A stretch of 64,000 nt of DNA from Deltaproteobacteria bacterium (GTDB lineage: Bacteria; Myxococcota; Myxococcia; Myxococcales; Anaeromyxobacteraceae). The stretch lies in NCBI GenBank assembly GCA_016214955.1, contig JACRMN010000011.1, positions 1 to 64,000 of the forward strand, read 5' to 3'. Both the position numbers and the translations under genes were made by a program. The notes under the pieces are model-generated. The model was not told the origin of the DNA and did no database searches. It saw only the letters and a list, made by a program, of their open reading frames with translations. Every line of letters starts with the position of its first letter. Position 1 is the first letter of the stretch. Positions 1-64,000 of this stretch are shown here, in pieces.

Positions 1-198
1 TACCTCGCGCTGGGCCGGACCGGCGCCGAGCGCCGCAAGGCCTATCTGCACCTCTTCGCCGTCCCGCTGGTCGAGGCGCTGCTGACGCGCCGGCGAGACC
101 TGGTCGATGCGCCCTTCATCGGCGAGGAGCGCTGGGTGGCCCGGCGGCTTCGCGCCTGCGGGCTCTCCCCTCGGGGCGAGCTCGTTGCGCGGGCCTGA
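1..198 (+). CDS. REP-associated tyrosine transposase (RayT/IS200-like), C-terminal fragment
   Basis: Open from the left edge of the window to a TGA, giving the last 65 residues of a longer protein. The fragment begins YLALGRTGAERRKAYLHLF, which resembles the stretch after the catalytic core of REP-associated tyrosine transposases (the 'YLALG...R..AYR.LF' region). The catalytic HUH and Tyr residues would lie off the window, so the call rests on this C-terminal resemblance and on a cluster of REP-like palindromes that starts about 210 bases downstream, the arrangement expected for a RayT and its target elements. It could instead be another short basic protein. Whether the full gene is intact cannot be seen. 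Confidence 0.5.
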   Translation, partial: YLALGRTGAERRKAYLHLFAVPLVEALLTRRRDLVDAPFIGEERWVARRLRACGLSPRGELVARA

Positions 199-410
199 GC
201 TCCTCCTCGCCGCCTCCGCTGGCCCGGCGCTGCCGGTGGCTCGCCTTCGACCGGCCAGGCGCTACCTCGACGAGGCTCCTTGGCGCCGGGACGCCCGGCC
301 TCCGCCCGTTTACACGGCGTGACCGTCCCCGCCGGGTGATGGTTCGCGCCGCCGACGTCGATCTCCCCGCGTCGACCTCCCCAAGCACGCGGCGACTCCA
401 GCGCTGTCAC

Positions 411-504
411 AGCGGTTCTTGTCCGGCACCGGACTCGCACCGGACTCCTTGTCCGGACTCCCCGGACTCCCAGCGGTTCTTGTCCGGTACCGGACTCCCG
501 GACT
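411..504. repeat. REP-like palindrome cluster beside the RayT fragment
   Basis: A 26-base direct repeat starts at 411 and again at 472, 61 bases apart, with a single mismatch (C or T in the centre). Each copy contains an inverted repeat: GTCCGGCACCGGAC at 421-434 (one central mismatch) and the perfect palindrome GTCCGGTACCGGAC at 482-495. The heptamer CCGGACT occurs six times (429, 440, 453, 462, 490, 498). Small palindromes in intergenic DNA next to a RayT gene are the known hallmark of REP/BIME elements; the assignment to that class is inferred. Confidence 0.6.
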
Positions 505-625
505 CCCGCCGCCCAGCATCCTCCGTGTCGCGATCTCCACGGCAATCGTCGCGGCATGGATCAGCTACTTCTCGAAGTCGCAGCGCGTGCGCGAGACATT
601 CGTCCTCTCCTAGGCGCGAGCGGGC

Positions 626-654
626 CTGACGTGCGGGTAGCGCTGGCGTACGCT
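626..654 (+). promoter_or_regulatory. Possible sigma70-type promoter for the gene at 661
   Basis: CTGACG (626-631), a 17-base spacer and TACGCT (649-654). A start site 6-7 bases downstream would fall on the ATG at 661, so the mRNA could be leaderless. This is a weak-consensus match in GC-rich DNA. Confidence 0.25.
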
Positions 655-660
655 CGGGGC

Positions 661-960
661 ATGATGATCATCGCGCTCGAGCGCCCCGTCCCCGGCGTGG
701 CCGACCAGGCATTCACCCCGGAGCTGCTGCGCGAGGAGGCGGCGTGCGCCTGGAAGCTGCACCAGGCGGGGGTCGTGCGCGAGCTCTACTTCCGGGCCGA
801 CCGGGAGGAGGCGGTCCTGCTCCTGGAGGCCGCCGATGTAGCCGCCGCCCGCCAGGCCCTGTCCGCCCTCCCCCTGGTCCGCGAGGGGCTCATCGACTTC
901 GAGCTGGTGCCGCTCCGCGCCTACCCCGGCTTTGCCCGCCTGTTCGGGACGCCCGGCTGA
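661..960 (+). CDS. Muconolactone isomerase-like (dimeric alpha/beta-barrel) small protein
   Basis: About 99 residues beginning MMIIALERPVPG. The pattern 'LLREEA..AWKLHQAGVVRELYFRAD...AVLLLEA' followed by 'LPLVREGLIDFELVPLRAY' is typical of the muconolactone delta-isomerase-like family, small ferredoxin-fold proteins that form dimeric alpha/beta barrels. Family members outside aromatic-degradation operons have no firm function, and no catabolic genes are nearby, so a true isomerase role is doubtful. The frame is open back to 556, but the upstream part lacks conserved sequence, so the ATG at 661 (or 664) is preferred. No Shine-Dalgarno is visible, consistent with a leaderless transcript. It converges with the gene ending at 1026 across a hairpin terminator. 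Confidence 0.6.
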   Translation: MMIIALERPVPGVADQAFTPELLREEAACAWKLHQAGVVRELYFRADREEAVLLLEAADVAAARQALSALPLVREGLIDFELVPLRAYPGFARLFGTPG

Positions 961-980
961 CTCCCTCGCAGGAAACAGAA

Positions 981-1008
981 GGGCCTCCCGCCTTGCGGCC
1001 GGAGGCCC
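981..1008. terminator. Bidirectional hairpin terminator
   Basis: Perfect 8-bp stem GGGCCTCC / GGAGGCCC with a 12-base loop, lying between the convergent genes ending at 960 and 1026. No long T-run follows. Confidence 0.6.
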
Positions 1009-1025
1009 CTCCCCCTCGCGAGAAG

Positions 1026-1502
1026 CTACTTCCTGGCGTTGCGCCTGGACTCGATCTCGTCGGCCAGCTTGTCGAGCTCGCCGGCGGGCGGGCCCTGGCC
1101 CTCGACCACCTTGTTCTCCTCCTCGCGCTTGCCGGTGAGGTGGGCCTCGCCGGGCTGCCAGCCGGGGCTCATGGTGGCGGCGAGCTCGCCGGCCTCGTGC
1201 CGGAAGACCCGCAGCACCGGCTGCACCGCGGCCTCGAGGGTCAGGTAGAAGCCGATGAAGGGGAGGAACATGAGGAAGGTGAGGCCGAGGATGGGGGTCA
1301 GCACCAGCGCGGCCACCGTGGGGATGGCGATCCACTGCTGGCCGGCCTCGCCGGGGAGCCGCTCGCCGTCGGCCGGGACCGGGTGGACCTCCCAGCTCTT
1401 CGCGCTGAAGTAGTAACCGGCCTTCGCCACGCTGCCTGCGGTGAGCTTCGTCATGTTGGCCTCGGGGTGCCGCGGGTTGGAGTGGAATCCGTCGTGCTTC
1501 AT
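1026..1502 (-). CDS. Uncharacterised membrane protein
   Basis: 158 residues from the ATG at 1502 (MKHDGFHSNPRHPEANMTKL), preceded by a GAGAG ribosome-binding sequence about 10 bases upstream. A short polar N-terminus is followed by a strongly hydrophobic stretch around residues 53-93 that can form two membrane helices (WIAIPTVAALVLTPILGLTF and the next 20 residues). The C-terminal tail is charged and acidic, then basic (ending ESRRNARK). I do not recognise the family. The reading frame extends further upstream, but the low-complexity extension is unlikely to be translated. The gene is probably monocistronic, ending at the hairpin at 981-1008. Confidence 0.6.
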   Translation of the reverse strand: MKHDGFHSNPRHPEANMTKLTAGSVAKAGYYFSAKSWEVHPVPADGERLPGEAGQQWIAIPTVAALVLTPILGLTFLMFLPFIGFYLTLEAAVQPVLRVFRHEAGELAATMSPGWQPGEAHLTGKREEENKVVEGQGPPAGELDKLADEIESRRNARK

Positions 1503-1849
1503 GGTGACAATCTCTCGCAATTCACCGCCCCGCGTAATTGGGACGAGTACCCAATCCACCGACAAAGAATCCGGGGTGGGAGGCCCGGGGCCACCGGGGC
1601 GGCACGTGGCGCGACTCCGGCGGGCGGCGGGCCGCAGCTCCGGAGGAAGCGGGGGGTGAATTCCGGAGGCGGGGAGGCCCGCGGACGGCGGGAGGCGCCC
1701 AAGGGAAGAAAGACCAGTGGAGTCGAGCCCCTGCGCCCCGGTCGCCCGGCAACTCCGTGCGGCCGGGCCCCGGAGCGGGTGGCTGCGGAGCGCCACCCGG
1801 CACCTCGGCGGCCCTGGCCCGGAGCCCCTCGCGCCGCTACGGAAAGGCC

Positions 1850-2428
1850 ATGACCAGAGGCCGCCTCGAAGCCTTCAGCGACGGCGTCATCGCCATCCTC
1901 ATCACCATCATGGTGCTGGAGCTGCGCCCGCCGCACGGCGCCGCGCTCGCCGACATGCGCCCGCTCGTGCCCAAGCTCCTCTCCTACCTGCTCAGCTTCG
2001 CCCTCCTCGCCATCTACTGGAACAACCACCACCACATGCTCCACGCGGTGCAGCGCGTGAACGGGCGCGTGCTCTGGGCCAACCTGCACCTGCTCTTCTG
2101 GCTCTCCCTCTTCCCGTTCGCCACCGCGTGGATGGGTGAGCACCCCGGCGCCGCCGAGCCGGTGGCCCTTTACGGCGCGGTGCAGCTGCTGGCGGCGGTG
2201 GCCTACACCCTGCTCGCCCGGGCGCTGCTGGCGCTCCACCCGGCCGGCTCCCCGCTGGCGGTGGCGCTGGGGCGCGACCGCAAGGGCAAGGTGTCCTTGC
2301 TCCTCTACGCCGTCTCCATCCCGCTCACCTTCCTCAGCCCCTGGCTGGCCACCGGCCTCTTCGTGGCGGTGGCGGTCATCTGGTGGGTCCCCGACCTGCG
2401 CTTCGAGCGCGCGCTGGCAGGCGAGTGA
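1850..2428 (+). CDS. TMEM175/DUF1211 family integral membrane protein
   Basis: 192 residues from the ATG at 1850, which has GGAAAGG just upstream. The N-terminal RLEAFSDGVIAILITIMVLEL carries the FSDG signature (residues 9-12) that defines the TMEM175 family, in which the motif helix lines a potassium-permeable pore. Several further hydrophobic segments give about six membrane helices in total, the usual bacterial layout. A histidine-rich WNNHHHMLH segment follows the second helix and is also common in the family. Bacterial members are described as K+-leak channels, but many are uncharacterised, so ion selectivity here is inferred. The next gene starts 53 bases downstream on the same strand and may be co-transcribed. 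Confidence 0.8.
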   Translation: MTRGRLEAFSDGVIAILITIMVLELRPPHGAALADMRPLVPKLLSYLLSFALLAIYWNNHHHMLHAVQRVNGRVLWANLHLLFWLSLFPFATAWMGEHPGAAEPVALYGAVQLLAAVAYTLLARALLALHPAGSPLAVALGRDRKGKVSLLLYAVSIPLTFLSPWLATGLFVAVAVIWWVPDLRFERALAGE

Positions 2429-2481
2429 GCCCCCGGGGCCCGCAGGTGGAATAGGCGCGCCCGCCGCCCGTTCACCGCCGC

Positions 2482-3222
2482 ATGTCCCCGCTCCCGCTCC
2501 TCCTCGCCCTGGCCATGGCGGCCGACCCGGTGGCCGAGCTGCTGGCCACGCTGGACGGGCTGCGGGCCGGGACGCCGGTGCGCGCCCAGATCTCCTACCG
2601 GTTCGAGCTGGTCAACGGGGAGGGCGAGGAGGCCATCCGCGACGAGGGCGCGGTCAGCGCCGAGGCCAGCGAGGGGCCCGAGGGCGTGACCGTCCGCTGG
2701 AGCCCGGAGCTTGTGGAGCGGGCCCGGGAGGAGGCGCGGCGCCGGTCGGTCGACCCGGAGGCGCGGACCCCCACGCGTCGCGGCATGACCGAGCTCGACG
2801 CCATGGCGGTGGCCCGCCGCCTCGACGCCGGCCGCGAGCTGCGTCACACCCTCGCCCAGGCCGAGCTCGTGGAGGACCGGCCCGACGCCCTCGACGGCGC
2901 GCCGGCGCGGCTGCTGGTGCTGCGCATCCCGCCTCGGCTCGGCAAGCAGGAGCGGCGCTACGTGAAGGAGGCCGAGACCACGGCGCGCCTCTGGCTCGGC
3001 ACCGACGGCGTCCCGCTGGCCGCCGAGCTCCACACCCGCGCCCGGGGGCGCATCTTCCTCGTCATCGGCTTCGAGCTCGAGGACCGGGACCGGCTCCGCT
3101 TCGCCCGCCTGGAGGATCGGCTGGTGGCGGTGCGCCACGAGCGCGACCACCGCGCCCAGGGGGCCGGCGAGCACCAGACCCACCGGGCCACCACCGCCGT
3201 CGAGCCGATGCTGCTGCGCTGA
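2482..3222 (+). CDS. Uncharacterised exported protein
   Basis: 246 residues. The N-terminus MSPLPLLLALAMAADPVAE reads as a short signal peptide with cleavage after AMA. The mature part is rich in Arg, Glu and Ala and has no motif I recognise; predicted beta-rich stretches such as ARLLVLRIPPRL and RIFLVIGFELEDRDRL suggest a soluble periplasmic domain. Its stop codon (3220-3222) directly abuts the stop of the convergent transporter gene at 3223, leaving no space for a terminator between them. Function unknown. Confidence 0.6.
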   Translation: MSPLPLLLALAMAADPVAELLATLDGLRAGTPVRAQISYRFELVNGEGEEAIRDEGAVSAEASEGPEGVTVRWSPELVERAREEARRRSVDPEARTPTRRGMTELDAMAVARRLDAGRELRHTLAQAELVEDRPDALDGAPARLLVLRIPPRLGKQERRYVKEAETTARLWLGTDGVPLAAELHTRARGRIFLVIGFELEDRDRLRFARLEDRLVAVRHERDHRAQGAGEHQTHRATTAVEPMLLR

Positions 3223-3666
3223 CTACCGCTGCACCAGGAAGACGCCGCCCGCCAGCAGGAGCAGCCCCAGCGCCCGCTGCGGGGTGAAGGAGCGGACCGC
3301 GAGCCCGAGCAGGCCGTGGTGGTCGAGCAGCGCCGCGCCCACCATCTGGCCGGCGAGGAGCAGCGCCACCGTGGCCACCACGCCGAGCCGCGGGGTGAGC
3401 ACCACCGTCAGCGCCACGAAGAACGCCCCCAGGAGCCCGCCCGTGTAGGACCACCAGGGCGCGCGGCCCCAGGCTCCGGCGGGAGGCAGCGGGGTGCGGA
3501 GCGCCAGCAGGAGCGCCGCGAGCCCCGCCGAGCCCACCAGGAAGTTCACCAGCGCCGCCCACTCCGGGCGGCCGACCTGCTGGCGCAGCGCGGTGTTGAG
3601 GGCGGCATGGACCGGGAGGCCGGCGCCGGCCAGGAGCCCCAGGAGCGCGAGGAGGAAGGTTTCCAT
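3223..3666 (-). CDS. DMT-superfamily transporter, YdcZ/DUF606 type
   Basis: 147 residues from the ATG at 3666 (METFLLALLGLLAGAGLPVH). Length, five hydrophobic helices and the opening 'GLLAGAGLPVHAALNTALR..VGRPEWAALVNFLVGS' match the YdcZ half-size family of drug/metabolite transporters. These work as homodimers or as pairs; the substrate is unknown. The frame continues upstream as a Thr/Pro/Ala repeat, but that extension is encoded by the hexanucleotide repeat and the terminator of the preceding operon, so 3666 is taken as the start. The promoter must lie in or close to the repeat at 3713-3772. Confidence 0.75.
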   Translation of the reverse strand: METFLLALLGLLAGAGLPVHAALNTALRQQVGRPEWAALVNFLVGSAGLAALLLALRTPLPPAGAWGRAPWWSYTGGLLGAFFVALTVVLTPRLGVVATVALLLAGQMVGAALLDHHGLLGLAVRSFTPQRALGLLLLAGGVFLVQR

Positions 3667-3712
3667 GGCGCGGAACCTAACCCGTTCACCCTCCCCGAGC
3701 CCGTCGGGTAGC

Positions 3713-3772
3713 GGGGTCGAGGTCGCGGTTGGGGTCGGGGTCGAGGTCGCGGTCGGGGTCGCGGTCGGGGTC
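3713..3772. repeat. Hexanucleotide tandem repeat (GNGGTC, 10 units)
   Basis: Ten consecutive hexamers of the form G-N-GGT(C/T), chiefly GGGGTC, GCGGTC and GAGGTC, with no interruption. The array ends exactly where the terminator T-run begins (minus-strand T7 at 3779-3773) and lies 47-106 bases upstream of the YdcZ-type start codon. The same unit occurs inside coding DNA at 50651-50710 and, degenerate, at 7792-7839. Confidence 0.85.
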
Positions 3773-3838
3773 AAAAAAACGGGGCGCCCCGAACCGCCGG
3801 CCCGTCGGGGGGGAATCGGGCCGGCGCCAGGGCGCCCC
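3773..3838 (-). terminator. Strong intrinsic terminator of the dus-zip operon
   Basis: Read on the minus strand: an outer stem GGGGCGCC/GGCGCCCC (3838-3831 with 3788-3781), an inner 9-bp stem GCCGGCCCG/CGGGCCGGC (3825-3817 with 3804-3796), then a T7 run (3779-3773). Both stems are perfect. It lies 238 bases beyond the zip stop codon. Confidence 0.75.
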
Positions 3839-4075
3839 ACTGCCGCGCGCCACGCGCCCGGCAGCACTGCAAGGTCACGCCCCTCGCCATTGCCTGCCGC
3901 GTGCCAGGGCCGAGGGCCGCGCAACTCCGCGGCTTCCGGGGGCCGCCAACTTTCTCCGCACACCGGCCCACCGGGTCGGGCGCGCCGCCCGGTGCACCGC
4001 CGGCACCCGGTGGGATCGGCGGGGCGCCCCGGCGGCGGCGCCGCGGGCGCTGCCTCGACGTGGGTGCGGGGAAGG

Positions 4076-4870
4076 CTAGGCGTGATGGACGAGCCGCAGC
4101 ACCCACATCACCGCCACGCCCGCCAGCAGCGCCGCGCTGAGCCTCAGCTTGGAGCCGCCGCGCCGGTGCAGGTCGGGGAGGATGTCGGAGAGGGCCAGGT
4201 GCAGGAAGGTGCCGGCGCTGCCGGCGAGGGCGTAGGCGGTGAAGGACTCGGTGTGCACCGCGCCGCGCAGGAGCGCGTAGAGCGCCGCCCCGGCCGGCAC
4301 CATCAGCGCGAAGAGGCCGTTCATCGTGAGCGCCCGGCGCCGGCTGTACCCCTCGGCCGCCAGGATGGTGGAGAGCGAGAAGGAGCTGGGGATCTTGTGC
4401 AGCAGGATGGCGAGGAAGACGAAGAAGCCGAGGCCCGTCTCCTGCGAGGCGGCGCCGAGGGCGAAGCCGTCCACCAGGGTGTGGAGCGAGAGGCCGACGA
4501 AGGCGGCCAGCCCCACGGTGTGCACCTGGCAGCCGGTGGCGCAGTGGGAGTGGTCGTGGCCGGGCTCGTGGACGTGGGCCTCGGCCCCGGGCACCGGGCC
4601 GGGCTCGGCGCAGACGTGCACCAGGGCGAAGCGCTCCACCAGGAAGAGGAAGAGGAAGCCCACCAGCACGAAGGGCACCGCCCGGAAGCCGGCCCCCTCC
4701 ACCGCCTCCGGCAGCATGTGCAGGAAGCCGGCGCCCAGCATCACGCCGGCCGAGAAGGAGAGGAGGGCGTCGGAGCGGCGCATCTTGCCCAGCAGCGGCA
4801 GCGCGCCGCCGGCCAGGGAGCCCACCAGGATGGCGGCGGCGTAGCCGGTGAGGGTGAGGGTGTCGGTCAT
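4076..4870 (-). CDS. ZIP-family divalent metal transporter
   Basis: 264 residues. Eight hydrophobic segments, a His-rich cytoplasmic loop between helices 3 and 4 (HVHEPGHDHSHCATGCQVHT, about residues 99-118), and the helix-4/helix-5 metal-site signatures 'HTLVDGFALGA' and 'ILLHKIPSSFSL' identify the ZIP (Zn/Fe-regulated transporter-like) family. HTLVDG and HKIP contain the histidines that bind metal in transport helices 4 and 5. It probably imports zinc or another divalent metal across the inner membrane. Its ATG overlaps the dus stop codon by 4 bases (ATGA), so translation is likely coupled. The operon ends at the terminator at 3773-3838. Confidence 0.88.
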   Translation of the reverse strand: MTDTLTLTGYAAAILVGSLAGGALPLLGKMRRSDALLSFSAGVMLGAGFLHMLPEAVEGAGFRAVPFVLVGFLFLFLVERFALVHVCAEPGPVPGAEAHVHEPGHDHSHCATGCQVHTVGLAAFVGLSLHTLVDGFALGAASQETGLGFFVFLAILLHKIPSSFSLSTILAAEGYSRRRALTMNGLFALMVPAGAALYALLRGAVHTESFTAYALAGSAGTFLHLALSDILPDLHRRGGSKLRLSAALLAGVAVMWVLRLVHHA

Positions 4871-5919
4871 GACGCGTCCTCGGCCGAGGGCGGCGGCGCC
4901 GAGGGGTCGACCTCGAAGCCCGGCCCCTCGCTGGGGAAGTGGCGCTCCAGGGCCGCCTCGACGTCGCCGGCGGTGCAGAGCGAGGCGGCCTCGCGGCGGA
5001 AGTGGACCCCGCCGCGCCTGCCGCGCGTGTACCAGAGGAGGTGGCTGCGGAGCGCCCGCACCGCGGCCCGCTCGGTCTCGGCGGCGGGCTCGCCCGGGCG
5101 GCGCCGGGCGGCGTGCTCGAGCTGCAGCCGCACGTGGCGCATCACCAGCGCCGCCCACTCGTCGCGCGTGGGGGGAGGCGGCGGCGGGCGGCCCTGCTCG
5201 GCCGCCTGGAGCTCGCGGAAGATCCAGGGATTGCCGCAGGCGCCGCGGGCCACCAGCACGAAGTCGCAGCCGGTCTCGCGCGCCATCCGCAGGGCGTCGG
5301 CCGCCGTCCAGACGTCGCCCGAGCCCAGCACCGGGATCCCGACCGCCTGCTTCACCTCGGCGATGCGGCCCCAGTCGGCGCTGCCCGAGTAGCCCTGGGC
5401 CCGGGTGCGGCCGTGCAGCGCCACCGCCGAGGCTCCCCCGGCCTCTGCGGCCCGGGCCACCTCGACGCAGTTCACGCTGCCCGCGTCCCAGCCCGAGCGG
5501 ATCTTCACCGTCACCGGCACGCCCGCCGCCTGGCACACCGCCCGCACCGCCGCCTCCACCGCCTGCGGGTCGCGGGCCAGCGAGGCGCCGGCCCCGGTGC
5601 CGCAGACCTTCTTCACCGGGCAGGCCATGTTGATGTCCACGATGTCGGCGCCGCGGTCCACGGCAGCGCGAGCGCCGCGGGCCAGGGCCTCGGGCTCGGC
5701 GGCGAAGATCTGCACCGCGAACGGCACCTCGCTGGGGTCGCGGTCCAGGTAGGCCTCGGTCTGGCCGTTGCCGTGGATGAGCCCGTGGGCCGACACCATC
5801 TCGGTGTAGGCGAAGGCCGCGCCCAGCTCGCGGCACAGGAGCCGGAACGGGCGGTCGCTGACGCCGGCGAGGGGCGCCAGGAAGAAGCGGCCGGTGAAGC
5901 GGTGGGGACCGATCTGCAT
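4867..5919 (-). CDS. dus: tRNA-dihydrouridine synthase (DusB-like)
   Basis: 350 residues from the ATG at 5919 (MQIGPHRFTGRFFLAPLAGV). It is an FMN-dependent enzyme that reduces uridine to dihydrouridine in tRNA. The TIM-barrel N-terminal half has 'LAPLAGVSDRPFR', the 'DINMACPVKKV' motif with the catalytic cysteine (Cys100), 'VKIRSGWD', 'ALHGRTRAQGYSG' and 'VLGSGDVWTAADA'. The C-terminal helical domain contains the usual 'LRSHLLWYTRGRRGG'. The upstream frame extension is ignored because homology begins at MQIGP. It is the first gene of a two-gene operon with zip, and is divergent from the cytochrome gene at 6023 across about 100 bases. Confidence 0.93.
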   Translation of the reverse strand: MQIGPHRFTGRFFLAPLAGVSDRPFRLLCRELGAAFAYTEMVSAHGLIHGNGQTEAYLDRDPSEVPFAVQIFAAEPEALARGARAAVDRGADIVDINMACPVKKVCGTGAGASLARDPQAVEAAVRAVCQAAGVPVTVKIRSGWDAGSVNCVEVARAAEAGGASAVALHGRTRAQGYSGSADWGRIAEVKQAVGIPVLGSGDVWTAADALRMARETGCDFVLVARGACGNPWIFRELQAAEQGRPPPPPPTRDEWAALVMRHVRLQLEHAARRRPGEPAAETERAAVRALRSHLLWYTRGRRGGVHFRREAASLCTAGDVEAALERHFPSEGPGFEVDPSAPPPSAEDAS

Positions 5920-6022
5920 GCGAGGGCGGCGAGGCCGGGACGGGTCTAGCACGGGGGCCCGGGAGGTGAAACCCGCCGGAGCCGGGCGCCCGCGGGCGCC
6001 CGCCATGATAACCGTGGGCGCC

Positions 6023-7510
6023 ATGCCCCGCCGCGCCCGCTTCGCCCTGGCCACCCTTGCGGCGCTCGCCCCGCTCCTCGGCGGCGCGGCCGAGCGCCCC
6101 CGCACCGTCACCATCCTCTACCTGGCCGACCTGGGCGCCACCGTCGAGCCCTGCGGCTGCAGCGAGAACCAGCGCGGCGGCCTGCCCCGGCTGGCGACGG
6201 CGGTGGAGAAGGTGCGGCGCGAGGGGAACGAGGTGGTGCTGCTCGGCGGCGGCGACCTGCTCTTCGAGGGGCCGCTCGCCGACGATCGGCGGCCCGCCGA
6301 CCTCGCCAAGGCGCGGGTGGTGGCCGAGGCCCTGCGGTCGATGGGGCTGGCCGGCTCGGTGCGGGGCGAGCGCGACCTGGCCGCCGGCGGCGACTTCCTC
6401 CGCAAGCTCCGGCTCCCCTTCTCCGAGGGGGGACGGCAGGGCCCGGTGGCCTACGGGGTCCCGGGCCGCGTGCCCCGCGCCCCCATCCGCGTGGGCATCC
6501 TCCACCGGGGCGGCACCCGCGCCGCCCTGCCGCTCGCCGAGCAGGCGCGGGCGCAGGGGCTCACCCTGCTGCTCGCCGCCCACCGCGAGAAGCTCACCGA
6601 CGACGACCTGGACCGAGCCGTCCTCGACGCCGCGGTGCCGGTGGTGCAGGTGCAGGGGCGCGGCCAGTCGCTGGCCCGCATCGACGTGCGGCTGGCCGGC
6701 GACCCGGCCCGCGGCTTCGCGGTGCTGCCGGGCACGGCCCAGCGCGAGGAGGAGCTCTCGCTCCTCGAGCTGCGGGCCGGCGAGTACCGGCGGCGCCAGG
6801 AGGCGGCCGACGCCGCCGGCAACCTCGACCTGTCGCGGGCGCTGGCGGCCAAGGTGGCCGAGCTCGCCGAGCGGGCTCGGGCCGAGCGGGCCGCTCCGCC
6901 GCCGGCGCCGCCCGACGACCGTCCCTCCCTCACCGTGAGCTTCATCCCCATCTCCGCCGACCTGCCCGAGGAGCCCAGGCTCCGGCGCCTGGTGACCCGC
7001 CACTACGGCGAGGTGGCGCGGATGAACCTGGCCGCGGCCCGCAAGCAGGGCCGCCCCTGCCCCGACCCCAGGGTGGACCAGGCGGCCATCATCGGCCTCG
7101 ACACCGCGCCGCCCGGCGGCAGGAGCGCCTGCCAGGACTGCCACCCGGCGGCGGTTGCCCAGTGGCGCGGCACCTCCCACGCCCGGGCCTACGCCACGCT
7201 GGAGCAGGGGCCCAAGGGGCCGCGCCAGTTCGACCTCGACTGCGTCGGCTGCCACGTCACGGGCTGGGGCGCGCCCGGCGGCGCCTGCAACGTGGCGGCG
7301 GTGGAGGGGCGCAAGGACGTGCAGTGCGAGAGCTGCCACGGCCCGGCCAGCCTCCACGCCGTCGATCCGCCCGGCCACATCCTCCGCTCGCCCGGCGAGG
7401 ATCGCTGCCGGACCTGCCACACCCCGGAGCACTCCACCGCCTTCGAGTGGGAGGGGTACCGGGCGCGGATCCTCGGGCCCGGCCACGGGGCGCCCGGCCG
7501 CGGCGGGTGA
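6023..7510 (+). CDS. Exported UshA-like domain fused to tetraheme cytochrome c554-type domain
   Basis: 495 residues. MPRRARFALATLAALAPLLGGAA is a signal peptide. An in-frame ATG at 6005 is possible, but MPRR at 6023 gives the better leader. Residues about 30-300 resemble the metallophosphatase fold of 5'-nucleotidases: 'ILYLADLGATVEPCGCS', 'GGLPRLATAVEKVR', 'VVLLGGGDLL'. The EPCGC segment is shared with the UshA-like (seleno)proteins of deltaproteobacteria, here with Cys rather than selenocysteine. The usual metal ligands NDxHG and GNHE read ADLGA and RGERD, so enzyme activity is doubtful. The C-terminal part has four CXXCH sites (Cys370, 407, 435 and 462), the count expected for cytochrome c554. 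A periplasmic electron-transfer role is inferred. Confidence 0.75.
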   Translation: MPRRARFALATLAALAPLLGGAAERPRTVTILYLADLGATVEPCGCSENQRGGLPRLATAVEKVRREGNEVVLLGGGDLLFEGPLADDRRPADLAKARVVAEALRSMGLAGSVRGERDLAAGGDFLRKLRLPFSEGGRQGPVAYGVPGRVPRAPIRVGILHRGGTRAALPLAEQARAQGLTLLLAAHREKLTDDDLDRAVLDAAVPVVQVQGRGQSLARIDVRLAGDPARGFAVLPGTAQREEELSLLELRAGEYRRRQEAADAAGNLDLSRALAAKVAELAERARAERAAPPPAPPDDRPSLTVSFIPISADLPEEPRLRRLVTRHYGEVARMNLAAARKQGRPCPDPRVDQAAIIGLDTAPPGGRSACQDCHPAAVAQWRGTSHARAYATLEQGPKGPRQFDLDCVGCHVTGWGAPGGACNVAAVEGRKDVQCESCHGPASLHAVDPPGHILRSPGEDRCRTCHTPEHSTAFEWEGYRARILGPGHGAPGRGG

Positions 7511-7645
7511 TCCCCGCACCCACCTGCTCGCAGGTTTGCGGCCGGCCCCGGAGCCGGTACCATGGGGGAACGGCGCGGCCCCCCGCCCGTCAGGCCCGAA
7601 GGACGCCAGCAGCGGCCCGGATCGGCCCGAGGAAGTCGCCAGCCC

Positions 7646-9487
7646 ATGAACCCCAGAAGAACCGTGCTCGCCCTGCTGCTCCTGTGCCTCGCGCCCGCCG
7701 CTCGCGCCACCGACGCCGCGGTGCCCGAGGCCGTCGCGGCGGCAGCGGTCGCGGCGGTGCCGCCGTCTGCGCCCACCATCGGCCCGCTCCCGACCCCGGC
7801 CTCGAAGGCGACCGCTACTCCGACCTCGACCTCGACCCCTCCTGCCCTGAGCGAGGGCCCGCCTCAGCGGGCCCGAGTCGAAGGGGCGACAGAGAAGCCG
7901 GGAGCGCCGGCGGGCGAGCCGGCGGCGGACGCGGACGATGGCGACGACGAGGAGATCGAGGCGGCGGTGGAGGCCCAGTCGCAGGAGCTGGAGGAGCTGC
8001 GCGCGGCGGAGGAGCAGACGCGGCCGCTCGACGCCACGACTGCCGACGAGCGGGCGGCCCGGGCGGCCGCGGCGCTGGGGCTGGAGTCGCCGCTGCGCCA
8101 CCGGCTGGAGGAGGCGCTCTCGCGCGAGCCGGGCGCCGCCGAGCAGGTGGCCGGCCGCATTCCCGGGCTCCCCGAGATCGACCACGACCTGCGCCGGCTC
8201 CAGGCCGAGTACGACATCCCCATCGACGTCAACGACTCGGTGGTGGCCTACGTCCGCTTCTTCCAGCACCCCAAGGTGCGCAAGCACTTCGTGAAGTGGC
8301 TGGGCCGCGCGCCCCGCTACATCCCCCGCTTCCGCGAGATCCTGCGGGAGGAGGGGTTGCCGGAGGACACGGTCTTCCTGGCCATGATCGAGAGCGGCTT
8401 CGCCAACCTGGCGCAGAGCCGCGCCCGCGCCGTGGGGCCGTGGCAGTTCATCGCCGGCACCGGCAAGCGCATGGGGCTCCGGCAGGACTTCTGGGTGGAC
8501 GAGCGGCGCGACCCGGAGAAGGCGGCCCACGCCGCGGCCCGCTACCTGAAGGAGCTGCACGACCAGTTCGGCGACTGGCGGCTCGCCTGGGCCGGCTACA
8601 ACGCCGGCGGCGGCAAGATCTCGCGGGCGCAGCGCAAGGGACACCAGGACTTCTGGGAGATGGCCAAGGCGCGCCGGGTGCTGAAGCGCGAGACCCAGGG
8701 CTACGTGCCCAAGCTCATGGCCGCGGCCATCGTGGTGAAGCACGCCGAGGCCTTCGGCTTCGCCCGCGAGGAGCTGGAGACCGAGAGCTGGATCCCGTAC
8801 GAGCTGGTGACCGTGCCGCGCGCCACCCTGCTCTCGCACCTGGCCGAGGCCGCCGAGGTGCCGGAGAAGACGCTCCTCGAGCTCAACCCCGAGCTGCGCC
8901 GCACCTGCACCCCGCCGCGGAGCCACGCGCTCAAGGTGCCGCGCGGGCAGGGCGAGGCCTTCGCCCGCAACTGGGAGCGGGTCGCGGAGCAGGCGGGCCA
9001 GCTGGCCTTCGCCCACCACAGGCTGCAGAAGGGCGACACCCTGGCGTCGGTGGCCCAGGCCTACGGCGTGCCGGTGGCCACGGTGCAGCGGATGAACGGC
9101 CTGAAGCCCGGGCGCCGGGTGCGGCCGGGCACGGAGCTGGTGGTGCCGCTCAGCAAGCAGGCGCGCCGCGAGGCGGTGGCGGCGGTGGCCGCCGAGCCGG
9201 AGCCGGCCGAGCGGCCGGCGCGCCGCCCTGCGGTGGCCCGGACCCCCGTGGCCGGCGGCATGGTGCCCCGTGCGCTGGGGATGGAGGCGGCGGCCGGCAA
9301 CCGGGAGACGGTGCGGGTCGGGGCCGGCGATTCGCTCTGGGCCATCGCCCAGCGCTTCGGCGTGGCTCTCGACGAGCTGTGCCGCTGGAACGGGATCCGA
9401 AACCCCCGCCGGCACAGGCTTTTCCCCGGAGACGAGCTGGTGGTCTACTCCCGCGCCTCCGGTCCGGCCGCGAGGCCCCCCGGATAG
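7646..9487 (+). CDS. mltD: Membrane-bound lytic murein transglycosylase D with two LysM domains
   Basis: 613 residues. A signal peptide (MNPRRTVLALLLLCLAPAARA) is followed by a low-complexity Ala/Pro/Thr and acidic linker of about 150 residues. The SLT catalytic domain has 'FLAMIESGFAN' with the catalytic Glu249, then 'ARAVGPWQFIAGTGKRMGL' and 'WAGYNAGGGKI'. Two LysM peptidoglycan-binding domains lie at about residues 456-502 (LQKGDTLASVAQAYGV) and 553-598 (VGAGDSLWAIAQRFGV), separated by a flexible linker. The enzyme cleaves the MurNAc-GlcNAc bond to form 1,6-anhydro ends in the periplasm. There is no lipobox, unlike E. coli MltD. The Thr/Pro-rich stretch at nt 7792-7839 is a degenerate copy of the hexamer repeat seen elsewhere in the window. 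Confidence 0.9.
   Translation: MNPRRTVLALLLLCLAPAARATDAAVPEAVAAAAVAAVPPSAPTIGPLPTPASKATATPTSTSTPPALSEGPPQRARVEGATEKPGAPAGEPAADADDGDDEEIEAAVEAQSQELEELRAAEEQTRPLDATTADERAARAAAALGLESPLRHRLEEALSREPGAAEQVAGRIPGLPEIDHDLRRLQAEYDIPIDVNDSVVAYVRFFQHPKVRKHFVKWLGRAPRYIPRFREILREEGLPEDTVFLAMIESGFANLAQSRARAVGPWQFIAGTGKRMGLRQDFWVDERRDPEKAAHAAARYLKELHDQFGDWRLAWAGYNAGGGKISRAQRKGHQDFWEMAKARRVLKRETQGYVPKLMAAAIVVKHAEAFGFAREELETESWIPYELVTVPRATLLSHLAEAAEVPEKTLLELNPELRRTCTPPRSHALKVPRGQGEAFARNWERVAEQAGQLAFAHHRLQKGDTLASVAQAYGVPVATVQRMNGLKPGRRVRPGTELVVPLSKQARREAVAAVAAEPEPAERPARRPAVARTPVAGGMVPRALGMEAAAGNRETVRVGAGDSLWAIAQRFGVALDELCRWNGIRNPRRHRLFPGDELVVYSRASGPAARPPG
7792..7839. repeat. Degenerate hexamer repeat within mltD
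   Basis: Eight consecutive hexamers related to GACCNC (the complement of GNGGTC), several mutated, encoding a Thr/Pro/Ser/Ala stretch in the linker of the transglycosylase. Confidence 0.5.
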
Positions 9488-9697
9488 CGGAACCCGGGAA
9501 GTACACGTACCGTACTGCGTCGATATTTCAGGGGATCTGCGACAAACTAGGGCTGGACAGTGGACCGCCCTTCCCTTTTCGGGTAAACACGACGCCTTCA
9601 CCCGTTCCGCCGTGCCGCCCTTCCCCCCTCTGAATACCGAAGGGGCCCGGCCCGTCGGAGCAGTGAGGCACCGAACCCCCCTAACAAGGAGCACCGC

Positions 9698-9952
9698 ATG
9701 AAGCGCATCGTCATCGCCCTCTTCGCCGTCGCCTTCGCCACCGTCGCCGCCGCCGATGGCGCCGCCGTCTACGCCGCGAAGTGCAAGGCCTGCCACGGCG
9801 CCGCTGGCGAGGGCACCAAGATGGCCCCCGACGCCATCAAGGGCAAGGACTCCGCCAAGGTCATCGCCGAGGGCAAGGGCAAGATGAAGCCGGTCAAGCT
9901 CGAGGCCGCCGACGCCAAGGCCGTTGCCGACTTCGTGAAGGGCCTGAAGTAA
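9698..9952 (+). CDS. Small monoheme cytochrome c (class I, periplasmic)
   Basis: 84 residues with a clear AAGGAG ribosome-binding site 8 bases before the ATG. A signal peptide (MKRIVIALFAVAFATVAAA) precedes a mature domain of about 65 residues with one heme site, CKACH, near its N-terminus, and 'GEGTKMAP...MKPVKLEAADAKAVADFVKGLK'. The single methionine within 'GKMKPV' is the likely sixth heme ligand. The size and fold resemble cytochrome c6/c551-type electron carriers. It stands alone, with a 210-base leader region before it and a hairpin terminator after it. Lys-rich composition suggests a positively charged docking surface. The electron donor and acceptor cannot be told from context. Confidence 0.88.
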   Translation: MKRIVIALFAVAFATVAAADGAAVYAAKCKACHGAAGEGTKMAPDAIKGKDSAKVIAEGKGKMKPVKLEAADAKAVADFVKGLK

Positions 9953-9977
9953 CCCTTCGCCGGACTGGCATTCCGGG

Positions 9978-10003
9978 GGCCGCGGACCGCGAGGTTCGCG
10001 GCC
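9978..10003. terminator. Hairpin terminator after the small cytochrome gene
   Basis: Perfect 7-bp stem GGCCGCG / CGCGGCC with a 12-base loop, then a pyrimidine-rich tail (TTCGCCTTTCC). It lies between convergent genes and could serve both. Confidence 0.6.
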
Positions 10004-10033
10004 TTCGCCTTTCCGGGGCGGGGGTGAACGCCG

Positions 10034-11316
10034 TCAGGCGAGCGTCCGCGCCGGGTCGATGCGGGTGGCGGCCGCCGCCGGGCCGATGGCCCCCACCACC
10101 GCCGCCAGCACCGCCACGCCCAACCCCACCGCCCACAGCCACGGGGGGAAGTGGACGAAGCTCCCCGGGCGGAAGGGGAAGTCGGGCAAGAGGCGCAGCG
10201 CCGCCCGATCGACCCCGGCCGCGCAGAGCCGCGCCAGCGCCGAGCCCAGCAGCCCGCCGCCCAGCCCCAGCAGCCCGGCCTCGGCCAGCACCAGCGCCCG
10301 CACGTCGCCGCGGGTGGCGCCCACCGCCTGGAGGAGCGCGATCTCGCGGGCCCGGGCCCGCACGCTGGCGAGCAGCGACTGGGCGATGGCCAGGCCGGCC
10401 ACCGCCAGCATGAGGAGCGCCAGGAAGGAGAGGGCCAGCGTGGCCACCCCCACCGCGGCGCCGGCCCGCTCGGCCAGCGCCCGGTCGGCGTCGTCCACGG
10501 CGAAGCCGCTGCGGCGCACCGCGGCCGCCACCGACGGCACCTCCTCGGCCGAGGCCGCCTGGAGCGTCACCGCGCTGTACCCCTGGTCGGCCTTGCCGTA
10601 CTCGCGGTGGAGGCGGCGCACCACGTCGAGGGGCAGCGCCAGCATGTGCACCGGAACCCTGTCGGAGAGGCCGGAGAGCTTGAGCCGCGCGTCGTAGACC
10701 CGGTCCTCGGTCTTCAGCGGGACGATGGAGAAGCCCACCTTCACCGGCAGCTCCAGGCCCACCAGCGCCGCGCCGGTGGGCAGGCGGCGCACGTTCCACG
10801 CCGGGGCGATGGTCTTGTTGTAGAGCTCGAGGAGGCGCGAGGAGAGCACCACCGGGATGGCGCCCTCCGGGCCCGGGTCGGCGAAGGCGGCGCCGGGGGC
10901 GAGGGCGCCGGCCAGGAGCCCCGGCTCCACGCCCACCGCCGGGATCTGGAGCACGAAGCCGGGCGGGTAGTTGAGCGCCAGCCCCTCGGGCCCGCGGGTG
11001 GCGGCCAGGGGCACCCGCAGGTTCATGCGCGGCCAGGCGGCGGTCACCCCCGGCAGCGCCGCCAGGCGCCGCACCGCCGCGTCGTCGAGCTGGCCGCCGC
11101 CGAGGAGCGGGCCGAGCGAGACCGACGACGGCACCACCTCCACCAGCCGCGCCTCGCTGGGGAAGAGCTGGCGCACCGCCTGGCCCACCCCCATCCCCAG
11201 CGCCAGGAAGAGGCAAAGCGCCGTGGCCCCCACCGCCACCGCCGCGCCGTTGAGCAGCGCGCCGCGCCCGTCGGCCCGCAGGTTCCGCGCCGCCAGCGTC
11301 AGGAGGGCGCTCGCTC

Positions 11317-11320
<4 letters not shown>
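10034..11320 (-). CDS. ABC exporter permease, MacB/FtsX type
   Basis: 428 residues from a GTG at 11320. One N-terminal membrane helix (GALLNGAAVAVGATALCLFLAL) precedes a periplasmic domain of about 230 residues, then three C-terminal helices in an FtsX-type domain with 'ARAREIALLQAVGATRGDVRALVLAEA', the coupling-helix motif of this class. This is the MacB-like (type VII) topology: such proteins use ATP hydrolysis for mechanotransmission across the inner membrane, extruding lipoproteins, peptides or drugs from the periplasm. The GTG overlaps the ATPase stop by 4 bases (GTGA). It is the last of a three-gene operon with the ATPase and a lipoprotein. The cargo is unknown. Confidence 0.85.
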
Positions 11321-11978
<658 letters not shown>

Positions 11979-11982
<4 letters not shown>

Positions 11983-13553
11983 CTCACGCCCCCCTCGATC
12001 GCGAGGTCGACGCGGGCCGCGCCCGGCAGGAGCTCCAGCCGCAGCGACACGGCGGTGAGGTGCGAGGCCGGCTCCAGGAACCGCTCCACCAGCGCCCGCA
12101 TCACGAAGCCGTCGGGGCCGGTGCCGAAGGAGGAGCCCGGCAGCGCCCGGAAGCCCGCCACCAGCCGGCCGACGTCGAGAACGCCGGCCGCCTCGCCGCC
12201 CTCCAGGGCGGCCCGCGAGGTGGGCGTGGGCGCGGCGAAGCGGGCGCCCGCGGCCTGCAGCGCCTCGAGCCGGCCCGGCCCGCCGGCCAGGTAGAGGTGA
12301 TCGCCGGCGAGACGCCAGGCGAGCCGCCCGCCGCCCACCGGCGCCGACCAGCCGTCGGGCCCCTCGGCGACGGGCGCGATCCCCAGCGCCGGCAGGGCGC
12401 GCGCCAGCTTCGAGAGCCCGGACCGCAGGCCGGCGGCGTCGGCCACCCGCCAGCGCAGGCCGGGGTGGAGCAGGCGGAAGGGATCGCGGGCTGCGGCGGC
12501 GCCGCTCCTGGCCACTGCCGGCAGGTCGAGGGCGGGCGGCAGCCAGAGGCCGGCGGCCGCGCCGGGAGCCAGGTGGGCGGCGAGGTCGCGGACCGGGTCG
12601 AGGCCGGCGCCGGCCAGCGCCGCCGCCTCGGCCGGGTAGAGGTAGCCGAGCCGCCGCGCCAGGGCCGCCGGGCTGCCGCCCAGCCGGCCGGCGGCGAACA
12701 TCCCCTCCGGCAGCCGCGCCAGCTCCTCCTTGCCCGCCGCCAGCCCCGCCTCGCCGCCCAGCACCTCGCGCCACACCTCGGCCCGCTCCGGCGGCAGGAG
12801 GACCAGGAGCCGCAGCATCGCCCCCGACGCGGTGCCGCGCAGCGCCAGGCCGACGCCGTCGCGGAGCAGCGCCGGGACCTCGTGTCCCCCGCTGCGCGCG
12901 TAGAGGAGCGCGCCGGGCCTGTCGCCCGCCGCGGCGCGGATCGCCTGGAAGGCCGGGCTGGCGGAGAGCGCGTCGGCCTCGGCGCGCCCCGCGGCCTCGG
13001 CCACGTGCTCCGGGGCGGCGGGCCCGGAGGCGAGCAGCAGGTTGCCGCGGGCGGCGGCGTAGGCGAGCGCCGCCGGGCCGCCCGGCTGCCGGAGGACCAC
13101 CACCGCGCCGCGCTCCTCCCGCTCGGTGGCGCCCAGGCGATCCCGCGCCAGGCGGGCGAGCAGCGCCTCGGCCGCCGCGCGGTCGGCGAGCGGCAGGGCG
13201 AGGAGCACCCCGCCCTGGGGGTGGTAGAGCAGCGAGGCGCCGGCGGCGCGCCCCGGGTCCAGGCCCACGCCGCGCAGCCCCTCGGGATCGAGCGGGTCGA
13301 AGCCGAGCTGGGCCTTCACCGCCGCCACCTGCTCGCCGAGGCCGCTGGCCGCCGGCACCGAGAGCGCCGCCCGGACGAGGAGCCCGAGGTCGGTGGCCGA
13401 GTCGCCCAGCCGGGGCAGCAGCAGCGCGAAGGTGCCTGTGGCGGGGAGGAGGCGCTCGGGCGGGGCCGGGGACTCGCCGCACCTGCCGCAGCCGAGCAGG
13501 AGCCCGAGCACGGCGGCGACGGCCAGGGGCGGGCGCGGGCGGCGCGGGCGCAT
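11979..13553 (-). CDS. Large lipoprotein, DUF3352-like, first gene of the ABC operon
   Basis: 524 residues from the ATG at 13553. The N-terminus ends in the lipobox LLGC (LAVAAVLGLLLGCGRCGES), so it should be a lipoprotein. The mature part is Ala/Gly/Leu-rich with repeated patterns such as 'LLPATGTFALLLPRLGD', 'ALLYARSGG', 'LPEGMFAAGRLGG' and 'VLDVGRLVAGF'; these resemble DUF3352-type proteins, though I am not certain of the family. Translational coupling to the ATPase and permease suggests it is the partner or substrate of the exporter. It is divergent from trmB across 18 bases, so the promoters of the two units must overlap each other or the coding sequences. Confidence 0.6.
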
Positions 13554-13571
13554 GAGCGGAAGAGACTTATC

Positions 13572-14198
13572 ATGGTAAGGACTGCGCCCGTGATCCTGAG
13601 CTTCGCCGACGACGCCCCCCTCGCCGCCGACCTCCGCCCCGACTGGCGGGCCCTGCTCGGGGCGCGCGCCGGGGAGCTGGAGCTGGAGATCGGCTCCGGC
13701 CACGGCGGCTACGCCCTGGCCTTCGCCCGCGCCCACCCGCAGCGGGCGCTGGTGGCCGTCGAGCAGCGGCGCAAGTTCGCCGCCGACCTGGAGGCCCGCG
13801 CCCGGGCCAGGGGCCACGACAACCTGGTGGTCATCTGCGCCGACGGGCGGCTCCTGGCCCCGCGCCTCTTCGCCGCCGGGTCGCTGGCGGCGGTGCACGT
13901 CCACTTCCCCGACCCCTGGTGGAAGCGGCGCCACCACCACCGCCGGCTGGTGGACGACGGCATGAGCCAGCTGCTCTTCGGCCTCCTGCGCCCCGGCGGG
14001 CTGCTCGACTTCCGCACCGACGTCGAGGCCTACGCCGCCGAGGCGGCCCCGCGCCTCGAGGCGGTGGGCTTCGCCAACGGGGCCGGCGCCGGCCGCTACG
14101 CCGAGCGGCCCGAGGGGGAGATCCCCTCCACCCGCGAGAAGCGCTACCTGGCGACCGGGCAGCCGGTCTGGCGGCTGCGGCTCCGCCGCCCGGGGTGA
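13572..14198 (+). CDS. trmB: tRNA (guanine-N7-)-methyltransferase
   Basis: 208 residues from the ATG at 13572. The Rossmann-fold SAM site is 'LELEIGSGHGGYALAFA', and the family signature 'VHFPDPWWKRRHHHRR' matches the DPWPKKRHxKRR motif of TrmB. The C-terminal 'YAERPEGEIPSTREKRYLATG' corresponds to the conserved 'xPxTxxExK' region that contacts tRNA. The enzyme makes m7G46 in tRNA variable loops. No good ribosome-binding site precedes the ATG. alaS follows 94 bases downstream with its own promoter candidate. Confidence 0.92.
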   Translation: MVRTAPVILSFADDAPLAADLRPDWRALLGARAGELELEIGSGHGGYALAFARAHPQRALVAVEQRRKFAADLEARARARGHDNLVVICADGRLLAPRLFAAGSLAAVHVHFPDPWWKRRHHHRRLVDDGMSQLLFGLLRPGGLLDFRTDVEAYAAEAAPRLEAVGFANGAGAGRYAERPEGEIPSTREKRYLATGQPVWRLRLRRPG

Positions 14199-14221
14199 GG
14201 GAGGCCCCGGGCCCGCCCGGG

Positions 14222-14250
14222 TGGACCTCGGCCGGGGCCGGTGTTATCAC
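14222..14250 (+). promoter_or_regulatory. Probable sigma70 promoter of alaS
   Basis: TGGACC (14222-14227), a 17-base spacer and TATCAC (14245-14250). The predicted start, near 14257, leaves a leader of about 36 bases containing AAGGA ahead of the alaS ATG. Confidence 0.4.
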
Positions 14251-14292
14251 CCATGACCCGCTCGGTTTCCGCGAGCCCCAAGGAAATCCCGC

Positions 14293-16962
<2,670 letters not shown>

Positions 16963-17057
16963 CCGGCATCGCCGATCCGGCAAGGCGCCGAAGCGCGGAA
17001 GCGGCCGCTCGTCAAGAGGGGCGGCCCCCGGCGGCGCGCAGATCCGGCCGGCGGGGT

Positions 17058-17087
17058 TTGACCGCGGCGCGCGGGCGGCCCTACCAT
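17058..17087 (+). promoter_or_regulatory. Probable promoter for the gene at 17151
   Basis: TTGACC (17058-17063), an 18-base spacer and TACCAT (17082-17087), one of the best sigma70-like matches in the window. Confidence 0.4.
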
Positions 17088-17150
17088 TCCCGCGAAAGGG
17101 ACAAGGCCACGGCGCGCGCGACGCAGACTCGGGATCTCCCGAACCCGGCG

Positions 17151-17486
17151 GTGATCGACCTCGCCGCGGCGCGCGGCGATCGCCGGCTGCGCGACGCCCA
17201 GTCCCGGCTCCGCACCATGGTGGACGGCAACCGGCGCGCCCTCTCGCGACTCTTCCAGAGCGGCCTCATCTTCACGCGCCAGGGAGCTCGGCTGGGGCGC
17301 GAGCTCCTGCTGGCCCACCAGCACCTGGTGCGGGTGGGCGACCTGGTGGCGCGGCTCGGCGAGGCGGCCGGGCGCTCCGGCCGCGACGGCGAGGCCGACG
17401 CGCTCTTCGGGCAGGTGCAGCTCCTGCTGGCGCGCACCGCCGAGCTCTCGGCCCGCTCCGACGGGCTCCTGGCGCGCGAGCGGTAG
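17151..17486 (+). CDS. Small helical protein of unknown function
   Basis: About 111 residues if translation starts at the GTG at 17151 (VIDLAAARGDRRLRDAQSRL); an internal ATG at 17217 would give 89 residues. The sequence is almost entirely charged and Leu/Ala-rich, with heptad-like spacing ('RRALSRLFQSGLIFTRQGARLGRELLLAHQHLVRVGDLVARLGEAAG'-type amphipathic helices, not quoted in full), suggesting a coiled-coil or helical bundle. No signal peptide or membrane helix. A good promoter candidate lies 64 bases upstream and a strong hairpin terminator follows, which supports a real transcription unit. I do not recognise the family. Confidence 0.6.
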   Translation: MIDLAAARGDRRLRDAQSRLRTMVDGNRRALSRLFQSGLIFTRQGARLGRELLLAHQHLVRVGDLVARLGEAAGRSGRDGEADALFGQVQLLLARTAELSARSDGLLARER

Positions 17487-17503
17487 CCGGTGCCGGAAGC
17501 GAG

Positions 17504-17534
17504 AGGGCCCGCCCCCGGCGAGGGAGCGGGCCCT
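17504..17534. terminator. Bidirectional hairpin terminator
   Basis: Perfect 9-bp stem AGGGCCCGC / GCGGGCCCT with a 13-base loop, between the convergent genes ending at 17486 and 17558. Confidence 0.7.
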
Positions 17535-17557
17535 TCGTGCGTCCGGGAGCGGCGCGG

Positions 17558-18175
17558 CTACAGCTGGACGCCGAGCCGCAGCGAGGCGCCGAAGTTGGAG
17601 CCGCCCAGCTTGTAGGTGACCGGGGTGCCGCCGGCGGTGGGGACGTAGGTGATGTTCTTGGTGGTCATGTCCCAGCGGGCGAAGGCCCAGACGCCGACGA
17701 CGAACTTCACGCCCGAGCCGAAGGCGTAGGAGAGGCCGGGGCGCAGGCCCAGGTAGTAGAGCCAGGCCTCCTTGGAGGAGAGCTGCGAGACCGACGGGTC
17801 CTTGAGGAAGTCGGCGAAGCGGTGGCCGCCCAGCTCGGCCAGCGCCTCGAGCTTGAGGCCGAAGAGGTCGAAGCCCATGCCGCCCAGCGCGCCGAGGGTG
17901 AGGGTCGAGGCGCCGCCGCTGCCCTGCTTGCCGGTCTCGAGGAGCGCGCCGACCTCGAAGGTGCCGAGCTTGAGGATGCCGTCCAGGCCGAAGTGGGTGT
18001 TGGCGCCCTTCAAGAGCTGCTTGTCGGAGAGGTTGAGGTTGCTGACGCCGCTCTTCAGCCCCATGGCGTCGTACTTGTCGAAGCCGCCGTAGAGCTCGAG
18101 GTTGAAGGAGAGGATGTCGGCCCGGGAGGCGACGGGGAGGGCGAGGAGGGCACAGAGGGTCAGGCGGCGGAGCAT
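17558..18175 (-). CDS. Predicted outer-membrane beta-barrel protein
   Basis: 205 residues from the ATG at 18175, with GAGGTG upstream. A signal peptide (MLRRLTLCALLALPVASRA) is followed by alternating amphipathic strands: 'ILSFNLELYGGFDKYD', 'HFGLDGILKLGTFEVGALLETG', 'TLTLGALGGMGFDLFGLKLEALAELGG', 'GLRPGLSYAFGSGVKFVVGVWAFARWDM' and a final 'FGASLRLGVQL' strand. The pattern fits a small barrel of about eight to ten strands. The C-terminal residue is Leu rather than the more usual Phe or Trp. Function unknown. Transcribed alone and convergent with the small helical protein. Confidence 0.65.
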   Translation of the reverse strand: MLRRLTLCALLALPVASRADILSFNLELYGGFDKYDAMGLKSGVSNLNLSDKQLLKGANTHFGLDGILKLGTFEVGALLETGKQGSGGASTLTLGALGGMGFDLFGLKLEALAELGGHRFADFLKDPSVSQLSSKEAWLYYLGLRPGLSYAFGSGVKFVVGVWAFARWDMTTKNITYVPTAGGTPVTYKLGGSNFGASLRLGVQL

Positions 18176-18300
18176 GGGCACCTCGGGGGGATGAAGGTGC
18201 CCATTTCGTAGCACGCGCCCGGCGGCGCGGAAAACTTCCGGCGTGCGTGGATGTGGGCGCCCGGCCCACCGGGCGGGGCGGCCGTGCGAAGATGCGGCCC

Positions 18301-18978
18301 ATGCCCCAGGTCCGCCCGCGAGGCCCGGCCGCACCGCTCCTGCTCCTCCTGCTGGCCTGCGCCGCGCCGGTCGCGGCGCCGACGCGCGACCCGCTGGCGT
18401 CGCTGGCGGGAGCGCCCCCGGCCGCCGGCAGCGACGAGGCCAAGGCCGACCTGGCCATCGTGCTCTGGGAGCAGCGCACCCGCACCGCCGACGACGTGCG
18501 CCGCGCCCGGGAGGGCGTGGAGCTGGGGCTGGCCTCCTTCGCCGAGGCGCTGGGGCCGGGCTTCGATCCGGCGCGCCACCCGCGCACCGAGGCGCTGCTG
18601 CGGGCGGTGGGCGAGGAGTGCCGCAGGGCCACCGGCGGGCTGAAGCGGGAGCACCTGCGCCCCCGCCCCTTCGCCGCCGACGGCCGGGTGCAGCCGGCCA
18701 TCGCCAGGGAGGAGAGCCCGAGCTTCCCCAGCGGTCACGCCGCCCGCGGCGTGGTCTTCGCCCGGGTGCTGGCGGAGCTGGCGCCGGCGCGGGCCGAGGC
18801 GCTGCGGCTCCGCGGGCTGGGCGTGGGGTACGACCGGGTCATCGGCGGGGTGCACTGGCCCAGCGACGTCGAGGCCTCGCAGCGGCTGGCGCCGGCGCTC
18901 GCCGACAGGCTGCTCGCCGACCCGGCCTGGCGCGCCCGCATCGAGGAGGTTCGCGCCGCGGAGTGGGCCGGGCGCTGA
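18301..18978 (+). CDS. PAP2-type (class A-like) acid phosphatase lipoprotein
   Basis: 225 residues from the ATG at 18301; MRPMPQ at 18292 is an alternative start. The leader ends in LLAC, giving a likely lipidated Cys20. The three phosphatase motifs are intact: K115-x6-R122-P123 (KREHLRPRP), P143-S-G-H146 (SFPSGHA), and R179-x5-H185-x3-D189 (YDRVIGGVHWPSD), with Asp in place of the usual Ser before Arg179. His146 and His185 are the expected nucleophile and acid residues. It is a periplasmic or outer-membrane-attached non-specific acid phosphatase or related PAP2 enzyme. Transcribed divergently from the barrel protein. Confidence 0.83.
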   Translation: MPQVRPRGPAAPLLLLLLACAAPVAAPTRDPLASLAGAPPAAGSDEAKADLAIVLWEQRTRTADDVRRAREGVELGLASFAEALGPGFDPARHPRTEALLRAVGEECRRATGGLKREHLRPRPFAADGRVQPAIAREESPSFPSGHAARGVVFARVLAELAPARAEALRLRGLGVGYDRVIGGVHWPSDVEASQRLAPALADRLLADPAWRARIEEVRAAEWAGR

Positions 18979-19097
18979 GGCACGGGGTGGCGGGCTGCCT
19001 GCCGGGCGCATCCGCGGTGTATGGTGGCCGCTCCCCATCCCGGCTGCCCGTGCCGTGGTTCCGGCGCGCGGCGGCCCGACCGCGGAGCCGTTCGACG

Positions 19098-19988
19098 ATG
19101 CCCCTCGACCCCGACCTGCAGGAGCGGCTGCGGCGCGTCCTCTCCTCCCTGGAGGTGATGCTCCCGCGCCCGGTGGATCCCATCGACTGGAGCCGGTGCC
19201 ACGCCGCCAGCTTCCGCCGCCACGCGCTGGCCGGCGTGCTGGAGCCGGTGCCGGCCCTCGACGGCCTGGCCCTCGCCGACCTGCACGGCATCGAGGAGCA
19301 GAAGAGGGTGGTGGAGGAGAACACCCGCCAGTTCGTGGCCGGGTACCCCGCCAACAACGTGCTGCTCTGGGGCACGCGCGGCACCGGCAAGTCGTCGCTG
19401 GTGCGGGCGCTCCTCGGCACCTACGCCGGCGAGGGGCTGCGCATCATCCAGGTGGACAAGGACGACCTGGTCCACCTGCCCGCCATCGTGGACGCGGTGC
19501 GCCGCCAGCCCTACCGCTTCGTGCTCTTCTCGGACGACGTCTCCTTCGAGGTGGGCGAGTCGAGCTACAAGATGCTGAAGAGCGCCCTCGACGGCTCGGT
19601 CTACGCGCCGCCCGACAACGTGCTCATCTACGTCACCTCCAACAGGCGCCACATGCTCCCCGAGTTCGAGACCGACAACCTCGGGGCGCTCATCCACCGC
19701 GGCGAGATCCACCACGGCGAGGCGGCGGAAGAGAAGATCTCGCTCTCGGGCCGCTTCGGCATCTGGGTGGCCTTCCACGCCTTCTCGCGGGAGCAGTACC
19801 TGGCGGTGGCGCGGCAGTGGGCCGAGAAGCTCTGGGAGCGGCGCGGCCTGCCGCCCGCCTGGAGCAAGGAGGCCGAGGAGGCCGCCACCGCCTGGTCCCT
19901 GGCCAAGGGCGACCAGAGCGGGCGCATCGCCTACCAGTTCGCCAGCCACTGGGTGGGCCGCGCGCTCCTCCGCGCGCAGGGCGGGTAG
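19098..19988 (+). CDS. DUF815-family AAA+ ATPase
   Basis: 296 residues. Walker A is GTRGTGKSS (residues 92-100), followed by 'VDKDDLVHLPAIVDAVR', 'FVLFSDDVSFEVGESSYKML' (Walker B region, SDD), 'KSALDGSVYAPPDNVLIYVTSNRRHMLPE' (sensor 1 Asn) and 'SLSGRFGIWVAFHAFSREQYL'. This order is characteristic of the DUF815 family, single-domain ATPases whose function has not been established. The N-terminal 60 residues are helical. Neither neighbour suggests a partner. Its start has no strong ribosome-binding site; the open frame continues upstream but homology begins at MPLDP. Confidence 0.88.
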   Translation: MPLDPDLQERLRRVLSSLEVMLPRPVDPIDWSRCHAASFRRHALAGVLEPVPALDGLALADLHGIEEQKRVVEENTRQFVAGYPANNVLLWGTRGTGKSSLVRALLGTYAGEGLRIIQVDKDDLVHLPAIVDAVRRQPYRFVLFSDDVSFEVGESSYKMLKSALDGSVYAPPDNVLIYVTSNRRHMLPEFETDNLGALIHRGEIHHGEAAEEKISLSGRFGIWVAFHAFSREQYLAVARQWAEKLWERRGLPPAWSKEAEEAATAWSLAKGDQSGRIAYQFASHWVGRALLRAQGG

Positions 19989-20262
19989 GCCGCCGGCGCC
20001 GCGCCGCTTCCTCGAAGTCAAGGGATGGCCCGTCGCAGGGCCCCCGGGGTGGGTCGACCTGCGCGGGGTGGCGCGGCGTGCCTGGCCTGCGCGCACCGGT
20101 TCACCATTCGTGGGGAGCCCTCTGGGTGCTCCCAGGGTCGAGGTGTTGGCGCGCGCCGCGTTGCGTGCTACTCCGCACCGCGTTCCGCTCGAGATGCGTC
20201 CCCACCAACTTTCCACCCGCCGCCACCGACCGCCACCGGCGGCCGGAGCGCTGGAGGAGTGC

Positions 20263-23200
20263 ATGAACAGCATGAGACGCAGCCTGTCGTGGTCGATCCC
20301 CCTGCTGGCGCTAGCCGCTGCCTGCGGCTCGCCTCCCGCCGGCGACGCCTCCCGCCGCCCGGCCGCCGCCGTGACCGCCGCCTCGCCGCGCCCGCAGTCG
20401 CAGCCGGTGAGCCGCCCCGCCGCCCCGGTCCACGTCCTCGTGGAGCTGACCGAGGCCTCCACCGCAGCGCGCTTCGGCCTCACCCTGTCCCGCGGCGGGA
20501 CGACCACCCAGGCCACCAGCGCCGCGGTGGACCAGCTGGCCGCCGTCCAGGTCGAGCAGGCGGCGCTCTCGCAGCGCATCGCCGCGACCCGCATCCCCGG
20601 CACGGTGGAGCTCTACCGGCTCCAGCGCGTCATGAACGGCATCGTCTACGTCACCGACGCCGCCGGCGCCGCGAAGCTGCGCCAGGTGGCCGGCGTGCGC
20701 GCCGTGCACGTCCTCAACGTGCTCGAGCCCGAGAACGCCCGGGGCGTGCCCTTCGTGGGCGCGAGCCAGCTCTGGCGAGCCGCACTCGGCCTGCACGGCG
20801 AGAACATGAGGATCGGCGTCATCGACACCGGCATCGACTACACCCACGCCAACTTCGGTGGCCCGGGAACCGCCGCCGACTACGCCGCCGTCGACCCCAG
20901 CGCCGCCGCGCCTGCCGCCCTCTTCCCCAGCGCCAAGGTGGCCGGCGGCTGGGACTTCGCCGGTCCGGCCTACGACGCCCGCTTCGCCGAGACCGCCATC
21001 CCGCTCCCCGACGCCAACCCCATCGACGGCACGGGCGGCGGCCACGGCTCGCACGTCGCCGGCACCGTCGCCGGGTACGGCGTCACCGCCGCCGGCGCCA
21101 CCTACGGCGGCACCTACAGCGAGACCCTCGACACCGCCGCCATGGCCATCGGCCCCGGCGCCGCGCCGGCCGCGCAGCTCTTCGCCCTCAAGGTCTTCGG
21201 CGACCTCGGCGGCTCCACCTCGCTGGCCCCGCTGGCCGTGGAGTGGGCCACCGACCCGAACGGCGACGGCGACTTCGCCGACCACCTCGACGTCGTCAAC
21301 CTCTCCCTGGGCTCGCCCTTCGGCAACTCGGCCGACGCCGACGCCGTGTTCTACGCCAACGCGGTGGCCGCCGGCGTGGCGGTGGTGGCCTCGGCCGGCA
21401 ACAGCGGCGACTACTACTTCGTCACCGGCGCCCCCGGCTCGACGCCGGCGGTCATCAGCGTGGCCGCCTCCACCGTCGGCTACTACCTGGCCAGCGTCCA
21501 GCTGACGGCGCCCGCGGCCATCGCCGGCTCCGTGCCGGCCGGCACCGCCTCCTTCGGCCCAGGCACCTGGACCACCGTCGCCGCCGACGTGGTGGCCAGC
21601 GCCCCGGCCACCGGCTGCACCGCCCTCACCAACGGTGCCGACGTCACCGGCAAGATCGCCCTGGTGGCCCGCGGCACCTGCTCCTTCCAGCTCAAGGCCG
21701 CCAACGCCCAGGCCGCCGGGGCCGTGGCCGTGATCATCACCAACAACGCCGCCGGCGATCCGCCGGGCATGGCCGGCGACGCCACCGCCCCCGCGGTCAC
21801 CGTCCCCACCCTCTCGATCTCGCTGGCCGACGGCAACGCCATCCGCGCCCAGCTCGCCGTCCCCGCGGTGGTCACCGCCTCGATGGCCTCGGGCAACCCG
21901 GCCTACCTGCCGGCCCTGGGCGACACCATCGCCTCCTTCAGCTCCCGCGGCCCGAGCCGGGTCCGCGATCAGCTGGTGCTCAAGCCCGACGTCACCGCCC
22001 CCGGGTTCAACGTGGTCTCCACCGAGGCCGGCTCCGGCTCCCTGGGCACCGACATGAGCGGCACCTCGATGGCCTCGCCCCTGGCGGCCGGCGTGGTGGC
22101 CCTCCTCCGCCAGGCCCACCCCACCTGGACCCCGGCCGAGATCAAGGCGCTGCTGATGAACACCGCCGGCCACGACCTCTTCAACCTGCCCAGCGCCCCG
22201 CGGGTCGCGACCAGCACCGGCCGCTCCGGCGCCGGCCGCATCGACGCCGCTGCCGCCGGCACCGACCTGGCCATCGCCTACGACCAGGCCGCCCCGGAGC
22301 GGGTGAGCGTCTCCTTCGCCGCCGCCGACGTCACCGCCGCCGGCACCGAGAGCCGCGCCGTGCAGGTCGCCAACAAGGGCGCCGCCGCCGTCACCTACGA
22401 CGTCACCGTGGTCAAGGGCGTCTCGCCCCCGGGCACCGACGTCACCGCCAGCGCCGCCACCCTGGCCGTCGCCGCCGGCGCCAGCGCCGCGGTCAACCTG
22501 GTGCTGAGCTACGACCCTGCGGCGATGGTCCGCCGCCGCGACGCCACCGTGGCCTCCGCCTCGGCGGCAGGGTCCGGGCAGCCGCGCCACTGGCTCAGCG
22601 AGGCCTCCGGCTACCTGCTCCTCGCCCCGCAGGGCGGCGGCACGGCGCTGCGCGTCCCCTACTACGCCGCGCCCACCCCGGCCTCCGTCATGGCCGCCAC
22701 CGGTCCCCTCGACACCAGCGGCGGCGCCACCGGCACCGTCAACCTGCCGCTCACCGGCACCGGCGTGAACACCCGCGCCCTGGCCACCACCGCCGGGGAC
22801 GTCGGCGTCTACTCGCTGGTGACGCCCTTCGAGCTGGCCTACGCCGGCCCGCAGAACGGCCCCACCGGCGGCCCGGTCCCGAGCGGCTACAACGCCGGCG
22901 ACCTCGCCAACGCCACCATCCGCTACGTCGGCGCCACCAGCAACTACCCCGACACCTCGGCCAACTGGGCCAACGCCGGCAAGCTGCTCTTCGCCGTCAG
23001 CACCTACGGCCGCTGGGGCGCGCCCAACGCCTCCGAGGTCGAGTTCGACCTGTGGATCAAGCAGGCCGGCTCGCCCACCTGGGAGGTGGTGGTCTTCAAC
23101 AACGAGCTGGGCCGCTCCTCGGCCAACCCGGGCACCGACGTCCCCGTCACCCAGTCGCTCAACCTGGGCTCCGGCGCCGGCTTCATCGAGGACTTCCTGG

Positions 23201-24360
23201 GCGGCATCGCGGCAGCGGGCGCCACCCGGCCGTTCCTCCCCGTGCAGCTCACCGACACCCTGGTGCTGCCGGTCTACCTGACCACGCTGGGCCTCGATCC
23301 GGCCGCCGCCACCGCCGTCGAGTACCAGGTCGTCAGCTTCAACGCCCTGGGCATCGAGGTCGATCGCACGCCCATCCTGCGCTACGATTTCCTGCACCCC
23401 GGCCTCTCCAGCCACGTCGATCCGGCTCTGGCCGCCCTGGGCGCCAACGGCACCCACGCGCCCTTCTGGAGCGACCTGCCGGGCACCAACCTGCCCATCA
23501 CCTACGACCTCGCCGCCGCGCGCGCCAACGGCACCGGCTCGCTGCTGCTGGTCCACCACCACAACGCCCTCGGCAACCGCGCCCAGGTCGTGCCGGTGGC
23601 CAGCCTGACCTGCGCCAGCAACGCCGCCTGCACCACCCCCGGCGCCACGGTCTGCGACACCGCCAGCGGCGCCTGCGTGGGCTGCCTCACCAACGCCGAC
23701 TGCGCCGCCTCCGGCGCCGGAGCCTACTGCGACGCCTACGGCACCCGCACCTGCCTGACGCCGGACTGCCGCCGCGTCGGCGCGCCGCCCTGCGGCGCCC
23801 ACGAGACCTGCAGCGCCGACCTCGGCACCTGCCTGCCCAACCAGCAGCTGGTGCTGGTGCAGCTGGTCGGCGCCAACAGCGCCTGCCCGGCGGGCGGCCA
23901 GGCCATCCACACCGGCTACGACGACAACCGCAACGGCGCCCTGGACCTCCAGGAGATCGCCACCACGGCCTACGTCTGCAACGGCCTCTCCACCACGGCG
24001 GTCACCGAGCCGCCCGGCGCCAACTGCGCCGACGGCGGCGTGCGCATCCAGCACGAGGGCGGCGCCGCGGTGTACGTGTGCAATGGCGCCGACGGCGCCA
24101 GCACCACCGTGACCGCCGAGCCGGCCGGCACCAACTGCGCCACCGGCGGCCTGCGCGTCCAGGTGGGCACGGGCGCACCGAGCTACGTGTGCAACGGCGC
24201 CGCCGGGGCCACCGGCCCGGCGGGCCCCGCCGGGCCGACGGGGCCCACCGGCCCGCAGGGGCCCAAGGGCAAGAGCGGCTGCTCCAGCGTCGGCGCCGAC
24301 CCGGCGCTGCTGTCGCTCCTCGGCCTGGCGGCCCTGTTCCGGCGCCGCCGCGTCGCCTAG
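20263..24360 (+). CDS. Large secreted subtilisin-like serine protease with PA domain, collagen-like segment and MYXO-CTERM tail
   Basis: 1365 residues with a GGAGG site before the ATG. The leader MNSMRRSLSWSIPLLALAAAC resembles a lipoprotein signal. An I9-type propeptide (about residues 50-160) precedes the S8 catalytic domain with Asp188 (VIDTGIDYTHANF), His261 (GGHGSHVAGTVAG) and Ser602 (MSGTSMASPLAAGV). A protease-associated domain is inserted at about 413-533, as in C5a-peptidase and cucumisin types. Beta-sandwich regions follow. After these come a Cys-rich segment (about 1115-1190), three repeats ending in YVCNG, a collagen-like Gly-Pro-x run (GPAGPAGPTGPTGPQGPKG) and a tail reading GCSS, a hydrophobic helix and RRRR, matching the MYXO-CTERM sorting signal. 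Probably cell-surface attached and later released. Confidence 0.9.
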   Translation: MNSMRRSLSWSIPLLALAAACGSPPAGDASRRPAAAVTAASPRPQSQPVSRPAAPVHVLVELTEASTAARFGLTLSRGGTTTQATSAAVDQLAAVQVEQAALSQRIAATRIPGTVELYRLQRVMNGIVYVTDAAGAAKLRQVAGVRAVHVLNVLEPENARGVPFVGASQLWRAALGLHGENMRIGVIDTGIDYTHANFGGPGTAADYAAVDPSAAAPAALFPSAKVAGGWDFAGPAYDARFAETAIPLPDANPIDGTGGGHGSHVAGTVAGYGVTAAGATYGGTYSETLDTAAMAIGPGAAPAAQLFALKVFGDLGGSTSLAPLAVEWATDPNGDGDFADHLDVVNLSLGSPFGNSADADAVFYANAVAAGVAVVASAGNSGDYYFVTGAPGSTPAVISVAASTVGYYLASVQLTAPAAIAGSVPAGTASFGPGTWTTVAADVVASAPATGCTALTNGADVTGKIALVARGTCSFQLKAANAQAAGAVAVIITNNAAGDPPGMAGDATAPAVTVPTLSISLADGNAIRAQLAVPAVVTASMASGNPAYLPALGDTIASFSSRGPSRVRDQLVLKPDVTAPGFNVVSTEAGSGSLGTDMSGTSMASPLAAGVVALLRQAHPTWTPAEIKALLMNTAGHDLFNLPSAPRVATSTGRSGAGRIDAAAAGTDLAIAYDQAAPERVSVSFAAADVTAAGTESRAVQVANKGAAAVTYDVTVVKGVSPPGTDVTASAATLAVAAGASAAVNLVLSYDPAAMVRRRDATVASASAAGSGQPRHWLSEASGYLLLAPQGGGTALRVPYYAAPTPASVMAATGPLDTSGGATGTVNLPLTGTGVNTRALATTAGDVGVYSLVTPFELAYAGPQNGPTGGPVPSGYNAGDLANATIRYVGATSNYPDTSANWANAGKLLFAVSTYGRWGAPNASEVEFDLWIKQAGSPTWEVVVFNNELGRSSANPGTDVPVTQSLNLGSGAGFIEDFLGGIAAAGATRPFLPVQLTDTLVLPVYLTTLGLDPAAATAVEYQVVSFNALGIEVDRTPILRYDFLHPGLSSHVDPALAALGANGTHAPFWSDLPGTNLPITYDLAAARANGTGSLLLVHHHNALGNRAQVVPVASLTCASNAACTTPGATVCDTASGACVGCLTNADCAASGAGAYCDAYGTRTCLTPDCRRVGAPPCGAHETCSADLGTCLPNQQLVLVQLVGANSACPAGGQAIHTGYDDNRNGALDLQEIATTAYVCNGLSTTAVTEPPGANCADGGVRIQHEGGAAVYVCNGADGASTTVTAEPAGTNCATGGLRVQVGTGAPSYVCNGAAGATGPAGPAGPTGPTGPQGPKGKSGCSSVGADPALLSLLGLAALFRRRRVA

Positions 24361-24376
24361 GCACCAACCCCGGCGC

Positions 24377-24400
24377 ACCGGGCGGCTCCGTCCGCCCGGT
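24377..24400. terminator. Hairpin terminator after the protease gene
   Basis: Perfect 9-bp stem ACCGGGCGG / CCGCCCGGT with a 6-base loop, 17 bases past the stop codon; no T-run. It lies between convergent genes. Confidence 0.6.
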
Positions 24401-24479
24401 CGCCTCGACCGCCGCCCGGCAGGCCTCGGCCCGCCGGGCGGTGCGCGTTCCGGGTCCCTCCCGGGGTCGCCGCGGCCTG

Positions 24480-25022
24480 CTACGGCCCCTCGGCCGGCAA
24501 GACCGGGCCGTCGAGCGCCTCCTGCACCGGCACGGCGCGCCACCGGGCCCGCACCACCTTCCACTCCCCGTCCTCGCGCTCCAGCGCCAGGAGCAGCCGC
24601 TGCACCGAGCCGCTGGCCGGCAAGAGGTCGGCGAGGGTGCGGCCGCTGCCGCTCCGCGCCAGGACCACGTCCACCGCGGCGCGCGCGGCGTCGCCGCTCA
24701 CCTCCACCCGGGAGCCGGCCACCGAGACCGCCACCCACTCGCCCCGCAGCACCTGGTAGGTGACGAGTTGCTTGACGCCCTGCCTGTCGAGCCCGTGGCC
24801 GGAGAAGCGCTCCGAGACCGCCGCCACCGCGTCGCCGACCCGCCTCTCCTCGGCGGCGCGGGCCGCGCCGGCGAGGAGCGCCTGGATGCGCTCCTCGTCC
24901 GTGGGCGGCGTGCGCAGGAGCCGCCAGGCGGCCCAGCCGCCGGCGGTGGCCGCGGCGGCGAGCAGGATGGCGAGGAGCGTGCGGCGCTGCATCGGGGAGG
25001 GCGCCGCCCCGGGGCGGCGCAT
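24480..25022 (-). CDS. Membrane-anchored protein with NTF2-like domain
   Basis: 180 residues from the ATG at 25022, or 170 from the ATG at 24992 (MQRRTLLAILLAAAATAGGW). One N-terminal transmembrane helix is followed by a soluble domain of about 130 residues with the layout of an NTF2/SnoaL-like cone: helices ('EERIQALLAGAARAAEERRVGDAVAAVSERF') and then beta strands ('VAVSVAGSRVEVSGDAARAAVDVVL', 'LALEREDGEWKVVRARWRAV'). The 'F.....WKV..A.W' ending is common in such domains. No catalytic residues can be assigned. It is divergent from the DUF2891 gene, with 71 bases between the starts. Confidence 0.6.
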   Translation of the reverse strand: MRRPGAAPSPMQRRTLLAILLAAAATAGGWAAWRLLRTPPTDEERIQALLAGAARAAEERRVGDAVAAVSERFSGHGLDRQGVKQLVTYQVLRGEWVAVSVAGSRVEVSGDAARAAVDVVLARSGSGRTLADLLPASGSVQRLLLALEREDGEWKVVRARWRAVPVQEALDGPVLPAEGP

Positions 25023-25057
25023 GGCCCCAGTCTACCTGCCCGGGCGCGCGCGGCGCC

Positions 25058-25086
25058 TTGCGCGGCGCGCCGGGCGAGGTCACTCT
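25058..25086 (+). promoter_or_regulatory. Possible promoter of the DUF2891 gene
   Basis: TTGCGC (25058-25063), a 17-base spacer and CACTCT (25081-25086). The start would fall on or within a base or two of the ATG at 25094, implying a leaderless mRNA. Confidence 0.25.
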
Positions 25087-25093
25087 GCCGCAC

Positions 25094-26170
25094 ATGAGCC
25101 CACTCCCCCTCGCGCTCCTCGCCCTCGCCGCCGCGCCGCCGCTCGACGAGGCCGCCGCCGGCCGCTTCGCGAAGCTGGCCCTCGGCTGCGTCCACAAGGA
25201 GTTCCCCAACAAGCTCTCGCACGTGCTGCAGTCGGACGCCGACGCCCGGCCGCCGCGGGCGCTGACGCCGGCCTTCTTCGGCTGCTTCGACTGGCACTCC
25301 TCGGTGCACGGCCACTGGCTGCTGGCGCGGCTGGCGCGGCTCTACCCGGCGGCGCCGTTCGCGGCCCCGGCCCGCGCCGCGCTGGCCCGCAGCCTCACCG
25401 CCGCCAACGTGGCCGCCGAGGTCTCCTACCTCTCGGGCGCCGGGCGCGCCTCCTTCGAGCGGCCCTACGGCCTCGCCTGGCTGCTGCAGCTCGGCGCCGA
25501 GCTGCGGGCCTACGGCGACGAGGAGGGGCGCGGCTGGTCGGCGGCGCTGCGGCCGCTGGAGGCCGAGGCGGCCGCCCGGCTCGGCGCCTGGCTCCAGAAG
25601 CTCCACTACCCGGTGCGCACCGGCGAGCACGGCCAGACCGCCTTCGCCTTCGGGCTTGCCTGGGACTGGGCCCGCGCCGCCGGCGACACCGCCTTCTCGG
25701 ACCTGCTGCGCCAGCGCTCGCTGGCCTTCTACGGCAAGGACCGCGCCTGCCCCATGGCCTACGAGCCCTCGGGCGAGGACTTCCTCTCGCCCTGCCTGGC
25801 CGAGGCCGACCTGGTGCGGCGGCTCCTGCCGCCCCGGGAGTTCGCGCGCTGGCTGGGCCGCTTCCTGCCCGGCATCCCCGCCCGCGGCGGCGGCGGCGGC
25901 TGGCTGGCGCCGGGCGTGGTGACCGACAGGGCCGACCCGCGGCTCGCCCACCTCGACGGGCTCAACCTCTCGCGCGCCTGGATGCTGGAGGGCATCGCCG
26001 CCGGGCTGCCGGAGGGCGACCGGCGGCTGGGGCCGCTCCTGGCGGCGGCCCGGGCCCACCGCGACGCGGCCCTGCCCGCCGTCACCGGCGAGCACTACGA
26101 GGGCGGCCACTGGCTCGGCTCCTTCGCCGTGTACCTCACCACCGGCGCGGGGTTGCCGGGCTCGCGGTGA
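25094..26170 (+). CDS. DUF2891 family protein
   Basis: 358 residues. The family pattern is visible throughout: 'FAKLALGCVHKEFPNKLSHVL', 'LTPAFFGCFDWHSSVHGHWLLARL', 'FERPYGLAWLLQLGAEL', 'ACPMAYEPSGEDFLSPCLAEADL', 'LDGLNLSRAWMLEGIAAGLP' and 'HYEGGHWLGSFAVYL'. The conserved His, Trp, Glu and Asp residues along an all-helical sequence suggest an alpha/alpha toroid of the kind found in glycoside hydrolases and lyases, but DUF2891 has no proven activity. The N-terminus (MSPLPLALLALAAAPPL) could be a short signal peptide. Terminated by the hairpin at 26192-26221, shared with ftsZ. Confidence 0.88.
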   Translation: MSPLPLALLALAAAPPLDEAAAGRFAKLALGCVHKEFPNKLSHVLQSDADARPPRALTPAFFGCFDWHSSVHGHWLLARLARLYPAAPFAAPARAALARSLTAANVAAEVSYLSGAGRASFERPYGLAWLLQLGAELRAYGDEEGRGWSAALRPLEAEAAARLGAWLQKLHYPVRTGEHGQTAFAFGLAWDWARAAGDTAFSDLLRQRSLAFYGKDRACPMAYEPSGEDFLSPCLAEADLVRRLLPPREFARWLGRFLPGIPARGGGGGWLAPGVVTDRADPRLAHLDGLNLSRAWMLEGIAAGLPEGDRRLGPLLAAARAHRDAALPAVTGEHYEGGHWLGSFAVYLTTGAGLPGSR

Positions 26171-26191
26171 GCGGGGCCGCTGGAAACGGCA

Positions 26192-26221
26192 GCGGCCGCG
26201 ACCCTCTCGGATCGCGGCCGC
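26192..26221. terminator. Bidirectional terminator between the DUF2891 gene and ftsZ
   Basis: Perfect 10-bp stem GCGGCCGCGA / TCGCGGCCGC with a 10-base loop. GCCTGTTTC follows on the plus strand. It marks the 3' end of the dcw cluster. Confidence 0.75.
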
Positions 26222-26245
26222 GCCTGTTTCACGACAGGTGACCGG

Positions 26246-27526
<1,281 letters not shown>

Positions 27527-27552
27527 TTGTGGTTCCTCCTCTCGCCCGCGCC

Positions 27553-28782
<1,230 letters not shown>

Positions 28783-28968
28783 GTTCACCACCTCCGGGCG
28801 AGTTGGCGCAGTCGCGCTTCGCCCCATCGAGCCCTCTCGGGCCCTTTTCGGCCCGGGAGAAGCGACCGAGCCGCTTCCCCCGGATTCCCTGTCGCGCCGG
28901 GGCAGGTCCGCCCCTTCGCGACGCCCCTGTCCGCTCGGCGGCCGGCCCGTCGGCCTGCCGCCTCGCGG

Positions 28969-29817
28969 CTACCTCCCCGCCGCCACCCGCGGCCGGACCG
29001 TCACCCACGAAGGGTGGGCCCGGTTGTCGAGGTGGATCACCTCCGCCGTCTTCCCCTCGGCGCGGAGCGCCGCGAGGACCGTCTGGAGCCGTTGCAGCTT
29101 CGGCGCGGCCTCGCCGCCGCCGAGCCGGATCTGGGTGCCCTGCTCGCCCGCGTACACCGTCACGCCCTCGGTGCCGTCGAGGTGGATCTCGGCGAGGGGG
29201 AGCTGCCTGCCGAGGCCGGCCTCGGCCCAGGCGACGGCGAGGGAGAGCGCGCCCTGCAGGAGCGGCTCGACGTCGCCGCGCCGCTGCACGTAGTCGTCGC
29301 GGGTGAAGCCGGTGACCAACGGCAGGTCGAGCCCGTCGCCGGGCGCGGCCCGCTTGAAGACGTGGCCGCCCGGGTCCACCAGGTAGAGGCCGCCCAGGTC
29401 CACCAGCGCCACCGCGCGGCGCTCGGTGATCGAGACCTCCAGGGCCGGCGGGTAGCGGCGCCGCACCTCGGCCCGGGCCACCCAGGGGTGGCGCTCCAGG
29501 GCGCGGGCCATGGCGTCCACGTCGGCGAGCAGCAAGTTGTCGCCGGCCTTCACCGGCGAGAGGTCGCGGAGCTCCTCGGCGGTGGCCCTCTGGCTGGAGG
29601 CGAAGCGGATCTCGGCGATGCGCAGCGCCGGCCCCCCGGTCAGGTAGCGCCAGCCGCGGTGGGCGCCCAGGGCGGCGAGCCCGGTCAGGAGCAGCACGGC
29701 GAGGACGCGACCGGTCGCGCGGGCTCGCTGGCCCGCCCGGGCCTGCACCACGGCGCGATCGACTCGCCTCCGGTTCCGACCCCGCCCCACGCACCGCCCC
29801 CAGACCCCGCCCCGCAC
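28969..29817 (-). CDS. ftsQ: Cell division protein FtsQ/DivIB
   Basis: Up to 282 residues from a GTG at 29817; a second in-frame GTG at 29790 is also possible. There is a basic cytoplasmic N-terminus, one membrane helix ([19 protein letters not shown]), then a POTRA domain ('[59 protein letters not shown]'-type layout, abbreviated here) and the beta domain with '[29 protein letters not shown]'. It bridges cytoplasmic and periplasmic division proteins with FtsL and FtsB. In most genomes it directly follows ddl; here 3.4 kb of opposite-strand genes intervene, so it needs its own promoter, facing away from the cytochrome module. Confidence 0.92.
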
Positions 29818-29914
29818 CCGCGCCCCCAGCTACCAGGCGCTATCGCCGGGAGCAGCATGCCCGATGGATCGCATTTGGCAAGTTTTCGGACCGAGGGCGC
29901 TTTCCGGCGCTGAG

Positions 29915-29956
29915 TTGGGGTAGATCAAGCGGCGGGGCTGCGCGACCCATTACACT
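29915..29956 (+). promoter_or_regulatory. FNR/CRP-type site and -10 element ahead of the cytochrome module
   Basis: TTGGGGTAGATCAA (29915-29928) fits the TTG-N8-CAA core of FNR/CRP-family sites, with a perfect right half (ATCAA) and a 3/5 left half. A -10-like TACACT lies at 29951-29956. A start near 29963 would place the site centre (29921.5) at -41.5, the geometry of a class II activated promoter. Inferred from spacing and motif only. Confidence 0.5.
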
Positions 29957-30007
29957 CGCGGCCCGAGCGGCGGCACCGGGCTGCCGGCCGAAAGCGAGGC
30001 GAGCGAG

Positions 30008-30346
30008 ATGGCAGGTACGTTGCGGGGTGCGCTGGCGCTGGCGCTGGCGAGCCTGTGGGTGGTGGCGGGGGCGGCCGAGGCGGCCGGGAAGAAGAGCCTG
30101 GCGCCCATCGCCCCCGAGGAAGCGGTCTCGACCCACAGCCCGTTCGAGGCGGGCGAGTGCGGCTTCTGTCACGCCGGCGACCCGAAGGCCAAGAAGGGCG
30201 GCAAGCTGGTCCGCGCCGCCAACCAGCTCTGCTTCGACTGCCACGAGGACTTCCGCTCGGCGGTGAAGAACCACCCGAGCGGCAAGGCCGCCTGCGTGAG
30301 CTGCCACTCGCCCCACAACTCCAGGAAGCGGAAGCTGCTGCTCTAG
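30008..30346 (+). CDS. Triheme cytochrome c (paired-CXXCH type)
   Basis: 112 residues with a signal peptide (MAGTLRGALALALASLWVVAGAAEA). There are three heme sites, CGFCH, CFDCH and CVSCH, each followed by polar or His-containing sequence. The spacing 'F.AGECGFCHAGDP...NQLCFDCHEDFRS..KNHPSGKAACVSCHSPHNS' matches the doubled-CXXCH family found in multiheme respiratory cytochromes. Mature size is about 9 kDa. It is the first gene of a plus-strand module inserted in the dcw cluster, probably a small periplasmic electron shuttle to the larger cytochrome encoded 158 bases downstream. Confidence 0.85.
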   Translation: MAGTLRGALALALASLWVVAGAAEAAGKKSLAPIAPEEAVSTHSPFEAGECGFCHAGDPKAKKGGKLVRAANQLCFDCHEDFRSAVKNHPSGKAACVSCHSPHNSRKRKLLL

Positions 30347-30503
30347 CCGAGGGCCCGACGCACCCCCCATGCGCGCGCACTTCCAGAATTCCACAGGTGA
30401 CGGCGGTCAATGCTTCCGCCGTCCCCGCTGGCCTAGATCCGCACAGGCGCACCGAATCCTTCTGACGGGACCCCGCGAGGGGACCCCTGCGGGAGCTCGA
30501 ACG

Positions 30504-31589
30504 ATGACGGCCCACCTCCTCCGCCTCTCCGCCCTGCTGGCCTCGCTCCTCGTCGCGCTGCCGGCCCTGGGCGCCGGGAAGAACGAGCCGCGGGCGCTGA
30601 CCAGGCACTCCTTCAAGGTCTCCAACGCGCCGCTGCCCGCCACCGAGAAGCCGGGCTGGAGCCACGGCCCCTACGAGGCCGGCGACTGCAGCATCTGCCA
30701 CGTCAACGCCGACCCCAAGAAGCCCGGGCCGCTGCAGAAGACGGGCAACGAGCTCTGCTTCTCCTGCCACGACGAGTTCCAGGAGATCATGGCGCGCAAG
30801 TACAAGCACGTGCCGGCGGTGGAGAGCTGCCTCAACTGCCACAACGCCCACAACTCCAAGGAGCGCGGCCTGCTCCACACCGAGCTCGGCGCCGGGTGCA
30901 AGGACTGCCACCGCCCGATCCGGGACATCGTCGAGAAGTCGCGGGTGAAGCACGGCGCCATGACGGCCGGGAAGAAGTGCGCCAACTGCCACAACCCCCA
31001 CGGCGCCAACGTCGAGAAGCTGCTCATCCAGCTCCCCTTCGACCAGTGCGTCAACTGCCACGCCGTGGACGACATGAAGGACGAGAAGGGCGTCACCCTC
31101 ACCAACTTCAAGAAGTGGCTGGACGACAACAAGGTGTGGCACGCGCCGGTGGAGGCCAAGGACTGCTCCGCCTGCCACCGCACCCACGGCGGCGACAACT
31201 TCCGCCTGCTGGTGGCCGAGTACCCGGCCAAGTTCTACTCGCCCTACGACCTGAAGAACTACGCGCTCTGCTACGGCTGCCACAACGAGAAGGTGGTGTC
31301 GGAGCCGGAGACCAGGACGCTCACCAACTTCCGCGACGGCACCAAGAACCTGCACTACGTGCACGTCCACAAGTCGGACCGCGGCCGCACCTGCCGCGCC
31401 TGCCACGAGGTCCACGCCTCCAAGCAGGCCCACCACATCCGCGACGGCGTCCCCTACGGCCCCAAGGGCTGGATCCTGAAGATCAACTACACCAAGACGC
31501 CCACCGGCGGCTCCTGCGCCAAGACCTGCCACGACACCAAGAGCTACGTGAACCGGGGCACCCCGGCCGCGCCGGCCAAGAAGAAGTAG
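30504..31589 (+). CDS. Multiheme cytochrome c (nine CXXCH plus one CX3CH)
   Basis: 361 residues with signal peptide MTAHLLRLSALLASLLVALPALGA. There are nine canonical heme sites (CSICH, CFSCH, CLNCH, CKDCH, CANCH, CVNCH, CSACH, CYGCH and CRACH) and a tenth, atypical CAKTCH near the C-terminus. The N-terminal part, 'GPYEAGDCSICHVNADPKKPGP..KTGNELCFSCHDEF', closely parallels the triheme protein encoded upstream, so the two share an ancestral unit. Similar proteins carry electrons in the periplasm or to outer-membrane conduits during metal or nitrogen-oxide respiration. No nitrite or hydroxylamine reductase motif is seen. The acceptor is unknown. The Lys-rich tail ends KKK. Confidence 0.88.
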   Translation: MTAHLLRLSALLASLLVALPALGAGKNEPRALTRHSFKVSNAPLPATEKPGWSHGPYEAGDCSICHVNADPKKPGPLQKTGNELCFSCHDEFQEIMARKYKHVPAVESCLNCHNAHNSKERGLLHTELGAGCKDCHRPIRDIVEKSRVKHGAMTAGKKCANCHNPHGANVEKLLIQLPFDQCVNCHAVDDMKDEKGVTLTNFKKWLDDNKVWHAPVEAKDCSACHRTHGGDNFRLLVAEYPAKFYSPYDLKNYALCYGCHNEKVVSEPETRTLTNFRDGTKNLHYVHVHKSDRGRTCRACHEVHASKQAHHIRDGVPYGPKGWILKINYTKTPTGGSCAKTCHDTKSYVNRGTPAAPAKKK

Positions 31590-31598
31590 CGTGCACCC

Positions 31599-32432
31599 GT
31601 GACCCGACGTCTCCTGCTCTGGGCGCTGGGGGTGGCTCTCTCCGGGGCCGTCTGGCCGATGGCCGGCCTGGCCTTCGCCAGCGTGGAGGTGGGGCAGACC
31701 GTTGAGAACGACGAGCTGCCGACCCTCGACGGGAGGCGCGAGCTCCTGCTCTCCCGGAAGGCCCTCGCCAACGTCTTCATCTTCTTCCGCCCCAACCAGG
31801 AGCACTCCCTGGAGACGCTGCGGGCCATGGCCCTCTGCGAGAAGGAGTTCTCGGGCAAGCCGGTGCGCTTCGTGGCCGTGGTCTCGGGGAGCTGGCCGCG
31901 GGCCGAGGTGGTGGCCACGGTGGCCGAGGCCGGCATCCGGATGCCGGTGCTGGTGGACGAGGGCGACCAGCTCTACGGGAAGCTGGGCGTGCGGCTCCAC
32001 CCGGTCATCGGCATCGCCGACGACAAGCAGAGGCTCCTCGACTACGTCCCCTTCCACAAGATCAACTACTGCGACATGGTCCGCGTCCGGGTGCGCCGCG
32101 CGCTCGGCGAGGTGGACCAGGCGGCGGTCGACAGGGTGGACCACCCGCCCAAGGCGCTGATGCCCAACGAGGTGCCCGGCGCCCAGGCCCGCCGCCAGGT
32201 GAGGCTGGGCGAGCTGCTCCTCCGGAAGCAGCCGGCCAAGGCGGCCGTCCACGCCCGCATCGCCATCGAGAAGCAGCCCGGCCTGGCCTCGGCCCACGCC
32301 CTGCTGGGCAACGCGCTGGCGGCCCAGGGGAAGTGCGGCGAGGCGCAGCCAGCCTTCGCCGAGGCGCTGCGGCTCGACCCCGGGAACCTGGCCGCGGCCG
32401 ACGGCAAGAAGAGCTGCGCCGGCAAGAAGTGA
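31599..32432 (+). CDS. Exported thioredoxin-fold protein with C-terminal TPR, lacking the CXXC site
   Basis: 277 residues from the GTG at 31599, ten bases after the cytochrome stop. A signal peptide is followed by a redoxin/AhpC-like domain ('VGQTVENDELPTLDGRRELLL', 'ANVFIFFRPNQEHSLETL', 'VRFVAVVSGSWPRAEV', 'MPVLVDEGDQLYGKLGVRLHPVIGIAD'). Where redoxins have the active-site Cys after the 'FFRP' strand there is NQEHS, so classical thiol chemistry is lost. Residues from about 205 to 270 form TPR-like helices ('KAAVHARIAIEKQPGLASAHALLGNALAAQGKCGEA'). Its position suggests a scaffold or maturation factor for the cytochromes; this is inference. Confidence 0.7.
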   Translation: MTRRLLLWALGVALSGAVWPMAGLAFASVEVGQTVENDELPTLDGRRELLLSRKALANVFIFFRPNQEHSLETLRAMALCEKEFSGKPVRFVAVVSGSWPRAEVVATVAEAGIRMPVLVDEGDQLYGKLGVRLHPVIGIADDKQRLLDYVPFHKINYCDMVRVRVRRALGEVDQAAVDRVDHPPKALMPNEVPGAQARRQVRLGELLLRKQPAKAAVHARIAIEKQPGLASAHALLGNALAAQGKCGEAQPAFAEALRLDPGNLAAADGKKSCAGKK

Positions 32433-32449
32433 CGAGGGGGAGGGAATCG

Positions 32450-33190
32450 ATGCGCACGGTGCTTCGCCACGCCGCCCTGGCGGCCGCGCTCCTGGTGCTG
32501 CCGGTGTTCGGCACCGCCCACGTCGACGCCGGCGAGCTGGTCGAGAACCGCGAGCTGCCGGCGGTGGGCGGCGGCAAGGCGCCGCTGCTGGCCCGCGACA
32601 GGCTCAACGTGCTGGTGTTCTTCCGCGTCGGACAGGATCGCTCCCTCGACACCCTGCAGCGCCTGGCCGAGTGCGAGGTGGCGCTGGCCCAGAAGCCGGT
32701 GCGGCTGGTGGGGGTGGTGTCGGGCTCGGCGCCGCTGGTGGAGGTGAAGGCCCTCCTGGCCGAGACCGGGGTGAGGTCGCCGGTGCTCGTCGACGAGGGA
32801 GACCAGCTCTACGGGGCGCTGGAGCTGCGGCAGCACCCGATGATCGTCATCGTCGACCGCAAGGACCGCATCGCCGCCTTCGAGCCCTACGTGCGGTTGC
32901 GCTACTGCGAGATCGTGCGGGCCCGCATCGGCTTCCTGCTCGGGGAGGTCAAACAGGCCGAGCTCGACCGCGTGCTCCGTCCGCCCAAGGCCGAGTTCCC
33001 CAACGAGGTGGGAGGCGGCCCGGCGGTGCGCTTCGTGCGGCTGGGCGACAAGGAGCTCTCGAAGGGCAACTGCGCCCTGGCGGTGCGCGCCTTCGACAAG
33101 GCGCTGGAGCACGACCCCAGGAACGCCGAGGCGCTGGCCGGCAAGGCCCGCTGCCCCGAGGGCGCGAAGAAGCCGCTGCCGGCGAGGTAG
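32450..33190 (+). CDS. Exported thioredoxin-fold/TPR protein, paralogue of the preceding gene
   Basis: 246 residues with a GGGGGAGGG ribosome-binding region. It repeats the architecture of the gene before it: 'AGELVENRELPAVGGGKAPLL', 'LNVLVFFRVGQDRSLDTLQRL', 'PVRLVGVVSGSAPLVEV', 'SPVLVDEGDQLYGALELRQHPMIVIVD', then 'RYCEIVRARIGFLLGEVKQAELDRVLRPPKAEFPNEV' (the same PPKA..PNEV segment occurs in the paralogue) and one TPR-like unit. The redoxin active-site cysteines are again absent (VGQDRS). The two form a tandem duplication 17 bases apart. Its stop lies 9 bases from the convergent ddl stop, with no visible terminator between. Confidence 0.7.
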   Translation: MRTVLRHAALAAALLVLPVFGTAHVDAGELVENRELPAVGGGKAPLLARDRLNVLVFFRVGQDRSLDTLQRLAECEVALAQKPVRLVGVVSGSAPLVEVKALLAETGVRSPVLVDEGDQLYGALELRQHPMIVIVDRKDRIAAFEPYVRLRYCEIVRARIGFLLGEVKQAELDRVLRPPKAEFPNEVGGGPAVRFVRLGDKELSKGNCALAVRAFDKALEHDPRNAEALAGKARCPEGAKKPLPAR

Positions 33191-33199
33191 ACCGGGCGA

Positions 33200-34126
33200 C
33201 TAGGCCTTGAGGCTCGCGCCCTCGAGCAGCCGCTCGCAGAGATCCGGGAAGGGCATGCCGTTGCCGGCGGCGATCTTGGGCACCAGCGAGGTGGAGGTGA
33301 ACCCGGGCAGCGTGTTCACCTCCAGGATGTAGGGCGTGCCGTCCTCGGTGACGATGAAGTCGTTGCGGGTGACGCCGTCGCAGCCGAGGGCCCGGTGGGC
33401 GATCTCGCCGGCCTCGCAGACCCGGGCGTAGTGGGCCCGGGGCAGGCGGGCGGGGTAGAAGTACTCGGTGGTGCCGGGCGTGTACTTGGCGGTGTAGTCG
33501 TAGAACTCGCGCGAGGGCACCACCTCGATGGCGCCCAGCGCCTTGCCCTCCAGCACCGCCACCTGCACCTCCTTGCCGCGCACGTACTTCTCGACGATCA
33601 CCTCGCCGTGGAACGAGGCCGCGTCCTGCAGCGCCACGGTGAGCTGGCCCGCCTCGCGGACGATGTGCACGCCCACCGAGGAGCCCTCGTTGCCCGGCTT
33701 CACCACCACCGGGAAGGCGAAGGGGAGGTCGCGGGCCGTCACCGACGCGGCCCGGGTGTGGGAGAAGACGCGGTACTCCACCACCTTGAGGCCGGCGTCG
33801 CGGAAGAGCAGCTTGGAGAAGGGCTTGTCCATGCCCAGCGCCGAGGCCAGCACGCCCGAGCCGGTGTAGGGGATGCCCATCGACTCCAGCAGCCCCTGGA
33901 TGCTGCCGTCCTCGCCCCAGCGCCCGTGCAGGGCGTTGAAGGCCACGGCGACGCCCTCGGCGCGGAGCCGCTCGGCCACGTCGAGGCCCACGTCCACCAG
34001 CACCGCGTCGTACCCCTTCTGCCGCAGCGCCTCGGCGCAGGCCTTGCCGGTGTTGAGCGAGACTTCCCGCTCCGCCGACCGGCCGCCGTACAGCACCGCC
34101 ACCTTCTTCCCCGTCCACTTGCCCAT
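33200..34126 (-). CDS. ddl: D-alanine--D-alanine ligase
   Basis: 308 residues from the ATG at 34126. ATP-grasp enzyme joining two D-Ala for the peptidoglycan stem: 'VAVLYGGRSAEREVSLNTG', 'FNALHGRWGEDGSIQGLLESMGIPYTGSGVLASALGMDK', 'PVVVKPGNEGSSVGV', 'EKYVRGKEVQVAVLEG', 'EFYDYTAKY' and the metal-binding 'NDFIVTEDGTPYILEVNTLPGFTSTSL'. The EGSSVG and LPG.T.TSL signatures are diagnostic. It follows murB by 44 bases in the dcw cluster, but ftsQ, its usual next neighbour, is displaced by the cytochrome module. Confidence 0.97.
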   Translation of the reverse strand: MGKWTGKKVAVLYGGRSAEREVSLNTGKACAEALRQKGYDAVLVDVGLDVAERLRAEGVAVAFNALHGRWGEDGSIQGLLESMGIPYTGSGVLASALGMDKPFSKLLFRDAGLKVVEYRVFSHTRAASVTARDLPFAFPVVVKPGNEGSSVGVHIVREAGQLTVALQDAASFHGEVIVEKYVRGKEVQVAVLEGKALGAIEVVPSREFYDYTAKYTPGTTEYFYPARLPRAHYARVCEAGEIAHRALGCDGVTRNDFIVTEDGTPYILEVNTLPGFTSTSLVPKIAAGNGMPFPDLCERLLEGASLKA

Positions 34127-34170
34127 GACCACCCCGTGCCGTTTTCTCGCGGCCCGCGCCGCGCCACCCA

Positions 34171-35100
34171 TCAGAGCGCCTCGATGCGCTCCTCTGCAAG
34201 GAACTCGCCGGCCAGTCGCACCTCCGGCTCCAGCAGGACGCCGTGCTCGGCCTTCACCCGCGATCGCGCCAGGTTGACGAGCGCCAGCACGTCGGCGGCG
34301 GTCGCCCCGCCGCGGTTGACCACGAAGTTGGCGTGGACCGTGGACCACATGGCGCCGCCGATGGCGTGTCCCTTGAGCCGCACCGCCTCGATGAGCCGGC
34401 CGGCGTGGTCTCCCGGCGGGTTGCGGAAGGTGGAGCCGAAGGTGGGCTCGGCAAGCGGCTGGGTGGCGCGGCGCTTCGCCAGGTCGGCCCGCATGGCCTC
34501 GCGGGCGGCCGCCAGGTCGCCGCGGCCGAGCCGCACCTCGATGCGGGTGCAGAGCCCCAGCGCCGGGATGCGGCTCTGCCGGTAGCCGAGCGAGAGGTCC
34601 CGCGCCTCCACCCAGCCGAGCCCGTCGGCGGTGGCGATCTCGACGCGGGTGAGCAGGTCCTTCATCTCGCCGCCGCGCGTGCCCGCGTTCATGGCCGCCA
34701 GCCCCCCCAGCGTGCCCGGGATCCCGGCGGCGAACTCGGCGCCGGTGAAGCCGGCCGCCTGGGCGGTGGCGACCAGGTGCGAGGAGGGGGCGCCGGCCGA
34801 GAGGACGAGCAGGTCGTCGCGGGCCGACTCCTCGCCGAAGCCGGGCGGCAGCCGCACCACCGCGCCGCGGATCCCGCGGTCGGCCACCAGCAGGTTGGCG
34901 CCCCCGCCCAGCGCGAACCAGGGCACGCCCATGCGCCGGCAGGCGGCCAGGAGCGCCACCAGGTCGCCGGCGTCGGCCGGGCGCACCAGCAGGTCGGCCG
35001 GGCCGCCGATGCGGATGGAGGTGCGGGGCGCCAGCGGGGCGCCCTCGGTGCGCTCGCCGCGGAGGAGGGAGCCGAGCTCCCGGAGCCAGGGGGCGGTCAC
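34171..35100 (-). CDS. murB: UDP-N-acetylenolpyruvoylglucosamine reductase
   Basis: 309 residues from a GTG at 35100 that overlaps the murC stop by 4 bases. FAD/NADPH enzyme that makes UDP-MurNAc. FAD-binding '[17 protein letters not shown]' and '[24 protein letters not shown]'; '[25 protein letters not shown]'; 'LGYRQSRIP' with the conserved Tyr-Arg; '[50 protein letters not shown]'-type substrate segment (abbreviated), and the terminal '[13 protein letters not shown]' with the conserved Glu. The Ser in GSTFRNPP is the general acid residue of the type I/II enzymes. Confidence 0.97.
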
Positions 35101-36476
35101 GACCGCAGCAGCTCCAGCAGCTCCGGCCCGACCTGGGTGATGTCGCCGGCGCCCAGGGTGAGCACGATGTCGCCGGGCTTCACGCGCTCGCGGGCGGCGG
35201 CGGCGAGCCCGGCGCGCTCCGGCACCAGGGTCACGTCGCGGTGGCCGCAGGCGCGCACCGCCTCGCAGAGCGCCGCGCCGGTGGCGCCGGGGATGGGCTC
35301 CTCGCCGGCGGCGTAGACCTCGGAGAGGATGAGCACGTCGGCGTCGTTGAAGGCGGTGGTGAAGTCGGCGAAGAGGTCGCGGGTGCGGGTGTAGCGGTGG
35401 GGCTGGAAGACGCAGACCACGCGCCGCCCGAAGGCCTCGCGGGCGCCGCGGAGCGTGGCCCGCACCTCGGCCGGGTGGTGGCCGTAGTCGTCCACCACCG
35501 TCACCCCCGCCGCCTCGCCGCGCACCGTGAAGCGGCGCTGCACGCCGGCGAAGGTCGCCAGGCCGGTCCGCACCGTCTCCAGCGGGATGCCCATGGCGTC
35601 GGCCAGGGCCAGCACCGCCAGGGCGTTGAGGGCGTTGTGGCGGCCCACCATGCCCACCTCGAAGCGGCCCAGGTCCTCGCCGCGGCGGAAGGCGCGGAAG
35701 CCGAGGCTGTGGCCGCGGCTCTCGATGCCGGCGGCCCGGTAGTCGGCCTGCGGGGCCTCGCCGTAGGTGAGGAAGCGCTTCTCCACCTCGGGGATCAGCG
35801 ACTGCACCACCGGGTGGTCCAGGCACAGGATCGACTGCCCGTAGAAGGGGACGCGGTTCACGAAGTCGAGGAAGCCGCGGCGCAGCGCCTCCGCCGTCTT
35901 CCAGTGGTCGAGGTGCTCCGGGTCGATGTTGGTGACCACGGCGATGGTGGGGGTGAAGTGGAGGAAGGAGCCGTCCGACTCGTCGGCCTCCACCACCATC
36001 CACTCGCCCTGCCCCAGCTTGGCGTTGGAGCCGAAGGCGTTGACCTTGCCGCCCACCACCGCGGTGGGGTCCAGCCCGGCGTGGGCCAGCAGGTGGGCCG
36101 CCATCGAGGTGGTGGTGGTCTTGCCGTGGGAGCCGGCGATGGCGATGCCGTGCTTGAGCCGCATGAGCTCGGCCAGCATCTCGGCGCGGGGGATGACCGG
36201 GACCTTGCGGGCCCGGGCGGCGAGCACCTCGGGGTTGTCGCGCTTCACCGCCGAGGAGGTCACCACCACGTCGGCCCCCTCGGCGTTGCCGGCCCGGTGG
36301 CCGGTGAAGAGGCGGCCGCCCAGCGACTGCAGCCGGCGGGTGATGTCCGACTCCTTGAGGTCGGAGCCGCTCACCTGGTAGCCGAGGTTGAGCAGCACCT
36401 CGGCGATGCCGCTCATGCCGATGCCGCCGATGCCGACGAAGTGGATGCGGGGCTGCCGCGAGCGGAACAGGGTCAT
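35097..36476 (-). CDS. murC: UDP-N-acetylmuramate--L-alanine ligase
   Basis: 459 residues. It adds L-Ala to UDP-MurNAc. UDP-binding N-terminal domain '[18 protein letters not shown]', ATP-binding GSHGKTTT (residues 115-122), '[12 protein letters not shown]', '[10 protein letters not shown]', '[11 protein letters not shown]', and the C-terminal '[16 protein letters not shown]' and '[10 protein letters not shown]' that mark MurC rather than other Mur ligases. The ATG overlaps the murG stop by 4 bases (ATGA), and its own stop overlaps the murB GTG. Confidence 0.98.
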
Positions 36477-37630
36477 CGCGCGTCTCGGGGGGGTGGGGGC
36501 GGGCGCACCGGCTTCTCGCCGGGGCGGGGCCGGCCGACCCGCGAGCCCCAGCGCCGGGCCACCAGCTCGGTGCAGACGTCGGTGATCTCCCCGGCGGCCT
36601 GGGGGCTGCCCAGCTTGCCGGCGGCGCGGGCCATGGCCTCGCGGCGGGCCGGGCTGCGGAGCACCGAGCGGATCTCGGAGGCCAGGAGCTCGCCGGTGAG
36701 GTCGCGCTCCTCGATCATCACCGCCGCCCCGGCGTCCACCAGGCTGCGGGCGTTCATCACCTGGTGGTTGTCGGCGGCCAGCGGGAAGGGGACCAGGATC
36801 GAGGGCTTCTTGCAGACGGTGAGCTCGGCCAGGGTGGTGGCGCCGGCGCGACACACCACCAGGTCGCTCTCGGCGTAGGCGCCGCTCATGTCCTCGATGA
36901 ACTCGCGGACGTCGGGCTCGAAGCCGCAGGCCCGGTACCCCTTCTCCACCTGCTCCCTGTCGCGCGAGCCCGTCTGGTGGGTGATGCGCAGGCTGTCGCG
37001 CAGGTCGGCCAGGTGGGGCAGCGCCTCGATGACCCGCATGTTGAGGGCGTGGGCTCCCTGCGAGCCGCCGAACACCAGCAGCCGCTGCCGGTCGTGGGCC
37101 GAGCTGGGGCGCATGTAGTTGTCGAGGAGCTGGCGGCGGATGGGGTTGCCGAGCTGGTGCACCTTGCGCCGGGCGAAGTGGCGGCCGGCCTCGGGGAAGG
37201 CGGTGAAGGCGGCGTCGACGAAGCGGCCCAGCAGCCGGTTGGTGAGGCCGGGGAGGGCGTTCTGCTCCTGCACCGCGGTGGGGATGCGCCGGACCCAGGC
37301 GGTGAGCACCACCGGGCCGGAGGCGTAGCCGCCCACCCCCACCACCACGTCGGGCTGCCAGCGGCGCAGCACCCGCCAGCACTGCAGGAAGGCGCGGGGG
37401 AGCATGAAGAGGCCGGTGAGGATGGAGAGCAGCCCCTTGCCCTTCAGCCCCTTCACGTCGATGAGCTCGATGGGGAAGCCGGCCGCCGGCACCACCGAGG
37501 CCTCGAGGCCGCGGGCGGTGCCCACGAAGACCACGTCGTTGTCGGGGTGGCGGCCCACCACCTCCTCCGCCAGCGCGATGCCCGGGAAGACGTGGCCGCC
37601 CGTTCCCCCTCCGGCGATGAGGACTCTCAC
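36473..37630 (-). CDS. murG: UDP-GlcNAc:undecaprenyl-PP-MurNAc-pentapeptide GlcNAc transferase
   Basis: 385 residues from a GTG at 37630 overlapping the ftsW stop by 4 bases. GT-B glycosyltransferase that converts lipid I to lipid II on the inner face of the inner membrane: '[21 protein letters not shown]' (first G-loop), '[12 protein letters not shown]', '[16 protein letters not shown]', '[13 protein letters not shown]' (third G-loop), 'ITHQTG' and '[33 protein letters not shown]'-type UDP-GlcNAc site (abbreviated). It has a Pro/Arg-rich C-terminal tail of about 20 residues. Confidence 0.98.
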
Positions 37631-38820
37631 CTCGCCCCCTCGGCGCTGGGCCGCAGGCCGGCGGCGGAGGCCCCGCCGCGCGAGGGCGTGGAGCGGGCCA
37701 GGAAGCCGCCCCGGTCGCCGGAGAGCGCCAGCAGGAGCCCGGCGGCGCCGAGCAGGGTGATGAGCGAGCTGCCGCCATAGGAGACGAAGGGCAGGGTCAG
37801 CCCCTTGGTGGGCAGGAGCACGAAGACCACCGACAGGTTGATGAGGGCCTGGGCGGTGATGAGCACCGTGAGCCCCAGCGCCGCGTAGCAGGCGAAGGGG
37901 TCGGTGGCCCGGAGCGCCGCCCGGAAGCCGCGCCAGGCGACGATGGCGTAGAGCAGCAGCAGCAGGGCGATGCCCACCAGCCCCACCTCCTCGGCCACCA
38001 CCGCGGCGATGAAGTCGGTGTGGGCGGCGGGCAGGTAGAAGAGCTTGCCCTTGCCCTGGCCCAGCCCCTGGCCCAGCCAGCCCCCGTTGCCGATGCCGAG
38101 CAGCGACTCCACCATCTGCCAGCCGGCCCCCTCCTTGTGCTGGAAGGGGTCGAGGAAGGCCTGGATGCGCTGCATGCGGTACGGGGTGCCGGCGATCACC
38201 CGCCAGGCAACCGGGATGGCGAGCAGCACCGCGCCCAGGAGGTAGCTCACCTTGGCCCCGGCGGCGAAGAGCATGGCGAAGAGCACCAGCGCCAGCACCA
38301 CGCCGGTGCCGAAGTCGCGCTGCAGCAGGCACAGCCCCACCAGCAGCAGGGTGACGAGCAGGTGGGGCAGGAGGCCGATGGAGAAGAGCTTCATCTTCTC
38401 CTGCTTCCGCGCCAGCGAGCGGGCCAGGTAGAGCACCAGGGCCACCTTGGCGAGCTCGGCGGGCTGGAAGGAGAACAGGCCGAGGTTGATCCAGCGGCGC
38501 GCCCCGCCGGCCACGCGGCCGATGCCGGGGACCAGCACCAGCACCAGGGTGAGCACCGTGACCCCGAGGAGCAGGTAGGCGAGCTTCTCGGCGCCGCGGG
38601 CGCCGAGCCGCATGCCGAGCAGCAGCAGGCCCAGGCCCAGGCCGGCCGCCACCAGCTGGCGCTTCAGGAAGTAGAACTGGTCGTGGAGCTCGGTGCCGGC
38701 CTTCACGGCGCTGGCCGAGTAGACCATCACCAGCCCGCCGGCGGTGAGCAGCAGCACCGCGGCCGCCAGCCAGGCGTCGAAGGAGCGCGGGCGCGGGTCG
38801 GCGGGGGAGGCGCGTGCCAT
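37627..38820 (-). CDS. ftsW: Lipid II polymerase FtsW (SEDS family)
   Basis: 397 residues. Ten hydrophobic segments and the SEDS signatures '[10 protein letters not shown]', '[24 protein letters not shown]', '[12 protein letters not shown]', '[19 protein letters not shown]' and '[19 protein letters not shown]'. The catalytic-cavity Asp conserved in RodA/FtsW lies in the 'AHTDFI' segment. It polymerises lipid II at the septum together with a class B PBP; that partner (ftsI) is not in this window. The ATG overlaps the murD stop by one base (TGATG). The C-terminal tail is cytoplasmic and basic. Confidence 0.97.
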
Positions 38821-40199
38821 CACGGCAGCTCCGCGGCCAGGCGCCGGAAGGCCTCGCCGCGCTCCTCGTAGTTGCGGAACTGGTCGTAGCTGGCGCAGGC
38901 CGGCGAGAGCAGCACCACGTCGCCGGACGTGGCCGAGGCCGCGGCCCGCACCACCGCGGAGGCCAGCGTGCCGGCCCGCTCGGTGGGGACCAGGTCGCCC
39001 AGGTCGCGCTCCACCGCCTCGGCGTCCTCGCCGATGGTGAGGAGGGCCTTCACCCGCCCCGGGAACAGCTCTCGCAGCGGCGTGTAGGGTGCACCCTTGC
39101 CGCGCCCGCCGAGGATCAGGAACACGGACGGGCGGCCCGCCGGGAAGGCGGCCAGGCCCACGGCGGTGGAGTCCACGTTGGTGGCCTTGGAGTCGTTGAC
39201 CCACTCGACGCCGAGGTGCTCCCGCACCAGCTCCAGCCGGTGGGGCAGGCCCGGGAACTCGTCGAGCCCGGCCTGGACCTTCTGCGCCGGGACCTCCAGC
39301 AGCCGGGCGCAGAGGAGGGCCGCCATGGCGTTCTCGCGGTTGTGGCGGCCGCGGAGCGCCCGGGAGCGGACCGCGTAGCGCTCGGGCTCGCCCAGCGCCG
39401 GCGTGAAGACCAGGTCGGCCCCGCCCGAGGGGTCGCGCACCGAGCAGGGCTCCGGGGGGCCGAAGCCGAAGGTGAAGCGCTCGGCGCGCGAGCCGCCGGC
39501 CAGCGCCAGGCTGCGCGGGTCGCGGGCGTTGGCGATGGCGAAGTCGGCCGGCTCCTGCTTCCCGAAGAGCCGTGCCTTGGCGGCGGCGTAGTCGTCCATG
39601 TCGCGGTAGCGATCCAGGTGATCGGGCGTGAGGTTGAGGCATGCGGCCACCCGGGGGCGGAAGGACTCGATGCCCTCGAGCTGGAAGGAGGAGAGCTCGA
39701 GCACCAGCACGTCCACGTCGCGCCCGGCCAGCACCGGCTCGCTGAGCGGCGTGCCCAGGTTGCCGCCCACGAAGGCGCGCCGGTCCTTCTGGAAGAGCAG
39801 GCCGCAGAGCGCGGTGGTGGTGCTCTTGCCGTTGGTGCCGGTGATGCCCACCGCCGGCACCGGCCGCGGCAGGAGCCGCCAGGCGAGCTCGATCTCGCCC
39901 CACACGGGGACGCCCTTCCGCCGGGCCGCCTGGATCTCGGGGAGCGCCAGCGGCACGCCCGGCGAGACCACCACCAGGTCGGCCGAGGTGAAGTCGGCCG
40001 GGTCGTGGCCGCCCAGCGCCAGCTCGATGCCGGCGCCGGTCAGCTCGGCGAGGGAGGCCAGCTCCGAGGCCACGCGCCGATCGGTGGCCCGGACGCGCGC
40101 CCCGCGGGTGGCGGCCAGGCGGGCGGCGGCGATGCCGCTGCGGGCCAGGCCCACCACCAGGACGCGCCTGCCGCGGAGGTCGAGGGGCTTGTCGGACAT
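38820..40199 (-). CDS. murD: UDP-N-acetylmuramoyl-L-alanine--D-glutamate ligase
   Basis: 459 residues from the ATG at 40199. It adds D-Glu. 'RVLVVGLARSGIAAARLAA' (UDP site), ATP loop GTNGKST (121-127), 'LELSSFQLEGIESFRP', 'NLTPDHLDRY', 'GRHNRENAMAALL', and the MurD-specific 'FPGLPHRLELV' and 'VNDSKATNVDST', then 'VLLSPACASYDQFRNYEERGEAFR' in the C-terminal domain. It starts five bases after the mraY stop. Confidence 0.98.
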   Translation of the reverse strand: MSDKPLDLRGRRVLVVGLARSGIAAARLAATRGARVRATDRRVASELASLAELTGAGIELALGGHDPADFTSADLVVVSPGVPLALPEIQAARRKGVPVWGEIELAWRLLPRPVPAVGITGTNGKSTTTALCGLLFQKDRRAFVGGNLGTPLSEPVLAGRDVDVLVLELSSFQLEGIESFRPRVAACLNLTPDHLDRYRDMDDYAAAKARLFGKQEPADFAIANARDPRSLALAGGSRAERFTFGFGPPEPCSVRDPSGGADLVFTPALGEPERYAVRSRALRGRHNRENAMAALLCARLLEVPAQKVQAGLDEFPGLPHRLELVREHLGVEWVNDSKATNVDSTAVGLAAFPAGRPSVFLILGGRGKGAPYTPLRELFPGRVKALLTIGEDAEAVERDLGDLVPTERAGTLASAVVRAAASATSGDVVLLSPACASYDQFRNYEERGEAFRRLAAELP

Positions 40200-40204
40200 G
40201 GCGC

Positions 40205-41347
40205 TCACCTCAGCTTGAGCGATGCCAGCGCCACCAGCGCCAGCATGATGGAGAGGATCCAGAAGCGCACGATGATCTTGGGTTCCGCCCAGCCCTTGAG
40301 CTCGAAGTGGTGGTGGATGGGGGCCATGCGGAAGATTCGCTTGCCGGTGGTGCGGTAGCTGGTCACCTGCAGGATCACGCTCACGGTCTCGGCCAGGAAC
40401 ACGCCGTGGAGGATGGCGCTGACCACCTCGTTCTTGGTGAGCACCGCCAGGGTGCCCAGCCCGCCGCCCAGCGCCAGCGACCCGACGTCGCCCATGAACA
40501 CCGAGGCCGGGTAGGTGTTGTACCAGAGGAAGGCGATGCCGGCTCCCACCAGCGCCGCGCAGTAGACGCCCAGCTCGGCGGCCCCGGGGATGACCGGGAT
40601 ACGCAGGTAGCCGGCCAGGGAGAAGCCGGCGATGGTGGTGCCGGCCACGTAGGAGAGCACCAGGAAGGTGAAGCCGGAGACGATGGCCGGGCCGATGGCC
40701 AGGCCGTCGAGCCCGTCGGTGAGGTTGACGGCGTGGCTGGTGCCCAGGATCACCAGCACCATGAAGGGCAGGTAGAGCCAGCCCAGCGAGGGCTCGAAGA
40801 AGCGGGTGGAGACGAAGGGCAGCGAGAGGTGCAGGTCCTGGTAGCTCCCGATGGTGAGGAAGGGGAAGGTGGAGCCGATCCGGGGCGAGAGGTCGGTCAT
40901 CAGGAGGTAGTAGACGACCAGCACCGCCCCCAGCTGCCAGAGCAGCTTCTTCCTGCCCGCCAGCCCCTTGGAGTTGCGCTTCGAGATCTTGAGGTAGTCG
41001 TCCCAGAAACCGATGGCGCCGAAGGAGAGGGTGACGAGCAGCACCGTCCACACCAGCCGGTTGGTCAGGTCTGCGAAGAGCAGCGTGGCCACCGCCAGGC
41101 AGAAGAGGACCAGCATGCCGCCCATCGACGGCGTGCCGGCCTTCTTCTGGTGGCCGTCGGGGGTGTCCTCGCGGACGTTGGAGACCCCGTACTGCAGCCG
41201 GCGCAGCCGCTCGATGAAGAAGGGGCCGAGCAGGAGCCCGAGCAGCAGCGCCGTGAAGCCGGCGGCGATGATCCGGAACGAGGGGTACCGGAAGACGTTG
41301 AGGGGGCCGAAGCGGCCGGCCAGCGGGTAGAGCAGGTGGTAGAGCAT
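40205..41347 (-). CDS. mraY: Phospho-MurNAc-pentapeptide translocase
   Basis: 380 residues. An integral membrane enzyme with about ten helices that makes lipid I by transferring phospho-MurNAc-pentapeptide to undecaprenyl phosphate. Conserved cytoplasmic motifs: 'HQKKAGTPSMGG', 'FWDDYLKI' (the DD metal/lipid site), 'NLTDGLDGLA', 'YNTYPASVFMGDVGSLALGG' and 'MAPIHHHFELKGWAEPKI'. The start directly abuts the murF stop codon. Confidence 0.98.
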   Translation of the reverse strand: MLYHLLYPLAGRFGPLNVFRYPSFRIIAAGFTALLLGLLLGPFFIERLRRLQYGVSNVREDTPDGHQKKAGTPSMGGMLVLFCLAVATLLFADLTNRLVWTVLLVTLSFGAIGFWDDYLKISKRNSKGLAGRKKLLWQLGAVLVVYYLLMTDLSPRIGSTFPFLTIGSYQDLHLSLPFVSTRFFEPSLGWLYLPFMVLVILGTSHAVNLTDGLDGLAIGPAIVSGFTFLVLSYVAGTTIAGFSLAGYLRIPVIPGAAELGVYCAALVGAGIAFLWYNTYPASVFMGDVGSLALGGGLGTLAVLTKNEVVSAILHGVFLAETVSVILQVTSYRTTGKRIFRMAPIHHHFELKGWAEPKIIVRFWILSIMLALVALASLKLR

Positions 41348-42751
41348 CTAGGAGATGGCCTCGACGAGTCGTTCCAGCTTCATGCCGCGGCTGCCCTTCA
41401 CCAGGAGCACGTCGCCGGGGGCGAGCCGCTCGCGCACCCAGGCCGCCAGCGGCGCGATCTCCTCGGCGTGGAGGAGGTCGGCGGCCGGCAGCCCGGCCTC
41501 GCGGGCCCCGTCGGCGGTGTGGCGCGAGCGGGGGCCGAAGGCGGCCAGCCCCTTCAGCAGGGGCGCCGCCTCGGCGCCCAGGGCCCGGTGGGCCTCTGCC
41601 TCGGCCGGCCCCAGCTCCAGCATGTCGCCCAGCACCGCCAGGGCCCGGCCGCCGCTGCGCCCCGCCAGCTCGGCCAGGGTGAGGAGCGCCGCGCTCATCG
41701 AGGCCGGGTTGGCGTTGTAGCAGTCGTCGAGCAGCAGAGCGCCCGAGGGCAGCCGCTCCATCCGCAGCCGCCGGCCCACCGGCCTCACCTCGGCCAGGCC
41801 CCGGACGATCTCCTGATCGCTGCAGCCCAGGGCCACCGCGGCGGCGGCCGCGGCCGCGGCGTTGGCCTGGTTGTGCAGCCCCACCAGCGAGAGCTTCACG
41901 GTCAGCTCGCGGTTGCCGACGCCGAGGAGGAAGGTGAGCCCCTCGGGGCCGTGGGCCAGCACCTCGGTGGCCACCACGTCGGCGTCGCGATCGCGCCCCA
42001 CCGCGAAGGTGAGCAGCCGCCTCCCGGTGGCCTGGGCCCTGCGCAGCATGCGCGGGTCGTCGGCGTTGGCGATGGCGATGCCGCCCGGCGGCAGCGCCTG
42101 GTAGAGCTCGGCCTTGGCGTCGGCCACCGCCTCCACCGAGGCGAAGTGGCCGAGGTGTGCCGGCCCGGCGTTGGTGACGACGGCGAGCTGGGGCAGGGCG
42201 ATGGCCGCCAGCCGGGCGATCTCCCCGGCGTGGTTCATGCCCATCTCCACCACCCCGGCCCAGTGGCCGGCCTCGAGCCCCAGCAGCGTCAGCGGCAACC
42301 CGATCTCGTTGTTGAGGTTGCCCTCGGTCTTGAGGGCCGGGCCGCGGGTGCGGAGGATGGCCCCCAGCATCTCGCGGGTGGTGGTCTTGCCGTTGGAGCC
42401 GGTGACCGCCACCAGCGGCACGTGGAAGCGGGAGCGGTGGAAGCGGGCGATGGCCCCCAGCGCCGCCAGCGTGTCGGGCACCGCCAGCAGGGGGAGGCCG
42501 GGCGGGGCGGTGCCGGAGGAGCGGGCGGCCCAGGCCTCGGAGACCACGGCGCCGGCGGCGCCGGCCGCGGCCGCCTGGGCCAGGAACTCGTGGGCGTCGA
42601 AGCGTTCCCCCCGCAGGGCCACGAAGGCGCTGCCCTCGGCGACGGCGCGGCTGTCGGTGGAGACGCCCGCGGCCGGGCAGGGGACCGCGTGGATCCAGCG
42701 GCCGCCGGTGGCCGCCTGCAGCTCCTCGGCGGTGAAGCGCGCTCCGCTCAT
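41348..42751 (-). CDS. murF: UDP-N-acetylmuramoyl-tripeptide--D-alanyl-D-alanine ligase
   Basis: 467 residues. It adds the D-Ala-D-Ala dipeptide made by Ddl. 'GVSTDSRAVAEGSAFVALRGERFDAHEFLA' is the MurE/F-type N-terminal UDP domain, 'VTGSNGKTTTREML' the ATP loop (GSNGKTTT at 118-125), 'EGNLNNEIGLPLTLL' and 'EMGMNHAGEI' are MurF-specific, and the C-terminal domain has 'LLLDDCYNANPASMSAAL' and 'VLGDMLELG'. The ATG overlaps the murE stop by 4 bases. Confidence 0.98.
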   Translation of the reverse strand: MSGARFTAEELQAATGGRWIHAVPCPAAGVSTDSRAVAEGSAFVALRGERFDAHEFLAQAAAAGAAGAVVSEAWAARSSGTAPPGLPLLAVPDTLAALGAIARFHRSRFHVPLVAVTGSNGKTTTREMLGAILRTRGPALKTEGNLNNEIGLPLTLLGLEAGHWAGVVEMGMNHAGEIARLAAIALPQLAVVTNAGPAHLGHFASVEAVADAKAELYQALPPGGIAIANADDPRMLRRAQATGRRLLTFAVGRDRDADVVATEVLAHGPEGLTFLLGVGNRELTVKLSLVGLHNQANAAAAAAAAVALGCSDQEIVRGLAEVRPVGRRLRMERLPSGALLLDDCYNANPASMSAALLTLAELAGRSGGRALAVLGDMLELGPAEAEAHRALGAEAAPLLKGLAAFGPRSRHTADGAREAGLPAADLLHAEEIAPLAAWVRERLAPGDVLLVKGSRGMKLERLVEAIS

Positions 42752-44244
42752 GCGATCCCCAGGGCCCGGCGGGCCTCCTCGCGGTCGTCGAAGTGGCGCC
42801 GCCCGGCGCCGGTGATCTGGTAGTCCTCGTGCCCCTTGCCGGCGATGAGCACCGCGTCGCCGGGACGCGCGGCGGCCAGCGCCAGGGCGATGGCCTCGCG
42901 CCTGTCGGGGACCACCGCGTAGCCGCTGGCGCCGCCGCGGGCCTCGGCCACCTCCAGGCGGCGGGCGCCGGCCCGCTCCAGGCCCGGCAGGATCTCGCCG
43001 ATGATGGCCAGGGGGTCCTCGCTGCGCGGGTTGTCGCTGGTCACCACCGCCAGGTCGGCGGCTCGCCCCGCCACCTCGCCCATCAGCGGGCGCTTGCCGC
43101 GATCCCGGTCGCCGCCGCAGCCGAAGACCACCAGCAGCCGCCGCGGATCCAGCCGCCGCAGCGCCTCGGTGACGCGCCGCAGGGCGTCGTCGGTGTGCGC
43201 GTAGTCCACGAAGGCGATCACGCCGCCCTTCTCGAGGCGCTCCAGCCGGCCAGGGGCGCCGGTGGAGGAGGCGAGGCCGGCGGCCACCGCGCCGGGCGGG
43301 AGCCCCAGCCCCAGCGCCATGCCGGCGGCCAGGAGCAGGTTCTCCAGGTTGTGGGCCCCCACCAGCGGCGAGCGCAGCGGCAGGATGCCGGCCGGGGTCT
43401 CCAGCGAGGCCTCGATGCCGGAAAGGGTGATGCGCACCTCGTGGGCCCGCACCTCCGCGGCGCCCGAGGTGCCGAAGCGCCAGGCGGTGCGGCCCGCGTC
43501 GGTGAGCTCGCGGTGGAGCCTGTCGCCGAAGGGGTCGTCGCCGTTCACCACCGCCACCCCGCCGGCGGCCATCCCCTCGGCGAAGAGCCGGCGCTTGGCG
43601 AGGAAGTACCGCTCCAGGTCGCCGTGGTAGTCGAGGTGGTCGCGGGTCAGGTTGGTGAAGCCGGCGACGCGGAAGACCAGGCCCGCCACCCGCTCCTGGT
43701 CGAGGGCGTGGGACGAGACCTCCAGCACCGCCGCCCGGGCCCCGGCGCGCCGCATCTCGGCGAGGAGCGCCTGCAGGGCCACGGCGTCCGGCGTGGTGTG
43801 CGGCGCGGGCCGCTCGCCGCCGGGCCAGCGGTAGGCGACGGTGCCGATGAGGCCCGAGGGCACGCCGGCCTGGCGCAGGCAGGCGTCGACGAGGAAGGCG
43901 ACCGTGGTCTTGCCGTTGGTGCCGGTGACCCCGGCGAGCGACAGCGCCTCGCCCGGGTTCCCCTCCAGGCGCGCCGCCGCCAGCGCCAGCGCCCGGCGGG
44001 CGTCGGCCACCCGGGCGAGCGGCGCCGGCTCGCAGGCCACCTCCCGCTCGGCCACCACCGCGGCGGCGCCCCGGTGGGCGGCCTCGGCGGCGAAGTCGTG
44101 GCCGTCCTGGCGGCTGCCCCGCACGGCGAAGAAGGCGGTGCCGGGCGCCACGGTCCGCGAATCGGCGGTGACCCGGGAGACTTCGGGGTCGCTGCCGGGA
44201 GGGAGCGCGGCGCCTGCGGTGTCGAGGAGCTGGGAGAGGAGCAT
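42748..44244 (-). CDS. murE: UDP-N-acetylmuramoyl-L-alanyl-D-glutamate--2,6-diaminopimelate ligase
   Basis: 498 residues from the ATG at 44244 (MLLSQLLDTAGAALPPG); the frame is open 16 codons further, but homology starts here. ATP loop GTNGKTT (108-114), 'LEVSSHALDQERVAGL', 'NLTRDHLDYHG', 'NLENLLLA' and 'VDYAHTDDALRRVT'. The D404-N-P-R407 motif is the known determinant for meso-diaminopimelate rather than lysine, as expected for a Gram-negative wall. It is the first dcw gene on this side: the ftsI, ftsL, rsmH and mraZ genes that usually precede it are absent, and the next gene runs the other way. Confidence 0.97.
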   Translation of the reverse strand: MLLSQLLDTAGAALPPGSDPEVSRVTADSRTVAPGTAFFAVRGSRQDGHDFAAEAAHRGAAAVVAEREVACEPAPLARVADARRALALAAARLEGNPGEALSLAGVTGTNGKTTVAFLVDACLRQAGVPSGLIGTVAYRWPGGERPAPHTTPDAVALQALLAEMRRAGARAAVLEVSSHALDQERVAGLVFRVAGFTNLTRDHLDYHGDLERYFLAKRRLFAEGMAAGGVAVVNGDDPFGDRLHRELTDAGRTAWRFGTSGAAEVRAHEVRITLSGIEASLETPAGILPLRSPLVGAHNLENLLLAAGMALGLGLPPGAVAAGLASSTGAPGRLERLEKGGVIAFVDYAHTDDALRRVTEALRRLDPRRLLVVFGCGGDRDRGKRPLMGEVAGRAADLAVVTSDNPRSEDPLAIIGEILPGLERAGARRLEVAEARGGASGYAVVPDRREAIALALAAARPGDAVLIAGKGHEDYQITGAGRRHFDDREEARRALGIA

Positions 44245-44301
44245 CGGATCCGTCGGCCGCGAGCGGGTGATATCAGCCGCGAGCGCCCGCAAGCGGCCTG
44301 A

Positions 44302-44313
44302 GCATACCTATGC
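44302..44313. promoter_or_regulatory. Operator-like inverted repeat
   Basis: GCATACCTATGC: perfect 5-base arms (GCATA/TATGC) around CC, in an unusually AT-rich patch 58 bases upstream of the murE start. It could bind a dimeric regulator. No regulator gene is nearby. Confidence 0.3.
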
Positions 44314-44442
44314 AAGCGCCCGTCCGCCTCTTTTCGGCCGCGGAACCGGGCATTTGGAGCGGGGTGTGGCTGCGCGGACGCAGGCCTGCCAGCGGCACGG
44401 CGCCGCGGACTCTCGGATGCCTGCAGCCGGACCGGGTGTCAA

Positions 44443-44492
44443 GCGCGCCGGGCGCGGCCCGGGAGGCCCGGAGGGCGCGCCCCCCTTTTTTT
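44443..44492 (+). terminator. Intrinsic terminator or attenuator in the malK leader
   Basis: Outer stem GCGCGCC (44443-44449) with GGCGCGC (44474-44480), followed by C6 and a T7 run (44486-44492). A competing inner hairpin, CCGGGC-GCG-GCCCGG, lies at 44448-44462. It sits 72 bases before the malK-type ATG, with no upstream plus-strand gene to terminate. Confidence 0.55.
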
Positions 44493-44564
44493 GCCTTCCC
44501 CGCGGCGGCCGAGGGCCGAGAATGCACCCGCACGCGCGCGGGAGCGCGCGGAGGGAGCCGGTCG

Positions 44565-45679
<1,115 letters not shown>

Positions 45680-45683
<4 letters not shown>

Positions 45684-46882
45684 GAACCCCCGCCCTCCTC
45701 CTCGCCGCCCTGCTCCTCCCCGCGGCCGCGACCGCCAAGGACCTGGTGGTGTGGCACTCGTACCGCGGCGCCGAGCGGACCGCCTTCGACAAGGTCATCG
45801 CCGCCTACAACGCCCGCCCGGGAACGGCGGTGAAGGCGGAGGCCCTGGCCGTCCCCTTCGACGCCTTCGCCGACAAGATCTCGGCGGCGGTGCCCCGCGG
45901 CAAGGGGCCCGACCTCTTCATCTACGCCCAGGACCGCATGGGCGGGTGGATCGAGGCCGGCAACACCGTCGAGCCGGTGGACTTCTTCGTGGACGACGCG
46001 CTCAAGAAGCGCTTCATCCCCACCACCGTGGAGGCGCTCACCTACCGCGGCAGCCTCTGGGGCCTGCCGCTCGACTACAAGGTGATCGCCCTCGTCTACA
46101 ACAAGAAGCTGCTCAAGGCCCCGCCCCGCACCACGGCCGAGCTCGTGCAGGTGGGCCAGTCGCTCACCAACAAGGCCGCCGGCCGCTTCGGCCTGGCCTG
46201 GGCCTACAACGATTTCTACTACGCCGCCTCGCTCATCAACGGCTTCGGGGGCGCGGTCTTCGGGCCCGGCGCCAGGCCCACCATGGACGCCGCGCCCAAC
46301 GTGAAGGCCATGGAGCTCCTGGTGAAGTGGAACAGAGCCGGCTTCATGCCCGCCGAGCCGTCGGTGGCGCTCATCACCTCCCTCTTCAACGAGGGCAAGG
46401 CGGCCATGGTCTTCACCGGACCCTGGTTCCTGGGCGAGATCGCCCGGGAGGTCGACTACGCGGTGGCGCCGCTGCCCGCGCTGAGCGAGGCCGGGGGCAA
46501 GCCCATGCGCCCCTGGATGACCGTCGAGGGGGTCTTCATCGCCGCTCCCTGCAAGCAGAAGGAGGCGGCCTTCGAGTTCGTGAAGTACGTCACCGGCCCG
46601 GAGGCGGCGCGGGTGATGGCGCTCGAGGGGCGGCAGAGCCCGGCGCTGCTCGCGGCCTACGAGGACAAGGCGGTGGCCGCCGACCCGGTGCTGGCCGCCT
46701 TCAAGAAGCAGGTGGAGGTGGCGGTGCCCATGCCCAACCTGCCGGAGATGACCATGATGTGGTCGCCGGCCACCACCGCGCTCAACAAGATCAACGCCGG
46801 CTCCACCTCGCCCCAGGAGGCGCTCTCGGTGGCCCAGAAGGCGGTGGAGAAGGACGTGGCGGCGCTGCGCAAGGCGAAGTGA
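45680..46882 (+). CDS. malE: Maltose/maltodextrin-type ABC solute-binding protein
   Basis: 400 residues. A signal peptide (MRTPALLLAALLLPAAATA) is followed by a family 1 solute-binding fold: 'DLVVWHSYRGAERTAFDKVIAAYNA', 'GKGPDLFIYAQDRMGGWIEAGNTVEP', 'LWGLPLDYKVIALVYNKKLLKAPPRTTAEL', 'FNEGKAAMVFTGPWFLGEI' and 'FEFVKYVTGPEAARVMALEGRQSPAL'. Paired lobes and aromatic residues such as Trp in 'HSY' and 'GPWF' are typical of maltodextrin binders. Unlike many Gram-positive homologues it has no lipobox, so it is free in the periplasm. The ligand is inferred from its neighbours. Confidence 0.88.
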
Positions 46883-46885
46883 CCT

Positions 46886-48829
46886 GTGCCCGCTCCCTCC
46901 CACCGCCGCCGCTTCGCCGCCGGGCTGGCGCTCGCGCTGGCGGTCTCCGTGGGCGGGTCGGCGCTCCTGCTCCGAGCCGCCCGGAGCCAGCTCGGCGAGG
47001 AGGCCGAGGTGCGGCGCGGCATCGTCTCGCTGCTCGCCCTGGGCGAGCTCGCGGCCCGGGCCGGCGGCAAGGGGGAGCCGCTGCGCCAGGCGGTGGCCGG
47101 CTGGCAGGCGGCCCAGGCCCCGGGTGTCACCGCCCGGGTGGTGCTCTTCCAGGGAGTCTCGCTGGAGGCCTCGACCGCGCCGCAGGACGCCGGCGACAGG
47201 GCCGCGCCGCGGCGGCTGGCCCGCGAGGAGAAGGCGGCCTACGACCGCGCCCAGCGGCTGCGGGGCGCGGTGCAGGGCAACCGCGAGGGCGGCGCCTCCA
47301 AGGCCGAGCTGGAGATCGAGCGGCTCCCCGGCGGCGGGCGCTCCCTGGCGGCGCCGCTCTTCCTCGAGGGCCAGGTGGCCGGGATGATCGAGGTCGCGAC
47401 CCCGGCGCCCGCGCCGCCCGCGCCGCCCGGCCCCTGGGCGGCGCTCCTGGCCTTCGCGCTCCCGCTCCTGGCCTTCCTCCCCCTGGCGGGCGCGCTGGGC
47501 GAGCGGCGTCCCCTCCTGGCGGCGGCCGCCGCCGCCTTGCTGGCCGCCGGCAGCGTCGGCCACGGCTGGGGTGCGCTCGGCGACCTGGGGGGAGCCCGGC
47601 GCCAGGCGCACGCCGAGGTTGGCGCTCACGCCCAGGGTCAGGGGGCGGCCGCGGCGCGCTTCCTCGCCGCCGCAGGCCTGGCGGCCGAGCCGCCGCTGCG
47701 CCCCGGCGCCTGGGATGCCGATCTCCAGCGGGCGCCGCGCGCCTTCCTCACCGAGAGCGGTGCGCCCGATGGGGCCCGCGTCGAGGCCGACGTTGCCTCG
47801 GCCCGCGGCGACGCCCGCGGCACGCTCCTGGCCGCCTTCGTCGTCGGCCTGGGCGCGCTGGCGCTCGTGGGCCTCGGCGGCCTGGCGCGGGCGGGGCGCG
47901 CGCTGGTGGTGCACCGGCAGGCCTACGCCTACGTGGCGCCGGCCATCGCCGGCACGCTCATCCTGGTCTTCTTCCCGTTCCTCTACGGCATCGCCCTCAG
48001 CTTCACCGACCAGAACATCTACAACACCAGCACGCCGCTCTCCGAGCTGTGGGTGGGGCTCCGGAACTACTCCACCATCCTCGGGGACTTCGGCCTGGCC
48101 CGGCGGGCCGCCGACGGGACGCTGGCCTGGAACTACCTCAACTTCTACTGGACCTTCCTGTTCACCGTGATCTGGACGGCGACCAACGTCGCCTGCGGCG
48201 TCTCCTTCGGCCTGCTGCTGGCGCTGGCGCTCGACACCAAGCACCTGGCCCTGCGCCCCGTGTACCGGGTGCTGCTCATCGTCCCCTGGGCCATGCCCAA
48301 CTACATCACCGCGCTCATCTGGAAGGGGATGTTCCACCGGCAGTTCGGGGTGGTGAACCAGGCCCTGGCCATCTTCGGCGTCGAGCCCATCTCCTGGTTC
48401 GACTCGCCCCTGACCTCCTTCCTCACCGCCTTCGCCACCAACGCCTGGCTGAGCTTCCCCTTCATGATGGTGGTGTCGCTGGGCGCCCTGCAGTCGATCC
48501 CCGCCGACATCTACGAGGCGGCGCGGGTGGACGGCGCCAGCCGCTGGCAGCAGTTCCGGGCCATCACCCTGCCTTCGCTCAAGCCGGCGCTGATCCCGGC
48601 GGTGATCCTCTCGGTGGTGTGGACCTTCAACATGTTCAACATCATCTACCTGGTGACCGCCGGCGCCCCCAACGGCGCCACCGAGATCCTGGTCACCCAG
48701 GCCTACAAGTTCGCCTTCGAGCGCTACCGCTACGGCTACGCGGCGGCCTACGCCACCATCATCTTCGGGATCCTGCTCGTGTACGGCACCATCCAGAACC
48801 GGGTCACGCGCGCCACGGAGGCGCTCTAG
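46886..48829 (+). CDS. malF: MalF-type ABC permease with a long N-terminal extension
   Basis: 647 residues from a GTG at 46886. The C-terminal 310 residues are a standard MalF-type permease with six helices and the EAA loop 'YEAARVDGASRWQQFRAITLPSLKPAL'. The first 340 or so residues are extra: a membrane helix at about 9-31, a periplasmic region of about 140 residues, two close helices (182-202 and 207-228), a second periplasmic region of about 80 residues and a fourth helix (about 312-336). E. coli MalF has its large periplasmic domain in a loop between TM3 and TM4, not here. The extension resembles a sensor-type extracytoplasmic domain but I do not recognise it. Confidence 0.85.
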   Translation: MPAPSHRRRFAAGLALALAVSVGGSALLLRAARSQLGEEAEVRRGIVSLLALGELAARAGGKGEPLRQAVAGWQAAQAPGVTARVVLFQGVSLEASTAPQDAGDRAAPRRLAREEKAAYDRAQRLRGAVQGNREGGASKAELEIERLPGGGRSLAAPLFLEGQVAGMIEVATPAPAPPAPPGPWAALLAFALPLLAFLPLAGALGERRPLLAAAAAALLAAGSVGHGWGALGDLGGARRQAHAEVGAHAQGQGAAAARFLAAAGLAAEPPLRPGAWDADLQRAPRAFLTESGAPDGARVEADVASARGDARGTLLAAFVVGLGALALVGLGGLARAGRALVVHRQAYAYVAPAIAGTLILVFFPFLYGIALSFTDQNIYNTSTPLSELWVGLRNYSTILGDFGLARRAADGTLAWNYLNFYWTFLFTVIWTATNVACGVSFGLLLALALDTKHLALRPVYRVLLIVPWAMPNYITALIWKGMFHRQFGVVNQALAIFGVEPISWFDSPLTSFLTAFATNAWLSFPFMMVVSLGALQSIPADIYEAARVDGASRWQQFRAITLPSLKPALIPAVILSVVWTFNMFNIIYLVTAGAPNGATEILVTQAYKFAFERYRYGYAAAYATIIFGILLVYGTIQNRVTRATEAL

Positions 48830-48831
48830 CC

Positions 48832-49716
48832 ATGGCCCGCTCCAGGCGCGAGGAGCACCTCCCCCACGGGCTGCTGCACGCCTTCCTGCTGGCCACGGTG
48901 GCGGTGACCCTCTACCCGGTGCTCTGGGTGGTGACCATCGCGCTCTCCGGCCGGCAGAGCCTGGCGCTGGCCGACCTGCCGGCCGACCCCGGCACCTTCG
49001 ACCGGCTGCGGGCCATCCTCCCCTGGCCCTCGCGCTGGTCCTGGGACAACTTCCGCGCGGTGCTGTCCGACCAGCCCTTCGCCACCTGGCTGCTCAACAG
49101 CGCGCTGGTGGCCATCGCCACCACGGTGGTGGGGGTGGCGCTCTCCTGCACCGCCGCCTACGCCTTCTCGCGCTTCAAGTTCCCGGGCCGCCGGGCGGGG
49201 ATGATGTCCTTCCTGGTGTCGCAGATGTTCCCCGGCACCCTGACCCTCATCCCGCTCTACATCATCATCGTGCAGTGGCTGGGGCTGGGCTCGACGCGGC
49301 TCGGGCTCATCATCGTCTACGCCACCACCTCCATCCCCTTCTCGGTGTGGATGCTGAAGGGCTACTTCGACACCATTCCCCGGGAGCTGGAGGAGGCGGC
49401 GATCATGGAGGGCGCGGGGCCGGGCGTCATCTTCTGGCGCATCGTGCTGCCGCTCGCCAAGCCGGCCATCGCCATCACCGCGCTCTTCTCCTTCATGACC
49501 GCCTGGAACGAGTTCATCCAGGCCGCCACCTTCATGGACAAGGAGGAGATGTACACCGCGCCGGTGGGGCTGCGCTTCTTCGTGGGCGGCTTCCAGCAGC
49601 AGTGGGGCTACTTCGCCGCCGGCTCGATCATCGTCTCCATCCCGGTGGTGGCCCTCTTCTTCTACCTGCAGAAGTACCTGGTCTCCGGCCTGACCGCCGG
49701 GAGCGTCAAAGGCTAG
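48832..49716 (+). CDS. malG: MalG-type ABC permease
   Basis: 294 residues, starting 2 bases after the malF stop. Six membrane helices; a first periplasmic loop with 'WSWDNFRAVLSDQPFATWLLNSALVA', then 'FSRFKFPGRRAGMMSFLVSQMFPGTLTLIPLYIII', the EAA motif 'RELEEAAIMEGAGPGVIFWRIVLPLAKPAIA', 'FMTAWNEFIQAATF' and the terminal 'YLQKYLVSGLTAGSVKG', which is strikingly like the C-terminus of E. coli MalG (QRWLVNGLTAGGVKG). That tail reaches into the MalK dimer. This strengthens the maltodextrin assignment for the whole importer. Confidence 0.93.
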   Translation: MARSRREEHLPHGLLHAFLLATVAVTLYPVLWVVTIALSGRQSLALADLPADPGTFDRLRAILPWPSRWSWDNFRAVLSDQPFATWLLNSALVAIATTVVGVALSCTAAYAFSRFKFPGRRAGMMSFLVSQMFPGTLTLIPLYIIIVQWLGLGSTRLGLIIVYATTSIPFSVWMLKGYFDTIPRELEEAAIMEGAGPGVIFWRIVLPLAKPAIAITALFSFMTAWNEFIQAATFMDKEEMYTAPVGLRFFVGGFQQQWGYFAAGSIIVSIPVVALFFYLQKYLVSGLTAGSVKG

Positions 49717-49746
49717 CCGGCCGGGCCGGCGGAAAGGCACCACCCC

Positions 49747-50421
49747 ATGGCGGAGCGGCGCGTCTTCCAGTTCGGCGAGCGCGTGGACGGGTATGCCATC
49801 CCGGTCCTCAACGAGCGGGAGATCCGGGCGGCGGCCGGGATCCTCTTCGTGCTCATGTTCGTGGCCATCCAGCGCGCCGCGCTGCTGGGCCGCTTCACGC
49901 TCCTCAAGTACGCCGCCACCTACTTCCTGGTGGACATCCTCATCCGCGTGCTCGTCAGCCCGCGCTACGCCCCCTCGCTGGTGCTCGGGCGGCTCATCGT
50001 CCGCAACCAGGTGCCGGAGTACGTGGGCGCGCCGCAGAAGCGCTTCGCCTGGATCATCGGCATCGTCCTCTCGGGGACGATGGTGGCGCTGGCGGCGGTG
50101 GCCAACACCTACGGCCCCGTCACCGGGATCATCTGCCTGGTCTGCCTGGTCTTCCTCTTCTTCGAGGCCGCCTTCGGCATCTGCCTGGGCTGCAAGGTCT
50201 ACCCGCTCTTCAACAAGGGGAAGGTGCAGCACTGCCCCGGCGAGGTGTGCACGCCCCAGCAGCGGCAGGAGATCCAGAAGGTCTCCGCCGGCCAGCTCCT
50301 CGTGCTCGCCGGCTTCGTGGCCCTGGTGGTGCTCTCGGTCCCGGTCCTGGGGGAGACCTTCCGGAAGGCGCCGACCCCGCTCTTCCTGCCGGCGTCCCAG
50401 TCGCAGGCGCAGGCGCGGTGA
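49747..50421 (+). CDS. DUF4395 family membrane protein
   Basis: 224 residues. The N-terminal 'FQFGERVDGYAIPVLNEREIRAAAGILFVLMF' fits DUF4395, followed by three to four membrane helices. Conserved cysteines occur as 'GICLGCKVYPLFNKGKVQHCPGEVC', placing four Cys near the membrane surface. DUF4395 proteins are often next to or fused with thioredoxin-like or rhodanese domains in other genomes, so a thiol or sulfur role is possible; none is proved. It lies 30 bases after malG and is probably the last gene of that operon. It converges with the gene ending at 50434. Confidence 0.75.
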   Translation: MAERRVFQFGERVDGYAIPVLNEREIRAAAGILFVLMFVAIQRAALLGRFTLLKYAATYFLVDILIRVLVSPRYAPSLVLGRLIVRNQVPEYVGAPQKRFAWIIGIVLSGTMVALAAVANTYGPVTGIICLVCLVFLFFEAAFGICLGCKVYPLFNKGKVQHCPGEVCTPQQRQEIQKVSAGQLLVLAGFVALVVLSVPVLGETFRKAPTPLFLPASQSQAQAR

Positions 50422-50433
50422 GGCAGGGCCCGG

Positions 50434-51555
50434 CTACGGCGCGAAGCTGACCCGCGCACCCTTCCGGATCTTCTCCTTCCCGTCGACGGCGCTCGCCACC
50501 GCGCCGCCGGCGTGCACCTGCAGCACCACCACGCGGGCCACCGTCTCGCCGCCCTCGGACAGCACGCGCCCCAGCTGCCAGGCCCGCAGCCCCTCGGTCG
50601 GGCCCGAGATGCTCACCATCTCGCCCGACACGTCGGCGACGGTGAGGGAGGGGGTCGGGGTCGCGGTCGCGGTCGCGGTCGCGGTCGGGGTCGCGGTCGG
50701 GGTCGCTGTCGCGTACACGAACGGCACCTTCGCGAACGTCCCCTTCTCCGCGTCGAACGAGCCGAGGGCCGCCCGCTGGTCCACGCCGGGCGGCAGGAGC
50801 AGGTCCACCACGCGGGGATGGGTCTCGCCCATGGGAGCGCCGCCGAAGGCGAAGGCCTCGGGCGTGGTCAGCACCGGCAGCGTGAAGGCGTTGGCCTCCC
50901 GCTTCCCCCTCACCCGGTCGGCGAGCGAGAAGCTCCGCTCCCAGGCGGCGCCCGACACCTGCACCGAGTAGCCCCAGGCGGCCGTGGGGAGGCCGCCGAG
51001 GAAGGCCGCCGGGACGCGCGCGGTCACGGTGCGGCCCGTCACCTGGAGCCGCTCCGCGAAGTGCACGCGCCGCGCCGCCTCGCCCATGGCCTCCCCGGCG
51101 ATGGCGCGGGCCGCCTGCGGCTGCGGGGTGAGCACCACCGCCGCCTCCCAGGTGGCGCCCTCGGCGAAGGCGACGCGGCGCCCGGGGATGCAGGCGCCGG
51201 AGCCGGAGCCGGGGCTCCTGTCGGTGTCGAGGTAGATGTCCACGTTCTGGAGGGTGATCCCGTTCGAGAGCTCGAGCGGGATCTGGTTGGTGCGCCGGGT
51301 GGTGTCGGGGGGACGGAAGGTGCTGCCCAGGGTCACCTCGAAGAGCACCTCGTCGCCGTCCACGTAGACCGCGAGGCGGCGCAGGTCGAAGTCGCCGTCG
51401 CGGAAGCCGGTGTCGCCGGGGGGCGTGTAGCTGCCCGGGCCGGTGGCGTCGCCGGCCGGGTCGTCGAAGGCCGCCACCAGCCGCGGGGCGGCCCCGGCGG
51501 GCGAGGCGGCCAGGCCGAGGATCAGCGCGGCGAGCGGCAGGGCGAGGCGGCGCAT
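50434..51555 (-). CDS. Exported glucodextranase-C/DOMON-like protein with Thr-Ala-Pro repeat
   Basis: 373 residues with a signal peptide (MRRLALPLAALILGLAASPAGA). 'FDDPAGDATGPGSYTPPGD', 'FDLRRLAVYVDGDEVLFEVTLGS' and 'QNVDIYLDTDRSPGSGSG' are typical of the DOMON-like domain of glucodextranase C-terminal regions, a beta-sandwich linked to alpha-glucan enzymes. After it comes a Thr/Ala/Pro repeat encoded by ten hexamers, then a C-terminal domain of about 75 residues ('VADVSGEMVSISGPTEGLRAW...GKEKIRKGARVSFAP') resembling a small beta barrel. It is a paralogue of the gene at 56832-57692. It is separated from the upstream lipoprotein genes by a strong terminator. Confidence 0.7.
   Translation of the reverse strand: MRRLALPLAALILGLAASPAGAAPRLVAAFDDPAGDATGPGSYTPPGDTGFRDGDFDLRRLAVYVDGDEVLFEVTLGSTFRPPDTTRRTNQIPLELSNGITLQNVDIYLDTDRSPGSGSGACIPGRRVAFAEGATWEAAVVLTPQPQAARAIAGEAMGEAARRVHFAERLQVTGRTVTARVPAAFLGGLPTAAWGYSVQVSGAAWERSFSLADRVRGKREANAFTLPVLTTPEAFAFGGAPMGETHPRVVDLLLPPGVDQRAALGSFDAEKGTFAKVPFVYATATPTATPTATATATATPTPSLTVADVSGEMVSISGPTEGLRAWQLGRVLSEGGETVARVVVLQVHAGGAVASAVDGKEKIRKGARVSFAP
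50651..50710. repeat. In-frame hexanucleotide tandem repeat (GNGGTC)
   Basis: Ten hexamers, chiefly GCGGTC and GGGGTC, lie inside the DOMON-like gene and encode alternating Thr-Ala and Thr-Pro. The unit is the same as in the promoter-proximal array at 3713-3772. Length changes by whole units would keep the reading frame. Confidence 0.85.
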
Positions 51556-51574
51556 GGAGTCTCCGGGAAAAGGA

Positions 51575-51607
51575 GCGGGCCGGCGAGGGAGCGCCCCGCC
51601 GGCCCGC
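51575..51607 (-). terminator. Intrinsic terminator of the lipoprotein/outer-membrane operon
   Basis: Perfect 10-bp stem GCGGGCCGGC / GCCGGCCCGC with a 13-base loop, followed on the minus strand by TCCTTTTCCC. It lies 18 bases beyond the stop of the repeat lipoprotein gene. Confidence 0.75.
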
Positions 51608-51624
51608 AGGATACCGCCGCCGCG

Positions 51625-53379
51625 CTACGGGGCGGTGATGGCGGTGTTGGTGCCGCCCAGGCCGCCCGCCACCGAGGTGATGGTGGCGGCCGTCCAGGCG
51701 CCGGCGCCGGACTGGGTGAAGGCGGTCACGCCGCTCGACTGGGCGTCACCGCCCACCTTGTACTCGACGCCGCCGAGCGTGAAGACGAACTCGGCCACCT
51801 GGCCGGTGGCGAGCAGGCCCGGGTAGGGAGGCGAGAGCTGATCGATGCCGCCGGAGAGGGTGAAGGTGTAGATGCCGTCACCCGAGGTGGCGTCGCCGTG
51901 GGTCCCGTCGTCGTAGCAGGGCTTGTCGCTCCAGCCCCAGCCCGAGCCCTTCACCGTGACCGTGGACACGTCGAAGGGCGGGTTGGTGACGGTGATGGCG
52001 GCGGTGTTGATCACCAGCCGCATGTCGATGGCGCCGTGGGCCGGGAAGGTGAGGCCGGTGGCGTTCACGGCGGCGGTGGCGCCGGCCGCCAGCGAGAACT
52101 GCCCGTTGCCGCCCACCCACATCCAGCCGCCGTTCACCGGGTCGGGGTTGGTGGCGTCGCGCAGGCCGTACTCGTACACCTGCGAGCCGGTGGCCGGAGG
52201 GGCGATGAACACCGTCACGCCCAGGATGTGGTCGCCTGCGGTGGCGCCGGCCGGCTCGTGGCCGCCCGCGTCCCAGGGCCCGTCGTCGTAGAGCTTGGCC
52301 CAGGGGCCGCCCCAGGTTGCGTCGTAGGTGCCGATGCGGGTGGCGGTGGCGTACAGCACGTTGCCCTTCCACTCCAGCTCGCCCGAGCGCCACAGCCGGT
52401 TGGCGGTGTCGGTGACCGAGAAGTTGACGGCCACGGTGCCGGCGGGCTGCGTGAAGGGTGCGCCGATGGCGGTGACGGCGGTGTTGTGGCCGCCGAGGCC
52501 GCCGGCCACCAGGCCCACCGTGGCGCCGATCCAGGCGGCGCTTCCGGCCTTGGTGTAGGCGGAGACGCCGTTGGTCTGGGCGTCGCCGGCCACCTTGTAC
52601 TCCACCCCGCCGAGCACGAAGACGAACTCGGGCACGTCGGTGCTCTTCAGCAGGCCCGGGTAGGGCGGCACCGCCTGGTTGATGGCCTGCGAGAGCACGA
52701 AGGTGCAGAGGCCGTCGCCGGAGGTGGCGTCGCCGTGGGTGCCGTCGTCGTAGCAGGTCTTGTCGCTCCAGCCCCAGGCCGAGCCCTTCACGGCCAGCGT
52801 CGTGGTGTCGAACGGCGGGTTGGTGGCGGTGATGCGCCGGGTGTCGAGCGTGAGCTTCATGTCGATGGTGCCGTGCGCCGGGATGGTGAGCCCGGTGGCG
52901 TTCACGGCGGCGGTGCCGCCGGCCGCGAGGGTGAACTGGCCGTTGCCGCCCACCCACAGCCAGCCGCCGTTCACCGGGTCGGGGTTGGTGGCGTCCCGCA
53001 GGCCGTACTCGTACACCTGCGAGCCGGTGGCCGGCGGGGCGATGAACACCGTCACGCCCAGGATGTGGTCGCCGGCGGTGGAGCCGAGCGGCTCGTGGCC
53101 GCCCTGGTCCCAGGGGCCGTCGTCGTAGAGCTTGGCCCAGGGCCCGCCCCAGGTGGCGTCGTAGGTGCCGATGCGGGTGGTGGCATCGAACTTGACGTTG
53201 CCCTTCCACTCCATCTCCTGGTTCTTCCACAGGCCGTTGGCCGTGTCGTTGACGGAGAAGTTCACCGCCACGGTGCCGGCGGGCTGCGGGAAGCCGTTCG
53301 AGGGAGTGGTGGTCTTGGAGCTGCTGCCGCAGGCCGCGAGGACCGCGGCCAGGGATACCGCCAGGCTGAACCGTCTCAT
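51625..53379 (-). CDS. Lipoprotein made of two tandem 279-residue repeats, putative alpha-glucan binder
   Basis: 584 residues from the ATG at 53379 (GAGGAG upstream). The lipobox is LAAC (SLAVSLAAVLAACGSS). Residues 30-308 and 309-584 are near-identical repeats, each starting F(P/T)QPAGTVAVNFSV and containing 'EWKGNV', 'YDATWGGPWAKLYDDGPWD', 'GVTVFIAPPATGSQVYEYGL', 'NGGW(L/M)WVGGNGQF' and 'CYDDGTHGDATSGDG'. Each repeat is rich in Trp and Tyr, as in carbohydrate-binding modules, and the YDDGTxGDxxxGDG motif also occurs in the next lipoprotein. No catalytic residues are recognised. Position suggests a surface starch-binding lipoprotein. The family is not identified with certainty. Confidence 0.65.
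   Translation of the reverse strand: MRRFSLAVSLAAVLAACGSSSKTTTPSNGFPQPAGTVAVNFSVNDTANGLWKNQEMEWKGNVKFDATTRIGTYDATWGGPWAKLYDDGPWDQGGHEPLGSTAGDHILGVTVFIAPPATGSQVYEYGLRDATNPDPVNGGWLWVGGNGQFTLAAGGTAAVNATGLTIPAHGTIDMKLTLDTRRITATNPPFDTTTLAVKGSAWGWSDKTCYDDGTHGDATSGDGLCTFVLSQAINQAVPPYPGLLKSTDVPEFVFVLGGVEYKVAGDAQTNGVSAYTKAGSAAWIGATVGLVAGGLGGHNTAVTAIGAPFTQPAGTVAVNFSVTDTANRLWRSGELEWKGNVLYATATRIGTYDATWGGPWAKLYDDGPWDAGGHEPAGATAGDHILGVTVFIAPPATGSQVYEYGLRDATNPDPVNGGWMWVGGNGQFSLAAGATAAVNATGLTFPAHGAIDMRLVINTAAITVTNPPFDVSTVTVKGSGWGWSDKPCYDDGTHGDATSGDGIYTFTLSGGIDQLSPPYPGLLATGQVAEFVFTLGGVEYKVGGDAQSSGVTAFTQSGAGAWTAATITSVAGGLGGTNTAITAP
51628..53292 (-). repeat. 837-base tandem duplication inside the lipoprotein gene
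   Basis: Copy 1 spans 53292-52456 and copy 2 spans 52455-51628. Long stretches match at nucleotide level, for example around 52135-52230 and 52975-53070. Conservation in DNA as well as protein points to recent duplication or ongoing gene conversion. Confidence 0.85.
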
Positions 53380-53400
53380 GGGTGCTCCTCCTCGGTGAAA

Positions 53401-53418
53401 CGCCGGGGCGCCCCGGCG
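53401..53418. terminator. Perfect 18-base palindrome between two lipoprotein genes
   Basis: CGCCGGGGCGCCCCGGCG, lying in the 43-base gap between the genes starting at 53379 and ending at 53423. TTTCACC follows on the minus strand. It could be a partial terminator or an mRNA-stability element that lowers expression of the downstream gene. Confidence 0.4.
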
Positions 53419-53422
53419 CGGG

Positions 53423-54874
53423 CTACTGCGTGCAGGCCACCGTGAGCGGCCCGATGGCCTGCGGAGTGAAGAAGCTGGTGCCGCAGCGAGAGGCGTCGTG
53501 GAGCGTGAAGGGCTGCTCCCGCGACTCGGGGCCGCAGCCGTGGATGCCCTCCTCCCAGGTGAGGCTCCCGCCGCTCGCCGGGTGCTGGTTGGCCCTGTCC
53601 TTGTTGGTGGCCTCGTCGCCGAAGACGTCGCGGCGGTAGACGAAGGCGTCACCGTTCACGTCGACCACCTCGAGGATGCGGGCGTTGCCGGGCCACTCCT
53701 CGGTGCCGGTCCAGATGTGCCCGAGGGTGCCCCAGGTGTACTTGTAGCCGACGCGCAGCTTCACGGCCGGGTCGTAGGGGACGTCGAAGACCACCGTCCA
53801 GATCCCGTCGCCCGCCGTCTCGTCGCCGTTGGTCCCGTCGTCGTACATGGGAATGGTGTTGGGAACGCCCGCGCCCAGCACGGCGTTGACGGCCGGGTCG
53901 GTCACCTCGGAAACGCCCGGCGGGTCGTTGGTGTAAAGCCAGCCCACGAAGTACATGCGGTGATCGGCCTGGACGGTCTTGGGCGAGAGCCACTTCCACC
54001 GGTCCACCCGGTTGCCGGTGCCGTCGAGGCAGCCGTCGTTGAAGTCGACGCTGAAGACCAGGCGGATGTGGCTCGGGTCCGGGCAGCCGGCCGGGCGGTA
54101 GAGCTGGGCCGCCTGGGAGAGCAGGGTGTCGAAGGGAGCGACGCCGTCGGCCACCCCGTCACCGGTGTAGTCGATCTGGTTGCGCTGCAGCCAGCCCAGG
54201 TCGAGGGCGCTGGTGGTCACCGCGTAGCCGGGAGGCGGCCCCAGCACCGGGGTGCGGAAGAGGAAGGGGTCGGTGGCGCCGGAGAGCGGATCGGCGCGGG
54301 CGGCGAGCCGCTCCACCAGGGTGAGGAGGTCGCGCGTCGGACCCGCCTGGCCCAGCGCCTGGCGGATCAGGGTGCGGGTGCCGGTGCTGACGCCGTCGCC
54401 CAGGTAGGCGGACGGGGTCACGTTGCCGAGGTTGGTGGCGTCCGAGGAGAGGCGCGCCTCGACGATGAGCGCCTCCACCATGTTGGCGGTGTCGAGATCG
54501 ACGCCGCCCACCTCCGATTCCTCGCCGAGGGTGGGGACGATGGCGCGCAGCTCCATGTCCCCCACGCGGCCGCGGACCTCGATCATCGAGTACTTGCCGG
54601 AGCCGAGCCGGATCTCGTACTGGCCGTTCTCCACCTTGGTGGCAAAGACGCAGCGGGTGTCGGTGAAGTCCTTGCAGGGCTCGAAGACGCCCCTCGAGTC
54701 GGAGACCGAGAGCTGCCCGGCGCGGGCGCCGGTCCAGGTGGCGGCGCCGCGGACCACCGAGGCCGGCCGCGGGTACCTGGCGTGGCCCACGTTGGAGAGG
54801 AAGTTCTCGAGCCCGCAGCCGCCGGCGGCGGCGAGGGCGACGAGCCCCAGGAGGATGGGCTTTCGGGTCACCAT
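53423..54874 (-). CDS. Lipoprotein partner of the outer-membrane barrel
   Basis: 483 residues from the ATG at 54874. Signal sequence ending AAGGC (MVTRKPILLGLVALAAAGGC), so probably lipidated at Cys20. The N-terminal half has a beta-rich domain ('GQLSVSDSRGVFEPCKDF', 'YEIRLGSGKYSMIEVRGRVG'). The C-terminal half has 'VFSVDFNDGCLDGTG', 'MYDDGTNGDETAGDGIWTVVFDVPYDPAVKLRVGYKYTWG', which resembles starch-binding or amylase-associated beta-sandwiches, and 'CGPESREQPFTLHDASRCG'. The start codon lies within the end of the barrel gene (7-base overlap), implying coupled synthesis and a functional pair, much as SusD-type lipoproteins accompany SusC barrels; there is no SusD homology that I can see. Confidence 0.65.
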   Translation of the reverse strand: MVTRKPILLGLVALAAAGGCGLENFLSNVGHARYPRPASVVRGAATWTGARAGQLSVSDSRGVFEPCKDFTDTRCVFATKVENGQYEIRLGSGKYSMIEVRGRVGDMELRAIVPTLGEESEVGGVDLDTANMVEALIVEARLSSDATNLGNVTPSAYLGDGVSTGTRTLIRQALGQAGPTRDLLTLVERLAARADPLSGATDPFLFRTPVLGPPPGYAVTTSALDLGWLQRNQIDYTGDGVADGVAPFDTLLSQAAQLYRPAGCPDPSHIRLVFSVDFNDGCLDGTGNRVDRWKWLSPKTVQADHRMYFVGWLYTNDPPGVSEVTDPAVNAVLGAGVPNTIPMYDDGTNGDETAGDGIWTVVFDVPYDPAVKLRVGYKYTWGTLGHIWTGTEEWPGNARILEVVDVNGDAFVYRRDVFGDEATNKDRANQHPASGGSLTWEEGIHGCGPESREQPFTLHDASRCGTSFFTPQAIGPLTVACTQ

Positions 54875-56823
54875 GCCGCCTCCACCGTGGCCTTGGCACG
54901 CCACACGTTCCACTTCATGTCGTAATAGCCGCCGGCCGCGTCGCGCTGCAGGTCCTTGCGGAACCACTCCAGCGTGTAGCCGAGCAGGGCGCCGCCGAAG
55001 GCGTAGGAGAGGCCGGCGCGGGCCGTATGGCGGTAGGTCTTCGAGTCGTAGAAGCCCGTGGACTGGTTGCCGTTGCGGTTCTTCTCGTCCCAGCGGGTGT
55101 ACTCGTACCCGAGCGTGGTCTTGAGCTCGGCGGTGGGCTGCAGGGTCAGCGCCAGGAAGCCCAGCAGCGAGCGGCCCCGGTAGTCGTCGGCGGTGGTCCC
55201 CGCCTTCCGGCCATCGCGGTCGTCCACCACCTTCACCTTGCCGGCCAGCGAGGCCCCGCGCGCCGCCGGGATGGCATAGCTGGCGTTCAGCACCGCCAGG
55301 TGGGTGCGGCGGTCCTGCCACCGCGTGTACACGCTGCGGGGATCGCGGCCGCGGTCGTAGACGTTGGCGTAGTCGGAGTCGGCGGTGAAGGCGGTGGTGT
55401 CGGTGAAGCCGTGCGTGTACAGGAAGTCCGGGTACTGGGTGGCCACGTCCCGGTCCTGCTTGTTGGTGTTGTAGCCGATGAAGGTGTACTCGAGGCTGGT
55501 CTTGAGCGAGCCGCGGGCGTACTCGGCGAGCAGCGTGCCGCCGTGCCAGCCGATGCAGGACTCGAACCACGGCTCGTCCCAGTCCACGAACTCGTTGGCG
55601 ATGTTGAGGGTGGGGAGCTGGCCGCCGCGGGTGAAGCCGCCGGTGATCATGCCCTCGGTGAGCAGGACGTCGGCCTCGCGGCGCGAGCCCATCACCGCGT
55701 TGTACTCGGAGCCGATGTTGAAGTACTCGGCCTTGAGGGACAGGCCCGCCTTCCACGGGTCGAAGAGCTCGACGAGCAGCTTGGCCGCCATGCCGTTGGA
55801 GGCCACGGCGCGGCCGGCCTTGTCGGTGCGGAAGAGCACCGGCGAGAAGCCCTGACCGCTGCTCACCAGGTTGGTGGCGTAGGCCGGGCTGACGTAGTTG
55901 GACGAGGCGGCCACCAGCGCCGAGACCTGGATGACGTCGAGGGCGGCGGGGGTGAAGACCGCGTCGAGCGTGCCGTTGAGTCCGCGGAAGCGGGTGGAGA
56001 GGCCCACCGAGTGGTCGGCGCCGCGATCGGACGAGGGCTGGCCGGTGAGCATGGGGCTGTAGCGATCGGTCTCCCAGTCCTGCAGCCAGGCGCCCACGGC
56101 GCGCAGGCGCAGGTCGTCGCCGAGCCGGCCCTCCACCTTGGCGGCGAAGGCCCAGTCGGTCCCGTAGAGGGAGGCCAGGGGGTCGTTGTCCCGGAGGCCG
56201 GTCTGCCAGCCCGGGCCGGCCCAGAGCTTGGGGAGCGCCATGGCCCCGACGGTGTAGGTGAGGGTCTTGCGGGGGAGGACCTCGCCCTCGACGAAGACGC
56301 CGCTGCCGTTCTCCCGGTCGATGTAGCGCGCCTTGCCGATGGTCCACTCGTTCCACATCGAGTAGTCGGTGGAGCCGATGGTCACCCACTTCACCGTGGG
56401 GATGGGCGGCGCCACGCGGATGTAGGCGCCGCGCAGCTTCACGTAGGCGGCGTGGTTCATGCCCAGGCTCTCGCCCGAGGTGTCGGCCACGCCGGGCTTC
56501 AGGTCGCCGTTCTCCCACCAGTCCTGCCAGAGCGCGCCCCAGCGGCTCTGCAGGCGGACGCCGGCGGTCACCCGCGGGCCGACGTTGGCCTTGATGTTGA
56601 GCTCGAACTCGGTGCAGGCGCCGTTGTGGCCGCCGATGTTGTCGACCCAGAACGGGTTGGAGAGCGAGAGGCAACCCTGGGTGTTGTCGTTCTGGTACAT
56701 GTACTTCGTGTAGATCTTCCCGCTCATGTCGAAGGCGAGCGTGTCGGCGCGCGCCGCGGGGGCGAGCGGCGCGAGCGCGGCGGCGACCAGCGCGGCGCGG
56801 AGGGCGGTGGCGGTCCTCGTCAT
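54868..56823 (-). CDS. Large outer-membrane beta-barrel protein, candidate maltodextrin porin
   Basis: 651 residues from the ATG at 56823. A signal peptide (MTRTATALRAALVAAALAPLAPAARA) is followed by many alternating hydrophobic/polar strands rich in Tyr, Trp and Gly, for example 'FELNIKANVGPRVTAGVRLQSRWG', 'AFAAKVEGRLGDDLRLRAVGAWL', 'LKTSLEYTFIGYNTN', 'ELKTTLGYEYTRWDEKN' and the final 'VWRAKATVEAAW', which ends in the terminal aromatic residue expected for BAM-dependent barrels. There is no plug or TonB box, so it is not SusC-like. No LamB homology recognised, but the size and context (amylases, glucan-binding lipoproteins, a MalEFGK importer) suggest the outer-membrane route for maltodextrins. 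Confidence 0.7.
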   Translation of the reverse strand: MTRTATALRAALVAAALAPLAPAARADTLAFDMSGKIYTKYMYQNDNTQGCLSLSNPFWVDNIGGHNGACTEFELNIKANVGPRVTAGVRLQSRWGALWQDWWENGDLKPGVADTSGESLGMNHAAYVKLRGAYIRVAPPIPTVKWVTIGSTDYSMWNEWTIGKARYIDRENGSGVFVEGEVLPRKTLTYTVGAMALPKLWAGPGWQTGLRDNDPLASLYGTDWAFAAKVEGRLGDDLRLRAVGAWLQDWETDRYSPMLTGQPSSDRGADHSVGLSTRFRGLNGTLDAVFTPAALDVIQVSALVAASSNYVSPAYATNLVSSGQGFSPVLFRTDKAGRAVASNGMAAKLLVELFDPWKAGLSLKAEYFNIGSEYNAVMGSRREADVLLTEGMITGGFTRGGQLPTLNIANEFVDWDEPWFESCIGWHGGTLLAEYARGSLKTSLEYTFIGYNTNKQDRDVATQYPDFLYTHGFTDTTAFTADSDYANVYDRGRDPRSVYTRWQDRRTHLAVLNASYAIPAARGASLAGKVKVVDDRDGRKAGTTADDYRGRSLLGFLALTLQPTAELKTTLGYEYTRWDEKNRNGNQSTGFYDSKTYRHTARAGLSYAFGGALLGYTLEWFRKDLQRDAAGGYYDMKWNVWRAKATVEAAW

Positions 56824-56831
56824 GGCGGCCT

Positions 56832-57692
56832 TCACTTGGCGCACGGGTACACCATCGGCACCTGCGCCAGGTCCTCGGGCTTGGGGTCGTTCGCGGCCTT
56901 GTCGTACTTCGACAGGATCTCGTGCTGCTTCTTCACCGGGTCGTCGCCCGGCGGCACCAGGATGTCGATGACGTGCGGGTCGTTGTCGTAGTCGGTGCCG
57001 CCGCCGAAGCGGTGCTGTCCCTCGAACTCGTTCACCTTGCGGGTGAGCAGGTCGGTCTTGGCGGGGAAACCCTCGTTCGACTGCATCAGCACCTGCCAGC
57101 CCCAGGTGGGCTTGGGGCTGCCGCCCAGGGAGGCGGCGTCGACCACCGCCACCAGGGTGCGGCCCTCGGCGCGCGTGACCCTGGGCACCACGATGCGGTC
57201 CTTCCACTGCGACGCCTTGAGGCCGATCTCGGAGTTCACGCGCGCGGGGCCCTGGGGGGAGATGATGACCACCCGGTCCCAGGCCTCGTCCTCGGCGAAC
57301 CGGACGTTGGTGCCCGGGAGCCCCTGTCGAACGCCGCTGCCCTTCTGGTGGTCGGTGTCGATGTGGACGAAGGCCATCTGCACGGAGAAGCCGTTGCCGT
57401 TCCAGGCGGCGCTGTCCCAGGGGTCCTCGATGCGGGACTTCACCGTGACCCGGATCTCCACCTGGCCGCCCTTGGGCACCACCTGCAGCTCGGTGACGTC
57501 GAAGGAGCCGGGCTTGTAGACGGCGTCGGTGGGGTAGGTGTACGTGCCGGGGCCGTCGTCGTCGCCGGCCGGGTCGGCGAAGGTGAAGCCCCCCTCGGGC
57601 GAGCAGCCCTTCACCGGGGAGTCGGCGGCCAGGGCCACGGCCGGGGCGGCGAGCAGGGCGACGAGGAGCAGGCGGGCGCGGGATGGGGTCAT
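56832..57692 (-). CDS. Exported glucodextranase-C/DOMON-like protein
   Basis: 286 residues. A signal peptide (MTPSRARLLLVALLAAPAVALA) is followed by a single domain: 'GGFTFADPAGDDDGPGTYTYPTDAVYKPGSFDVTELQVVPKGGQVEIRVTVK' (abbreviated pattern DPAGDD.GPG.Y.YPTD), 'FVHIDTDHQKGSGVRQGLPGTNVRF' and 'HVIDILVPPGDDPVKKQHEILSKYD'. This is the Glucodextran_C-type DOMON-like fold, found attached to glucodextranase and pullulanases and also as free proteins beside them. Here it is a stand-alone protein, probably periplasmic or released, that could bind glucan or a cofactor. It lies 8 bases before the barrel gene and 25 bases after the amylase gene, so it is part of the same operon. Confidence 0.75.
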   Translation of the reverse strand: MTPSRARLLLVALLAAPAVALAADSPVKGCSPEGGFTFADPAGDDDGPGTYTYPTDAVYKPGSFDVTELQVVPKGGQVEIRVTVKSRIEDPWDSAAWNGNGFSVQMAFVHIDTDHQKGSGVRQGLPGTNVRFAEDEAWDRVVIISPQGPARVNSEIGLKASQWKDRIVVPRVTRAEGRTLVAVVDAASLGGSPKPTWGWQVLMQSNEGFPAKTDLLTRKVNEFEGQHRFGGGTDYDNDPHVIDILVPPGDDPVKKQHEILSKYDKAANDPKPEDLAQVPMVYPCAK

Positions 57693-57717
57693 GTCCGGTC
57701 CTCCGGGTGGGCGAGCG

Positions 57718-59376
57718 TCAGTCGATCGACAGGAACGCGAAGGCGCGAGCGGCGAGGTCGGGAATCGTCACCTTCCCTCCGGCGGAGGTGGGCGTGCCCC
57801 CCAGCCCCTCGGCGAGGAGCACCGCGGGTGCCCCGGTCACGTCCACGGTGAAGGGGCCGCTTGCCGCGCTGCCGTAGTTGGCGACGAAGAGGGTACGCCT
57901 TCCGGCCGAGCCGCGCAGCAACGCCATCACGCCGGCGCCTCCGCCTGTGACCACAGGTCGCACCGGCTCGCCGGTGGCCAGCGAGGCCTGGCCCGAGCGC
58001 AGCGACACCAGGCGCCGGTACAGGTGCCAGAGCGACGCCGGGTCGGCCTGCTGCGAGGCGATGTCCACGCCGTCGGCCTCGGCGGCGTAGAACCAGCCGG
58101 CGTCGGTGCTGAAGCCGAAGCCCGGCGGGGTGGCGTTCCAGCGCAGCGGGGTGCGCTTGTTCTGGTCGGCCGAGGGCGCGCCGCCCTGCATGCCGATCTC
58201 CTCGCCGTAGTAGACGAAGGGCGTGCCGGGCAGGGCGAAGAGGGTGGCGGCGGCCAGGCGGGCGCCGGCGGCGTCGCCGCCCAGCGTGCGCATCACCCGC
58301 ACCTGGTCGTGGTTGGAGAGGAAGGGGGCGTCGAAGCCCCGGTCCTTGCCGGCCAGGGCGGTCTCGGTGCGGGCGATGGTGTTGATGACCGGGGAGGCGT
58401 CGCTCGCGAGGACCCCGCCCTTCACCGCGTCGGCGAGGTCGAAGGCGAAGGCCAGCTGCGTCTCGTCGCCGGCGCCGTAGTAGGAGGAGACCGTCTCCAG
58501 GTTGGTCCAGGCCTCGGCCACCAGCAGCACGCCGGGGTACTCGGGCGAGAGCGCCGAGCGCAGGCGCCGCAGGAAGGCGTGGGTCTCCGGCTGGTCCACC
58601 ACCACGCCGTCCGCCGACTCGAAGAAGTGGCGGACGGCGTCGAGGCGGAAGCCGTCCACGCCCCGGGCCAGCCAGAAGCGCAGCACGTCCAGCATCTCGG
58701 CCTCGACGGCGGGGCTGGCCAGGTTGAGGTCCGGCATGCCCGAGCCGAAGAGGCCCCAGTAGTAGGCGCCGTCGAGCGGCCACCAGGCGCGCCCTCCGCC
58801 CGCCCACGGCTGGAGCCAGCCGCTGGTGGGCGCCGCGTCCCGCCACGAGTACCAGGTCCGCTTGGCGTCGGAAGGGTTCCGCGAGAGGGCGAACCAGGGG
58901 TGCTGGCTGGAGGAGTGGTTCACCACCATGTCGAGGATCACGCGGATGCCGCGGCGGTGGGCGGCGGCGACGAAGGCGTCGAAGTCGGCCAGCGTGCCGT
59001 AGACCGGATTCACCGAGCGGTAGTCGGTGACGTCGTAGCCGTGGTAGCTCGGCGACGGGAAGATGGGCATGAGCCAGACGGCGCCCACGCCCAGATCCCC
59101 GGCGGTGGCCGGGTCGCCGTCGTTCAGGTAGTCCAGCTTCTGCGTCAGGCCGGCGAGGTCGCCCACCCGGTCGCCGTTCGAGTCGGCGAACGAGCGCACG
59201 AAGACCTCGTACACCGTGCGGTTGCGCCACCAGCCCGCCTCGTCCCGCGGCGCGGGGCGCGGGGAGCCGCCGCAGGCGGCCAGGGCAGCAGCGAGGAGCA
59301 GCAGGACTGCGGCGGGAGAGCCGCTACGAGCGCGGGGGGCGTGGTCTCCCGCTCCGCACCTGGCGCGAATTGGCAC
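57718..59376 (-). CDS. GH13 alpha-amylase family lipoprotein
   Basis: About 552 residues from a GTG at 59376; a GTG at 59391 would add five residues. The lipobox is LAAC (Cys35). All three GH13 catalytic residues are present: nucleophile Asp236 in 'GFRLDAVRHF', acid/base Glu278 in 'LLVAEAWTN', and the stabilising Asp347 in 'FLSNHDQVR'. 'YHGYDVTDYRSVNPVYGT' and 'DMVVNHSS' are the other conserved regions; the layout resembles trehalose synthase, oligo-1,6-glucosidase and amylase relatives. Lipidation suggests it acts at the membrane surface on maltodextrins. The small gap to the DOMON-like gene places it in the same operon. Confidence 0.9.
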   Translation of the reverse strand: MPIRARCGAGDHAPRARSGSPAAVLLLLAAALAACGGSPRPAPRDEAGWWRNRTVYEVFVRSFADSNGDRVGDLAGLTQKLDYLNDGDPATAGDLGVGAVWLMPIFPSPSYHGYDVTDYRSVNPVYGTLADFDAFVAAAHRRGIRVILDMVVNHSSSQHPWFALSRNPSDAKRTWYSWRDAAPTSGWLQPWAGGGRAWWPLDGAYYWGLFGSGMPDLNLASPAVEAEMLDVLRFWLARGVDGFRLDAVRHFFESADGVVVDQPETHAFLRRLRSALSPEYPGVLLVAEAWTNLETVSSYYGAGDETQLAFAFDLADAVKGGVLASDASPVINTIARTETALAGKDRGFDAPFLSNHDQVRVMRTLGGDAAGARLAAATLFALPGTPFVYYGEEIGMQGGAPSADQNKRTPLRWNATPPGFGFSTDAGWFYAAEADGVDIASQQADPASLWHLYRRLVSLRSGQASLATGEPVRPVVTGGGAGVMALLRGSAGRRTLFVANYGSAASGPFTVDVTGAPAVLLAEGLGGTPTSAGGKVTIPDLAARAFAFLSID

Positions 59377-59495
59377 GGCCCTACATTGCACGCAGGCCGC
59401 TCACCCGCAAGCGACGAGCGACAATACGCTCCGCCAGGGTGGGCCCTGCGCGAAGTGGGCGCGTGCGGCACTCGGGCGCTTGACCCTTAGGGGAC

Positions 59496-61151
59496 TCAGC
59501 GCAGCCGGTAAAGGACGCTTGCACGCGGGGGAAGCTCGATCCGGAGGCCCTCCTCGGCGGAGGTCGCCACCGCCCCGGTGCCGGCCAGGAGCGGCTCCAG
59601 GTCCCGCGCGGGGACGCGGAGCAGGCTCCGCAGCGGCTCGTCCCCCAGGTTGTGGGCCACGAGCACGCGCTCGGCGCCGGCGGCGCGCACGTAGGCGAGG
59701 AGCGGGCCTCGGTCGGCCACCAGCTCGAGCCCTCCGCGCGCCAGGGCGGGCGAGGCGTGGCGGGCGCGTACGAGCCTGCGGTAGTGCGACAGCAGAGAGC
59801 CGGGGTCGCCTTGCTGCGAGGCGACGCTGGCCCGCTCCCGGCCCGGCGCGAAGGCGCGCCAGGGCCTGCCCGCCGTGAAGCCACCGCCGGGCGAGGCGTC
59901 CCAGGGCATGGGCGTGCGCTTCTCCTCGTCGGCGCCGCCTGGGCCGTTCTCCATCCCCACCTCCTCGCCGTAGTAGAGGAACGGGGCGCCGGGTAGCGTG
60001 AGCAGGATCGCTGCCGCGAGCCGGAGCTTGCCCTCGTCGCCGCGGAGCACCGAGCCGAGCCGGCGCATGTCGTGGTTGGCGAGGAACGGGGCGTCGATGG
60101 CGCCGGGCGGGTAGAGGCGGGCGATCTCCCGGAGCGTCTCCCCGATGCTGCGCCCCTCGCCCACCTGGACGCCCTCGACGACCTTGCCGGCCAGCGGGAA
60201 GTCGAAGTTGACGAGCAGCTCCTCGCCGCCCGGAGCGCCCGGGGTGCCGAAGTAGGGGGCGATGCGGCGGGTGTCGGTCCAGTTCTCTCCCACCAGGATG
60301 GCGTCGGGCTTCACCGCCCGCACGTGGGCGGCGAACTCGCGCCAGAAGCGGTGGGTCTCGGGGGTGTCGTTCTGGCCCGTGTCGCCGGGCCCGTCCTCGA
60401 CGAGGTGGCGCGAGGCGTCGAGCCGGAACCCGTCGACGCCGCGCCCGAGCCAGAGCGCGGCGATGCGCTTCGCCTCGGCCCGCACCTCGGCGTTCCGGAA
60501 GTTCAGGTCCGGCATCCCGCTCCAGAAGATGCCGTAGTAGAAGGCGCCGCCGGCCGGGTGCCAGGCGGGGCTGGAGGCGTTCCAGGGTTGGGTCCAGCCC
60601 GGATCGCGTTCGCTCCAGACGTACCAGTCGCGGCGCGGGGAGGCGCGCGAGGAGGCGGCCTCCCGGAACCAGGGGTGCTCGCTGCTGGTGTGGTTGAGCA
60701 CCAGGTCCACGATGACGCGCATCCCCCGCCGGTGGGCCTCGGCGCAGAGCCGTGCCAGGTCCTCGACGGTGCCGTAGTCGGGGTTCACCGCCTCGTAGTC
60801 AGTGGTGTCGTAGCCGTGGTAGCTCGGCGAGGCGAACACCGGCATGAGCCAGAGCGCGTCCACGCCCAGGTCGGCGTCGGTCCGGGGATCGCCGTCGTTG
60901 AGGTAGTCGAGCCGCGAGATCAGCCCGCGCAGGTCACCTCTTCCGTCCCCGTCGGAGTCCTGGAAGCTGCGGACGAACACCTCGTAGAAGACGGCGCCGT
61001 CGGCCCAGCGGCGCGGGTCCTCGGCTGTCCCCGCGGCGGCGCCGGCGGTGCCCGGGGGGGTGGAGGGGCGCGGCGCGGCGCAGGCTCCGAGCGCCCAGGG
61101 AGCGAGGGATGCCGCGGCAACGAGCCCGAGGGCGAGGAGGCGGGAGAGCAT
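59496..61151 (-). CDS. GH13 alpha-amylase family lipoprotein
   Basis: 551 residues from the ATG at 61151. The leader ends LGAC, giving a lipidated Cys24. Catalytic residues: Asp235 in '[10 protein letters not shown]', Glu279 in 'ILVGENWTD' and Asp351 in 'FLANHDMRR'. It shares architecture and most motifs with the amylase gene downstream ('[24 protein letters not shown]', '[26 protein letters not shown]'), so the two arose by duplication and then diverged. A C-terminal beta domain completes the GH13 fold. It is the first gene of the minus-strand glucan group and divergent from the pullulanase, with 142 bases between. Confidence 0.92.
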
Positions 61152-61258
61152 GGCCCGGGAGTGTACGCCCGCCCTCCGGGGTGAGGGACGGCTCCCGCCG
61201 GGCCGGAAGGGGCGGTGGTGAGGCGCGACAATTCGGGCCAGGGGACCCGGGCGGTTCG

Positions 61259-61288
61259 TTGCACGTTCCGCGCGATCGGCGCTATCGG
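61259..61288 (+). promoter_or_regulatory. Possible promoter of the pullulanase gene
   Basis: TTGCAC (61259-61264), an 18-base spacer and TATCGG (61283-61288). Transcription would begin at or next to the ATG at 61294, implying a leaderless mRNA. No Shine-Dalgarno precedes that ATG. Confidence 0.3.
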
Positions 61289-61293
61289 TTGCC

Positions 61294-64000
61294 ATGCCCC
61301 ACGCCCACGCGCAGCGACGCGGTCTCTCCCCCAGCCTGGCCCTGGCGCTCTCGATCCTCGCGGCGGCCTGCAGCAGCGGCAAGAGCGCTGCGCCGCCGCC
61401 GACGCCGGCGACCTTCACCGTCCACTACCACCGGGCGCTCGCCGACTACGCGGGCTGGACCGTGGCCACCACGGCGGGCGCGGAGGAGGCCAGCCAGGCC
61501 TCCTCCGGCACCGACGCCTTCGGGGCCGTCTACACCCTCACCCTCCGGTCGGGCGCCACCAGCCTGGCCTTCACCCTGGTGAACGGCGCCGGCAGCGACG
61601 CCGCCGGTGCTCTCACCGTGAACCTGTCGGGCGGAGCCCGCGAGGCCTGGGTGCTCTCCGGCTGGCCCGAGGCGCGGACCTCGGCGCCCTCCGTGCTCCC
61701 CGCCGCCGGGCAGGTGGTCGTCTACTACGCGCGGCCCGACCAGACCTACTCCGGCTGGGGGCTGCACCTCTGGGGCGAGCGGGTCACCGAGACGTCCTGG
61801 GGAGTGCCGCTGGCCTACGGCGCCGTGGACGCCTCCTACGGCGCCGGCTTCGCGTTCACGCTGCGCACCGGCGGCGCCCGCGGCAACTGCCCGGCGGGCA
61901 TGGTCTGCCTCATCGCCCACAAGGGCGACACCAAGGACCCCGGGCCCGACATGAGCTTCGACCCGGCGGTGCTCGGCAACATCGTCTTCCTCACCAGTGG
62001 CTCGACCACCCTGACGAGCGCCCCGGTGCCGCCGGGTGCGGTCTCCATCGCCGGCGCCGCCGCCCACCTCCTGGCTCGCGACACGCTGGCCTGGGACGTC
62101 ACCGACACGGAGGCGGTCACCTTCGAGCTGCGCACCTCCCCCACCGCCTCGGTGACCACCACCGCCACCGACGTCGTCGGCGGCACCACCATCGCGCTCA
62201 CGCCCCGGAGCGGCGGCATCGGAGCGACCCTGGCCGCCCGGGTGCCCCACCTCGCCACCTGGCGGGCCTTCGACGTGGCCCCCGCCGACCTGCCGGCGCT
62301 GGAGCAGGCCCTGAAGGGCCAGGTGGTGGCCGTGGCCCGGAAGGCCTCCGGAGCGCCGCTTGCCGCCACGCAGGTGCAGACCGCCCTGGCGCTCGACGAC
62401 CTCTATCCCTACGACGGGCCGCTGGGCGTCACCTTCGCGGGCGGCGCCCCCACCTTCCGGCTCTGGGCGCCGACGGCCCAGGCGGCGCTGCTCCACGTCT
62501 TCGGCGCCGACAAGCTGGAGGTGGCCGGCAGCCCGGTGGCCCTGTCGGCGGGCGCCTCCGGGCTCTGGTCCCACACCGGGCCCGCGACCTGGAGCGGTCT
62601 CTACTACCGGTACGAGCTCACCGTCTACCACCCGCTGACCGCCCGGATCGAGACGGTGCAGGTCACCGATCCCTACGCCGCCAACCTGGACGCCAACGGC
62701 CTCCACGCCCAGATCGTCGACCTCTCCGACCCGGCCCTGAAGCCGGCCGGATGGGACGCCCTCGTCAAGCCGCCCCTGGAGGCGCCCGAGGACATCGTCG
62801 TCTACGAGAGCCACATCCGCGACTTCAGCGCCCTCGACGCCACCGCCCCCGCGGCGCGGCGCGGGCGGTACCTGGCCTTCACCACCGACTCGGGCGCGCA
62901 GCCCTCGGACGGCATGGCCCACCTGGCGGCCCTGGCGTCGGCCGGCCTGACCCACGTCCACCTGCTGCCGGCCTTCGACATCGCCACCATCGACGAGGAC
63001 CCGGCCGCCCGGGTGGACGTCGGCCAGCCGTTCGCCGACCTCTGTGCCCGCAACGGCGCGGTGCCCACCGCCCTCTGCGGCCAGTTCGCGGGCCAGACCA
63101 TCCTGCAGGCGCTCCAGGGGCTGGCGGGCGACTCCGACCAGCAGCAGCTCATCGCCGGCTGGATGCGGGGCTACGACTCGTTCAACTGGGGGTACGACCC
63201 CTTCCACTACGGCGCGCCGGAGGGGAGCTACGCCTCGACCGCCGACGGCACCGCCAAGATCCTGGAGTTCCGGGCCATGGTGAAGGGGCTCTCCGACGCC
63301 GGCCTGCGCACGGTGATGGACGTGGTCTACAACCACACCAACGCCGCCGGCCTGGGCGCCTACTCGGTGCTCGACAAGGTGGTCCCCGGCTACTACCACC
63401 GGCTGGACCCGGTGACCGGGCTGGTGCTGACCTCGAGCTGCTGCAGCAACACCGCCACCGAGCACAAGATGATGGGCCGGCTCATGACCGACACCCTGGT
63501 GCGCTGGGCCCGCGACTACAAGGTGGACGGCTTCCGCTTCGACCTCATGGGCCTGCACCTCAAGGACGACGTGCTGGCGGCGCGCGCGGCGCTGGCGGCC
63601 CTGACCCAGGCGGCCGACGGCGTGGACGGCTCCCGCATCTACCTCTACGGCGAGGGCTGGGAGATGGGCGAGATGCAGAACGACTTCCGCGGCGTCAACG
63701 CCAACCAGGTCAACATGGCCGGCACCGGCATCGGCACCTTCAACGACCGGCTCCGCGACGGCGTGCGCGGCGGCGGGCCCTTCGACGCCGGAGCCGCCAT
63801 CCGCCGGAACCAGGGCTTCGCCAGCGGCCAGTACGTGGCGCCCAACGAGCTGGCCACCGCCACCGCCCCCGACCTCGCGCACGCGCTCGACCTCGTCAAG
63901 ATCGGGATGGCCGGCGGCCTGGGCGAGTTCAGGATGGTGCCGGCCACCAGCGCCACCGGGGCGGCCACCTTCGCCGGCTCCATCGGGTACAACGGCGCCC
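61294..64000 (+). CDS. Type I pullulanase lipoprotein, 3' end outside the window
   Basis: At least 902 residues and still open at the right edge. The leader ends LAAAC, so it is probably lipidated. Two N-terminal CBM41-type (PUD) domains begin '[15 protein letters not shown]' and '[22 protein letters not shown]'. A CBM48-like segment ('[17 protein letters not shown]') leads to the GH13_14 catalytic domain with the pullulanase motif FNWGYDP (residues 630-636), '[10 protein letters not shown]', nucleophile Asp750 (DGFRFDLMG) and acid/base Glu787 (YGEGWEMG). The third catalytic Asp would lie beyond the window. It debranches alpha-1,6 links in pullulan, glycogen or amylopectin at the cell surface and would feed the neighbouring amylases. 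Confidence 0.93.

Follow-up and report, generated by a model that had tools for sequence, protein, structure and literature searches.

A myxobacterial PA-domain subtilase with a lipobox-type leader and a MYXO-CTERM tail, and a possible succession of its two anchors

The stretch of DNA that we analysed (the window) comprises 64,000 nucleotides of contig JACRMN010000011.1 from a deltaproteobacterium of the Anaeromyxobacteraceae (GCA_016214955.1), a soil bacterium. It encodes a PA-domain subtilase of 1365 residues at 20263-24360 of the forward strand (Table 1), the same coordinates as in the initial annotation. The sequence GGAGGAG lies three bases upstream of the ATG. A long open frame is also present on the antisense strand; such frames are common at 75% GC, the value found here. 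A Pfam scan of the protein matched Peptidase_S8 (PF00082) at residues 179-637 (1.9e-47, 162.4 bits, over the cut-off), a PA domain (PF02225, 6.9e-21) and three copies of DUF7151 (PF23657, 3.4e-23). With all four catalytic residues in place, the protein belongs to Peptidase S8, and the domain layout first read from the letters, including the Cys-rich and YVCNG repeats, is confirmed. The beta-rich region is common to relatives, whose match extends to about residue 1110. Against the dentilisin PrtP family (NF033595, denti_PrtP), the protein scores 32.7 bits, far below the cut-off of 300. The gene lies ~2 kb from ftsZ/ftsA. An orthologue in another genus is 59% identical, with lipobox and MYXO motif fully conserved, and carries five DUF7151 repeats instead of three; its contig has unrelated neighbours, which excludes a conserved gene neighbourhood.

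Table 1. Features of the subtilase gene, in window coordinates.
Feature	Position	Strand	Basis
Leader ending in lipobox-type LAAA/C, C21 at 20323-20325	20263..20325	+	Sequence; lipoprotein patterns; LAAACG 6/6 in orthologue
Linker 22-53, predicted disordered	20326..20421	+	pLDDT <50 for 1-53; 23-53 identity to orthologue 13/31
Subtilisin-type propeptide domain (predicted), residues 54-152	20422..20718	+	Fold model; superposition on pro-subtilisin E 3whi_A
Expected maturation junction, residues 153-165	20719..20757	+	pLDDT <50 at 155-164; alignment to mature subtilisins; cleavage inferred
S8 catalytic domain 166-668 with D188, H261, N380, S602	20758..22266	+	PF00082, motifs, fold
Inserted PA domain 440-527	21580..21843	+	PF02225 6.9e-21
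Beta-rich region 669-1112, first part weakly Fn3-like	22267..23598	+	fn3_5 below cut-off; model strands
Cys-rich region 1113-1194	23599..23844	+	12 Cys in 1117-1190; low-confidence fold
Three DUF7151 (YVCNG) repeats	23848..24195	+	PF23657
Collagen-like Gly-x-y run, residues 1312-1338	24196..24276	+	Triplet count; PF01391 below cut-off
MYXO-CTERM tail 1338-1365, C1340 at 24280-24282	24274..24357	+	TIGR03901

The two ends of the protein carry signals of different types. The leader (MNSMRRSLSWSIPLLALAAAC21) matches, in its n-region, h-region and lipobox, both a PROSITE-type and a G+LPP-type lipoprotein pattern; with Ala and not Leu at position -3 to C21, it is a weak lipobox variant. The LAAACG at C21 is identical in the orthologue, amid a region that is otherwise poorly conserved. 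Five relatives of the subtilase that have no MYXO-CTERM tail have leaders without a lipobox. At the other end, the chain closes with SGCSSVG...LLSLLGLAALFRRRRVA, directly followed by the stop, and thus shows the invariant Cys, the hydrophobic stretch and the Arg-rich end (RRRR) of a MYXO-CTERM tail. The TIGR03901 score is borderline, at 21.3 bits in the genome scan and 19.4 in the protein scan for a cut-off of 20, and the orthologue's tail scores 16.8 bits; the SGCSSVG motif is conserved there at 7/7 positions, which upholds the sorting signal.

A missing myxosortase, named at the outset as an argument against the double anchor, is excluded by an mrtX gene in the genome scoring 195.4 bits (NF040593, cut-off 180), with both catalytic motifs intact: EEAFYR (EExxxR) and HALSN (HxxxN). 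A second MYXO-CTERM gene has its motif 1.2 kb away from mrtX, which was found in 24/24 genomes of the family. The gene for the GspD secretin is present as well (513.3 bits, over the cut-off). GspN, which the type II systems of Acinetobacter and Klebsiella require for lipoprotein export, gave no match (PF01203, E <= 0.1) in this draft genome, which is 95.6% complete and may encode a divergent homologue.

The position of C21 relative to the propeptide is central to the interpretation. A Pfam scan of residues 1-181 gave no propeptide match, and the propeptide is visible in the fold model alone, at residues 54-150, downstream of C21. Residues 54..667 of the model superpose on the unautoprocessed pro-subtilisin E 3whi_A (Z 38.8), and mature subtilisins align with the model such that their residue 5 falls on residue 161, so that the mature subtilase should begin near 157-161. 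Since C21 precedes the propeptide that is cut off, an N-terminal lipid would be lost at maturation, as is reported for the acylated propeptide of dentilisin PrtP (PMC8167434).

The Gly-x-y run preceding the sorting signal is real but short, and we regard it as a spacer. Its 10 triplets from residue 1312, the last of which overlaps the GCS of the sorting motif, exceed the maximum of 6 in 2000 shuffles of the protein, which bears out the collagen-like run initially described. Of the two roles then offered for it, spacer or trimerising stalk, the first is retained and the second rejected. The length of the run and the presence of triplets between the DUF7151 repeats of the orthologue would suit a run that trimerises the enzyme into a stalk. 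However, the match to Collagen (PF01391, residues 1312-1339) is below the cut-off of 27.2 both here (18.1 bits) and in the orthologue (16.9), the orthologue's run is broken and differs in length, no trimerisation domain is seen, and the pLDDT of the run is under 50, in a weak C-terminal fold model that tells little (2 sequences, pLDDT 53). A stalk is therefore very improbable.

We surveyed the leaders of MYXO-CTERM proteins in the family and in a sample of the phylum, with start sites picked by hydrophobicity score and by eye. The family set started from 86 places (85 plus one from the scan of the source genome, where 150 of 188 candidates were scored and which may hold more MYXO-CTERM genes); 10 were dropped for lack of the motif Cys, a wrong frame or duplication at a contig end, and 12 had no readable leader, leaving 64. 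For the phylum, 60 of 98 places were fetched, mostly the best-scoring, and 55 were used once the 5 without a readable leader had been dropped. We found lipobox-like leaders in 23 of the 119 proteins (21 without two ambiguous ones, L133 and L229). The excess is modest in the family (9/64 vs 3.7 +/- 1.7 in shuffles, which reach 11) and larger in the phylum sample (14/55 vs 2.7 +/- 1.6, maximum 8 in 1000 shuffles). The pairing of lipobox and MYXO-CTERM is not unique to this subtilase and recurs in related bacteria.

Several of the double-signal proteins are proteases with Pfam propeptides (FTP, Propeptide_C25, Fervidolysin_NPro); for the 55 single-signal family proteins, Pfam content covers the top 25 of 52 families. 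By motif alone, proteases are not significantly more frequent among double-signal proteins (8/23 vs 15/96, p=0.07). By phmmer, the difference is 11/23 vs 19/96 for any protease (p=0.014) and 9/23 vs 6/96 for large-propeptide families (p=0.0002), a class picked after seeing the double set. Clustering into 61 groups leaves 2/11 vs 1/45 among pure groups (p=0.095; five groups are mixed), so the over-representation is weak once relatives are collapsed and suggestive only. Some protease homologues occur both with and without a lipobox (clusters L057/L246, L076/L077, L224/L243); the N-terminal lipid is thus not indispensable.

On balance, we slightly favour the view that the subtilase is a cell-surface zymogen with two successive anchors, one lipid signal at each end. 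From the two signals and their conservation, the intact mrtX, the GspD gene and the propeptide fold that follows C21, we infer the processing steps after translation and their order. After Sec export, the leader would be treated as a lipoprotein signal; because C21 would be lipidated, the propeptide end would tether the inactive proform in the inner membrane. The MYXO-CTERM segment would retain the opposite end, where C1340 would be lipidated and MrtX would then cleave, and the type II system would carry the folded protein over the outer membrane. Autoprocessing near residue 157 would strip the lipidated propeptide and so leave an active enzyme with its C-terminal lipid alone, with the Cys-rich, DUF7151 and Gly-x-y parts as a spacer between it and the membrane. 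The conservation of lipobox and MYXO motif in the orthologue, where the flanks diverge, is in favour of such a hand-over.

The initial annotation proposed double anchoring as one option, and this may hold for the precursor, because both signals and the myxosortase are present. The anchors are most likely sequential, because the front signal sits on the part that the enzyme probably removes at activation. A permanent double anchor, in which both lipids stay on one chain and staple it to the outer membrane as a loop, is improbable for this protein: both signals are present and conserved, but C21 lies upstream of a propeptide that subtilases shed to become active, and dentilisin releases its acylated propeptide (PMC8167434). 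A staple is the plain reading for double-signal proteins without a recognised propeptide, and as 12 of the 23 matched no protease query, propeptide loss cannot account for all of them.

Other readings dispense with one of the anchors. Signal peptidase I might cleave in LALAAA, as the annotation's alternative of an ordinary signal peptide would have it, which would make C21 incidental and leave the C-terminal anchor alone. The AAA preceding C21 closes the leader with AxA-type sites, 10% of shuffles of this leader yield a lipobox-like match, and 96/119 surveyed MYXO-CTERM proteins have leaders without a lipobox. The conservation around C21 and the phylum excess over shuffles argue against it, and we consider it unlikely, though a serious alternative. 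Conversely, the N-terminal anchor might act alone if the borderline MYXO-CTERM were a degenerate relic, as its scores close to the cut-off and that of the orthologue could suggest. We give this little credence, since the motif is invariant, the tail architecture is preserved in the orthologue, mrtX is intact and several other tails in the family score equally low.

For social and predatory myxobacteria, MYXO-CTERM proteins are the means of displaying enzymes and receptors. Tentatively, the succession of anchors could extend to a recurring class of such proteins in Myxococcota, rich in zymogen proteases and lipidated at both ends, one after the other. A disposable propeptide lipid would hold the inactive form and the MYXO-CTERM lipid the active one, making activation and anchor exchange a single event; in members that lack a propeptide, the two lipids would form a permanent staple. 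Should about a fifth of MYXO-CTERM proteins also be substrates of the lipoprotein pathway, the myxosortase model would have to accommodate chains whose other end already bears a lipid. Doubly signalled substrates would then allow a direct test of which acyltransferase acts on the C-terminal Cys, and of the way in which a chain with two lipidated ends passes through type II secretion.

The subtilase shares with the MYXO-CTERM surface proteins TraA and MXAN_4924 the C-terminal GC motif, hydrophobic stretch and Arg cluster, and its genome likewise encodes the cognate MrtX and a type II secretin, but it has a lipobox-type leader in addition; the published myxosortase model, in the parts covered here, has signal peptidase remove the N-terminal signal peptides and does not mention lipobox leaders (PMC11980579). 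Type II systems are described as exporting lipoproteins (PMC12802150). VesB, with its GlyGly-CTERM, is also a zymogen protease with a C-terminal sorting tag and type II export, whose propeptide is thought to be removed after passage of the outer membrane while the tag anchors it; it differs in using rhombosortase and in its propeptide 24-32, after signal peptide 1-23 (PMC6219818). The autotransporters NalP and SphB1 are N-terminally lipidated subtilases with a comparable temporary surface retention, but they use their own beta-barrel for export and, as described there, have no C-terminal lipid signal (PMC9289746). PA-domain subtilases of the Vpr, C5a peptidase and cucumisin types have the same fold of catalytic and neighbouring domains, and differ in anchors and C-terminal repeats. 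Dentilisin PrtP of Treponema denticola is likewise a subtilase and resembles the one described here in its type II signal peptide and in an acylated propeptide of similar length (19-158 vs 21 to about 156), and loses the acyl group when the mature enzyme begins at G159. Mature dentilisin is held by its lipoprotein partners PrcB and PrcA1, a role that the C-terminal sorting signal would here serve on the same chain (PMC8167434).

The subtilase gene is a single open frame, and translation and profile scans found in its 1365-residue product every feature named by the initial annotation, from lipoprotein-like leader to MYXO-CTERM tail. A subtilase combining a lipobox with MYXO-CTERM is real, and known parts, unusually arranged, account for most of it. 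The leader ends LALAAAC21. In an orthologue from another genus (G020:C454; 59% identity across the alignment), LAAACG is identical at 6/6 positions, against 7/16 in the preceding and 13/31 in the following stretch, and the MYXO motif at 7/7. No lipobox is present in the leaders of five tail-less subtilase relatives, which come from this genome and related ones; two other records, from Bdellovibrionales and Oligoflexia (L155, L159), share the subtilase core and a lipobox-like leader and lack a C-terminal sorting signal.

The pairing of lipobox and MYXO-CTERM is a recurrent design, not a peculiarity of this gene, since it recurs in both samples. Among MYXO-CTERM proteins with a readable leader in 24 family genomes, 9/64 have a lipobox-like leader (shuffles 3.7 +/- 1.7); in 14 genomes of the phylum, where 60 of 98 MYXO-CTERM places were retrieved, 14/55 do (shuffles 2.7 +/- 1.6; maximum 8 among 1000). 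Eleven of these 23 double-signal proteins are proteases (five S8, two C25, one M36, one M4-like, one M14, one S1), compared with 19/96 single-signal proteins, a contrast that weakens once relatives are collapsed; the others are FG-GAP, Cys-rich, Kelch or unknown proteins. A proposed hand-over, in which the N-terminal lipid is lost with the propeptide at activation and the C-terminal anchor remains, fits about half of them; the rest would keep both lipids, provided both are attached. Within the literature covered (myxosortase, MYXO-CTERM/GlyGly-CTERM with lipoprotein, rhombosortase, dual lipoprotein and C-terminal sorting signals, collagen-like with MYXO-CTERM, DUF7151), which extended to neither the earlier in-silico myxosortase paper nor Table S1 of PMC11980579, we found no description of lipobox leaders on MYXO-CTERM proteins.

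The tail scores 21.3 bits against TIGR03901 in the genome scan and 19.4 in the protein scan (cut-off 20). The myxosortase search suggested by the initial annotation returned mrtX in this 5.3 Mb, 30-contig genome (195.4 bits; cut-off 180), encoding EEAFYR and HALSN, which match the motifs EExxxR and HxxxN given for MrtX in PMC11980579. That paper describes few MYXO-CTERM genes for Anaeromyxobacter, and their small number here agrees. Membership of the genome in Anaeromyxobacteraceae is inferred from this and from an 873-aa protein of G005, a genome of the same family, that also occurs in the named record Anaeromyxobacter soli (L163). The mrtX gene occurs in 24/24 family genomes, above cut-off in 20; at least eight of the 24 have MYXO-CTERM genes no more than a few kb away from it (coordinates compared by eye). 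The genome encodes the secretin GspD; a search of it for GspN found none.

The presumed ftsZ and ftsA lie about 2 kb downstream of the subtilase gene on the opposite strand, a proximity not conserved at G020:C454. A MYXO-CTERM gene is reported to adjoin ftsA/ftsZ in M. xanthus (PMC11980579).

Locations of features
Feature	Location	Remark
Subtilase gene	20263-24360 (+)	window
ftsZ and ftsA (presumed)	26246-28827	window
mrtX	G000:C5:115818-116438	own genome
Further MYXO-CTERM motifs	C5:108.4 kb, 114.5 kb	near own-genome mrtX
MYXO-CTERM gene near mrtX	G000:C5, G003:C1, G004:C115, G006:C1, G009:C51, G010:C6, G012:C1, G022:C23	family genomes
Internal MYXO-CTERM + lipoprotein-type signal	L014:8805-12680	own genome C5, adjoining mrtX
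Same	G003:C1, G010:C6, G018:C203, G019:C116, G022:C23, G023:C67	other genomes
Disordered	residues 1-53	AlphaFold2
Beta-alpha-beta-beta-alpha-beta domain	residues 56-150	AlphaFold2
Uncertain; catalytic domain thereafter	residues 155-164	AlphaFold2

Seven family genomes have an open frame with an internal MYXO-CTERM motif that is directly followed by a lipoprotein-type signal (e.g. RRRRRPAHRGAALLGLLLLATVASGC). Downstream of the motif these frames are homologous to one another, and the stretch in between has GTG codons but no in-frame ATG. The arrangement suggests a single polyprotein that would be cleaved into two products, the first with a C-terminal anchor and the second with an N-terminal lipid; the two hydrophobic stretches would form a hairpin. 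One internal motif, in MXAN_5598, is mentioned in PMC11980579. In L067 (G011:C80) and L071 (G022:C9), the second signal after the internal motif is instead signal-peptidase-I-like, and the domain that follows it is a different one.

The collagen-like run had been proposed as a spacer or trimerising stalk. It comprises ten Gly-x-y triplets, longer than any in 2000 shuffles, occupies the place of Ser/Thr/Pro/Gly-rich linkers in other MYXO-CTERM proteins, and is retained, interrupted and of other length, in G020:C454. Because its collagen score is under the Pfam threshold and no trimerisation domain was seen in the protein, we dropped the trimerising role and modestly read it as a flexible spacer, which the varying number of DUF7151 repeats (three here, five in G020:C454) also suits.

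The AlphaFold2 model of residues 1-1112 (28 sequences) has a mean pLDDT of 81. Using VIA-align, its residues 54..667 superpose on unautoprocessed pro-subtilisin E (3whi_A; Z 38.8, 2.3 A, 341 residues) and other subtilisin proforms, and mature subtilisins, from their residue 5, superpose from 161 onward. On this model, both superpositions argue for a mature N-terminus at about 157-161, with C21 part of the propeptide. Dentilisin PrtP, according to PMC8167434, sheds its acylated propeptide (19-158), and its mature form, starting at G159, is anchored by other lipoproteins. The subtilase described here has its own second anchor in the same chain.

Follow-up and report, generated by a model that had tools for sequence, protein, structure and literature searches.

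Cytochrome genes between ddl and ftsQ in the dcw cluster of Anaeromyxobacteraceae: an old insertion, probably a tolerated passenger

The stretch of DNA analysed here (the window, 64,000 nucleotides) lies on contig C4 of a 5.3-Mb Anaeromyxobacteraceae genome (G000). It carries the dcw cluster on its minus strand, and four plus-strand genes at 30008–33190, here called the module, separate ddl from ftsQ. An earlier note on this DNA had described these genes and the interruption of the cluster by a plus-strand group, and both the genes and their coordinates were confirmed:

26246–27526, minus strand: ftsZ
27553–28782, minus strand: ftsA
28969–29790, minus strand: ftsQ (POTRA_1, 1.6e-15; FtsQ_DivIB_C, 1.7e-10)
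29790, minus strand: GTG start codon of ftsQ, set by the conserved N-terminal sequence V[AG][10 protein letters not shown]
30008–30346, plus strand: CytA, secreted triheme c-type cytochrome of 112 aa (3 CXXCH; Paired_CXXCH_1, 3.9e-13)
30504–31589, plus strand: CytB, decaheme c-type cytochrome of 361 aa, MtrA/DmsE-related (9 CXXCH and a C-terminal CX3CH, CAKTCH)
31599–32432, plus strand: TpA, secreted protein of 277 aa with a ResA/TlpA-like thioredoxin fold lacking CXXC, and a TPR tail
32450–33190, plus strand: TpB, TpA paralogue (48% identical) of 246 aa with a shortened TPR tail
33191–33199, no strand: 9 bp separating the stop codons of the convergent TpB and ddl genes, with no terminator-like site
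33200–34126, minus strand: ddl, D-Ala-D-Ala ligase, the last Mur-side gene of the interrupted cluster (Dala_Dala_lig_C, 3.7e-54)
34171–35100, minus strand: murB

MurB and further cluster genes are encoded upstream of Ddl, and FtsA and FtsZ downstream of FtsQ; the mur genes, ddl, ftsQ, ftsA and ftsZ thus follow one another in dcw order on one strand, with the break at ddl/ftsQ. The reading frames of the module are open, and their GC3 (0.956–1.000) resembles that of the neighbouring genes. The composition difference that the earlier note had suggested looking for is therefore absent, and recent foreign DNA was ruled out on this ground. An assembly artefact was also ruled out, because the same arrangement recurs in relatives. 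Our literature search found nothing on dcw clusters with ftsQ and ddl in myxobacteria.

CytB has ten predicted c-type heme sites in one secreted chain, the CX3CH being counted as a site, as in the MtrA/DmsE-type decahemes of the Mtr, Mto and Pio conduits. All complete relatives retain the nine CXXCH motifs and the C-terminal CX3CH, and the mean column identity over their alignment is 68%, a pattern that indicates purifying selection rather than decay of the complete copies. The best solved relative of the CytB profile in the PDB was 6r2q_A (2e-25), which we take to be the MtrA chain of MtrCAB from Shewanella; the PDB search labels this chain cystathionine beta-synthase, a molecule name that does not fit its multiheme sequence. 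Furthermore, the DmsE decaheme model TIGR03508 matched all 16 CytB members. The window's CytB reached 73.4 bits against the model's cut-off of 192.2 bits, so we regard it as related to the MtrA/DmsE family without filing it as a member. It also differs from the known conduit proteins in that its last site is CX3CH and in that an adjoining MtrB-type porin and MtrC are absent. No barrel porin gene was found between ddl and ftsQ, which leaves CytB without the partner that defines an Mtr-type conduit. Elsewhere in G000, on contig C19, there is a porin–cytochrome cluster with a barrel-like gene. The structure model of CytB was too poor for use (pLDDT 41), and we read the protein from its sequence as an MtrA/DmsE-type conduit protein with a putative role in electron transfer.

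The two Tp proteins combine features that are otherwise known from cytochrome c maturation. The predicted structure of TpA is a thioredoxin fold (mean pLDDT 91.6), the fold of the catalytic thioredoxins ResA and TlpA, and its best PDB match was ResA (TM 0.88 by target); four Tp members matched the CcmH/CycH TPR model. In contrast to ResA/TlpA/CcmG thioredoxins and CcmH/NrfG-type TPR proteins, Tp carries both domains in one chain and lacks the redox site: CXXC is absent from all 22 aligned Tp proteins, which have FFRPxQxxS in its place, and the two cysteines that are invariant among them lie in the TPR part. The Tp proteins probably serve specifically in the assembly or docking of the cytochrome and are not redox enzymes. 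Counting loci, some of which are duplicates or related by descent, Tp was present only alongside CX3CH cytochromes (48 loci with, 0 without), yet 32 CX3CH loci had no Tp. For this reason, the idea that Tp is an obligate, dedicated heme-ligation factor for CX3CH was dropped. It is further weakened by three family members, G004, G016 and G019, which have no Tp and yet retain the CX3CH of CytB. The association of Tp with CX3CH is thus a lead.

Is the module peculiar to this genome? The junction was sampled in each of the 24 family genomes covered, mapped with the window's proteins. A full-type module in the same orientation was found at the junction in 14 of the 24, a count that includes G001 (ftsQ side only), G023 (ddl side only) and G014 (two contigs). 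It carries one to three Tp copies, and CytA was not found by this mapping in the module of G010. Three genomes (G004, G016 and G019) have a fast-evolving CytB alone at the junction, four (G007, G012, G015 and G018) have ddl adjoining ftsQ with no module, and the remaining three (G009, G013 and G020) have other genes there, the junction of G020 being inferred from two sides on different contigs. These other genes (loci L089, L093 and L102/L199) encode a barrel-like protein, a transporter-like protein and one or more multicopper oxidases; the oxidase of G009 is just 34% identical to those of the other two. With the module or CytB in 17 of the 24, the arrangement is not exactly the same in all relatives. 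The adjacency of ddl and ftsQ that the earlier note took as normal holds in the outgroups G025, G030, G032, G033 and G037; it fails in G028 and G034, where other sequence separates the two genes, and it is also absent around the ddl of G024, G026 and G038.

The position of the module outlasts ordinary synteny. No relative's locus was found to have the DUF2891 gene that lies beyond ftsZ, beside the window's cluster, and some positional constraint on the module is therefore possible, since 17 of the 24 genomes have kept its place. Inertia inside an essential cluster would give the same retention and may suffice as an explanation.

Relatives of the module also occur outside the family. In a scan of genome contigs (80 loci), CytB homologues of 53–60% identity with Tp directly downstream were found in Burkholderiales, Verrucomicrobia, Kiritimatiellota and others, and a CytB–Tp pair is also present in the outgroup G030. 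The outside pairs often lie in porin/cytochrome clusters. In Betaproteobacteria (e.g., L121 and L125), the genes that come after the pair encode a tetraheme protein, NHL-propeller proteins, a barrel-like protein and a 12-heme protein. Nitrospirota have the CytA and CytB regions within a single open reading frame, with Tp after it, which supports the view that the three form one functional unit. Among the loci examined, ftsQ, ftsA and ftsZ adjoin the module only in the family's own locus (L120), and no division genes were found beside the outside CytB–Tp pairs. As a separate observation, CytA-like and CytB-like regions are combined in one protein with 13 CXXCH sites at seven Nitrospirota-type loci (L133–L138 and L140), most of which have Tp after it.

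The triheme, undecaheme, NHL and barrel proteins of the Uet pathway (PMC10734462), and a TPR gene of Tenderia that seems to be transcribed together with triheme cytochromes (PMC5371394), recall the clusters of Betaproteobacteria and of contig C19 in G000. The Tenderia TPR protein is likened to Tp here by gene type, with no homology implied. Compared with these Uet and PCC3 porin–cytochrome pathways, the dcw junction has the triheme, decaheme and Tp parts only: the barrel, NHL and undecaheme proteins, which occur in one cluster in Uet, are absent there, and a comparable set is found on C19. The C19 cluster also holds a distant CytB relative. This Uet-like porin–cytochrome cluster (L118, C19 290000–305000) encodes NHL propellers, a barrel-like protein and 12-, 10-, 8- and 4-heme proteins.

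When did the module arrive? In the CytB tree, g1, g2 and g4 stand apart from g3 and g5, which matches the tree of FtsA, FtsZ, Ddl and MurB. The family's CytB copies lie on one side of a branch whose support (90/91) is not strong. Because the CytB tree tracks the main branches of the species tree, one old gain followed by losses fits best. The simplest account is a gain in the stem of the family, loss from the junction in g6 and in the clade of G009, G013 and G020, and decay in the clade of G004, where the CytB of G004, G016 and G019 has a long branch and CytA and Tp were lost. The trees are unrooted, so these calls of gain and loss rest on the outgroups. The junction map and the trees thus replace an insert peculiar to one genome with one ancestral to the family, and they agree with the earlier note's view that the genes came by insertion or transfer.

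A relocated copy adds to this history. G015, a g6 genome with a module-less junction, has CytB, TpA and TpB but no CytA on another contig, and its CytB groups with that of G000 (support 98–99). With constraint groups that were defined once the first tree was known, keeping g1 together without the G015 copy was rejected weakly (p-AU 0.03), and keeping all junction copies together without it was rejected strongly (p-AU 0.0004). These sequence comparisons indicate that the G015 copy descends from junction copies, and the module can therefore exist away from division genes.

The ftsQAZ genes appear to have a start signal of their own. A block of the form TTGnCA-N16-CATnnT lies upstream of ftsQ, and a box, GGGYGATASCGBCYGGAAGCG, comes after it; nearly all family members align here, whether or not they have the module. 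The two elements of G000 take up 29828–29881 on the minus strand:

29876–29881, minus strand: -35-like hexamer TTGCCA, recognised by family comparison only
29854–29859, minus strand: -10-like hexamer CATGCT, after a 16-bp spacer
29828–29848, minus strand: conserved 21-bp box 3' of the -10-like hexamer, with 3 mismatches to the search pattern

The two hexamers of G000 have 8 of 12 consensus matches, which is below the cut-off of the sigma-70 scan, and that scan found no promoter at the tool threshold in the window. The first hexamer reads TTGACA in the module-less G007 and G012, and some family members depart from the hexamers. The box occurs upstream of ftsQ with at most two mismatches in 21 of the 24 genomes; G000 has three mismatches, G010 has a degenerate copy, and G023, whose ftsQ is off the contig seen, stands outside the count. 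Because the pattern was built from the ftsQ sites, low mismatch there is given by construction, and the result concerns uniqueness: matches elsewhere (12) were near the control level (9). Several outgroups have short ddl–ftsQ spacers with little room for such a block. No known RNA was found in the ftsQ–cytA spacer, and no conserved element was seen upstream of cytA across genera. The block and box could form a possible operator or leader of ftsQAZ with promoter activity. Since the block is present in module-bearing and module-less genomes alike, it is independent of the insert today, and the proposal that the insertion gives ftsQAZ a separate promoter is not supported; the block may have predated the insert or arrived with it.

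At the other end of the module, the stop codons of TpB and ddl are 9 bp apart, and the two genes overlap in G002 and G014. Terminator scans near the junction found none except in G021, and the scan of the window gave a single terminator, no more than chance would yield. The lack of intrinsic terminators carries little weight in a GC-rich genome, in which Rho may act. With the stop codons this close and no terminator seen, antisense read-through is possible, and the 3' ends of the ddl and TpB transcripts are likely to overlap. The convergent Tp–ddl gap ranges from -11 to 1567 bp across genomes, a variability that argues against a tuned device. By eye, the gap in two g5 genomes (G006 and G011) contains transposase-like and HNH-type genes (L086, 2956–3852; L091, 9598–10896).

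Could the module couple cell division to respiration? Its layout shares with the noncontiguous operons, or excludons, of Staphylococcus aureus, where menaquinone genes are involved (PMC7154746), a set of genes that runs against the direction of the surrounding cluster and convergent ends with no visible terminator. It differs in that ftsQ has its own promoter-like block and in that the junction is known here from sequence alone. In such an arrangement, Mur-side transcripts would cross the module in antisense and continue into ftsQAZ, and the cytochrome and division mRNAs would repress each other, coupling division output to respiratory state. The closely spaced or overlapping stop codons, the near-absence of terminators and the retention of the arrangement in 17 of 24 genomes, despite the decay of synteny further out, would fit it; the variable gap with unrelated genes in G006 and G011, the conserved block of ftsQ's own and the seven genomes lacking the module at the junction make it unlikely. 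We give slightly less credence still to its most specific form, a switch between cytochrome transcription and Mur-to-Fts read-through, with mutual silencing by antisense pairing or polymerase collision, that would tie the supply of FtsQAZ to the electron-acceptor state in Anaeromyxobacteraceae. The link to respiratory state raised in the earlier note is not supported: seven genomes lack the module at the junction or have other genes in its place, and no division genes adjoin it in G015 or in any of the outside loci examined.

The losses and replacements at the junction, together with the long-branched CytB of G004, G016 and G019 that has outlived CytA and Tp, might suggest a neutral passenger with no current use in electron transfer. 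This is improbable, as the complete copies keep intact frames, all ten heme sites including CX3CH, and 68% mean column identity. Alternatively, the ddl–ftsQ junction could be a hot spot that gathers cargo, the family having gained the module several times independently; the other genes at the junction in G009, G013 and probably G020, and the other sequence in G028 and G034, are what a hot spot would leave. We consider this doubtful too, though a shade less so, because the family's CytB copies cluster and track the main species branches, with one orientation and one gene order, and in the CytB tree no junction copy was seen among the outside lineages.

We therefore favor, with a probability of about 0.68, the reading that the module is an old, self-contained electron-transfer cassette and a tolerated passenger at ddl–ftsQ, not a division-control device. 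The cassette would have entered at ddl–ftsQ no later than the common ancestor of the Anaeromyxobacteraceae, and its later inheritance would mostly have been in place. The most likely role of CytA and CytB would be electron transfer between the periplasm and the outer membrane, and the Tp proteins, with ResA/TlpA-like folds that lost the thiol pair and carry TPRs, would be their probable assembly or docking partners. The cassette would be read from its own side and ftsQAZ from the conserved promoter just upstream of ftsQ, with or without the cassette, which would make the junction a tolerated passenger site in an essential cluster.

The genes are of a known kind, their place and their protein partner Tp are unusual, and the old family-level insertion is real: a respiratory cassette has kept its position within an essential division cluster while a family radiated. 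The triheme, decaheme and pseudothioredoxin/TPR proteins form a unit that recurs across several phyla, and Tp may have gone unnoticed as a partner of decaheme cytochromes with CX3CH. Whether division and respiration are linked can be tested in the natural variants, which include genomes without the module, with CytB only and with a relocated copy. Elsewhere in G000, on contig C3 (L117, about 130800–131550), we also observed a stand-alone Tp homologue (46%) that has two cysteines only and no adjoining cytochrome.
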